This document shows positions 1-38,374 of a stretch of 38,374 nucleotides of DNA, in pieces. Each line of letters opens with the position of its first letter. Within the stretch, counting starts at the first letter, position 1. Source of the stretch: Nitrospiraceae bacterium (lineage in GTDB: Bacteria > Nitrospirota > Nitrospiria > Nitrospirales > Nitrospiraceae); NCBI GenBank assembly GCA_035623075.1, contig DASPUC010000011.1, positions 1 to 38,374 of the forward strand, read 5' to 3'. The notes under the pieces were generated by a model. It did not search any database, was not told the origin of the DNA, and saw only the letters and a program-made list of their open reading frames with translations. The translations under genes and the position numbers were made by a program.

Positions 1-76
1 AAGGGGGGAAATGGTTGTATTACGATCTAGAAGATTACGGGCTTGGTAGGTACTCAACCATCTATGGCAGGGATTT

Positions 77-574
77 CTAAAAAATCCCGTCTCGGTGGGC
101 ATCCTGCCAGAACCTTTTAGTAGCCTCTCGAACCACAGGAGAAAGCGGTCCGGGGTGCCACACGCCTATTGCCACATCGTTCATAAACGGCACTACCGGA
201 GCCAGTAGCCACATAAACAGGCTGCTAAGAGCCTTCTCCGTAATATTGTACTGGTACTCTTTTATATCCTTAAAATCCAGAATGATCTGGTAACTCAGAA
301 CGTATTCGCGTGTCGTGTAAGCAGGAATCACCGTTGCAGTCGCCAAACTGAGAAATTGAGCGGTGTAATTTTCGGGGGACGATTGCTTCACGGTGACAAC
401 GCATACCAACCCCTTACTGGGAATATGTTCGCTATATTCAACCTGCATTCCAGATTCTTGCAGACCTACTCCAACGCCGTTATCGAGTCGGGAGCCAATA
501 GTATCCTGACAAGGCCTAAAGGCGAACCACCCACAGTTACGAATTATGTAATAGTCAGGGATAACGAAATGCAT
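77..574 (-). CDS. Hypothetical lipoprotein-like protein, N-terminally truncated
   Basis: The 165-residue product has the look of an outer-membrane lipoprotein of unknown function. The second half has alternating beta-type sequence, a hydrophobic stretch around residues 117-133 (LFMWLLAPVVPF) and a charged C-terminus ending in a Trp-Gln-Asp / Arg-Asp-Gly motif that I associate with small Gram-negative lipoproteins. No signal peptide or lipobox is present. In frame, the reading frame is open only to a stop at 632-634 and has no other ATG, GTG or TTG, and no Shine-Dalgarno precedes the ATG at 574. The 5' end therefore looks lost at the junction with the recombinase remnant that begins around 592-615. 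Function is not recognised. Confidence 0.5.
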   Translation of the reverse strand: MHFVIPDYYIIRNCGWFAFRPCQDTIGSRLDNGVGVGLQESGMQVEYSEHIPSKGLVCVVTVKQSSPENYTAQFLSLATATVIPAYTTREYVLSYQIILDFKDIKEYQYNITEKALSSLFMWLLAPVVPFMNDVAIGVWHPGPLSPVVREATKRFWQDAHRDGIF

Positions 575-591
575 GGGCGGGTCGTACTTTA

Positions 592-867
592 ATGCCAGGT
601 CGTCGCTTCTTTCATCAGACGTTGGCGATGGTCAATCGCTATACCCACTTGCAACCTGGTTATATAGATAAAGCGGTGCGGTTGGTGGAGGTGCGGGGGC
701 CTGGTGACGAGTTCGTGACAACTCCCGGAGAGGAGCAGTCTGAAGAAGACTCAGAAGATATTGAAACTGCTGGAGCCGGCGACTGGAATCGAACCAGCGA
801 CCTGCGGTTTACGAATACCAGACCCTGCCGATTGTTTAGATACTCAATCGCCGCGCCAACAGCCTGA
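592..867 (+). pseudogene. Tyrosine recombinase (phage integrase) C-terminal remnant
   Basis: Residues 8-25 (HQTLAMVNRYTHLQPGY) match the last catalytic box of tyrosine recombinases, with the H/W-box histidine and the nucleophilic tyrosine of the RYTHL motif. Everything upstream, including the Arg, Lys and HxxR boxes, is missing, so this is about the last 15-20 percent of an integrase. From about residue 60 the frame reads through the antisense of a tRNA 3' half at 771-815, which gives the WNRTSDLRFTN-type peptide typical of such read-through. A recombinase gene running into a tRNA is the usual layout of an integrated element end. The protein cannot be active. Confidence 0.75.
771..815 (-). 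other. tRNA-Thr(CGT) 3' half, attachment-site remnant
   Basis: On the minus strand this stretch reads as the anticodon loop TTCGTAA, the 3' anticodon strand ACCGC, a variable region, a T-arm containing GGTTCGATTCC, the acceptor strand GCCGGC and an encoded CCA (TGG at 771-773). The 5' anticodon strand, D-arm and 5' acceptor strand that should lie at higher coordinates are absent; the sequence beyond about 816 does not pair. It is a half tRNA that ends at the anticodon loop, as expected for the identity segment of a tyrosine-recombinase attachment site. The adjoining integrase remnant supports this reading. Confidence 0.75.
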
Positions 868-1487
868 TTCTGACGAGTTAGATGGGGAGAGCCCGCAACT
901 GGGATTTGCGTAGAGTTGCGCTGAGTGTGAGGCTGTTGTAATGGTGTAATGGTTACAATTACGGTTACACTTGGTCAGTAGAGGGAGGGGCCACGCCTAT
1001 CAAAGGCGTGGCCCTTTCCGTTGGTTGGGTACTAGCTGGTCGCTAGGCACGTGGGGCCAGGGGTACATTTGCGTGGCCACCCTTGTGTCCATGGGGCCCG
1101 AGGCCAGGGTTAAACGCATGACAGTGCCAACAGAACACATGCCTCATGGCTGGGGCTGCATCGCAGTCCACCCTACGACCCTATGACCGATGAAGATTCA
1201 CCGCGAAAAACTACGACGCCGGAAGAATGAAAAACTTGGTGTTTTGATATTTTTGTTACGACCAACTGCGGCTGAGTTATATTCTGAAGCGGGACCAAAA
1301 ATGGAAAGTGGAAGTGGGATTACAATACGGGCTCTGGGTACACACCTGACCGTTTCAGACCAAGCCCAGCCATATCGCTCATCCCTTGTCCAAAATCCTA
1401 GCTCGAATCCCCTTGGTAGTGCGCTCGATTTATCAAGCATCTCGACGTATACCTTCCGGTGCTTCAGGAAGAAAAGTTAAGGCAGGG
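868..1487. other. Gene-poor spacer with a TGTAATGG/GGTTACA repeat cluster
   Basis: No convincing gene is seen; short frames at 971-1186 and 1190-1480 lack family resemblance and ribosome binding sites. Positions 937-970 hold two tandem TGTAATGG units followed by GGTTACAA and GGTTACAC, together an imperfect dyad that could be an operator or a recombinase arm site. The only other structure is the hairpin at 988-1014. Confidence 0.4.
988..1014. terminator. Perfect 11-bp stem-loop, terminator-like
   Basis: GGGCCACGCCT at 988-998 and AGGCGTGGCCC at 1004-1014 are perfect complements around a 5-nt loop ATCAA, followed on the plus strand by TTTCC. The stem is strong but the T-tract is short. It may terminate transcription from the left or be a stem of a small element end. 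Confidence 0.5.
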
Positions 1488-3188
1488 CTAGGATGCCGGT
1501 AAATAGAATACCCGAACCAAATCCTTGCCAGTCTTCGACTTCAGGTAAACAAATGGCTCGGAATCCGTAGTTGCGGGAGTCGCTGCTGACTCGATTGGCA
1601 CCTTTATAGCTTCTGCCAGCAAGTTCTCCAACGGGCGTATGGAAAGATCGTAGCCTCCTGATTTACCGGGGAGCTTCACAGCAAACAGTGTGGAGAAGGC
1701 ATCAGTGTAATCCTCTTTCGACAGGACATCGAAATTTTCGAAATATGCATCGTGCAGACCAATTCTCGAACCATGGTCGCCATGAAGAATGATGATTGAG
1801 TCCTCGAAAATGCCTGCAGCCTGCATTCGTTGAAAAAGTTCCTCCAACCTGACATAAAGGCACTGCAACTGCTGGAAATAGAGTCGATATCTCTCCTCCC
1901 TTGACTTAATGGTGTTGTCATACCCATTCATTTGGTGGGTTCCCTCGAAGGTTAGGGTCCGGCTCTTGAATTCTTGAAGGGAGGCGTGGGTTGAACAATC
2001 CTCTTTGTAAACGTAGGGGAAATGGGGGAGCAAAAGGTGCGCAAACATGACACTCCCTGGTGGCATCGCCAAGATGTCCTCCGAGAGATGTGCTAGGGCT
2101 GCCATGGTGTTAGCCGCATACGGCACAACATAGGTGTCCCAAGTCCATGCTGGCAATGGAATTCCCTGGGAAATAAGTCGTGGCTGCATAGATTGATAAA
2201 AGGACCGTATACGTTGATATCGAATGGATCGATTCAAGTATCCGGCAAAAATCACCCGGAGTTGATCAGCTACAGGCAGATTGAGGTCCGCGATGACTCC
2301 CGTAGCAAGGCCGGCATATTCATGACAGCTGTGCACAAGGATAGGATTGCCTGGGCAAAAGTCAATGGTTCCAGATCCGTGCACGTTAACCTGATAGTGC
2401 CTTTGAGAAAGTATCGTAAAATATTTGTTACTCTGAAGCTTAAAAGGAAAGTGAGTGCCCGTGAGGAATGGCCTGTTTTCGGCTTCCGCAGAGAAATTTA
2501 AAGCGTTAGGGACGGCGTTATACGTGCTAGCATAATGACTGAATGCCTTGCCATACACATAAAATCCGTATTGCTGATAGAACCCCAGAATTTTGTCTTT
2601 AATCGCTTGACCGGATTCGAGTCCAGTCGGGATACCCTCAACTCCGACATGCTCGTCGAGAATAAGATGAATAATCCGGGGAAGAGGACGGTGTGCGGCG
2701 TTTGCCGTACTCACAGCAAAGGGAACTTCGGCTTCGCTTCGCATCAAAATCGGCAAAGTAAGTGTGCTCACCAAGCAGGTTGAGAAAACAACCGTCATAA
2801 TGTGATAAGAATTCTCTTGCCACTTCAGGAAAAGGACAAAGATTCCAAGAAATACAGCAAGCAGGCTGTACTTATTTATTTCGACCATCGTCTGAAACTC
2901 AGTATCAATGAAGAGCGTAATGAGTCCCGCGATGATCAACGTGTGCCAGACTCGTGCCCCGGTCATTTTGAGAACGGAAACAAAGGCGGCAAAGAGAAGC
3001 ATTCCACCGAGCACAATTAAGACAGATGCACGATGGAATGAGAAGGAGTTCGTGGTTAGATAAAATGCGAATGACGTCCAGAGAATAAGGAGTGGCAGCA
3101 ACAGCTCCTTTATCCACCCTATCAATCGAATGCCCCGCACGTGCTTCGCGCTGGGTTGCAGAGGAAGTGTTTTCTTGTCAGCAGACAT
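1488..3188 (-). CDS. Membrane-anchored sulfatase / phosphoethanolamine-transferase-like hydrolase
   Basis: The 566-residue protein begins with about five hydrophobic helices (residues 25-170), followed by an extracytoplasmic alkaline-phosphatase-superfamily domain. Metal-site motifs are visible: LILDEHVG near residue 180 and LHGDHGSRIG about 80-90 residues before the C-terminus. The nucleophile region is probably SHYASTYNAVPNAL, as in LTA-synthase/phosphoethanolamine-transferase-like enzymes, and no C-x-P-x-R sulfatase signature is seen. It probably acts on lipid-linked or surface glycans outside the inner membrane; the substrate is unknown. I chose the ATG at 3188 because the longer frame to 3440 overlaps the upstream methyltransferase; from 3188 the gap is 7 bases. 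It is the last gene of a three-gene operon. Confidence 0.8.
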   Translation of the reverse strand: MSADKKTLPLQPSAKHVRGIRLIGWIKELLLPLLILWTSFAFYLTTNSFSFHRASVLIVLGGMLLFAAFVSVLKMTGARVWHTLIIAGLITLFIDTEFQTMVEINKYSLLAVFLGIFVLFLKWQENSYHIMTVVFSTCLVSTLTLPILMRSEAEVPFAVSTANAAHRPLPRIIHLILDEHVGVEGIPTGLESGQAIKDKILGFYQQYGFYVYGKAFSHYASTYNAVPNALNFSAEAENRPFLTGTHFPFKLQSNKYFTILSQRHYQVNVHGSGTIDFCPGNPILVHSCHEYAGLATGVIADLNLPVADQLRVIFAGYLNRSIRYQRIRSFYQSMQPRLISQGIPLPAWTWDTYVVPYAANTMAALAHLSEDILAMPPGSVMFAHLLLPHFPYVYKEDCSTHASLQEFKSRTLTFEGTHQMNGYDNTIKSREERYRLYFQQLQCLYVRLEELFQRMQAAGIFEDSIIILHGDHGSRIGLHDAYFENFDVLSKEDYTDAFSTLFAVKLPGKSGGYDLSIRPLENLLAEAIKVPIESAATPATTDSEPFVYLKSKTGKDLVRVFYLPAS

Positions 3189-3195
3189 TGAGCTT

Positions 3196-4596
3196 TTACC
3201 GCCTGTGGTACCAAAGTAGAAACCGACCGCTCGAGGATACGACGGCGGTCTTGACGATCTCAGCCTTTTTACTGATGATTTGCAGAAAAACCTCAAGCGT
3301 ATAGTCCGAGAAGATGTCGTCACGTAGGCTAAGTAGGCACTTAACCATCGGATCGCTCTTGGGGATAAATTCAATAATCCCTCTGGGCGCAAGATCAACA
3401 ATCCAATCCAGCAATTGCCCGAAAGGAATATTGTTCGCAATCACGAGATGATGTACCAAGGCGAGCGCGAGGATGCCATCGGCGGATGCGCGCTCACGCA
3501 ACCCAGATCTTTCCCGCTCCATCCAACCTTGACTTGGACTGGGATTGGCAATCTCCATAAACAGCGCCTGAAACGGGAGGTGTTCTCTGGAAGCACGTGC
3601 AAAGCACGACTCCACAGCTCCATGGTCCGAGTCAAATCCAACTACGTACTCAGCACCTGCTTCCAATGCAGCCGCGGCGTACTCGCCAGTATTGCTGCCG
3701 AGATCCCACAACAGTTTCGGTCTCGCTTTGGCTACGAATTCTTGAATAAACTGCCTCTTCAGTTCTGTTTCCCTGGTTGCATAGCCAGATGTTGTCGCAT
3801 AATTCTGCCAGAGCGTCTTGCCAGTGTCCGCAGGCTCAAGCGAGGTGATCCAATCATGCAATCCGTTCAACATGCGACGGAAGGATGAGAGAGGAAAAGG
3901 AGAAGTGGGCAGATCGTCCCTCTTGAGATACATGCGCGCATCGAGGGCCGCTCGTTGGAATATGGCCTGCATGCCGACGTGCGTGAGCACATTCCAATTG
4001 AAATAATGTCGCCACTTCAGTAATCGTCGGAAATCACTCACGGGAATCCCTTCCTGCGTCCCCCTATACCAGGCGTTATGGCTAATACCGAACAACGCAC
4101 GCAGCAGGAGGGGAACCAGGAACTGCTCCGAGAATTGGCGGTGACCTGCCCAAATCTCTCCATTGTAATATTTTCGAAAAGACAAATGATCGATAAAAAC
4201 AGGTCGTGTCCCCTGAAATTGTACGTTGTAGGCGGAAGCGTCTGAGAGTGTTATACCTTTGTTGAGGGCGGCTAAATTAATCTCCAAGTGTAACAAGGCC
4301 GCGGCTTTTAGGGCAGAGAATGACCATTCATATGGAAATGTAACAAAAGGTAACTTAGGGACTTGAATCACATATTTGACATCCTCTTCAACGGGCCCAA
4401 GCACCTCTTTGTGGACTTGTTCGGCTGGGAGAATACGTCCGTCCTGTACGAATTGCTGAAGCAGTCCGGTGGATTTCACATACTCAAAATGTACTGCATG
4501 GTGTTCCAACACAGTTCTGAATATTTGTCCCTCGATCTCATAGACATGGCCGCTTGGATCACGAAATGACCCAGGTAATGCTTCTATCATTTCCAT
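3196..4596 (-). CDS. Class I SAM-dependent methyltransferase (NoeA-like)
   Basis: The 466-residue product has two parts. The N-terminal half contains a kinase-like patch near residues 100-145 (HLEINLAALNKGI, LSDASAYNVQF, PVFIDHLSF) as in lipopolysaccharide-kinase-like folds. The C-terminal half is a Rossmann methyltransferase with motif I LLWDLGSNTGEYAAAA near residue 300 and an acidic motif II VVGFDSDHGAV. This arrangement resembles the nodulation NoeA / putative SAM-methyltransferase family. It lies between a small YIDP membrane protein (12-base gap) and a membrane hydrolase (7-base gap), which suggests modification of an envelope glycan or lipid carrier. The acceptor cannot be named from sequence. 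Confidence 0.8.
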   Translation of the reverse strand: MEMIEALPGSFRDPSGHVYEIEGQIFRTVLEHHAVHFEYVKSTGLLQQFVQDGRILPAEQVHKEVLGPVEEDVKYVIQVPKLPFVTFPYEWSFSALKAAALLHLEINLAALNKGITLSDASAYNVQFQGTRPVFIDHLSFRKYYNGEIWAGHRQFSEQFLVPLLLRALFGISHNAWYRGTQEGIPVSDFRRLLKWRHYFNWNVLTHVGMQAIFQRAALDARMYLKRDDLPTSPFPLSSFRRMLNGLHDWITSLEPADTGKTLWQNYATTSGYATRETELKRQFIQEFVAKARPKLLWDLGSNTGEYAAAALEAGAEYVVGFDSDHGAVESCFARASREHLPFQALFMEIANPSPSQGWMERERSGLRERASADGILALALVHHLVIANNIPFGQLLDWIVDLAPRGIIEFIPKSDPMVKCLLSLRDDIFSDYTLEVFLQIISKKAEIVKTAVVSSSGRFLLWYHRR

Positions 4597-4608
4597 TGCG
4601 CCTTCAGC

Positions 4609-4836
4609 CTAACCGAAACTACCATTCTCTTTGTTTGGTCCTCTGCGACCGAAAAGGAGATTCATGAAGCGGTGCCAATACAGTTTCAACACGACAAGCA
4701 TGCCCGCGACACCACCTAACGCCAATTGCACGATCATGCTGCCGCTAGCTGGGTCAATATAGGCCCACGCTGGCTGTGAAGTAGTGAGCGCGCCAAAGAA
4801 GACGGCCAGAGACAACCCTGCAGTCACAGGCTTCAT
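4609..4836 (-). CDS. Small secreted/membrane protein with YIDPxSGS motif
   Basis: A 75-residue protein. The ATG at 4836 is preceded by AAAGGAGA at good spacing, so it is preferred over the upstream start at 4908. Residues 1-25 form a signal peptide ending PAWA; the mature part begins YIDPASGSMIVQ and continues into one transmembrane helix (GGVAGMLVVLKLYW) and a basic tail. Small proteins with this YIDP-GS-Q-helix pattern recur next to NoeA-like methyltransferase and hydrolase genes. It is the first gene of the operon, and its role is probably as a membrane partner of the two enzymes. No biochemical function is known to me. Confidence 0.75.
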   Translation of the reverse strand: MKPVTAGLSLAVFFGALTTSQPAWAYIDPASGSMIVQLALGGVAGMLVVLKLYWHRFMNLLFGRRGPNKENGSFG

Positions 4837-5491
4837 TGATGATTTCTCCTTTGTACGGGCTTCAGCCCATCGAGCAACATATATCTCACCCTCCCAATGT
4901 AGTGGCAAGATCTAGCTAAAAACGTAAGGCAATATTGATTACAATATTATCTGGCTGGCACAGAATAAAATGCTTCTTCCGGGGGATGGGATATTACTCA
5001 AAAGTAAAAACCTTTCTTCTTAAGTAGGACAAAGCCCTTTGTTCATCAGTGATAGCGGGTACGAAAGAATCCGTCCGTAGGAGACGGAAATGCAATGCTC
5101 CGTTCGGAACCTAGGGCATTCACCCCGCCAGCTACCTAAAGCAAGAAAGGCAAAATTGCAGTTCGCAGGGAACTATTCCTCTGTTGCATGCTTTGCGGTT
5201 TGTGCAGTCTGTTGCTCGTTGGAACTGGCTGGAGTTGGTCGAGCCTGGAACGAATGATGCGGGTCATAACATTGCTAGGTATACGTACTTACTATAGACA
5301 GGTCTTGGCCAGGCTTGTCCATTCGGTAAATCGAGAAAATAGTTTTCATTGGCCGGTCGAGGCTCTTGACAAATTCCGGACCGGGAGTTAAATGCAAAAC
5401 GACACGGGATGCTTCGAAGCCTTGCATGGAGCCAGGGGAGCCTTCCCGTGGATGGTTTGTCTTGATAGCGCGGAGACTCAGCCCTGCTTCC

Positions 5492-5527
5492 CAGTAGTAC
5501 TGTAGTCGCACCGCACTAGTACTACTG
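5492..5527. repeat. 10-bp perfect inverted repeat CAGTAGTACT / AGTACTACTG
   Basis: CAGTAGTACT at 5492-5501 and its exact reverse complement at 5518-5527 are separated by 16 bases. Each arm contains the smaller palindrome AGTACT. It lies just before a low-complexity CTATAC-rich tract upstream of the element genes, so it may be an operator, a replication-initiation site or an element end. The choice cannot be made from sequence alone. Confidence 0.5.
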
Positions 5528-5650
5528 ATAGACCTCGCTCGTAGGATACCTGCGTCCTCTCTCCCTCTATATCTCTATACATACCTAAATATATACCTAG
5601 CTCTATACCAGCACCCTACTAGGTAGCTCCCAGGACCCCTCTCTGTATTG

Positions 5651-5691
5651 AAAGCAAGGCTCCGCGTACACGTACGTGGGGCCTTTGCTTT
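5651..5691 (+). terminator. Leader-module terminator hairpin, copy 1
   Basis: AAAGCAAGGCTCC pairs with GGGGCCTTTGCTTT, and the inner segment CGTAC / GTACG extends the stem; a short T-rich tail follows. A TTGACA hexamer begins two bases downstream at 5693, so the hairpin would insulate a new promoter, although no good -10 is visible. The same arrangement recurs at 6581-6626. Confidence 0.6.
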
Positions 5692-5745
5692 ATTGACAGC
5701 TTTTCACATTCATCGTCAAGCACGAGCAGTGCGTGACACACAACC

Positions 5746-5767
5746 ACTGCTACAGCTGTGTAGCAGT
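5746..5767 (+). promoter_or_regulatory. Leader hairpin upstream of the sigma-like gene
   Basis: ACTGCTACA and TGTAGCAGT form a perfect 9-bp stem with loop GCTG, about 8 bases before the GGGAGG ribosome binding site of the 5783 gene. A related stem (GCTGCTA / TAGCAGC, 6672-6694) sits in the same place before the ATPase gene. Shared position and stem sequence suggest a common operator or an RNA element controlling both genes. Confidence 0.5.
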
Positions 5768-5782
5768 AGAGAGGTGGGAGGT

Positions 5783-6334
5783 ATGACATACGCAGAGTTC
5801 GAGGCAGCAGTAAAAGAGCATCGCTCAGACTTGGTTCGATTTGCGATCAGCAAGCTTCGCGATGAACCTACAGCTGATGACGTGGTCCAACAGACTCTTC
5901 TAGAGTTGTATCAAGAGTGTGGCCAATTTGATGTGGCTGGTCCTGCAAGTGTGAAAACGTGGCTGATGACCCGCCTCAAGTCTCGGTGTGTGGACGAACA
6001 ACGGCGGAGATTAGAGTGTGCAGTTGAACCAATTCATCTCCATAGCTTCGATGAAGATAATGCAAGAGATTATGAAGATGAACGATACACCGTGGCCGAC
6101 CTACTGAACGCGATCAGTGAGTGTGAAGCCTATCGCAGGTTACCGGAGGAAATGCGGGGTGTCGTCAAGGCCTGTCTCTTTGAGGGGTGGACGCAAAAGG
6201 AAGCTGGAAAGGCCTTAGGGCTGAGCCGCGATCAGGTGGCCCGAAAACTGGCTAGGGCTAAAGCGATTCTGGACAGAGAAGTTGTTAATTTTCAATCGGT
6301 TGAGGCTCCGATTATTCAAAGGAGGGTTGGGTGA
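5783..6334 (+). CDS. Sigma-70-family (ECF-like) RNA polymerase sigma factor of an integrative element
   Basis: The 183-residue protein starts at the ATG after GTGGGAGGT; the longer frame from 5648 runs across the terminator hairpin and is rejected. Residues about 12-80 resemble sigma region 2 (LVRFAISKLRDEPTADDVVQQTLLELYQ), and residues about 125-165 resemble region 4 with a helix-turn-helix (EGWTQKEAGKALGLSRDQVARKLARAK). It would direct RNA polymerase to a limited promoter set, plausibly the element's own. It is followed after 375 bases by a RepA-like ATPase with a similar leader. Sigma-like factors in small integrative elements are uncommon. It could instead act as a DNA-binding regulator related to sigma factors. 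Confidence 0.75.
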   Translation: MTYAEFEAAVKEHRSDLVRFAISKLRDEPTADDVVQQTLLELYQECGQFDVAGPASVKTWLMTRLKSRCVDEQRRRLECAVEPIHLHSFDEDNARDYEDERYTVADLLNAISECEAYRRLPEEMRGVVKACLFEGWTQKEAGKALGLSRDQVARKLARAKAILDREVVNFQSVEAPIIQRRVG

Positions 6335-6580
6335 AAATGTTTTTCTTTCGCCAGCCGCACAAAATATGCGGGCCAAACGGGTAATGTTTTAGAGGCTGGA
6401 TTTCAGGAACAGGTTCTCCAGTCTAGCTTGGCCGCGTTGCTAGGGGGCAGTCCGACCGGTCTCTACCCCACAAGCTATTCTTCTACCTACTCCTCTGCCT
6501 ATACGTATACATATACATAGTACCCAGTACATAGGAATATAAGCGTCTTAGCTCCCTCCATAGACCTCTCTCTTTAGTGA

Positions 6581-6620
6581 AAGCAAGGCCCCGCAGCTCA
6601 TCCGCGGGGTCTTTGTTTTT
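6581..6620 (+). terminator. Rho-independent terminator, leader module copy 2
   Basis: The segment CAAGGCCCCGC pairs with GCGGGGTCTTTG around a 9-base loop and is followed by a run of seven T. This is a good intrinsic terminator, ending readthrough from the sigma-like gene just before a TTGACA hexamer. Confidence 0.7.
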
Positions 6621-6671
6621 TTGACAGGTTGTTCACCTTAATCGCTAGGTACTACGCGTATCTAGCACAAC

Positions 6672-6694
6672 GCTGCTACATATGAGTTAGCAGC
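6672..6694 (+). promoter_or_regulatory. Leader hairpin upstream of the ATPase gene
   Basis: GCTGCTA (6672-6678) and TAGCAGC (6688-6694) form a 7-bp stem with a 9-base loop, followed by the ribosome binding site AAAGGG. It is equivalent in position to the hairpin at 5746-5767 and shares its CTGCTA/TAGCAG core. Confidence 0.45.
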
Positions 6695-6709
6695 AGAAAG
6701 GGTTTTGTC

Positions 6710-7852
6710 ATGAGTGTGGCACGATCAACGTCAGTTATAGAACCATGCGCGCCAGGAAGAGGTGAGGTGATTTCGATTCATCCAAGCCCCAAATCTAGTA
6801 CAGGAAGCTCGGACGGATCGAATCGTATATCCATGCTCAACCCTGTAGACGTGGTTGATCTGTTCAAGGAAGTGGATAGCGAAATCCCTTGGGTATGGGA
6901 TGGCTATCTTGCAGATGGACGGCTCACGCTCCTAGCCGGACCGCCGAAGGTGGGTAAGACCACGCTCGTGTATCAACTCCTGGCAGCCGTGGCGCTCGGA
7001 AAACCGTTTCTAGGGAGAGAAGTCGCGCAGGCAAACGTGCTGATACTGGGCTTAGAAGAACATCCTGGAGACATGATTGACCGACTGCGGACTGTCATCA
7101 CTGAAGATATGCGTGGTTTAGTGAGGGTGCAGATGGCCCCTTTGCCATACAATGAGTCCGTGTTGAAGGAGCTAGTTACCTACATCGATGAAAATAACAT
7201 TGGTCTTGTTGTGATCGACACGCTCGTAGCTTGGTGGAAGCTCAAAGACGAAACAGATGCGTCCGAGGTAATCCGCCAAGTATCTCCATTGCTGGATGTC
7301 GTACGTAGGACGAATGCTGCCTGGTTAGGACTTGCACATACCAGGAAAGGCGGTGGGGAGCATGGGGAAGAAATAAGAGGGTCCTCCGCTCTACTAGGAA
7401 TCGTGGATATTGCACTCTCCATGAAGCGCACAGAGGGAGGAGGCTGCCAACGTATGCTGGAGAGCTTCCCCCGATATCGGGAAACGCCTCGTGAACTCCT
7501 CATTGAACTGAAGGAAGACGAGTACAGGGTGCTTGGAACTCCTGAAGAGGTATCCATGTCGGTAAAGGCGGAGAAACTCTTTGCTGCGCTAACCGAAAGT
7601 GACCAGACGACAGAGGAGTTAATTAAAAAGACCAGCCTTTCCAAGCAGGACTTTTCGAGAGCAGTGAAGAAGTTGGAAGACAAATGTGTCCGTAGCGGGA
7701 AGGGATGCAAGGGAGATCCCTACCGCTATCGGCGGAATTCGATTCATCCAGACACCACGCCTGAGGGTGGGTCCTTGGACGAATCGAATCCATCTCAAGA
7801 AAAGAGCGCCTCGGAACAGCCGAGCGAGGGTCTCCTCACAGGACAGGAGTAA
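6710..7852 (+). CDS. RepA-type AAA/RecA-like ATPase (AAA_25 family)
   Basis: A 380-residue protein of the KaiC/RepA-like hexameric ATPase class used by plasmids and mobile elements as replicative helicase. Walker A is GPPKVGKTT at residues 77-85, Walker B is LVVID at 166-170, and a LAHTRKGGGEHGEEIRGSS segment near 215-235 matches the conserved His/Arg region. Residues about 285-350 look like a winged helix (DQTTEELIKKTSLSKQDFSRAV), followed by an acidic, low-complexity tail. The start at 6710 has AAAGGG nearby. It probably unwinds or loads onto element DNA during replication. No primase or initiator gene is recognised next to it. Confidence 0.8.
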   Translation: MSVARSTSVIEPCAPGRGEVISIHPSPKSSTGSSDGSNRISMLNPVDVVDLFKEVDSEIPWVWDGYLADGRLTLLAGPPKVGKTTLVYQLLAAVALGKPFLGREVAQANVLILGLEEHPGDMIDRLRTVITEDMRGLVRVQMAPLPYNESVLKELVTYIDENNIGLVVIDTLVAWWKLKDETDASEVIRQVSPLLDVVRRTNAAWLGLAHTRKGGGEHGEEIRGSSALLGIVDIALSMKRTEGGGCQRMLESFPRYRETPRELLIELKEDEYRVLGTPEEVSMSVKAEKLFAALTESDQTTEELIKKTSLSKQDFSRAVKKLEDKCVRSGKGCKGDPYRYRRNSIHPDTTPEGGSLDESNPSQEKSASEQPSEGLLTGQE

Positions 7853-7897
7853 ACGTATAGCAGTACCGTAGCTCAAGAAATTCATATTGACTGATTG

Positions 7898-7965
7898 AAA
7901 CCCTAGGGCTACCCCTAGCCTCACGGCGATCGTTGCAAAATCGTGAGCTAGCCCTCGGGTTTTTT
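7898..7965 (+). terminator. Terminator or attenuator directly before the Cys-rich gene
   Basis: A long stem: AAACCC at 7898-7903 pairs with GGGTTT at 7957-7962, AGGG with CCCT inside it, then CTAGC/GCTAG and TCACG/CGTGA. It ends in a run of six T. The AGGAGG ribosome binding site of the next gene begins only six bases after the T-run, so the hairpin either ends the upstream transcript or attenuates the downstream gene. Confidence 0.7.
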
Positions 7966-7981
7966 GCTTTAGGAGGCATTT

Positions 7982-8197
7982 ATGAAGCACCTGACGGCTA
8001 TGAAGGCTATACGCGCGAAGTGCCTAGACTGTACTTGCAATCAACCAAAGGAAATCCGTTTATGTCCGGTTACCACTTGTGCACTGTGGCCATACCGGAT
8101 GGGTAGGCGTCCCAAGAAGGAACTGCCCTGCGGAGCAGCAAGTGAAGGAGAAGTAACTAAGACTCAGGAGGAATCTCTGGTTCAGAGTCATCGGTGA
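7982..8197 (+). CDS. Small Cys-rich zinc-finger-like phage/element protein
   Basis: The 71-residue product carries the pattern KAIRAKCLDCTCNQPKEIRLC-x5-C-x2-WPYRMGRRP, seen in small phage and integrative-element proteins of unknown function. Its four to five cysteines probably bind zinc. An AGGAGG box lies 5 bases before the ATG. Its last 41 bases overlap, convergently, the 3' end of a minus-strand basic protein gene. A nucleic-acid-binding role is plausible but unproven. Confidence 0.7.
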   Translation: MKHLTAMKAIRAKCLDCTCNQPKEIRLCPVTTCALWPYRMGRRPKKELPCGAASEGEVTKTQEESLVQSHR

Positions 8198-8435
8198 GCT
8201 TTGGTGGTTCGCTTGGCAGTGGCTCAGTCCAGGGAACATGGCTGGTGGTGGGTGGAGAGGTTGGCGTCCCTGATCGCTTTGATGCGATGGATGTCTTCCA
8301 CTTACGCTTGGGCACGGCCTTTTTCGCCTTGCGTGGCTTCCGTGTGACTCTAGCCCGTTTTGCCCTTGCCGTAGTGCGCGCAGTCTTTCTAGGACGCTTA
8401 GAGAGCTTGGCTTTGGGTTTACGTCGCTTCGCCAT
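8157..8435 (-). CDS. Lys/Arg-rich histone-H1-like basic protein
   Basis: 92 residues if started at the ATG at 8435 (MAKRRKPKAKLSKRP); an alternative start at 8471 adds 12 residues. Neither has a clear ribosome binding site. The N-terminal two thirds are almost all Lys, Arg, Ala, Thr and Pro, as in bacterial histone-H1-like proteins, and the tail is Pro/Glu-rich and acidic. Such composition suggests DNA or RNA compaction. It is the only minus-strand gene of the element. Low complexity makes the call less certain than its length suggests. Confidence 0.5.
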   Translation of the reverse strand: MAKRRKPKAKLSKRPRKTARTTARAKRARVTRKPRKAKKAVPKRKWKTSIASKRSGTPTSPPTTSHVPWTEPLPSEPPKLTDDSEPEIPPES

Positions 8436-8541
8436 GTGTATTCGTTTAAGGAAGTTGGCTCCGGATGTCAAGCGCGGCTATACGCGGCGGATCAACGTAC
8501 TAAGTAAAATGAACTTATATAAATAGAAGGAGTAACAAGCA

Positions 8542-8733
8542 ATGCAGCGGCTAATGTCGGTTAAGGACGCAGCAGCTTTTACAGGTTTGTCGCCTCATAC
8601 CATCTACACGATGGTTAGTCAGAGGCGCATCCCTTACATCAAAGTGGGTCGGTTGGTGAAGTTTGACCAGGCCATGCTCGATGGGTGGCTTAAAAAGAAT
8701 ACCGTTATGCCTATGCCACCGATAGGCAATTGA
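8542..8733 (+). CDS. Excisionase-like helix-turn-helix protein
   Basis: A 63-residue MerR-like winged helix of the excisionase family: SVKDAAAFTGLSPHTIYTMVSQRRIPYIKVGRLVKFDQAMLDGWL. This layout (wHTH, IPYIKVGR, then the D-x-WL helix) is the standard element Xis/helix_turn_helix_17 domain. AGAAGGAG precedes the ATG. It lies two genes upstream of the integrase and probably controls the direction of recombination. The TTGACA of the next promoter begins inside its last codons. Confidence 0.8.
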   Translation: MQRLMSVKDAAAFTGLSPHTIYTMVSQRRIPYIKVGRLVKFDQAMLDGWLKKNTVMPMPPIGN

Positions 8734-8763
8734 CAGTGTGGTAGTGTATACACTATCATAGTG
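8730..8763 (+). promoter_or_regulatory. Promoter with overlapping TAGTG/CACTA palindromic operators for a possibly leaderless xre transcript
   Basis: A consensus TTGACA (8730-8735), an 18-base spacer and TATCAT (8754-8759) form a strong sigma-70 promoter. Two palindromes overlap it: TAGTGTATACACTA (8742-8755) and CACTATCATAGTG (8751-8763), so three alternating half-sites cover the spacer and the -10. The predicted start of transcription is at or within a few bases of the GTG start codon at 8766, implying a leaderless mRNA. Repression by the XRE protein encoded immediately downstream is the obvious inference. Confidence 0.7.
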
Positions 8764-8765
8764 TT

Positions 8766-8978
8766 GTGAAGCTGCGGCTTAGGGAGTGGCGAGAGCGACG
8801 GAGGTTGAGTCTAAGGCGACTAGGGGCACTATCAGGAGTACATTACGTAACCCTGGTAAACCTTGAAGCTGGCCGATTTGATCCGCAGCTCTCCACGCTC
8901 CTGAAGCTGTGCAAGGCGTTACACATCACTCTCAACCAACTTGTAGGGGTGGCCAGGCGGCCACAGAAAGGTAGGTAG
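8766..8978 (+). CDS. XRE-family helix-turn-helix repressor
   Basis: A 70-residue single-domain HTH_3 protein: LREWRERRRLSLRRLGALSGVHYVTLVNLEAGRFDPQLSTLLKLCKALHITLNQLVG. The GTG start has no ribosome binding site and lies at the expected transcription start, so translation may be leaderless. It is followed after 4 bases by the ATG that would begin the integrase, so the two are probably co-transcribed. Likely role: repress its own promoter and thereby integrase expression. Confidence 0.8.
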   Translation: MKLRLREWRERRRLSLRRLGALSGVHYVTLVNLEAGRFDPQLSTLLKLCKALHITLNQLVGVARRPQKGR

Positions 8979-8982
8979 TCCG

Positions 8983-9015
8983 ATGGGACTGACTAAACGG
9001 AAGGATAGTTACTAA
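8983..9015 (+). other. Displaced N-terminal codons of the integrase, ended by a stop
   Basis: ATG at 8983, four bases after the xre stop, opens MGLTKRKDSY and then hits TAA at 9013-9015. In the +1 frame the sequence continues as [15 protein letters not shown] into the integrase at 9047. MGLTKRKDSYYVEFP is the normal kind of beginning for such integrases, so one extra base within TACTAAC separates the start from the body. Confidence 0.65.
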
Positions 9016-9046
9016 CGTTGAGTTCCCGGTTCTGGATGACGGAAAG

Positions 9047-10191
9047 GTGCTTCGTCTGGCACCGCCGGGGACAGGGAGACTAAGGCGATGGAAGGTAGGT
9101 TCACGGAATCGAGGTTATGCAAGAGACCAGAAAGCGGTCATTAAGACAAAGCTTTTGGCTGGTCAAATGCTAAGTCCATCACTGGAACGCGCACAGGCTG
9201 TTACATTCTGGGAATGGGCTGAGACCTACCTGGGTCTGGAAGAGGTACGCAAGCTGGCAACGTATGAAGATCGCAAGCTGAAAGTCGGTCATCTGGTTGA
9301 GTTCTTCGGTGATCGTCCGTTAGCGTCGATCACATCTGAAGATGTGGCAATCTATCGCGCACAGCGCGTGCGATACCCGATGACCAGGTGTGGTGGCTGT
9401 CAGAAGCTCCTTGGGAAAGCAGTGTGTCCGGTTTGTGGGTGGAAGCGACAGGACAGGCCGTTATCTGTGTCAGTGCAAACTGTGAACCACGACCATACCG
9501 CGTTAACGCATATGTTCAACGTAGCAAAGAGTCCCCGATTTAAGCTTGTGGTGGACAATCCAGCCTCGCATGTTGAGAAACCGGACCCAAGAAATGAACG
9601 TAACAGGATCGTGAGTGCTGAAGAATGGGCACTTCTAAGAAAGACGGGCGCTCCTCATTTACTCCGCTTCCTGACTATTGCCTACATGGTTGGTCCGCGG
9701 AAGGGAGAGTTGCTCAAGCTGGAATGGTCAGATGTAGACATGCGGCGACGAGAGTTCACGCTACGCAAGACCAAGAATGGGGAAACGCGGGTGGTACCGA
9801 TGACGCCTGACGTTTATGAAACATTTGTTGAGTTACACAAGGAACGACGCCTAGACACTAATCGGGTGTTCCTGTATAACGGGAGGCCGTGGAAGAACCC
9901 ACGAACCGCATTTGCCGCGGCATGTCGAAGGGCGGGGATTACTGGTCTCCGGCTTCATGACCTTCGCCACACGGCAAGCACCAATCTGAGACGGGCAGGG
10001 GTGGATACCATGACCGCTATGAAGATCGTCGGCCACAAGTCGGAACAAATGCATCGGCGGTATAATACGATCCAGCCGGAAGACCTCCATGAGGCGGCTC
10101 AAAAGCTTCAGAAGTATACGGCTAACACTGTAATAACACTTGCGTCCTCGCCTGCCTCAGGGCAAGTTATAAGTGCTGGTAATTCCAAAGT

Positions 10192-10201
<10 letters not shown>
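9047..10201 (+). CDS. int: Tyrosine-family site-specific integrase, overlapping tRNA-Pro
   Basis: 384 residues from GTG 9047. The catalytic set is complete: Arg218 (GPRKGE), Lys243 (KTKNGETR), His304-x-x-Arg307 (HDLRHT), His330 (GHKS) and Tyr339 (RRYNTI). The core-binding domain carries an unusual four-Cys insert (Cys115, 118, 127, 130) that looks like a zinc ribbon. The natural start appears to be 8983, lost by a one-base frameshift, so either a shortened protein is made from GTG 9047 or the gene needs frameshifting. The stop codon TAG at 10199-10201 lies inside the tRNA-Pro gene, which marks tRNA-Pro as the attachment site. Coupled to xre. Confidence 0.85.
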
Positions 10202-10269
<68 letters not shown>

Positions 10270-10314
10270 CCAAATCAAGAAGTTAGATTATATAGGCGGT
10301 CGAGAACGTAGCCT

Positions 10315-10397
10315 GGGGTCACAGTTGGGGTCACATTTCGCCTCGCCAGTTCGGTTTAGGGAGCCCATCTAACAGTTCCAGGATCGCCGGGGTCACA
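10315..10397 (+). repeat. Three GGGGTCACA direct repeats downstream of tRNA-Pro
   Basis: GGGGTCACA occurs at 10315-10323, 10327-10335 and 10389-10397; the first two are 12 bases apart, about one helical turn. They start 46 bases after the tRNA. Tandem 9-mers at helical spacing near an att site are typical of recombinase arm-type sites, but an operator for the next gene is equally possible. Confidence 0.5.
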
Positions 10398-10476
10398 CCG
10401 GCGCGGGTGGGACTCGGCTGCCGATCTAATGGCGGCAGCCGGTGTCCGGCTCGGACGTGCTCAAACAAGGCAGGCC

Positions 10477-11268
10477 ATGACACAAAAGTTTCACGAACGG
10501 TTCAACATCCACATCCCGATTGAAGAGGAGAAAAAGAAATTTGTAAATCGAGTTCATAACCAAATCTTAGAGCAATTTTGGTGGGATCTGCACCCAGACG
10601 AGCGAAACATTTATGAGGGCAATCTGCTTATGATTCTTGGCATCAAGAACAGGCGTGATGGCACTCCGCTCCATCGCTACATCAGAGAAGAATTTTGGGC
10701 CAATGTTAAAGCTGTGGAAGCAATATCCATGATGCTCAAAGGCCATCGGAACGCTGGCTACCTTGAAGCCCTCATTATGCATATTCTCTCCTTATCGGAG
10801 GTTGATCTTGGCATCCGCTGGCATGAGGGACAATTCCGTCCCTCGGGATCAGGCATCCTAGATGAAAAACTCGTTAACGATGTACTTGGCTGTCTCCAAG
10901 GTGAAAAGTACGACGGTGTCAGAAGTAGCTTTAATAAGGGGCTAGAGCATCTTCTGCACTCGATTGGCAAACCTCAGTTGTTGTCCGATGTCATCACAGA
11001 CATGTATGAGGCACTAGAGGGGCTGGCGAAAGTTGTGACAGGTCGCGGTGAGAAAGACCTCTCCGGCAATGCTGAGTCGTTCATCAAAGCGGTCGAGGTC
11101 TCGGATCTCTATAAACCGATTCTCAAAGAATACGTGGTCTATGGAAACAAAATCCGCCACGCCGGAAAAGATGGGCAGCCGAAACCAGACCTGACGCGGA
11201 AGGAAGTCGAGTCATTTGTCTATCTGACTGGTGTCTTCATTCGTCTTGCCTTGATTACCAAGCCCTAA
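10477..11268 (+). CDS. AbiJ-like putative abortive-infection protein
   Basis: 263 residues from the ATG at 10477 (MTQKFHERFNI), chosen over 10429 because AAGGCAGG precedes it and the family-like sequence starts there. The N-terminus resembles the AbiJ N-terminal domain 4. The rest is helical, with EKLVNDVLGCL, a TDMYEALEGLAKVVTG core and a C-terminal KEYVVYGNKIRHAGKDGQPKP segment that could be a HEPN-type RNase motif. Proteins of this shape turn up in defence islands. A DUF559 nuclease fragment follows on the other strand, which fits such a patch. Function is inferred only. Confidence 0.55.
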   Translation: MTQKFHERFNIHIPIEEEKKKFVNRVHNQILEQFWWDLHPDERNIYEGNLLMILGIKNRRDGTPLHRYIREEFWANVKAVEAISMMLKGHRNAGYLEALIMHILSLSEVDLGIRWHEGQFRPSGSGILDEKLVNDVLGCLQGEKYDGVRSSFNKGLEHLLHSIGKPQLLSDVITDMYEALEGLAKVVTGRGEKDLSGNAESFIKAVEVSDLYKPILKEYVVYGNKIRHAGKDGQPKPDLTRKEVESFVYLTGVFIRLALITKP

Positions 11269-11398
11269 GCATAATTGGCCTCAACTGCCGCCGCGCTGTA
11301 TAGACTCGTGTGTAGAACGCCGCTACGGTACTGAGTTTCTCGTCGACCTGAGGTAGGAAATACAGGGGAAAGCATCGTACAGACTGAGTGCCGTCGCT

Positions 11399-11702
11399 CT
11401 ACGAGGTCGGCACTTGAACCATCGTTCTGCTTAGAAACTCTTCAACTTCCACCACACAGCCTCGTGCATTGCGAACAACCTCTGAGCCGGAGAAGCGGAG
11501 TATGGTCACGCCCTGCTTAATGATCGCCCGTTCTCTGACCTTGTCTTTGTGGACCTGCTCCTTCGTCTTCTCGTGGAACTCGTGGCCGTCCAGTTCAATG
11601 GCGATCTTGATCCGCTCTAGGGATGGATCGTCTGGAACAATGAGGAAGTCGACTTCGTGGGAGCCTTCAACTGTCTGGACCAGCTCGTGCCTCGGAGGGG
11701 TG
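11399..11702 (-). pseudogene. DUF559-type PD-(D/E)XK nuclease, C-terminal fragment
   Basis: The minus strand encodes an open frame with HEVDFLIV, IAIELDGHEFHEK, then Q-x3-D-x2-R and ILRFSGSEVVRN: the D...ExD core and C-terminal helix of DUF559 / very-short-patch-repair-like endonucleases. An in-frame TAG lies just upstream of 11702, and no ATG, GTG or TTG exists before the domain. The N-terminus is thus missing and the gene is a remnant. Confidence 0.7.
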
Positions 11703-11812
11703 TCAATTGGGGTCCTCTAGCCGCACCGAGTTACTCTGGCGTAAGATTCATCTGCGTTATGAAGATCGGACCGTCGCCGAACAGAGAATAATCAATCTGC
11801 ATCCACCGAGTT

Positions 11813-12817
11813 GTGATGATGCGATCAAGATACTCATGGGCGTTGATCCTATTTGCTTTTGTCTTGGTTCTAACGGGCACCAGCAAAGCGGCAAACGACA
11901 ATTTTCCCCAAAGTCCGAGTCAGATTAAGCCAGAACAAAAAAAGTCTACTAGCGGTAAGAAGCCGTCCCCAACCTATCTGCGCGGTACCGAAGATAAGCC
12001 TGTCTTTATGAAGGGCGAGATCACGACCAAGAGAAGCGAGGAAGATATAGCTACTGATATAAAAGAGCGCGAACACAAAACGGCGCTCGATACGGAACTC
12101 GTCGAATACACCAAGCTCTTGGCGTACTGCACGGCCGGATTGATTGTCACAGCTCTGGGTCAAATTGGTCTGTTTCTTTGGCAGTTGCGTTTAATGAGAC
12201 AAGCTACGACCGATGCCGGCAGTGCTGCTGAAGCGGCTAAAGCATCTGCTGAGGCTGCCATCAAACAAGCTGAATCGATTGTCGCCTCTGATAGAGCTTA
12301 CGTCAAAATGTCTCATAGCCCACCTGGGAGAGAGGTTTCTCCTGGGCCAAGTAGTAAGTATGGGGTGCAAATTGAGGTGAAGAACCTTGGACGCACTCCG
12401 GCAACTGTTACGGGAATGGTTCTCATTCCGCTGGTGCTTCCGAATACGACATCCCTGCCTACCATTCCTGACTATTCCTCCGCTCAAAACAAGAAATAGC
12501 ATATCTTTCTGTACAAAGGCGATCCATTTTTTCACTGGCAAGAGTTTCCCATAACGATTCGGGATGACGATGAGATTAGACGTGGAACAAAAGTTTGGTA
12601 CCTGTATGGGTATGTGGATTACATTGACACGTTTCACAAACGACACCGTTCTGGTTATGCGAGAGTCTATCATCCGGACGCTGATGATCGAGGCCGTTAT
12701 AGGGATGACGAGTCGTTTGCTGAGAGAAGCAACCTCTTTTTTGTCAGTCAGCCAGGTTATAACTACGACTGCCTGCGTCAGCCAGGTGAAGGCAATGATT
12801 GGGAGATAACGAACTAA
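11813..12817 (+). pseudogene. Membrane protein of unknown function interrupted by an in-frame TAG
   Basis: The frame from 11813-11819 (GTG/ATG/ATG cluster) encodes a signal peptide (LILFAFVLVLTGTSKA), a transmembrane helix near residues 105-125 (LLAYCTAGLIVTALGQIGLFLW), an Ala-rich helical stalk and RAYVKM followed by VEVKNLGRTPATV-type sequence. TAG at 12497-12499 stops it at 228 residues. The same frame continues without shift for 106 codons (YKGDPFFHWQEFPIT, then YLYGYVDYIDTFHKRH) to TAA at 12817. That second part is the usual C-terminal half of this common family, so one point mutation separates two halves of a protein of about 334 residues. Function unknown. Confidence 0.7.
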
Positions 12818-13009
12818 CGCTCTGTTGAACGAGCAAGGTGTTGAGCGCGCCAGTGATTCGCTTGTGCCTTATCCGTTCGGTTGATCGTCTTGGGTCAGAG
12901 CCATCCGCATTTTCTGGTCACGCTCTCCAATTGATTGGTTTTCAAATAATGAACTTAGACAATCAATAGTTCTTCATCCTACTGAGACTAACGAGGCGAG
13001 ATAGCCAGA

Positions 13010-13561
13010 ATGTCTGAAGACCTTACACGGCAATTTGAAAATCTATTACGCAAGATTCAACTACTAGAGCGCGTGGAAGAGTCACAATGGAATTGGCGAC
13101 CGAAGAGGGTAGCACTGGCTCAGCGGCTAACACCTATTGTCATGGTCGCTGGAATTTTGATCTATATCCTTCTCCAGGAAAACCTCACTCGAACAACTTT
13201 TATAATCACTGCCCTGGCGGTAGGGGTTTGCATCTGTGTCCTGCTATGGCAGTCATCTATTAAGCGTGACCTAATAAGGACTGCCACCTACAACGATCGT
13301 GATCAACTTGAACTATTTCGACTTGGTTTACAATTGGCCCGATCATGCGGCTATGAGGTAATCCTTAGCGATGATCCAGACAGCGCGAGACTAAAGACAT
13401 CACTGCGGATAGAAGGTGTGGAAAGGCCTTTCATGCAAATCTACATGGGTATATGGAGGCCTTACGATTCCTCCGATGGTTCTGACGTTGAGTCTCAACT
13501 AGGGGTTAGAGTTAATTTTGAGCGTGAGACATTGCAGGTTTTGGAACGGAGGTCACCATGA
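13010..13561 (+). CDS. Two-helix membrane protein, unknown function
   Basis: 183 residues. A cytoplasmic coiled-coil-like start (LTRQFENLLRKIQLLERVEE) is followed by two transmembrane helices (residues about 42-60 and 66-84) and a soluble C-terminal domain of about 95 residues (LELFRLGLQLARSCGYEVILSDDPDSARLK). Its stop overlaps the next start as ATGA, so the two genes are translationally coupled. No family is recognised. Confidence 0.6.
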   Translation: MSEDLTRQFENLLRKIQLLERVEESQWNWRPKRVALAQRLTPIVMVAGILIYILLQENLTRTTFIITALAVGVCICVLLWQSSIKRDLIRTATYNDRDQLELFRLGLQLARSCGYEVILSDDPDSARLKTSLRIEGVERPFMQIYMGIWRPYDSSDGSDVESQLGVRVNFERETLQVLERRSP

Positions 13562-13791
13562 AACCAAAACTTACAGAAGAGAGCCCATCGGAGAAGAAGC
13601 TTTCTGATACCACTGGGAAAAAGCTCTGGCAACTGGTACGCCGTTTGGTGTCGACTGACACAACCAGTATCGAACCTGGGTCTGTGACCTTTACGCTGTT
13701 GTACCTGCGTGGTTCGTTCCGGTCTATTCGGCAAGGTTTAGGCGACTTTGCTGTGGACAGAACTAGACGGGAACGCGAGCATTCGAGCTAA
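13558..13791 (+). CDS. Small hypothetical protein coupled to the preceding gene
   Basis: 77 residues starting at the ATG that overlaps the previous stop (ATGA). The sequence is Lys/Ser-rich at the start, then [23 protein letters not shown], with no recognised domain. It ends 31 bases before the convergent thiolase gene, and the last 30 residues ([10 protein letters not shown]) look unstructured. The gene may be cut short at the boundary of the accessory patch. Confidence 0.45.
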
Positions 13792-13822
13792 GCGAGTTCT
13801 CGCCAGGTGTTTCCTGCGGGAA

Positions 13823-15010
13823 TTACGATCGTTCCACCACGAATGCGAGGGCTTCGCCCCCTCCAATACAAAGGCTGGCTACCCCTCGTTTGGCACCCCG
13901 GGCTTCCATCGCGTGGAGCAAAGTCGTAAGAATTCGGGCGCCGGTGGCGCCGATCGGATGGCCCAGCGCGACCGCTCCACCGTTGACGTTGACCCTCTTT
14001 GGGTCGAGCCCGAGTTCACGGTTGATGGCAAGGGAGACGGCTGAGAAGGCTTCGTTGATCTCAAAGAGATCGATGTCGGTGAGCGAGAGGCCAGTTTTCT
14101 TGAGCACAAGCTTGATGGCCTCAACCGGTGCAATCGTCAACCATTCAGGCGCAAGGGCTGCTCCGGCATAGCCGACGATGTGGGCCATCGGGGTTAGCCC
14201 AAGCTGGGCGGCTTCCTCTTCCGCCATTACCACCAACGCTGCTGCCCCGTCATTACAGGATGGAGAATTGCCCACGGTGAGGACACCGTCTTCCTGGAAC
14301 ACCGGCTTGAGATTGCGCATCTTGCCCAGATCGACTCGATTCGGTTCTTCATCATCCGTAATCGTTACGGGTGTACCCTTCCGTTGGGGTACGTCGACCG
14401 GCACGATCTCTCGCTTGAAGGCTCCGGAGGCAATGGCATGCTGAGCTCGACGATAGCTTTCCAAGGCGAAATCGTCGAGTTCACGTCTCGTGAGCCGGTA
14501 CCTTGCGGCACAGAGTTCACCGGCGTTCCCCATGTGGAAATTGTTGTACACGTCCCACAGCCCGTCTTTAAGGAGGCTGTCCACTATCTCCGCATGGCCA
14601 AGCCGATATCCCCGTCTGGCCTTCTCCAGCAAATAAGGCGCGCGGGTCATATTTTCCATGCCGCCTGCCACGATGATTCTTGCTTCCCCGAGCGCGATAG
14701 CCTGAGAGGCCATCATCACCGTCTTGATGCCGGACCCGCAGACCTTGTTCACCGTCGTGGCGCCGACGGAGTTGGGAATTCCGGCTCCGATCGATGCCTG
14801 CCTGGCCGGTGCTTGGCCGAGCCCGGCGCTGAGCACGCAACCCATCAGGACCTCATCCACCCGCTCAGGCGGTACCTGAATGCGTTTGAGGGCTTCGGCA
14901 ATGGCGATGCTGCCAAGTTTCGTCGCCGGTACGGAGCTGAATACGCCGTTGAAGCTGCCCATCGGGGTTCGCACCGCGCTGGCAATGACTGCCTGCTGGG
15001 ACTTGCTCAC
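13823..15010 (-). CDS. atoB: Acetyl-CoA C-acetyltransferase (thiolase)
   Basis: 395 residues, full length for a biosynthetic/degradative thiolase. The acyl-accepting Cys91 lies in [14 protein letters not shown], the base His in [16 protein letters not shown] and the second Cys in [11 protein letters not shown]. It condenses or cleaves acetoacetyl-CoA and acetyl-CoA in the cytoplasm. It is followed upstream, on the same strand, by the acyl-CoA dehydrogenase gene (71-base gap), so the two probably form an operon diverging from the fadI-like/fadJ/fadD side. Ends face the hypothetical gene at 13791. Confidence 0.92.
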
Positions 15011-15081
15011 TGTTGAATCTCCTCTTGTTTCGCTTGGCTTGGCGGAGCTGTATCAATAACTCGAGAGACGTACCATAAGAC

Positions 15082-16971
15082 TTACGTCATGTTACGAGTG
15101 GGCTCGACTTTTCTCAAGCAGGGCACAATCCCTTCCTCCAGCCATGCATATTCGCCATTCATGATGGCTTTTGATAGGTGATACACAACGGTATCCTTCT
15201 TGTGTCGACGGATTTTCGCGGCGATCGAGGAGGGAGGGCGCAGACGATCCGCCATATCCTGGCAGAAGTAATCGACGAGCGCACGGATCCCGGGCTTGTC
15301 TCTCATTTCCGGTTGGGAGGCAAACCAGAGAACCGCGGCCATGGGGAAGAGTAACAGACTGTCATTCACCAAATGCTGCAGCAAGAGTTGCTTATTGTGC
15401 AGCTTCTGTCGGTGACGGAGTGTTGCGATGAGGGTTGATCGTGTCAGATTCCGTGAGGAAGACTCGATAAAACGAACCCACCGGGCATAGTCTCTCCCGT
15501 ATGACGCAGAAGCGGAGCCGGAATGAGCGAAAGTGAGACAGGAGAGGAGCGACATGTGCGCGTAATAAAATGTCGCGGCGATCTTGCGGGAAAGTGATCC
15601 TTCGAGAATGGCGAGACCTTGATCGAGATAGGGAGCAAGAGACTCGCGCGCCATCCAGATGCGAAGAATCTCACTCGTTCCCTCCCATACGAGATTAATC
15701 CGCGCGTCGCGAAGCATGCGCATCACCGGAATGACCGGTTCGCCGGTCTTCCGCTGGGCCTCGGCGGTCATGAATCCTCGTCCGCCGCGGATCTGGAACA
15801 GGTCGTTGACTGCCTCCCAGTACCATTCGCTTCCGATGATTTTGGCGGCCGCCGACTCCAGCCGAAGGTCACCCTTCTTCTTGGCCCATGCTCCGCAGAA
15901 GGCCATTACGGCATCGAGCGCCAGCGTATAGGCTGCCACGCGACAGAGTTTTTCTCCGACCAGGTTGTGTTCGCCGATCGGTTTGTTCCATTGGACGCGA
16001 GTCTGCCCCCACCAGCGCATCACGGACAGGCACTGCTTGAGGCCTCCCAGACAGGCTGCAGGGAGAGTCAGGCGTCCGACGGTAAGGGTGGCGAGCGCGA
16101 TCCTCAGGCCGTCCTCTTCGCTGCCGAGGCGATTTTCAATCGGGACGTACACATTGTTGAACCTCGGGATGCCGTTGTAAATACCTCTGACGCCCTCAAA
16201 TCGCAGACGAGTGACGGAGCATCCCGGCCATTGAGTCTCGACGATGAAGGCTCCATACCGCTTGTGTGCCCGGGGGTCCCGGAGTTCCTCAGGACGATCC
16301 ACGATTCGTACAATGACGACCAGCATGGACGACAGAAATTCGCCATCGTGCTTCGCGGAATTCGTAATGAAGAATTTTTCTCCTGTGAGGCGGTAGCCGA
16401 CGGTCTTTCCATTCTCCGCGACACGGATAGCGTACGTGTCCACTTTGGAGATATCGCAGCCAACGTTTCGCTCCGTGAGCGCAAACCCTGAAATCTCCCC
16501 CTTTGCCAGCCGTGGAAGATACTTCGTTTTTTGCTCTTCCGTTCCAAAAAGGCGCAGCGGCTCGGGAACGCCGATTGATTGCGCTGCCGACAACAGCACT
16601 GTCAGCGAAGCGTCGACGCTTCCGCACAGGGTGGCAACCTTTTGATATTCATATTGAGTGAATTCCTGCCCGCCGAACGATTTGGGGATCTTGATTCCCA
16701 GTGCTCCGAGGTGAGCCAAGGTTTTAATAACCGGCTCAGGGAGTTCTCCCTCGCTATCGACCCGTTCGGGATCCAGGGACAGAAGGGTAGGCGTGAGTCG
16801 TTCCAGAAAATCTAAGGCCGACGGACTCACCTCCGGGAGGCCGATAGAGGTGAAGAGGTCCCACCGGACATCGGCTTCGAACAAACCCGCAATAAAGCCG
16901 GTGTAGGAAGCCTTATCCCGGGCGGCTTCAGCGATCGCCTCGGACCCTTTAAACACATCTGTATGGCCCAT
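15082..16971 (-). CDS. fadE: Acyl-CoA dehydrogenase with extended C-terminus
   Basis: 629 residues from the ATG at 16971, which follows AGGAAGAAAGG; the upstream start at 17040 is disfavoured. It has the FAD-binding acyl-CoA dehydrogenase core: LTERNVGCDISKV, GEKFFITNSAKHDG, a catalytic-Glu region LVWEGTSEILRIW, and a C-terminal helical extension of about 160 residues as in VLCAD/ACAD9-type enzymes. It oxidises acyl-CoA to trans-2-enoyl-CoA, the first step of beta-oxidation. It diverges from the second thiolase gene across a 230-base promoter region. Confidence 0.9.
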   Translation of the reverse strand: MGHTDVFKGSEAIAEAARDKASYTGFIAGLFEADVRWDLFTSIGLPEVSPSALDFLERLTPTLLSLDPERVDSEGELPEPVIKTLAHLGALGIKIPKSFGGQEFTQYEYQKVATLCGSVDASLTVLLSAAQSIGVPEPLRLFGTEEQKTKYLPRLAKGEISGFALTERNVGCDISKVDTYAIRVAENGKTVGYRLTGEKFFITNSAKHDGEFLSSMLVVIVRIVDRPEELRDPRAHKRYGAFIVETQWPGCSVTRLRFEGVRGIYNGIPRFNNVYVPIENRLGSEEDGLRIALATLTVGRLTLPAACLGGLKQCLSVMRWWGQTRVQWNKPIGEHNLVGEKLCRVAAYTLALDAVMAFCGAWAKKKGDLRLESAAAKIIGSEWYWEAVNDLFQIRGGRGFMTAEAQRKTGEPVIPVMRMLRDARINLVWEGTSEILRIWMARESLAPYLDQGLAILEGSLSRKIAATFYYAHMSLLSCLTFAHSGSASASYGRDYARWVRFIESSSRNLTRSTLIATLRHRQKLHNKQLLLQHLVNDSLLLFPMAAVLWFASQPEMRDKPGIRALVDYFCQDMADRLRPPSSIAAKIRRHKKDTVVYHLSKAIMNGEYAWLEEGIVPCLRKVEPTRNMT

Positions 16972-17201
16972 GTTGGCCTTTCTTCCTAAGAGGCATCTTC
17001 CATTTTGTACCTCGGTGTATCCATGTAACTTTACCACCATTTTAGGGCCGATTATGCCGACTCTGTCTCGTAATGAGAGGGACGCGCTTCCTATCCCCCC
17101 TTATGCGGGAGACTCAATACTCCAAGAAACAAGGCAAATCGTCGGCCTCATGGTACGATGTCAGTAGGGCATCATTCAGGATTTCGGACGAGGCGAACAT
17201 C
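16972..17201. promoter_or_regulatory. Divergent intergenic region between fadE-like and fadI-like genes
   Basis: This 230-base stretch must hold promoters for two divergent beta-oxidation operons. AGGAAGAAAGG is the ribosome binding site of the minus-strand gene. No convincing FadR- or PsrA-type palindrome was seen by eye. Confidence 0.4.
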
Positions 17202-18527
17202 ATGCGTAATGTCGTGGTCGTCGACGGATTTCGTACTCCCTTCTGCAAGGAAGGTACAGATTTTCGCGAGACGGATGCGGAAGTGCTGGGAGCCTGGGTC
17301 GTCCGCGAAATGATTGCGCGTTGTCACCGCTGGAATCTCCCTTTGCAGGCGATCGATTGCGTGTTGGGAAGCAATGTCGCGACCCCCATGCATTCAGTAA
17401 ATCCGACACGGGTCGCGGCCGTCACCGGTGGACTCCCTCCGACGATTCCAGCCGATACAGTGGCCGGCAAAAATTGCGGCTCCGGAGTGACGGCACTCTA
17501 TTATGCGAGTCTACGCATTCGGAGCGGCGATGCCGACACCGTGCTCGTGATCGGTATGGAAGCGATGAGCCGAATCCCGGTTGTCTATAACCGAACGGTG
17601 GCTGACCTTCTCCTCCAATTCGGCAAAGCCAGAAGTCGTCAAGAACGAACCGCCAGCGTGGTTGCCCTTCTTCCCAAGTTGCTAAATCTTAAAAAATATC
17701 CGCCTGGAATAGGGCTGATCATGGGCCTCACGGACCCGATGTGCGACCTTATTATGGGACAGACGGCGGAGAATATTGCGAAAGATCCTTCGCTGAGCAT
17801 CACTCGCGAGGACCAGGACGGGTTTTCCGTTCGATCGCACAGGCTGGCGGCGCAAGCATGGAAAGGCGGACTCTTTGCCGAGGAAGTTGTGCCCATGTTT
17901 GTCTCAGAGAGCAACGCCTACATTGAGCGAGACAACGGATTTCGGGAGGATGCCGATCAACAGATGTTTCACGATGTGAAGTCTGTCTTCGATAAGCGCC
18001 ACGGTTCGGTGACGCCGGCCAATTCCTCGCAAATCACCGACGCAGCTGCGGCCATGCTCCTCATGGAGGAAGAGAAGGCCAAATCCCTTGGGCTGCCGAT
18101 CCTCGGATATGTAAAAGACTACGCCGACTTCGGGTATGAGCCAGCCTATATGGGCCTCGCCCCAGTCGGGGCCATCGCCAAGGTCCTGTCGAAGGCTCGC
18201 TTGACCCTCAAGGACTTTGCAGTCTGTGAAATCAACGAAGCCTTTGCGTCCGTGGTATTGGGGATCACTCGCATTCTGGACTCATCGTCTCTCATGGAGC
18301 GCAAGTTTGGCCGCTATGGATGGACTGAACGTCTCGGCGAAATCCCAATCGACGATCTCAATCCGCATGGCGGGGCTATCGCCCTCGGTCATCCGGTCGG
18401 TGTTTCCGGTCTACGGTTGGCCACGACCTCCTTGTTTGAGCTCAAACGGCGGCATGCGGAGCGGGCATTGATCAGTATGTGTGTCGGGGGCGGACAGGGT
18501 GTGGCGATGATCTTGGAGAGGAAATAG
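17202..18527 (+). CDS. fadI: 3-ketoacyl-CoA thiolase (FadA/FadI-type)
   Basis: 441 residues from ATG 17202; the upstream extension to 17073 is rejected since MRNVVVVDGFRTPFC is a normal thiolase start and GACGAGG precedes it. Cys92 (AGKNCGSGVTALYYA), His in GGAIALGHPVGVSG and Cys in MCVGGGQGVAM are all in place. It performs the last step of beta-oxidation, releasing acetyl-CoA. Its stop is 2 bases before the start of the FadJ-like gene, so they are a co-translated pair as in the fadIJ operon. The assignment to FadI rather than FadA rests on this pairing. Confidence 0.85.
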   Translation: MRNVVVVDGFRTPFCKEGTDFRETDAEVLGAWVVREMIARCHRWNLPLQAIDCVLGSNVATPMHSVNPTRVAAVTGGLPPTIPADTVAGKNCGSGVTALYYASLRIRSGDADTVLVIGMEAMSRIPVVYNRTVADLLLQFGKARSRQERTASVVALLPKLLNLKKYPPGIGLIMGLTDPMCDLIMGQTAENIAKDPSLSITREDQDGFSVRSHRLAAQAWKGGLFAEEVVPMFVSESNAYIERDNGFREDADQQMFHDVKSVFDKRHGSVTPANSSQITDAAAAMLLMEEEKAKSLGLPILGYVKDYADFGYEPAYMGLAPVGAIAKVLSKARLTLKDFAVCEINEAFASVVLGITRILDSSSLMERKFGRYGWTERLGEIPIDDLNPHGGAIALGHPVGVSGLRLATTSLFELKRRHAERALISMCVGGGQGVAMILERK

Positions 18528-18529
18528 AG

Positions 18530-20683
18530 ATGTCAGGCGAATTCAGGCATTTCAAGACCACAGTCGCTGACGGGGGAATTCTCCTTGCAGGTTTTGATTA
18601 CGCGGGTAAGTCGGTCAATGTGCTCAATGGTGAGAGCCTCTCTGAATGGCAGGAGATCGTCCGGTTTGCGCAACATTCCACCGCCGTCAAAGGCGTGGTG
18701 CTGACGAGCCTGAAAGAAGGAAATTTCTGTGCCGGAGCCGATTTGGAACAGATGCATGACGCACAGCAGCGCCATTCCTTTCAGGAGTTAGAGCAACTGG
18801 TCATTACTGCCCACAGAGTCTTTGGCGAAATGGAGCGCTCGCCAAAACCTTTTGTCGCCGCGGTGGAAGGCGCCTGTCTGGGCGGAGGGCTCGAACTGGC
18901 GCTGGCCTGCCATGCGCGGCTTGCCAGTGCTCATGGGAGGACCTGCTTTGCCCTGCCGGAGGTCAAGCTTGGTATTCTGCCCGGATTTGGGGGTACGCAG
19001 CGCCTTCCACGGTTAATCGGCTTACCGGCGGCTTTGGACATGATCGCAACGGGAAAGACAATTTTCCCTCGGCAGGCTTTGAAAATAGGCCTTGCGGAAG
19101 CAATGGTGACGTCTATCCCCTCTACGGTTCGAACCCTTGAGGAGGTTGCGAAAGAAACCCTCGTTCACGTCGCCATTGCGCGGGCCTGTGAACTTGGGTC
19201 GACTCCTCTTCGACCACGGCAGCTCCGGGCTAACGAGAGGCTCTTCAGCGTCCCAGTGATTCGTTCGCTGGTGTGTCGCTATGCGCGACGTCAGGTCATC
19301 AAGCGAGTCAGGCATTTTTATCCCGCTCCGCTTCGTGCCATCGATGCAGTGGAGAAGGGGATGCATCTGAGTGTCTTGGAGGGATCACTAAAAGTCGAGA
19401 AGCCGCTCTTGCTGGACCTTATGGCCGGCCCGATCTCTGTACACCTCGTTGGTCTGTTCCTGAGAGGCGAGGAGGTGAAACGGAGGGTTGCTCCCGTTCC
19501 GGAGGCTGTGACTCGCATTGGTGTGCTGGGAGCCGGCTTGATGGGCTCCCAAATCGCCGGGCAGCTCGCCGAAAAAGGGTATTCGACCGTGCTGCGGGAT
19601 GTGGCGTCGAACATTCTCGCGACGGCGATGGGCAGGATCCATCAAGGGCAGGCTGTCCAGGTGCGTAAGCGGATCATCCTTCCTTCCGAGCTGCGCTATC
19701 GAATGATGCGGATTACACCAACCACTGACCTCAGGGATGTAAGCGTTGCCTCTCTTGTGATCGAGGCGGTGTCGGAGAAACTGGACGTGAAACGGGCGGT
19801 GCTTGCGGAGTTTGAGTCCGAGGCACGACCCGACGCGATATTTGCCACCAACACGTCATCGTACACCTTGGCCGACATTGCCGTGAAGGCTGCTCATCCT
19901 GAACGGTGTGTCGGACTCCACTTCTTCAATCCTGTCGCCAAAATGCAGTTGGTGGAGGTGGTGCGAGCGCCCTTCACATCCGACAGGGTTTTGGCGCAGG
20001 CCTGCATTGTGGCGAAGCGCCTGGGCAAGTTTCCGCTGGTGGTGCGTGACGGACCAGGATTCCTCGTTAACAGAATCCTCTCACGCTATTTGGCAGAGGC
20101 CGTGATCATGGTGGGAGAGGGTATCTCTCTTCGGCGCATTGACGCGATCGCCAAAAACTTTGGCATGGCAGTGGACAGCGGGCATCCGATGGGTCCTCTC
20201 GAACTCGTCGACCTGATCGGACTTCCGGTCGCCATGCATGTCCTGACTTCGCTCGCCGCGTTAGGATCTCGAATAGAATCCCGCGACGCGCTGCTGCGGA
20301 ATTTCCTTTCCGCCAAGAAGCCGGTGACATTTTGGAAGTCAGGTAAAGAGAATGCGCAGGCGCTTGAACTCATTGCACACTATCGTCGTACAGAGTCTTC
20401 GGCGGTTGATTCCGTCTCCGACGACATCCTTCAGCAGCGCTTATTTCTTCCCATGGTTGACGAAGCGGTGCGCTGTCTGCACGACAAGATTGTGGAGCAT
20501 CCCTGGCAGGTTGATTTTGCTCTCACGTATGGGATTGGGTTTCCCGCGTTCCGTGGAGGTCTGCTTACATGGGCTCGCCAGACCATGACACCTGGACAGA
20601 TAGCCCAGGCATTGGAAGCGCTGGCGATCAAGTACGGCAAACGGTTTGAGCCTTGTCCGAGTCTCTTGAGCGGTGGGTGGTAG
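18530..20683 (+). CDS. fadJ: Bifunctional enoyl-CoA hydratase / 3-hydroxyacyl-CoA dehydrogenase
   Basis: 717 residues, the size of FadJ/FadB alpha subunits. The N-terminal crotonase domain has EGACLGGGLELALACH and PEVKLGILPGFGGTQRLPRL, with Glu residues in the active-site positions. The dehydrogenase domain starts near residue 320 with the NAD-binding RIGVLGAGLMGSQIAG and has the catalytic GLHFFNPVAKMQLVEVV. Two C-terminal HCDH helical domains follow (FGMAVDSGHPMGPLELVDLIG). It hydrates enoyl-CoA and oxidises the hydroxyacyl-CoA, and pairs with the thiolase 2 bases upstream to form the trifunctional complex. Confidence 0.92.
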   Translation: MSGEFRHFKTTVADGGILLAGFDYAGKSVNVLNGESLSEWQEIVRFAQHSTAVKGVVLTSLKEGNFCAGADLEQMHDAQQRHSFQELEQLVITAHRVFGEMERSPKPFVAAVEGACLGGGLELALACHARLASAHGRTCFALPEVKLGILPGFGGTQRLPRLIGLPAALDMIATGKTIFPRQALKIGLAEAMVTSIPSTVRTLEEVAKETLVHVAIARACELGSTPLRPRQLRANERLFSVPVIRSLVCRYARRQVIKRVRHFYPAPLRAIDAVEKGMHLSVLEGSLKVEKPLLLDLMAGPISVHLVGLFLRGEEVKRRVAPVPEAVTRIGVLGAGLMGSQIAGQLAEKGYSTVLRDVASNILATAMGRIHQGQAVQVRKRIILPSELRYRMMRITPTTDLRDVSVASLVIEAVSEKLDVKRAVLAEFESEARPDAIFATNTSSYTLADIAVKAAHPERCVGLHFFNPVAKMQLVEVVRAPFTSDRVLAQACIVAKRLGKFPLVVRDGPGFLVNRILSRYLAEAVIMVGEGISLRRIDAIAKNFGMAVDSGHPMGPLELVDLIGLPVAMHVLTSLAALGSRIESRDALLRNFLSAKKPVTFWKSGKENAQALELIAHYRRTESSAVDSVSDDILQQRLFLPMVDEAVRCLHDKIVEHPWQVDFALTYGIGFPAFRGGLLTWARQTMTPGQIAQALEALAIKYGKRFEPCPSLLSGGW

Positions 20684-20727
20684 TGGTGAGAGGGTGTTGA
20701 GTTAACTCGCTCCAAGCGGAGTGCTGC

Positions 20728-22392
20728 ATGCGTGAACAACCGTGGTTCTTACATTATCCCGAGGGAGTCCCCCACGAGCTCTCGCTTTACTCCGAGACGC
20801 TCCTATCGATGTTGTCCCGGAGCGCGAAACGGTTTTCACGCCGGCCGGCTCTCTACTTCTTCGGCAAGACGCTCTCATATCAGGAATGTTACTCGCTCGT
20901 GGAGCGATTTGCCTGCGGGCTGGCGGCGTTGGGAGTTCGGAAGGGTGATCGCGTTGCCCTCTGTCTTCCAAATTCTCCGCAGGCAGTCATCGCCTACTTC
21001 GGCATATTAAGGGCGGGGGGCATCGTCGTGGCCTGCAACCCCACCTATACGGAACACGAGCTGTCGCACCAGCTGCGAGATGCGGGGGCGCGAGTGATCG
21101 TAGTTCTCGACTTGATGTACCAGAAAATCCAGCAGCTGGACCTGGACCTGATCATCGTCACCCGGATCACCGATTTCATGACGACGATCGCGAAGTATAT
21201 CTATCGACATCGCAACGGCCAACCGCCTCCTGAGATCCCGGCGAAGGATACGACGCTGTTTTTCCACGATGTGCTGGATCGCGTGACCCCCGTCGCGCCG
21301 AAGGACCTTCCGGTCGTGACGCCGGACGATATCGCGCTCCTTCAATATACAGGGGGCACCACCGGCATATCCAAAGGAGCGGAGCTGCGTCACCGCAATC
21401 TGACGGCCAACATTCAGCAACTCATCAGCTGGTTTGCGCCCGCCGAACGAGTGGAGAGCTTTCTCGCGGCGCTGCCTCTCTTTCATGTGTTTGGAATGAC
21501 GGTCACGCAAAATATCTGCCTGGCCGTCGGAGGGTGTATGGTGCTAGTCCCTGACCCTCGGAACATGTCTGTTCTGCTGACGATTCTTCGCAAGAAGCAA
21601 CCCACCGTGATCACACTTGTTCCTGCTCTTGTGCGAAAGCTTCTCGACCATTGTGATGCGAACGATTTCAAGGCGACGAGATTTGTAATTTGCGGGGGAG
21701 CCGCGCTGCCCTATGAACTCCTGAAAACATTCAAAGAAAAGACTGGCCACATGATTGTTGAAGGATACGGCCTCTCAGAAGCCTCACCGGTGACGCACTG
21801 CAATATTCCCCGCGGTCTCTCGGTCAAGCGGTCTATCGGATTGCCGATCGCAAACACTGAGGCAAAAATCGTCGACGAGACGGGTCGTGAAGTCCCGGTT
21901 GGCGAGGTCGGTGAACTCTGGGTGCGGGGTCCACAAGTGATGCAGGGGTACTGGAACAATCCTGTGGAAACAGCGAACGTGCTGAAGCCCGAGGGATGGC
22001 TCGCGACCGGCGACGTCGCGCGCGCCGATCCAGATGGCTTCTTCTACATCGTGGATCGCAAGAAGAATATGATTCTGTCAACCTCCGGCTTTAATGTGTA
22101 CCCAGCCGAGATTGAGCAGGTGCTCGCTCTTCATCCGCATGTCAGTGAGGCGGCCGTCATCGGAGTGCAGCTCAGGGACGGGTGCGAATCGATTAAGGCG
22201 TTTGTTGTCATCACGGTTGAACACGTCTCTGCGGACGACCTCCTCGCACATTGCCGACGTTACCTGGCATCCTACAAGGTTCCTAAGAAGATTGAGTTCC
22301 GCAAGGAACTACCCAGATCGATTCTTGGAAAGACACTGCACCGGGTGTTGCGCGTTGAAGAAACGGAGCGACTCTCCCTTCAACGTTCCTAG
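20728..22392 (+). CDS. fadD: Long-chain acyl-CoA synthetase (AMP-forming)
   Basis: 554 residues of the ANL superfamily. The P-loop YTGGTTGISKGAE, the motif VEGYGLSEASPVTH, LATGDVARADPDG with the ribose-binding Asp, VDRKKNMILSTSGFNVYPAEIE and the catalytic Lys in LPRSILGKTLHR are all present. It activates free fatty acids with ATP and CoA. It is 44 bases downstream of the fadJ-like gene on the same strand, so it is likely in one transcript with the thiolase. The stop TAG (22390-22392) lies in CTAG shared with the convergent gene's stop. Confidence 0.9.
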   Translation: MREQPWFLHYPEGVPHELSLYSETLLSMLSRSAKRFSRRPALYFFGKTLSYQECYSLVERFACGLAALGVRKGDRVALCLPNSPQAVIAYFGILRAGGIVVACNPTYTEHELSHQLRDAGARVIVVLDLMYQKIQQLDLDLIIVTRITDFMTTIAKYIYRHRNGQPPPEIPAKDTTLFFHDVLDRVTPVAPKDLPVVTPDDIALLQYTGGTTGISKGAELRHRNLTANIQQLISWFAPAERVESFLAALPLFHVFGMTVTQNICLAVGGCMVLVPDPRNMSVLLTILRKKQPTVITLVPALVRKLLDHCDANDFKATRFVICGGAALPYELLKTFKEKTGHMIVEGYGLSEASPVTHCNIPRGLSVKRSIGLPIANTEAKIVDETGREVPVGEVGELWVRGPQVMQGYWNNPVETANVLKPEGWLATGDVARADPDGFFYIVDRKKNMILSTSGFNVYPAEIEQVLALHPHVSEAAVIGVQLRDGCESIKAFVVITVEHVSADDLLAHCRRYLASYKVPKKIEFRKELPRSILGKTLHRVLRVEETERLSLQRS

Positions 22393-23564
22393 GCGTCACA
22401 GGGGGAAGGACGGGGGCCAACCGGGCGAAAACGTCCCTGAACGCAAGGCAGGTCGCCAACATATCGAGCCAGCGCCAACGCGGCAGAGAGTCCGGGCGAT
22501 TCAATGCCTACCAGATTGATGAGCGGCGGGTCTTTCCTGTCTACGGAGACAATGAAGTCGCTCTTGCGCTGATCTTCTTTCACAACACAAGGCCGGATTC
22601 CGGAATAAGCCCACCGAAGATCGCCTTCTTCCAGGGCCGGAAGGAATTTCTTCAAGGCGTCGAGGAACACGCCCGGCGGTGTCTTGCGCGACGTATAGTC
22701 CGTTTTATTGTGGATTGCCACCTCGTTGGGTCCCAGGAACACCTGTCCATTCGGACGGGGGCCGAAATGAATCCCCTTGCCGGTTGCTTGAGGAGGTAGG
22801 GCAGGGTACACCAAACGGTTAATAAGGTGCTTTTTCTCTGCGGTGACCACCTCGTAGTACTCACCCCGCAGGGGGCTGATGGTATACTTATTATTATGTA
22901 GGGCAAGAGTGGCAACATCGTCGGCATGGAGGCCTGCAGCATTGATTAAGCACGTAGCACGGATTTGCTGATGATCGGTGGTGACGATGTAGGAAGCCGC
23001 CTCTTCATCGATGCCGATCACTCGGTTAGTGAAAAGATACTCGGCACCAGTAGCTTCCGAGTCGGTCTTGAGTGATTGCACAAAGGCGAGCGAATCGATG
23101 ACACAGACGCTTGGAATGACAATGCCACAGCAGGCACGAAGATGGGGTTCCCACGTCTGTAATCCCGACGGCGTCACAAACGACATCCGGATTTTGGTCT
23201 TCCAGGCGTTGATCCACAGACGCCGGAGCATGGACATCTCACGCCAGAGACCTCGGCGGATATCCTCGCGCGAAATGGCGATGACCATGCCTGTTTGGAG
23301 CAGGGGGATGTTGTGCTGTAACGCGTATGACACCGTCGATGCGCTTCCCTCTCGTGCCAATAGGGCCTTCAATGAACGGGGATGTTCGTGGATTCCACTA
23401 TGGAGCACACCGCTGTTGCGCCCGCTGGTCTCTTCTCCCACCCGCGCGCGTTGTTCCAGTACGGCGATGCGGAGCGGAGCGGTCCACTGCCGCCGCCCTA
23501 ACTCTCGGGCAATGGCGCATCCGACGACCCCGGCTCCTACAATGCAGACATCGTACGAGTTCAT
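22389..23564 (-). CDS. lhgO: L-2-hydroxyglutarate oxidase-like FAD enzyme
   Basis: 391 residues from ATG 23564 (MNSYDVCIVGAGVVGCAIAREL), a DAO-family flavoprotein. The FAD-binding GxGxxG is at residues 10-15; GRNSGVLHSGIH and GIRPCVVK near the C-terminus are typical of L-2-hydroxyglutarate dehydrogenases/oxidases. LVGIESPGLSAALALARYV is the conserved C-terminal FAD segment. It would oxidise L-2-hydroxyglutarate to 2-oxoglutarate at the membrane or in the cytoplasm. It is convergent with fadD, sharing the 4 bases CTAG, and diverges from the patatin gene. A glycerol-3-phosphate or other hydroxyacid substrate is less likely but not excluded. Confidence 0.8.
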   Translation of the reverse strand: MNSYDVCIVGAGVVGCAIARELGRRQWTAPLRIAVLEQRARVGEETSGRNSGVLHSGIHEHPRSLKALLAREGSASTVSYALQHNIPLLQTGMVIAISREDIRRGLWREMSMLRRLWINAWKTKIRMSFVTPSGLQTWEPHLRACCGIVIPSVCVIDSLAFVQSLKTDSEATGAEYLFTNRVIGIDEEAASYIVTTDHQQIRATCLINAAGLHADDVATLALHNNKYTISPLRGEYYEVVTAEKKHLINRLVYPALPPQATGKGIHFGPRPNGQVFLGPNEVAIHNKTDYTSRKTPPGVFLDALKKFLPALEEGDLRWAYSGIRPCVVKEDQRKSDFIVSVDRKDPPLINLVGIESPGLSAALALARYVGDLPCVQGRFRPVGPRPSPCDA

Positions 23565-23704
23565 TGGGTGGGGTCCCTTCTGTCCGGACACTGGCCGAGC
23601 AAGCTATGCGCTGGGCGTTTTAGCGCACCCACGTCGTTGGCAACATCGTGTAGCCGTCTTGGCACCCTATAGGTGTTCTGGGTATGCAAAGCTGGGGAAT
23701 TCGC

Positions 23705-24931
23705 ATGTCTGATCATCTGTCGAACAAATACGGGAAGATTCTGTTCGTCTTTTGCGGCGGTGGGTGTAAGGCTGTCATCCAGGCGGCTGCGGCTGCAGAA
23801 TTGGTCAATGCCGGCTTGATACCAGCCCACATCATGAGTTCCTCAGCTGGAACCTGCAATGCTCTCGGCTTCGTCGAGAATCCCGGAGTAGTCGGAGCCG
23901 AGAAAACTCTCCGCATCTGGGAAGAATATATCACCTCTCCGGAGGCGATCTACGAAGTCCACCCGTTCCTCCGCGAGAAATTGGCACGTCTCTTAGGGGT
24001 TGTACCACGGGTGACTCAGGGCTGGGGGCCGAGCGGATCGATACTCCACGATCTGAGGAGGGCACTCAAGTTTCTGCCGCTGGTCCTATCCTTTTGTGTG
24101 CGCATGCCGTTCCGCGTAGCGGGTCGCACCGTGAGTCTTATATTTCGCCTCATGGACACATTTGAATCCCAGCACAAGTCATTCCGGCGGCTCGTGCAGG
24201 CGCCTGAAGTCCAAGAAGCGTTCGACGAAGTGGATAAATATTTTGAATTCAAGAGGATGAAGGCCTTCCTGGATCCATTCCCGCTTTTAGCGAGACTCGG
24301 TGAGCAGATTGACCTGCAGAAGGTGCTCGCAAGCCCCACCGTGTGGCATATCCTGACTGAACGGTATGAAGATGGAGCGACCGTGATCTTTTCAAACAAG
24401 GACCGAGATCTCGCGATGGATGAATCTGAAGACGCGCGGATCCAGAAATCCAAACATGATGTCTTCTTTAAGCGTATCCGCGCCTCCATGGCTTTGTACC
24501 CTTTGTTTGAGATGGTTGAAATAGACGGCTACCGATACCTCGATGCTGATCTCGCCAATCCCCTCCCGGTTGAAGAGGCTCTCAGCCTCGGATGCGATAC
24601 GGTGTTCATCTTTCTCAACGTTCCGAGGAAGAGTGTTCGTGTTGACCCACACCCCTTGCGGGATCTTCTCGAGTTAAACGACCTGCTACGATTGAATGAG
24701 CGATACATCCACCACCGCCTCACGGAAGCACAGATGAAAGCCAAGGAGATGGGAGTCAATCTTTTTGTCATCCGCCCAGACGCGATCCCTCCTGGCCTCG
24801 GATTGCTGGAGATTGATGGCAAGGTGATCGAATTGGTGAAGAATTACGAGCGAAAACGGATGAAGGAATATCTCGAACATTTGGACGCACACAACCTCCG
24901 ATTTGCGCCATCCATTAGCGCTGATTCCTAA
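23705..24931 (+). CDS. Patatin-like phospholipase
   Basis: 408 residues from ATG 23705 (GGGGA upstream; the start at 23684 is less likely). The oxyanion motif FCGGGCKAV is at residues 16-24 and the nucleophile elbow MSSSAG has Ser47 at its centre; the first position of GxSxG is Ser here rather than Gly. The catalytic Asp is in YLDADLANPLP near residue 280. It would release acyl chains from phospholipids or neutral lipids, feeding the acyl-CoA ligase downstream of the beta-oxidation genes. It is followed by a glycerophosphodiester phosphodiesterase 40 bases later, so the two together would strip and recycle phospholipid. Confidence 0.85.
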   Translation: MSDHLSNKYGKILFVFCGGGCKAVIQAAAAAELVNAGLIPAHIMSSSAGTCNALGFVENPGVVGAEKTLRIWEEYITSPEAIYEVHPFLREKLARLLGVVPRVTQGWGPSGSILHDLRRALKFLPLVLSFCVRMPFRVAGRTVSLIFRLMDTFESQHKSFRRLVQAPEVQEAFDEVDKYFEFKRMKAFLDPFPLLARLGEQIDLQKVLASPTVWHILTERYEDGATVIFSNKDRDLAMDESEDARIQKSKHDVFFKRIRASMALYPLFEMVEIDGYRYLDADLANPLPVEEALSLGCDTVFIFLNVPRKSVRVDPHPLRDLLELNDLLRLNERYIHHRLTEAQMKAKEMGVNLFVIRPDAIPPGLGLLEIDGKVIELVKNYERKRMKEYLEHLDAHNLRFAPSISADS

Positions 24932-24971
24932 CTCCAACCACTTCTGTCTTCGCATTGATTCCGGAGATCCC

Positions 24972-25652
24972 ATGCCTCGTGTGGTGAGAATCGGCCATCG
25001 TGGAGCTGCTGGTCATGCTCCGGAAAACACGTTGGCCGCGATTCAAAGAGGGATCGAATTGCAAGTCGACTTTGTGGAGATTGACGTGCGCTGCACGGCA
25101 GACGGGATCCTAGTGGCTCTTCATGATGCGACAATCAGTCGAACAACCAACGGAAAAGGACGAGTCGACTCCTTGTCACTGCGGGAAGTACAGGCGTTCA
25201 ACGCGGGGAATGGTGAACACGTTCCAACGCTTGATGAAGTGCTCAAGGCGGCTTCCGGTAAAACAGGTCTGATGTTAGAACTCAAGGTCGAAGGAGTGGC
25301 GCAGCAGACTGTCGACGCGGTCCGCGAGGCTGGATTCAGCTACCCGGTAATCTATGCCTCTTTCCTGCACGGCGAACTGACCCAAGTTCGATCGGTCGAT
25401 CCAGAGGCGGCACTCATGGTGCTGTTCAGTCGGCTACCCCGGGCACCGGTTGCTCGTGCAAGGGAATATAGATCCGCATACGTCGGTCTTCGGCATGACA
25501 CGGTCACCCGCCGCCTGGTCGATGCCTTCCACCAGGAGAACCTGCTCGTGTGGGTCTATACGGCAGACAGCATCAGCGAGATCCAGCGCGCATTAGCGCT
25601 CGGCGTTGACGGTGTGATTTCGAACTTTCCGGACCGCATCGGGAGACAATAG
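24972..25652 (+). CDS. ugpQ: Glycerophosphodiester phosphodiesterase
   Basis: 226 residues from ATG 24972. The GDPD signature is complete: GHRGAAGHAPENTLAAI with the catalytic His and Arg-Gly near the N-terminus, the metal ligands Glu-Asp in FVEIDVRCTADGILVALHD and the second catalytic His in that last HD. VEGVAQQTVDAV and GVDGVISNFPD close the TIM barrel as in UgpQ. It cleaves glycerophosphodiesters, left after deacylation of phospholipid, into glycerol-3-phosphate and an alcohol. No signal peptide is seen, so it probably acts in the cytoplasm. Confidence 0.88.
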   Translation: MPRVVRIGHRGAAGHAPENTLAAIQRGIELQVDFVEIDVRCTADGILVALHDATISRTTNGKGRVDSLSLREVQAFNAGNGEHVPTLDEVLKAASGKTGLMLELKVEGVAQQTVDAVREAGFSYPVIYASFLHGELTQVRSVDPEAALMVLFSRLPRAPVARAREYRSAYVGLRHDTVTRRLVDAFHQENLLVWVYTADSISEIQRALALGVDGVISNFPDRIGRQ

Positions 25653-26221
25653 TTCGCCTTTGTCGTTCTCCATCCTACCCAAGCCCCCTCGGCGGCGGCG
25701 TCAAGAAGAGTTTTGGCGAGTGTAATGCTCTTCTGAATGTTGCTAGACAACGCTGTGAAGTTTTGATGAAGGTGATTATCTTTCCACGATCGGTGCGGTA
25801 CGCCCGCGCGAAGTTGCAGACTAGACGACCTTGGTCAAAGGTAATTATCCGACTCGTTGGCGAGAGGTTTCGCTCAACACACACAGCGTGAAAAACGAAC
25901 AAGGCTCCTCGGAGTAACTGTCACTCTCAACATTGATCTGTGCGGAAGGCTATATCGATACAATTAAGCGGCGCTCTGGGAGCGGTTTGCGATGTGTTGG
26001 CAAGTTGGGTGTATTCAGGTCGAATGAGGTTATTTCAGGCGGTTTGTGCTCTGGAACGAACACGTCGGGAACACGCAGGTTTTGTACCTACCGAGCCTCT
26101 TCTCCTCTGAGGGTTGGAGCAATTCGTTTTCCGGCCAATCACAGATTAACAGGTTGCTTGTGGTAGGCCAATCATCTAGCGGCACCCCGAATCGGTCGGA
26201 TCAGTGCCTTTTGGCGGCAGG
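25653..26221. other. Spacer with repeat copy A; no gene recognised
   Basis: No convincing gene. The left 290 bases carry only short frames on either strand. Positions 25942-26085 are the first of three copies of a repeat described separately. The right end (26170-26221) lies just after the stop of the regulator on the minus strand. Confidence 0.4.
25942..26085 (+). repeat. Att-associated repeat, copy A
   Basis: About 140 bases that align with 32780-32925 and in part with 28671-28752. Shared features in order: CTAT-TCGATA, a small hairpin CGCTC-TGG-GAGCG, TTTCAGGTC or its variant, GAGG, CGGTTT-TGCT, then the paired motif GAACACGTCGGGAACACG (26058-26075), followed by AGG-TTTTGT. This copy has no tRNA or integrase remnant beside it. 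Confidence 0.65.
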
Positions 26222-27829
26222 CTAGGCTCTCGGTACCAGATGGACCGCGCCGGCTTTCATCGCGGCGATCACCGAACTCCCGACATTCAGCGATAAATCT
26301 TCCAACGCCCCTCGGGTGACCATCGCCACCAAGGGAAAGCCACATTCGATCTTCACCTGCACCATGACCCCGTGCGGAATGATTTCGCTCACCTTCCCGA
26401 CAAGATGATTGCGCGCGCTCGTTATGCCACTGCCCGCTTGTTCCAACACCACATCTTCGGCTCGAATACAGACGAACACCGGCGAGCCAATTTCATCTGA
26501 TCCCAAGCCTTTGAGCGTCGTTCCATTGACGCGGACGGTGGCCAGCCCGTTTGCTTGCTCGATCACATGACCCTGTACGACGGTTTCCACTCCCACAATC
26601 TGCGCGACCTCAGCATTCTTGGGACGAGAAAACACGTCTTGTGGTGAGCCAACCTGCAACACCTGACCATTCTCCATCACCGCGATCACATCACCCAGCG
26701 TCAATGCCTCGGTCCAATCATGCGTCACGATCGTCTCAAAGAAGCTTTGCAGTGTGGGATGAGCGGCGAGATAAGCTTTGGGAACGACCAGATCATACCG
26801 AGCCTCCTGGAGCGGAACGAAGTCGAGCCCATAATAGTTTGCGGCGAAGCGCACACCGACGCCAACGTCGGCCTGCCCCTCGGAGATCAAGCGCGCCACA
26901 TGAAAGTGCGACGACGCAAGCCGGTCATAGCCCTTCACGCGGTTGGATGGCACACCGGCTGCCGATAACCTCTGATCGAGAAGAATCCGCGCACCCGCGC
27001 CCGATTCCCGATTGATGAATCGCACGTCGGGACGCGCCAGATCCGTGATTGCTCGAATACCCTTGGGGTTGCCGGCGGACACTATGAGGCCCTCTTCCCA
27101 TCGGGCGAATGTCACGATGTCCACGTCGTATCCTTTGAGATGCCGCTTCACATAGGGCAGATTCGATTCGCCCGACGTGCTATCGACAATGTGGAGACCA
27201 GCAATATGAACTTCTCCTCGTTTCAATGCCTCTAGCGCGGCGCCACTGCCCATTGTCCATCCGACCACCGTAGACGTGTTCGTATGACGCCGCAAATATT
27301 CGCCAGCGAGAAAGATGGCGGGATCGCATCCCGCTACCGCAATTTCCTGCTCGATCAAGTGACGATCTCGTATCAACTGTACCCGCACAGAGCGCGCGCC
27401 TTTGTCCGCGCGCGAGGAAGAAGTTACCGAGCCGGAAAACAATCCGTCGGCGGGAATCGCATAATTTAATACCTCACCGAGATCAGCCACCGGACGCACG
27501 ACTAAACGATTCCCGATGTGGGCCACTTTTACTCGTGCATGATGAGCGAGTGAGTCGGTGCCCAATCCGGCGATCAACTCACCCTGTACCATTTCACCGG
27601 TAGAGATGAGGCGGAAGAGGTCCTCCACGCGACAGTTGAGAACTCCTGCAAGGCGAAGCGCCACCGCAGTGGTGGGAAGATATTGATTGGCCTCGATCGC
27701 ACAGACAGCCTGCCGCGTAACCTGAGCTGATGCTGCCAAATCGCTTTGCGACAGACCCTTGGCAGTCCTCAACATCCTCAAATTATTCTCGATGTTACTT
27801 GCTGGTTCAGCGCGATGTCGCTCGCCCAT
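26222..27829 (-). CDS. XRE-HTH / PBP-like regulator fused to ModC C-terminal and TOBE domains
   Basis: 535 residues. Residues about 13-67 are an XRE HTH (LRTAKGLSQSDLAASAQVTRQAVCAIE); about 100-365 are a periplasmic-binding-protein-like substrate domain (GWTMGSGAALEALKRGEVHIAGLHIVD, FINRESGAGAR, EGQADVGVGV). From residue about 367 the sequence becomes the tail of a molybdate-type ABC ATPase: VTHDWTEALTLGD (H-loop), VLQVGSPQDVFSRP, NAEVAQIVGVE, then TOBE-like repeats to the end. No Walker A or B is present, so it cannot transport. The paralog at 36805 ends normally at 397 residues, showing where the fusion was made. Probably a molybdate- or tungstate-responsive regulator. Confidence 0.85.
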   Translation of the reverse strand: MGERHRAEPASNIENNLRMLRTAKGLSQSDLAASAQVTRQAVCAIEANQYLPTTAVALRLAGVLNCRVEDLFRLISTGEMVQGELIAGLGTDSLAHHARVKVAHIGNRLVVRPVADLGEVLNYAIPADGLFSGSVTSSSRADKGARSVRVQLIRDRHLIEQEIAVAGCDPAIFLAGEYLRRHTNTSTVVGWTMGSGAALEALKRGEVHIAGLHIVDSTSGESNLPYVKRHLKGYDVDIVTFARWEEGLIVSAGNPKGIRAITDLARPDVRFINRESGAGARILLDQRLSAAGVPSNRVKGYDRLASSHFHVARLISEGQADVGVGVRFAANYYGLDFVPLQEARYDLVVPKAYLAAHPTLQSFFETIVTHDWTEALTLGDVIAVMENGQVLQVGSPQDVFSRPKNAEVAQIVGVETVVQGHVIEQANGLATVRVNGTTLKGLGSDEIGSPVFVCIRAEDVVLEQAGSGITSARNHLVGKVSEIIPHGVMVQVKIECGFPLVAMVTRGALEDLSLNVGSSVIAAMKAGAVHLVPRA

Positions 27830-27846
27830 GCAGACCCAAATACACG

Positions 27847-27870
27847 TATACTTTCATAATGTCAAGTATA
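27847..27870. promoter_or_regulatory. TATACTT-N10-AAGTATA operator with TTGACA promoter
   Basis: A perfect 7-bp inverted repeat, TATACTT (27847-27853) and AAGTATA (27864-27870), lies 18 bases upstream of the regulator's ATG. On the minus strand it overlaps a TTGACA hexamer. An imperfect version sits in the promoter of the paralog at 36763-36786, in the same position relative to the start, which argues for autoregulation by the family. Confidence 0.6.
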
Positions 27871-28068
27871 AATGCGTACAGCCTGTGGAAATCCCCGTAG
27901 AATGGCGGATTCTTGGGTTAGAAACAGAATCTGAACCGGTGCCGCTCCTTTATCCTGGTCAGCAGGTCGGCCAATGCTTCTATACCAAATGAAGGTGATG
28001 AAGGTGACCACTTCTAGCTGCCGAATTTCGGGAGGGGGAACCTAGCGTCAGGATAACTCAATGGTTGG

Positions 28069-28431
28069 CTAAGAACTTTGATTGTGCTGTAAGGGTCGAT
28101 GGTTTCCACAGCCCTGTAAGGGGTTCAGAGAAAATTGCAATTGAAGGAAGCCCCCGGAGGACCGGAGGCCTCCCATTGAAGCGGCGCAGTGCTTCAAGGC
28201 ATGGGCCTCAATCCACTCCTTCGATCCACGCGCGACGCTGATCAGGGCCTCGAGGTCGTTGAGACCGAACGAGGTGCCGTTGCGCCATTCACCGGACTGA
28301 TCCTCGAACGGCCGAGAGAAAGTCGTCGCGAAGAACGGTCCTTTCTCGCCGACGTTCTCCCAGATCGTGGCCTTGATGTTGCCGCATCGCAGTGTGTTTA
28401 CCGGTTGTTTGGATGGTTTTCTGGCAGCCAT
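28069..28431 (-). CDS. Small conserved element-associated protein, copy 1 (intact)
   Basis: 120 residues. AAAGGAGG before the ATG at 28431 fixes the start; the longer frame to 28662 runs through the tRNA-like remnant. The core NTLRCGNIKATIWENVGEKGPFFATTFSRPFEDQSGEWRNGTSFGLNDLEALISVA is a small conserved protein that I have seen near mobile elements; the remainder after ALKH (residue about 80) is probably an extension that covers a GGAAGCC-type hairpin. Function unknown. A frameshifted second copy is at 32158-32437. Confidence 0.65.
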   Translation of the reverse strand: MAARKPSKQPVNTLRCGNIKATIWENVGEKGPFFATTFSRPFEDQSGEWRNGTSFGLNDLEALISVARGSKEWIEAHALKHCAASMGGLRSSGGFLQLQFSLNPLQGCGNHRPLQHNQSS

Positions 28432-28621
28432 CTTGTTTCCTCCTTTGGTTTGAAATGAAGGTGGCTCTCTCACGAGAACTAGAGCGCCAACGCACAGTTC
28501 AAGGAGGAAACACGAGGCAAGTGCCGGTGCAGGCGGAGCGGAGAGGATCAAGCAGCGGGAGTGACGGGGGCCTGGCGCGAGCGGTGCGCCTCGCAGGTAT
28601 TGGCCGGTTGGACACTGCTGG

Positions 28622-28660
28622 GAGGTGGCGGAGCTCAATCGACAGAGCAGCGGCTTTGCC
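28622..28660 (+). other. Degenerate tRNA 5' half-like sequence
   Basis: GGAGCTCAATCGACAGAGC plus the following CGGCTTTGCC have the shape of acceptor strand, D-arm and 5' anticodon stem, but the D-loop lacks GG, position 8 is not T and the 3' half is absent. Its translation RWRSSIDRAAAL is the kind of peptide read from tRNA 5' halves. Its place, between a DUF gene and repeat copy B, equals that of the tRNA-Arg half at 32725-32766. A decayed attachment site is the likely reading. Confidence 0.4.
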
Positions 28661-28670
28661 ATCTACTTGG

Positions 28671-28752
28671 GGGTCAGTTCTGTTCGGGTCAGTTCGGTTG
28701 AGTTTAGGCGATTGTTGCCGCAGAGAGAACACGCTGCGAACACGGATGGTTT
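28671..28752 (+). repeat. Att-associated repeat, copy B (partial)
   Basis: Aligns with the second half of copy C: GGTCAGTTC, TTCGGTTGAG/TTTAGGCGATTG, then GAGAACACGCTGCGAACACG (28725-28744) and GGATGGTTT. The first half, including the CGCTC-TGG-GAGCG hairpin, is missing. The tRNA-like sequence directly precedes it. Confidence 0.55.
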
Positions 28753-29256
28753 GTCCTGAGCGATCCCATTGTCGTCTGAGAGCTCTGAATTGACCAGGTT
28801 TCAGCCAAAGAACAGGACCTACTGTTGACGATCATGGCTCCAAACGGGATGTCGGACTGGGTTCACAATGTTTAGGTGTGCCTGCAATTTTCAATGGGAG
28901 GACGAATTGTTTCCTCCGCTGCAGATTCTGCATCGTCGTTCGGTGAAATAGCCATTTCATTTGGGTTAGCCGCGGATTGGTCGAATAAGTGTCGTTTGAC
29001 GGCACGTCAGGTGGCGCGGTATACTGTTGAGTGGTACGAGCTACTTTCCTCCTCTGCGCGCCTCCCGCATCCCCGTTCCCTGTTCTGCGCGATCCCATAG
29101 TCAAGTTGCTCTTACGCTCCCTGTGTGACCTGTGGAATTGGTTTAGTCTGGCGTAGAGGTCGAATATCGGGTTGGGGCGGGAGTCACGCCTGCCTTACGT
29201 GCGCTTCGGTAGTCATGGTGGAGCATGAGATCCAAACTTACGAAAGGAGTTTCTTG
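28753..29256. other. Gene-poor spacer
   Basis: About 500 bases with no convincing gene on either strand. A possible 74-residue frame at 28876-29100 (MCLQFSMGGRIVSS) has no ribosome binding site or family likeness. Confidence 0.35.
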
Positions 29257-29541
29257 ATGAGCATCACTTCGGTTTGGAGGCGGGGCAGCGGAAAGAAGAA
29301 GAAAATCAGATCCACTTTGAAGCCGAAAATTCGATGGGAACTGCTGGGTTTGTCGGATCCCGGTCTGGTTGAACCAACCGCGATCGAAACGATTCGAAGA
29401 GAGATCTCGTCGGTTGCGAGTCAAGGCGTGGGACACGGCACCCGCTCGGGGTCCCCAGAGCAAGATCCAAAAGGACGCGGCCGGAATCATCACTCCGATG
29501 GGAAACGAGCCAGACGCCGTGGTGCAACGAATACCAACTGA
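29257..29541 (+). CDS. Hypothetical basic protein, possibly frameshifted
   Basis: 94 residues with a strong AAGGAG ribosome binding site. The first 55 residues (WRRGSGKKKKIRSTLKPKIRWELLGLSD) look real. The C-terminal part (GTRSGSPEQDPKGRGRNH) is low-complexity, whereas another forward frame there reads KIQKDAAGIITPMGNEPDAVV and also ends at a stop close by. A frameshift near 29430-29460 may therefore separate the two parts. No function is recognised. Confidence 0.4.
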   Translation: MSITSVWRRGSGKKKKIRSTLKPKIRWELLGLSDPGLVEPTAIETIRREISSVASQGVGHGTRSGSPEQDPKGRGRNHHSDGKRARRRGATNTN

Positions 29542-29602
29542 ACAGTAAGTCAGAACACGCAGCCTCAACAATAAGATTGTCTTTCTTACCAAGGAGGACG
29601 CC

Positions 29603-29791
29603 ATCGGACGAGCAGGCAAGACCACACTCGCGAAACGCGATCGGGAAAAGGCATTGCAGAGACAGCGTCAGGATAAGGAAGCGAAGCGAGCCCTCCGCAA
29701 GGCTGAAAAAGCGTCGCGTCCTTCCGCACCAGAAGGGGAAGACCCGGATTTGGTCGGACTCCGATGGGGCCCACAAGCTCCTCTATTCTGA
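29603..29791 (+). CDS. Small basic coiled-coil protein with apparent ATC start
   Basis: 62 codons: GRAGKTTLAKRDREKALQRQRQDKEAKRALRKAEKA, then PEGEDPDLVGLRWGPQAPLF. Small proteins that begin M-x-R-x-GKTTF-KR and continue as Lys/Arg helices are common in this kind of genome. AAGGAGG (29591-29597) sits 5 bases before codon ATC at 29603, exactly where ATG should be, and no other start lies between. Either ATC is used as a rare start or a G-to-C change has inactivated the gene. A nucleic-acid-binding role next to RRM genes is plausible. Confidence 0.55.
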   Translation: MGRAGKTTLAKRDREKALQRQRQDKEAKRALRKAEKASRPSAPEGEDPDLVGLRWGPQAPLF

Positions 29792-29967
29792 CCGTAGGTC
29801 GTCGCGAAGTGTCGAAGCCAGGCGCCACTGACAATTCAGCGCGCAGCCATTCGATCACGATGCGACGGTAGTGCATATGCTCCTTCAGCGTAAGCTGTTT
29901 CGTGCCCCAAGACAAATGTAGAGAGCCTTCGCCTGGCTCAGCGTGTCGGCCGCACAAAGGAGCCATC

Positions 29968-30231
29968 ATGGGCAAACGAGTCCTGTATGTCGGCGGTCTT
30001 TCGGAGACGATCTCAGACAGGGACCTCCTAAACCTCTTTGGATCCTATGGGGTCGTCGCCCGTGCCTATATCGTTCGGCATAAGCACACTGGCAAATCGG
30101 CCGGCTATGGATTTGTGGAAATGGGCTCCGGCGAACAAGCCCTTCATGCCGTGGTGGCTCTTGAAGGCGCACTAGTTGACGGCAACCGTCTGAGGCTGTA
30201 TGTCACGCCCTACGTAGCTGCCAACTCATAA
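29968..30231 (+). CDS. RRM-type RNA-binding protein
   Basis: 87 residues, one RNA recognition motif. RNP2 is VLYVGGL (residues 5-11) and RNP1 is SAGYGFVEM (about 47-55), with the usual beta-alpha-beta spacing. AAAGGAG precedes the ATG at 29968. It lacks the Gly-rich tail of the second RRM gene. It would bind single-stranded RNA, perhaps as a cold-inducible chaperone. Its stop TAA overlaps a potential next ATG at 30231, but the next gene more likely begins at 30261. Confidence 0.88.
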   Translation: MGKRVLYVGGLSETISDRDLLNLFGSYGVVARAYIVRHKHTGKSAGYGFVEMGSGEQALHAVVALEGALVDGNRLRLYVTPYVAANS

Positions 30232-30260
30232 TGCCAACTGCGGAAACGAGAGGAGTACCG

Positions 30261-30557
30261 ATGAGCCGCATCAACCTAGAACCGCTCATGACTTTACCGG
30301 ACGGGTCGCAGTTGGTCATCAGCACGCAGCACGTGAGAGATGGGGATTTCTCCTGTGCCCTCTATAGCGCCACGATCGAGGCAGATGACCAGGCCGTATT
30401 TCGGATCATTTCAAACCATCTCGCGGCATCGTCTTGTCTGGGGGCGCAAACGCATGCATATGACTATGCAGTTCGGATGTTCGCCCATACGAGAGAAGTC
30501 ATAAAGAAGCCGCCGTACCTAATTTGGCCAGGCCCCCAGTCCCATAGCCAAGCATAG
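30261..30557 (+). CDS. Small hypothetical protein in the RRM cluster
   Basis: 98 residues from ATG 30261, after AGAGGAG. It has a short N-terminal beta region (LMTLPDGSQLVISTQHVRDGDFSCALYSATIEADDQ) and a helical region with a Cys and a Tyr (AASSCLGAQTHAYDYAVRMFAHT). No domain is recognised. It lies 29 bases after the RRM gene and 131 before the next, all on the plus strand. Confidence 0.55.
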   Translation: MSRINLEPLMTLPDGSQLVISTQHVRDGDFSCALYSATIEADDQAVFRIISNHLAASSCLGAQTHAYDYAVRMFAHTREVIKKPPYLIWPGPQSHSQA

Positions 30558-30688
30558 GAAATTGTCAGACCAGCGACACTCCATGCCAGGTCTCAGAAGG
30601 TCCCCGCGTGGGTCGTCACAGGTCGCGATGGATGGAAACACACTGGCAAGGAACCACACACCTACAATCAGAGGGAGACACCAACACG

Positions 30689-31027
30689 ATGAGCGATGCC
30701 AAGCCCAGCAATCCGCGATCCACATCCAGTTGGATACGCATTCCTGACGGGACGAAGGTCAGGCATCGTCACGAAGGACAGGAAGGCTTTATTGATGGAA
30801 CGACCGAGCTGGTCATCGGGCCGCAGCGAAACCCTGATAAGAAGACCCAGTACCGGGTGAATGTCGGAACGCCAGCCCGACAGCTCGTGGCAGAAGACGA
30901 TCTCTGCATTCTGCTTGATGCCAAAGACCTCGTCATCATGGTGAAGCAAACCGAGGCCTATCGTCGTTTCGTCACCGACCAGTTACACAGTGTCTTCGCT
31001 GACGACCGCTTTATCAAGCGGGCCTGA
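30689..31027 (+). CDS. Small hypothetical protein with SH3/KOW-like fold
   Basis: 112 residues from ATG 30689, with GAGGGAG 9 bases upstream. The middle reads WIRIPDGTKVRHRHEGQEGFIDGTTELVIGPQRNPDKKTQYRVNVG followed by RQLVAEDDLCILLD, a pattern of short beta strands with conserved G-x2-G-x-IDG that suggests a small RNA/protein-binding barrel. The longer frame to 30608 lacks a ribosome binding site. No function is known to me. Confidence 0.55.
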   Translation: MSDAKPSNPRSTSSWIRIPDGTKVRHRHEGQEGFIDGTTELVIGPQRNPDKKTQYRVNVGTPARQLVAEDDLCILLDAKDLVIMVKQTEAYRRFVTDQLHSVFADDRFIKRA

Positions 31028-31165
31028 GCATCGACGACGCACGACTAAGAGTGTTCACGCCGGAACTTGTGTACGGCAGCATACCTGGCACGGCCAGGTC
31101 GTGGATCATATATGGTCCTTCAAAGAATTGCCGGCGCTATGGGGCTGAGTTCATAGGAAGGAGCT

Positions 31166-31336
31166 ATGGCGATCACCTGCCCAAAATGCAAAGAGGGCAT
31201 GATGAAGCTCGAGGTCCGTTCTACAGAACAACTGAAAACAGATTACATGAAAAGCGGCGGCACAAAGTTGGTATGTCAGAAGTGTGGGCATCGAGGCCAT
31301 CCGAGCGCAATTCGTCAGGCGAATAAATCACACTGA
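31166..31336 (+). CDS. Small zinc-ribbon protein
   Basis: 56 residues (MAITCPKCKEGMMKLEV, then LVCQKCGHRGHPSAIRQ). Two CxxC pairs (Cys5/Cys8 and Cys37/Cys40) about 30 residues apart form a zinc ribbon. GGAAGGAG precedes the ATG. The gene is short but the codon pattern, ribosome site and neighbours support it. It lies in the RRM cluster and is probably an RNA- or DNA-binding accessory protein. Confidence 0.65.
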   Translation: MAITCPKCKEGMMKLEVRSTEQLKTDYMKSGGTKLVCQKCGHRGHPSAIRQANKSH

Positions 31337-31378
31337 CCCACTACCAACGCCAAACGGCTAGCTATTGTGTTCGCGCTC

Positions 31379-31422
31379 TGCTATGATGATCACGTTTCAT
31401 CGCGGTGGGCCTCGCATGAAAC
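31379..31422 (+). promoter_or_regulatory. Extended -10 promoter and 5' stem-loop of the second RRM gene
   Basis: TGCTATGAT (31379-31387) is an extended -10. A hairpin follows at once: GTTTCAT (31394-31400) pairs with ATGAAAC (31416-31422), with GCG/CGC inside. The transcript would start at the stem, giving a 5' leader of about 190 bases before the ATG at 31587. Long structured leaders of this kind are typical of cold-shock RNA-binding genes. Confidence 0.5.
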
Positions 31423-31586
31423 GTCAAATGACTACGGCCCATCATCGATATTGTTGTTGGTAGCGAGAATCTGATCGGAAGTCTGACCTAAGCCGCCCTC
31501 GCATGATTGCGACTTCGGGCCTCTCCTTCCCCTCGTAACATCGTTCTCGTGATTCAGACAATGTCACTTTCAAAAGGAGGTACCCC

Positions 31587-31910
31587 ATGGGTACAAAACT
31601 GTATGTCGGCGGCTTGCCCTACTCGGCGACCGAAACGCAACTCACCACCTTGTTCGCTACACACGGCACCGTTGAATCGGCACGGGTGATCGCAGACAAG
31701 TTCACGGGACAGTCCCGAGGATTCGGCTTTGTGGAGATGTCCACATCGGAGGAGGCTCAGGCGGCCATTAGCGCTTTGAACGGCTCTCAGATGGATGGTC
31801 GATCTCTGACCGTGAACGAAGCCAAGCCTCAGACACCCCGTTCCGGTGGCGGCGGTCGGTTCGGCAACGGAGGACGCGGCAACGATTTCGGCAGTCGGAA
31901 TCGATTCTAA
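31587..31910 (+). CDS. RRM-type RNA-binding protein with Gly-rich tail
   Basis: 107 residues. RNP2 is LYVGGLPYSA (residues 5-14) and RNP1 is RGFGFVEM (about 44-51), an excellent RRM. Residues 82-107 are Gly/Arg/Asn-rich (GGGGRFGNGGRGNDF), as in cyanobacterial Rbp and plant GRP proteins, which are cold-induced RNA chaperones. AAAGGAGG precedes the ATG. A structured 5' leader and a strong downstream terminator make it a monocistronic unit. Confidence 0.92.
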   Translation: MGTKLYVGGLPYSATETQLTTLFATHGTVESARVIADKFTGQSRGFGFVEMSTSEEAQAAISALNGSQMDGRSLTVNEAKPQTPRSGGGGRFGNGGRGNDFGSRNRF

Positions 31911-31928
31911 GTAGGACGGAGCAAGAAC

Positions 31929-31953
31929 AGGGGCGCCTGCACAAGGCGCCCCT
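31929..31953 (+). terminator. Terminator of the second RRM gene
   Basis: AGGGGCGCCT (31929-31938) and AGGCGCCCCT (31944-31953) form a perfect 10-bp stem with loop GCACA, followed by CCTC. The T-tract is weak, but position 19 bases after the stop codon supports termination. Confidence 0.6.
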
Positions 31954-32157
31954 CCTCAGATCCAAACCAGTCAAGATCTCATTGCGCCGGGAATTGGTCT
32001 GATTGTTGTGTGAGAGTTCGATTCGAAAATAGTGCATTTGGCAATGACATGCACAGAACTAATGCCCAATTGTTCATTCTTCATTCCGTATCCCACCGAA
32101 ATCTTGAAGTTCCAAGTTTCTGAACCCACTACAAGTGAAAAGCGATTCGATCTGGCA

Positions 32158-32437
32158 GGGAAGCCCCCGGAGGGCCGGAGGCTTCCCATTGAAGCGGCGC
32201 AGTGCTTCAAGGCATGAGCCTCAATCCACTCCTTCGCTCCAAGCGCGACGTTGATCAGGGCCTCGAGGTCGTTGAGACCGAACGAGGTGCCGTTGCGCCA
32301 TTCACCGGACTGATTTTTGAACGGCCGAGAGAAGGTCGTTGTGAAGAACGGGCCTTTCTCGCCGGCATTCTCCCAGATCGTGGCCTTGATGTTGCCGGAT
32401 CGGAGTGTATGAGTGGGGATCCTTTTGGGGTCGCCAT
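32158..32437 (-). pseudogene. Small conserved element-associated protein, copy 2 (frameshifted)
   Basis: The minus strand repeats the 28069-28431 gene: SGNIKATIWENAGEKGPFF, then FSRPF and WRNGTSFGLNDLEAL. The ATG at 32437, with AAGGAG before it, reads MATPKGSPLIHSDPATS and is one base out of frame with this core; the core frame itself has no start codon. A one-base loss near 32405-32425 has therefore broken the N-terminus. Downstream the terminator-like GGAAGCC hairpin is kept. Confidence 0.7.
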
Positions 32438-32466
32438 CTCGGTTTCTCCTTGGTTGAAATGCTGGT

Positions 32467-32763
32467 ATGATTGGCTCTCGATTCCATGAACTGCGTCATT
32501 GTGCATCAATCAAGTTAGCACGCGCGGGAGGTGATACCGCGACAGCGAGAATACTCGTGGGTCACAAATCGCCAACGATGTGGAAGCGCTACGATGCAAT
32601 CAGGGAGCAGGACTTGACGCAAGCGACTCAGAGACTTCACAAGCATCTCCGGGAGAACACGCCGGGAACGCGTGGCGAAGGTACACCGCAAGACACGGAA
32701 ACTAGGGGATTGACAATTCAGGATGCGCCCGTAGCTCAGTTGGATAGAGCATCAGCCTTCTAA
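32467..32763 (+). pseudogene. Tyrosine recombinase C-terminal remnant
   Basis: 98 codons containing HELRHCASIKLARAG (HxxRH box), VGHKSPTMWKRYDAI (second His and nucleophilic Tyr) and EQDLTQATQRLHKHL, the family's last helices. The N-terminal DNA-binding domain and the Arg and Lys boxes are gone. The frame ends by reading into a tRNA-Arg 5' half (DAPVAQLDRASAF peptide), the same layout as the intact integrase at 9047-10201 with tRNA-Pro. It is close to the intact integrase in its GHKS-M--RY box. Confidence 0.8.
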
Positions 32764-32766
32764 GCC
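32725..32766 (+). other. tRNA-Arg(TCT) 5' half, attachment-site remnant
   Basis: GCGCCCG acceptor strand, TA, the D-arm GCTCAGTTGGATAGAGC, anticodon strand CAGCC and the loop TTCTAAG (anticodon TCT) are perfect. The expected 3' strand GGCTG and T-arm are missing; the sequence continues with unrelated CCTTTC. It is a 42-base half tRNA broken at the anticodon loop, with the integrase remnant directly upstream and repeat copy C directly downstream. Confidence 0.85.
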
Positions 32767-32779
32767 TTTCTGATATTCC

Positions 32780-32925
32780 CGCACAAGACTATGTCGATAT
32801 AGCGAAACACCGCTCTGGGAGCGGATTTTCTCTGTTTTGTGAGCTCAGTTCTTTTCAGGTCAATTGAGGCAAATTTAGTCGGTTTTTGCTGTAAAGAGAA
32901 CACGCCGGGAACACGTAGGGTTTCT
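32780..32925 (+). repeat. Att-associated repeat, copy C
   Basis: The best-preserved copy. Contains ATGTCGATA, the perfect hairpin CCGCTC-TGG-GAGCGG, TTTTCAGGTCAATTGAGG, CGGTTTTTGCT and the paired motif GAACACGCCGGGAACACG (inside 32896-32916). The same motif, one base different, occurs at 32653-32673 inside the integrase remnant, so it flanks the tRNA half on both sides. This resembles arm-type recombinase sites around a core. Confidence 0.65.
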
Positions 32926-33074
32926 GTTTAGAATTGGATGAACTGGCGCTGACAGACAGGTCAAAAGCCTGACCTGAAATGACAAAGAACGCTGGTCGAT
33001 TTCTCAAGGAAACTGACATATGCTAGGGCTAGTTCAAAACAAATGTTTTTGGCTGACTTAACCACTCAATGGTT

Positions 33075-34340
33075 TCAACTGTGTCCCGATGCGGCGCATG
33101 CTAGATGCGACTCACGCGAAGGCTCCTCGAAGTGTTTGGCCAGGTCGCCTACTAATGGCACCTCTCGCTCGTAGACCGTGAAATTGTAGGGATCTCTTGC
33201 CGTGAGGCCAAATTTGTTGATTAACATCTGGTGCTGCCGTTCTGATTGAATGTGGTAGCGCACCCGGGCTTTCAATTTTAGCCCGGCAAGTTCTTTTGGC
33301 AGGCGATAGGTAAACGTGTAGTCTCGGCTTGCCAACGGCATCAGGCGATTGTCGTACAGTTCGATAATCGCCGGCTGCCACATGATCCATCGACCCATCG
33401 TGTCGCTCTGCTCTTTCAGAACCTGCTCGTTCTGATCCGCCACCATGAACTCGACAGTGAAGTGACGATCCGGATCGCCCGTCGGCAGCTTATGGCCCGC
33501 TCCGGCATTAATGAGGGTGAGTATGACTTTAAGATCATCCCCTGCTTTCGGAATCGATGGCTCGGCTTTGACTTGAATGGCGACTGCGCGTTTGACCATA
33601 TCAGGGTCGTGTCCGCCTCGCCACAAATGTTGTCGTCCGCGTCGGATCGGCCCGTCAACCGCAACGGGACGATCTATTTCCGGCATATGACAGCTTTGGC
33701 AGATGAACCCGCGCTCTTTCATGTAGTAGCCGCCCTCGAATTCGGCGTAGGTGCCGCACGGCCCCCCGTTATAGAACTGAGCCGGCCCACCCACGACGCT
33801 ATGGCACCGGTAACAGAGTTGGGTTGTGCGAAAGACGGGATCGAATTTCGTCGGATGTGGCGCAGCTGAATCCTCGAACGGCCCAAGGATCACACCATCT
33901 CGCACATGGCAGGCCGCACAGGTCACACCTTCCTGCTGATACTCGGCATCGTAATGAGGATTTGGTTCCTGAACGGCTCTTTCAACTCGCTGGCGGGGGA
34001 TTGCTTTGATCAACGTGGGTTGTTGGTTTTCTAGCGGGGTATGGCAGTTGAGGCAGACCCACGTGTGCTTATCCTTCGTCCAATACGCATGGAAGAAAGG
34101 ATCCTTGTAGGACTGTGAATGGATGCTGGTTTTCCACTCATTATAGATTTCCGTATGGCAACTGCCGCAGGACTCGGCTTTCAGGCTCGTCAGGCCTTCT
34201 GGAACTTTTTGATGGGGAATGGCATGGGCGTAGTCCGACCGTAGGCCAAAAATGACCGTCGGCTTCACTTCGGTATAGTAGAGGTAGATCAGCCCTCCGA
34301 GAACCACCAACCCAATCAAGATCTTCCCGAGCAGCCGCAC
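33075..34340 (-). CDS. Membrane-anchored pentaheme cytochrome c
   Basis: 421 residues starting at GTG 34340, directly after the TAA of the upstream gene, with GGAGGAGG in that gene's end. Residues 5-22 form one N-terminal membrane anchor. Five CxxCH motifs bind heme: Cys58, 96, 141, 176 and 214. Other His residues (such as those in HYD, HPT and RRGRQH) could be distal ligands. The C-terminal 190 residues are a beta-rich domain without heme. It probably transfers electrons on the periplasmic face of the inner membrane. It is co-transcribed with the VTT protein; the exact partner is unknown. Confidence 0.88.
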   Translation of the reverse strand: MRLLGKILIGLVVLGGLIYLYYTEVKPTVIFGLRSDYAHAIPHQKVPEGLTSLKAESCGSCHTEIYNEWKTSIHSQSYKDPFFHAYWTKDKHTWVCLNCHTPLENQQPTLIKAIPRQRVERAVQEPNPHYDAEYQQEGVTCAACHVRDGVILGPFEDSAAPHPTKFDPVFRTTQLCYRCHSVVGGPAQFYNGGPCGTYAEFEGGYYMKERGFICQSCHMPEIDRPVAVDGPIRRGRQHLWRGGHDPDMVKRAVAIQVKAEPSIPKAGDDLKVILTLINAGAGHKLPTGDPDRHFTVEFMVADQNEQVLKEQSDTMGRWIMWQPAIIELYDNRLMPLASRDYTFTYRLPKELAGLKLKARVRYHIQSERQHQMLINKFGLTARDPYNFTVYEREVPLVGDLAKHFEEPSRESHLACAASGHS

Positions 34341-35081
34341 TTAGTTTCCTCCTCCTCTCGATTCCACAGGCCGAACGAACTTTCGGTAGATGACCGGCAT
34401 GAGAAAGAGTAACCCGAGGACCGTAAAGGCTAATAGCAGTCGAGGTGAAGCCAATTCGGCAAGAGAGTTGATCGTACCTAGCTGACGGCCGGCAAAGGTA
34501 TAGGCTAGACTGCCGGGAATGATACCGAGTGCGGTGGCGATGATATAGGTGCCTGCCTTCATTCTCGTTAGACCGGAGAGCAGATTGACGAGGAAGAAGG
34601 GAAAGAGCGGAATGAGCCGCAAGGTGAGCAGGTAATTGAAGGCATTCTGCGCGAAGCCAGTTTGAAACGCGGCAAGTCGGTGCCCAAATCGCTGTTCCAC
34701 CCAGTCGCGGAACAGATAACGAGCGGCCAAAAATGCCAGCGTCGCGCCCGTCGTGGCTCCTATATTCACATACAGGGCGGCCCACAAGCTCCCAAAGAGA
34801 AATCCTCCGGTGAGTGTCATGATGGTTGCGCCAGGGAGGGAGAAAGCCGTTTGCGTGATGTAAATAAGGATGAATAACGCTACGGCGGGTACATAATGTT
34901 CCCCTGTAAAGGCCAAAAGCTGGTCGCGATTCGCCTTCAGCACATCGAGCGACAGATAGGCCATGAGATCGAAGAAATAGAATGCGCCGATCGTGGAAAG
35001 AAAAATGGCCGCAACGATAAGCTTGCCATACCCGGAAGCCTGGCTCTGGGGCGGCGAGAGAACCTGTTGATTCGGGGACAT
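34341..35081 (-). CDS. VTT-domain (TVP38/TMEM64, DedA-like) membrane protein
   Basis: 246 residues with about five membrane helices. The VTT core FSLPGATIMTLTGGFLFGSLWAAL-x-NIGATTGATLAFLAARY and the RLIPLFPFFLVNLLSGLTRM segment are characteristic of the TVP38/TMEM64 family, which scramblase or ion-transport roles have been suggested for. It is the first gene of a two-gene minus-strand operon with the pentaheme cytochrome, whose start follows its stop without a gap. It diverges from the small membrane protein at 35121. Confidence 0.88.
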   Translation of the reverse strand: MSPNQQVLSPPQSQASGYGKLIVAAIFLSTIGAFYFFDLMAYLSLDVLKANRDQLLAFTGEHYVPAVALFILIYITQTAFSLPGATIMTLTGGFLFGSLWAALYVNIGATTGATLAFLAARYLFRDWVEQRFGHRLAAFQTGFAQNAFNYLLTLRLIPLFPFFLVNLLSGLTRMKAGTYIIATALGIIPGSLAYTFAGRQLGTINSLAELASPRLLLAFTVLGLLFLMPVIYRKFVRPVESRGGGN

Positions 35082-35120
35082 TGCAACCCTCCTTAATTCT
35101 CCGTACAGTAGTTTGCCGGG

Positions 35121-35630
35121 ATGCCCTCTGACTCAGAAACCCACACACCACCTCACGGCCTTAAACTGCGATCCTCTCGTGGGGGAACCCGTTTACTCCT
35201 GGTAGGGGCGAGTCTCGTGCTGGCCTATGGGGTCGCCTTTCTGACGTCCATCATCCGCTGGATGAACTTTTGGCTGCGCGGACCGTACTTTGTGCCGTAT
35301 CAAGCCATCTTTCTGAGCGCGCTGATGATCTTTCTGCTGTGGTGGTCGAGCCGCCATCATAATGGACCGCCTCCCGTTCTCTCAACTGTGATCTATGCAA
35401 TCGCCGCTGGCTATACCGCTGGCGTGATTGCCATGGTGCTCTATCCGATCTTCCAGCCAGATGGTCTGCAACAAGTTCTGACTGCCCTCCAATTCCCAAC
35501 TCTGGAAGCCGCCATTGCCTTCTTCTGGTTCCCTGTCAGACTGTTGACCTGGCTCTTGGGCGGCATCGCAGGCGCGATGCTTGTGGTCATCAGCCGCCGA
35601 CCGAGTGTTTTAGAACGAAGGCCGTCATGA
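35121..35630 (+). CDS. Four-helix membrane protein, unknown function
   Basis: 169 residues with hydrophobic segments at about 25-43, 55-74, 88-107 and 135-160. Short charged ends (LKLRSSRGGTR; VISRRPSVLERRPS) suggest both termini are cytoplasmic. No family is recognised. Its stop overlaps the next ATG as ATGA, so the two are coupled; it diverges from the VTT gene. Confidence 0.65.
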   Translation: MPSDSETHTPPHGLKLRSSRGGTRLLLVGASLVLAYGVAFLTSIIRWMNFWLRGPYFVPYQAIFLSALMIFLLWWSSRHHNGPPPVLSTVIYAIAAGYTAGVIAMVLYPIFQPDGLQQVLTALQFPTLEAAIAFFWFPVRLLTWLLGGIAGAMLVVISRRPSVLERRPS

Positions 35631-36484
35631 ATGGAGCGTCACGATACGGTCTGCTTCTCGGCATCGTGGGTGTGACCGCCGCTGCGGTGCTCATCGGCGG
35701 AACGACGATCTCCAAAGAGACGGATCGCAGCCGAGATGGCTTGATCGGCCCCGTTCGGCAAGTCACGATCATCTCCGAGACTGCGACGACCATTGCCACC
35801 TACGATCGCGATGGGGCGCTTACGGAAATGGTGAGCCGGCCCCGTCCTGCTCAAGATGAGCCGGGTGCGCAAGAGCAGGTCCAGAAATTGGTGTATGTCT
35901 ATTCAAAAGGCAAACGGGTGCGCGAGATGATCCTCGATCCTGATGGGCAAGAGTATCTCTCGCGACGCTATGCATATGATGCGGCCGGCAGGAAAATGGC
36001 GGAGGTCGCCTATCACATGTGCGGGACCTTCTCATCTTTGCATGTTTTTAGCTACGATGGAAAAGGCAGGTTGCAGGAGGATCTCTTCTATCAATACCGT
36101 TCGCTGGCCAAAGAGCTCTCCGAGTACGATGAACGGGGAACTGTCAGAACACGCGCCATTTATAGGAATGGCCTTCTCCAATCAACCACACGCTTCACTG
36201 TCGACCAACAGGGCCGGATCAGCGAACAAGTCGACATTCTGCCCGACGGCTCTCTTGGTAAGAAGGCCAGCTATCAGTACGACGAACGAGGAAATCCAGT
36301 TGAAGAAGAGATGACCGGCAGAGCTGACCCATCGCCTACTGAAAAGAGTCACTTAACCTATGAGTATGATACGGCTGGAAACTGGACGAGAAAAAGTGTG
36401 CAACGGTTCGTTAATCCTGTTGCTCAGGGAAACCAACCTCTCTTCGAAGCAACAATCACGGAACGGACTATTAGCTATTACTAG
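35627..36484 (+). CDS. YD-repeat-like exported protein
   Basis: 285 residues. An N-terminal signal or anchor (YGLLLGIVGVTAAAVLIGG) is followed by about six loosely repeated beta units of the RHS/YD type: YDRDGALTEM, YDAAGRKMAEV, YDGKGRLQEDLF, YDERGTVRTRA, YDERGNPVEEE and YDTAGNWTRK. The Tyr-Asp-x-x-Gly pattern is diagnostic. It probably forms a short beta-solenoid outside the cytoplasm with carbohydrate- or protein-binding use. Starts 4 bases before the end of the previous gene. Confidence 0.7.
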   Translation: MNGASRYGLLLGIVGVTAAAVLIGGTTISKETDRSRDGLIGPVRQVTIISETATTIATYDRDGALTEMVSRPRPAQDEPGAQEQVQKLVYVYSKGKRVREMILDPDGQEYLSRRYAYDAAGRKMAEVAYHMCGTFSSLHVFSYDGKGRLQEDLFYQYRSLAKELSEYDERGTVRTRAIYRNGLLQSTTRFTVDQQGRISEQVDILPDGSLGKKASYQYDERGNPVEEEMTGRADPSPTEKSHLTYEYDTAGNWTRKSVQRFVNPVAQGNQPLFEATITERTISYY

Positions 36485-36557
36485 ACGGAATCTCTCCTCG
36501 CTACACCAAATGCTCATCCAAGATCAGGTTACTGTGCATTGTTGTGCCCAACTCCAA

Positions 36558-36624
36558 CTCACTCCGGCCTACTCCAGCCAAGGGGCGATTTCGCTAAATC
36601 TTGGCTAGAGTAGGCCTGAGTGAG
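36558..36624. repeat. 25-bp near-perfect inverted repeat, bidirectional hairpin
   Basis: CTCACTC-C-GGCCTACTC-C-AGCCAAG (36558-36582) pairs with CTTGGCT-A-GAGTAGGCC-T-GAGTGAG (36600-36624): 23 of 25 positions match around a 17-base loop. A further AACTCC upstream and GGAGTT at 36638-36643 can extend it. Either a bidirectional terminator or a MITE/REP-like element between two gene blocks. Confidence 0.65.
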
Positions 36625-36762
36625 CCTGAGTAGGCTGGAGTTGAGGCCGGGACACGGTTTCCTATACCGCGGGTCGGTTGAGCGTTTCCTTACGATGAGA
36701 GGTATCGTTGGAACTTACGGACACGCCTTTTGTAATCAGAAGACTTATGACGAGAGTATATT

Positions 36763-36786
36763 TATACTTGACAATATGTAAGCTAT
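36763..36786. promoter_or_regulatory. Conserved promoter and imperfect operator of the regulator paralog
   Basis: TATACTT (36763-36769) and AAGCTAT (36780-36786) with a 10-base spacer form an imperfect version of the inverted repeat at 27847-27870. TTGACA at 36768-36773 overlaps it. The segment TTTATACTTGACA-TATG-AAG is shared with the other regulator promoter, which is diverged elsewhere, so it appears to be under selection. Confidence 0.55.
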
Positions 36787-36804
36787 CCATGTATCGAGTC
36801 ATAC

Positions 36805-37998
36805 ATGGGAGAACGCCATCGCGCTGAACCTGTCAGCAACATCGAAAATAACTTGAAAGTGCTCAGATCTGCTAAAGGCTTGTCACAAAGCGACTTGGCC
36901 GCATCGGCTCAGATTACGCGTCAGGCGGTATGTGCGATCGAAGGAAATCACTATCTTCCGACGACAGCGGTGGCCCTACGGTTGGCAGGAGTCCTTGGCT
37001 GTCGGGTAGAAGATTTGTTTAATCTGCGAGCAACCGGTGAAATCATCAGCGGTGAATACATTGGTGAGCAGGATCAACCCGATGGTGTTCATACTCCGAT
37101 ACGAGTCAAGGTGGCGCGCGTCGAAGACCGCTATGTGGTTCGACCAGTGAGAGCATTGGGTGAACTGCTCGCGTATACGGTTCCGGCCGATGGGTTGATT
37201 GTTGGCGGCGAACAAGATGTAAAAGTTCGGGACAAGCCGAACAAGCGAATCCAAGTCCAACTTCTCAGGGATCGCCGTATCATTGAGCAAGAGATTGCCA
37301 TTGCTGGATGTGATCCGGCGGTTTTTCTTGCCGGGGAATACCTTCGACGGTACAAAGAAACGGCCACAGTGACTGGATGGACGATGGGTAGCAGCGCAGC
37401 GCTCGAGTCGTTGAAGCGACGCGAAGTCCATATAGCCGGTCTCCATATCGTGGATGAGAAAACAGGCGAATCCAACATTCCATACCTGCGCAAGCACTTG
37501 CGAGGAGATGACTACCTCATTGTGACGTTTGCTGCATGGGAAGAGGGATTAATCGTACGCCGTGGAAATCCTAAGGAGATTCGCAGAATCGAGGATCTTG
37601 GCCGTAAGGGCGTAACGCTCATTAACCGGGAGGAGGGAGCTGGGGCGAGGCATCTGTTGGATCAACGGCTTGAACAAGGAGGACTACATCGGCGTGACGT
37701 CCGAGGGTACGACATGATTGCCGAGTCACATTTTCAAGTCGCCCGCCGTATTGCAGAAGGTCAAGCAGATGTCGGGGTAGGTGTTCGATCAGCGGCGAAT
37801 CTCTTCGGTTTAGGATTTGTTTCGTTGCAACAGTCTCGCTATGATCTGGTCGTGCCCAAGCCCTATTTAACAGCCCATCCCAGCATCGGCAACCTTCTTG
37901 AAGCGATCGTCAGTCGCCAATTTCGCACGGAGATTGAGGCGCTGGGTGGCTACGACACGACCGAAACTGGAAAGATCCGACAGCTCAAGCCACAATAG
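36805..37998 (+). CDS. XRE-HTH / PBP-like (molybdate-type) transcriptional regulator
   Basis: 397 residues. An N-terminal XRE HTH (LRSAKGLSQSDLAASAQITRQAVCAIE, about 19-45) is followed by a PBP_like domain with GWTMGSSAALESLKRREVHIAGLHIVD, LINREEGAGARHLLDQR and EGQADVGVGV, ending EALGGYDTTETGKIRQL. This is the architecture of regulators that sense molybdate or tungstate. It is a close paralog of the 26222-27829 protein, whose last 30 residues of this domain are replaced by a ModC/TOBE tail. The pair lies in opposite orientation 9 kb apart. The start at 36805 is the conserved MGERHRAEP. Confidence 0.88.
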   Translation: MGERHRAEPVSNIENNLKVLRSAKGLSQSDLAASAQITRQAVCAIEGNHYLPTTAVALRLAGVLGCRVEDLFNLRATGEIISGEYIGEQDQPDGVHTPIRVKVARVEDRYVVRPVRALGELLAYTVPADGLIVGGEQDVKVRDKPNKRIQVQLLRDRRIIEQEIAIAGCDPAVFLAGEYLRRYKETATVTGWTMGSSAALESLKRREVHIAGLHIVDEKTGESNIPYLRKHLRGDDYLIVTFAAWEEGLIVRRGNPKEIRRIEDLGRKGVTLINREEGAGARHLLDQRLEQGGLHRRDVRGYDMIAESHFQVARRIAEGQADVGVGVRSAANLFGLGFVSLQQSRYDLVVPKPYLTAHPSIGNLLEAIVSRQFRTEIEALGGYDTTETGKIRQLKPQ

Positions 37999-38131
37999 TG
38001 CAACATTGTTCCTTCCTGAGGGATTTCCGCCTGCTTCCGCCTCATTTATAAGTAGCTAGAGTACCCCGTTCAGACGCGACGGTCATCTCAGACAACATCG
38101 CAATCTCGTTTTACGAGAGCGGATCCATTCC

Positions 38132-38338
38132 ATGAACCGCTTGCTCGCCCTTTCTGTCAGTCCTCACCGGAGGCTAGTGGTTTCCTTCGATACCGGGCGG
38201 AGAGGGAATGCCCCGGCTGTGGTTGCCGATGTAAACCTCCAAATGCAGCGATGCTTGCGGTTCTGGCACGCTTCCGTTGATGTGTTGAAGGGTAGGCTTG
38301 AATTTCCTCCGCAGGTGGAGCCGTGGATCGAAGCTTAA
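38132..38338 (+). CDS. Hypothetical short protein
   Basis: 68 residues, no recognised domain and no clear ribosome binding site. The sequence (MNRLLALSVSPHRRLVVSFDTGRRGNAPAVV) could be a small exported or cytoplasmic protein, or a chance frame. Reported with low confidence because nothing else occupies the last 370 bases. Confidence 0.3.
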   Translation: MNRLLALSVSPHRRLVVSFDTGRRGNAPAVVADVNLQMQRCLRFWHASVDVLKGRLEFPPQVEPWIEA

Positions 38339-38374
38339 AGCCAATCCCTTTTACAGTCATGATCAGTGTTTGGT

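Follow-up and report, generated by a model that had tools for sequence, protein, structure and literature searches.

We propose that a gene in a Nitrospiraceae bacterium is a deletion-born chimera, in which the start of an operon's regulatory gene was joined to the end of the same operon's modC gene (we put the probability of this origin at roughly 0.88). The gene (26222..27829, minus strand) lies in a window of 38,374 nucleotides that is the whole of contig C11 from a 3.39 Mb assembly (58 contigs, 99.9% complete). It is predicted to encode a protein of 535 amino acids with an XRE helix-turn-helix (HTH), a linker domain, a PBP_like domain, and the C-terminal third of a ModC protein including its TOBE domain. 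The reading frame contains no internal stops and no frameshifts.

The regulatory half is clear from Pfam. The DNA-binding domain is of the XRE/HTH_3 type (residues 17-71; 27617..27781, minus strand; PF01381, E = 1.1e-9), with further matches to HTH_31 and HTH_26 and none to HTH_17. The periplasmic-binding-protein-like ligand domain (PBP_like; residues 178-367; 26729..27298, minus strand; PF12727, E = 2.1e-61) matches its profile up to position 192 of 193. Next comes a remnant of an ABC nucleotide-binding domain, past the H-loop (THDW..., residues 369-414; 26588..26725, minus strand), and then a TOBE domain (residues 470-531; 26237..26422, minus strand; PF03459, E = 2e-12), for which phmmer finds 3d31, ModG (1h9j), and Tub (9beb). 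The NCBIfam models for WtpC and ModC match residues 367-531 from profile position ~186 to 352, which is only the last ~45% of the models, and the same residues (~367-531) align with residues 184-347 of the 348 in the solved ModC chain 3d31. The C-terminal end of these ABC ATPases, TOBE included, thus corresponds to residues ~367-532 of the fusion. ModC and WtpC have an ATP-binding core, whereas the fusion has no Pfam match to ABC_tran, and the Walker A, Q-loop, signature, and Walker B motifs are all missing, so the fusion protein is not an ATPase.

A preliminary description of this DNA had recognized a regulator that runs in frame, at the H-loop, into the end of ModC, and had noted that the N-terminal ATPase parts are missing. 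Both points hold: the domain and profile matches are far beyond chance, and there is no ABC_tran match and no WtpC/ModC match before profile position ~186. Its "TOBE-type repeats", in contrast, are a single TOBE domain (PF03459, overlapped by PF08402).

The presumed parents of the fusion are intact in related bacteria. In at least 26 of 36 genomes from the same family (a count made from coordinates, among the matches listed), the regulator and an intact ModC of ~400 amino acids are on the same contig and strand, with the regulator 3.1-8.3 kb upstream. The closest relative of the regulatory half (locus L037/L056, 82% identity) has this same layout, and Pfam identifies SBP_bac_11, Porin_O_P, and a BPD_transp_1 permease at L056. 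In the two operons that we read throughout (L059 and L061), the genes nearly abut, and their order is regulator, substrate-binding protein (SBP), lipoprotein, porin, ModA, a 109-amino-acid protein, ModB, and ModC. Because the regulator opens the operon and modC closes it, the fusion consists of the first gene's start and the last gene's end.

The joint itself is consistent with a single deletion. When compared to L056 with blastn, the fusion gene gives two collinear pieces: nucleotides 19-1105 match the regulator (78% identity) and nucleotides 1099-1599 match modC (73%). The pieces overlap by 7 nucleotides (1099-1105), which correspond to the word ATCGTGA (26725..26731, minus strand) in codons I367-V368-T369, where the ModC-type part begins. 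L056 has ATTGTGA at both parental sites, 7,714 bp apart, so one deletion between short direct repeats explains the fusion. Across the joint, the fusion reads GAG ACG ATC GTG ACG CAT GAT TGG; close relatives of the regulator have ACG ATT GTG ATG and relatives of ModC have ATT/ATC GTG/GTC ACC/ACG CAC GAT/GAC TGG. The 7-nucleotide repeat is read from these relatives rather than from the true ancestor, and it could have been shorter, since the ModC codons at L059 are ATC GTC ACG. The preliminary description had placed the joint where both parents have a short similar sequence, and a shared word does exist, but it is ATCGTGA and not the EAIVS/VTHDW that had been suggested. The chance that such a joining is in frame is one in three. 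On either side of the gene, the DNA has no match to L056.

These observations suggest the following history. In the ancestor, a regulator with XRE and PBP_like domains would have headed a molybdate/tungstate uptake operon with the order regulator, SBP, lipoprotein, porin, ModA, small lipoprotein, ModB, and ModC. Illegitimate recombination at the ~7-bp direct repeat AT[C/T]GTGA would then have cut out several kilobases, bringing codon ~368 of the regulator next to, and in frame with, the H-loop threonine of modC. Comparison with the relatives shows that the regulator's promoter and the native stop codon of modC were retained.

With a full ModC as the query, the fusion's tail is 76% identical and all other matches in the genome are at 27-41%. 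The best matches for the operon's SBP and ModB are at 32% and 49%. In sum, the rest of the operon, including the first two thirds of the ATPase, has no ortholog-level match in this near-complete genome. Copies of the porin (60%) and the lipoprotein (49%) are present on contig C25. In two other genomes (G032 and G096), orthologs of a second regulator in the window, the paralog described below, adjoin a similar porin/lipoprotein pair; C11 stops just after the paralog and C25 stops just after the porin (L081:10664-12517), so we attribute this pair to the paralog's locus. Comparison with G032 and G096 also indicates that the end of C11 (38374) and the end of C25 are probably joined tail to tail. 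Contig C12 carries a separate set of ModA, ModB, and ModC, along with a Mop-like ORF and an HTH_17-TOBE protein. Molybdate is therefore probably still taken up, by a different transporter. The HTH_17-TOBE protein (145 amino acids, L069:13471-13908) adjoins the second modABC and is possibly a one-TOBE ModE-like regulator that serves as a functional replacement.

The paralog (36805..37998, plus strand; 397 amino acids; XRE and PBP_like) ends normally (...ALGGYDTTETGKIRQLKPQ), as had been stated in the preliminary description. The recognition region of its HTH is nearly identical to that of the fusion. We considered whether the regulatory half of the fusion might descend from this paralog, but this is ruled out by the tree and by the identities: the paralog is 65% identical to the regulatory half, and the regulators in the L037, L038, and G181 genomes are 80-82% identical. 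By name, the relatives nearest to the regulatory half are "Nitrospira sp. palsa_1310" and further Nitrospirae MAGs. Intact XRE and PBP_like (PF12727) proteins of the Nitrospiraceae, including the paralog, resemble residues 1-368 of the fusion (55-82% identity). In contrast to the fusion, they end with the motif GGYD and at least ~10 more residues, ~30 residues past the joint, and they have no TOBE domain. GGYD is lost in the fusion and kept in 23 of the 23 intact orthologs that we examined.

The two halves have different nearest relatives. In the tree of the regulatory half, the fusion is sister to L056/L073/L038 (support 100/100), and in the tree of the tail, it is sister to the ModC of G005 (95/94). 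Because the trees disagree, the ancestral operon was not exactly that of any genome we have seen. It is possible that recombination between operon copies, or mosaicism of the operon, preceded the deletion. Discordance between the nearest relatives of regulators and ModCs is seen across the Nitrospiraceae, which hints that operon heads have been swapped between lineages.

Upstream of the fusion is a conserved promoter-like element (27837..27865, minus strand), which we identified by its similarity to the consensus and by comparing upstream regions: TTGACA (27860-27865) is followed 17 nucleotides downstream by TATTTG (27837-27842). As in many orthologs, the TTGACA lies within TATACTTGACA. A palindrome in this region, TATACTT-N10-AAGTATA, was rejected as an operator: it occurs once in the genome (with up to 3 mismatches), and this form is not common to the paralog or to most orthologs. 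What is general is the TATACTTGACA part alone, which we read as the -35 region. The TAT box is only ~7 nucleotides before the ATG in both the fusion (27829-27865) and the paralog (36770-36805), which would suggest that the mRNA is leaderless or that translation truly begins farther downstream.

Farther upstream, in a region of small ORFs, there is a 250-nucleotide direct repeat (28146-28395 and 32159-32408, 93% identical). Two more copies (87% and 84%) flank the mod locus on C12 (L069:11537-11786 and 588-837), and this is possibly a mobile or repeat element. An ORF of 197 amino acids (28069-28662) overlaps the repeat and has no match in Pfam. Two small ORFs (29902-30231, KRVLYVGGL..., and 31587-31910, TKLYVGGLPY...) resemble RNA recognition motifs by eye.

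The fusion appears to be specific to one lineage. We found no other case of the regulator and the tail in one gene among 175 genomes from the family, among 395 genomes from the phylum, or among 72,556 plasmid records (none of which covers 80% of the query). A few genomes have matches past residue 400, which are read-throughs with internal stops, and none of these reaches the TOBE domain. The preliminary description had held that a lack of the C-terminal module in homologs would count against it, and the module is indeed absent from all of the homologs that we examined; this shows a lineage-specific origin and not an unreal gene.

To ask how the tail has evolved, we fit a codon model to nine sequences with our own script and a fixed tree. 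On the fusion's branch, omega was 0.019 (values up to about 0.05 were within 1.92 lnL), and the background was 0.104. An omega of 1 on this branch was worse by 13.4 lnL. If the final stretch of the branch is made neutral, 5% costs 2.2 lnL and 10% costs 5.9 lnL, while a neutral final 1-2% fits no worse than none. Among the 63 columns that are invariant across 13 intact ModCs, the tail keeps 62, and the sole change is D493E. For the regulatory half, omega on the fusion's branch was 0.11 and the background was 0.064, which is not a significant difference. Branches leading to intact genes are equally low (0.02 for the paralog's regulator and 0.034 for the tail of L059), and synonymous distances in these comparisons are large. 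This strict conservation means that the tail cannot have gone unconstrained for any appreciable period: the fusion must be recent, or its tail must still be in use.

If the fusion is recent, it may be a non-functional scar from the loss of a redundant molybdate operon, with a product that is misfolded or a residual DNA-binding protein and that is on its way out. We consider the chances of this to be about even. It would explain why the fusion is known from just one of the genomes searched and why its PBP domain could do without the otherwise invariant GGYD. It also fits with the 46-residue piece of the ATPase core that is left without its partner strands, and with the codon model, in which a neutral final 1-2% of the tail's branch fits no worse than none. 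Regulation could be carried by the paralog and by the HTH-TOBE protein on C12. On the other hand, the ORF is open through to modC's own stop, the promoter element is retained, and neither half has an excess of amino acid changes (omega for the regulatory half does not differ significantly from background).

That the fusion protein is a working, selected regulator is a tentative reading. DNA binding by an XRE dimer has most likely been retained. The preliminary description had suggested that the tail adds a second oxyanion site, as in ModE. In Tub, the TOBE residues that hold the oxyanion are Ser4, Arg6, Ser40, Lys60, and Ala61, and oxyanion binding requires a TOBE dimer (PMC11980592). In the phmmer alignment, the equivalents in the fusion are S471, R473, T505, K525, and A526, so these conserved positions are compatible with a second site. 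The XRE dimer could supply the pair of TOBE domains, which could hold an oxyanion beside the PBP site, and dual-site sensing of molybdate is plausible. ModE and the fusion both have a DNA-binding domain and TOBE in one protein, but ModE has HTH_9 (as it is termed in PMC11980592) and two TOBE domains and lacks a PBP domain, while the fusion has XRE, PBP-like, and one TOBE. A ModE-type winged HTH is absent from the fusion (Pfam finds the HTH_3 type only, and none of the 25 NCBIfam matches listed is to a ModE model).

"TaoR-like" proteins, which combine HTH_17, PBP-like, and TOBE (PMC11980592), are another parallel, in that the fusion has the same three kinds of domains (HTH, PBP-like, and TOBE). 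Since this combination is already known, the architecture of the fusion is not new in kind. It differs in having an XRE/HTH_3 domain instead of HTH_17 and a remnant of the ModC nucleotide-binding domain between PBP and TOBE, and in its probable origin by deletion in one lineage. A selected sensor, TaoR-like or ModE-like and made de novo, whose TOBE adds a second site for molybdate or tungstate, would account for the retained ligand positions and for the low omega of the tail. However, the low omega may date from before the fusion, as the branches for intact genes are similar, and the gene is seen in one genome. We regard this sensor as a minority possibility. Alternatively, loss of the GGYD tail may have weakened the original PBP sensor. 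An AlphaFold2 model of the fusion (from five sequences) had a pLDDT of 43.5, which is too poor to judge.

We also considered whether the fusion might be a chimera created during assembly. The contig is derived from a metagenome, the draft is in 58 contigs, and no second genome has the fusion. The word length that assemblers usually use is far above 7 nucleotides, and the overlap at the joint falls far short of it. Also, the halves are in frame, and the 5' part of this modC, its SBP, and its ModB are not found elsewhere in the assembly, so we think that an artifact is quite improbable. That the gene belongs to an ancient, conserved family of fusions can be dismissed, as there were no other cases among the 175 family genomes or the 395 phylum genomes and none of the plasmid records reaches 80% coverage of the query.

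Returning to the deletion-born chimera, we think it unlikely, but worth considering, that the whole sequence of events took place: that one microhomology deletion collapsed the operon into a single selected gene, which became a new dual-ligand sensor of molybdate and tungstate, built from the operon's regulator and the sensory domain of its transporter, and so a natural and recent case of the birth of a TaoR-like regulator. In any case, the fusion is an example of a single step that builds a multi-domain regulator out of an operon's two ends, and its parents are intact in relatives. If it is functional, then it would illustrate how regulators with TOBE domains, the TaoR-like proteins among them, can arise, and the parent, the paralog, and the fusion would be a simple system for studying the effect of TOBE on metal sensing.
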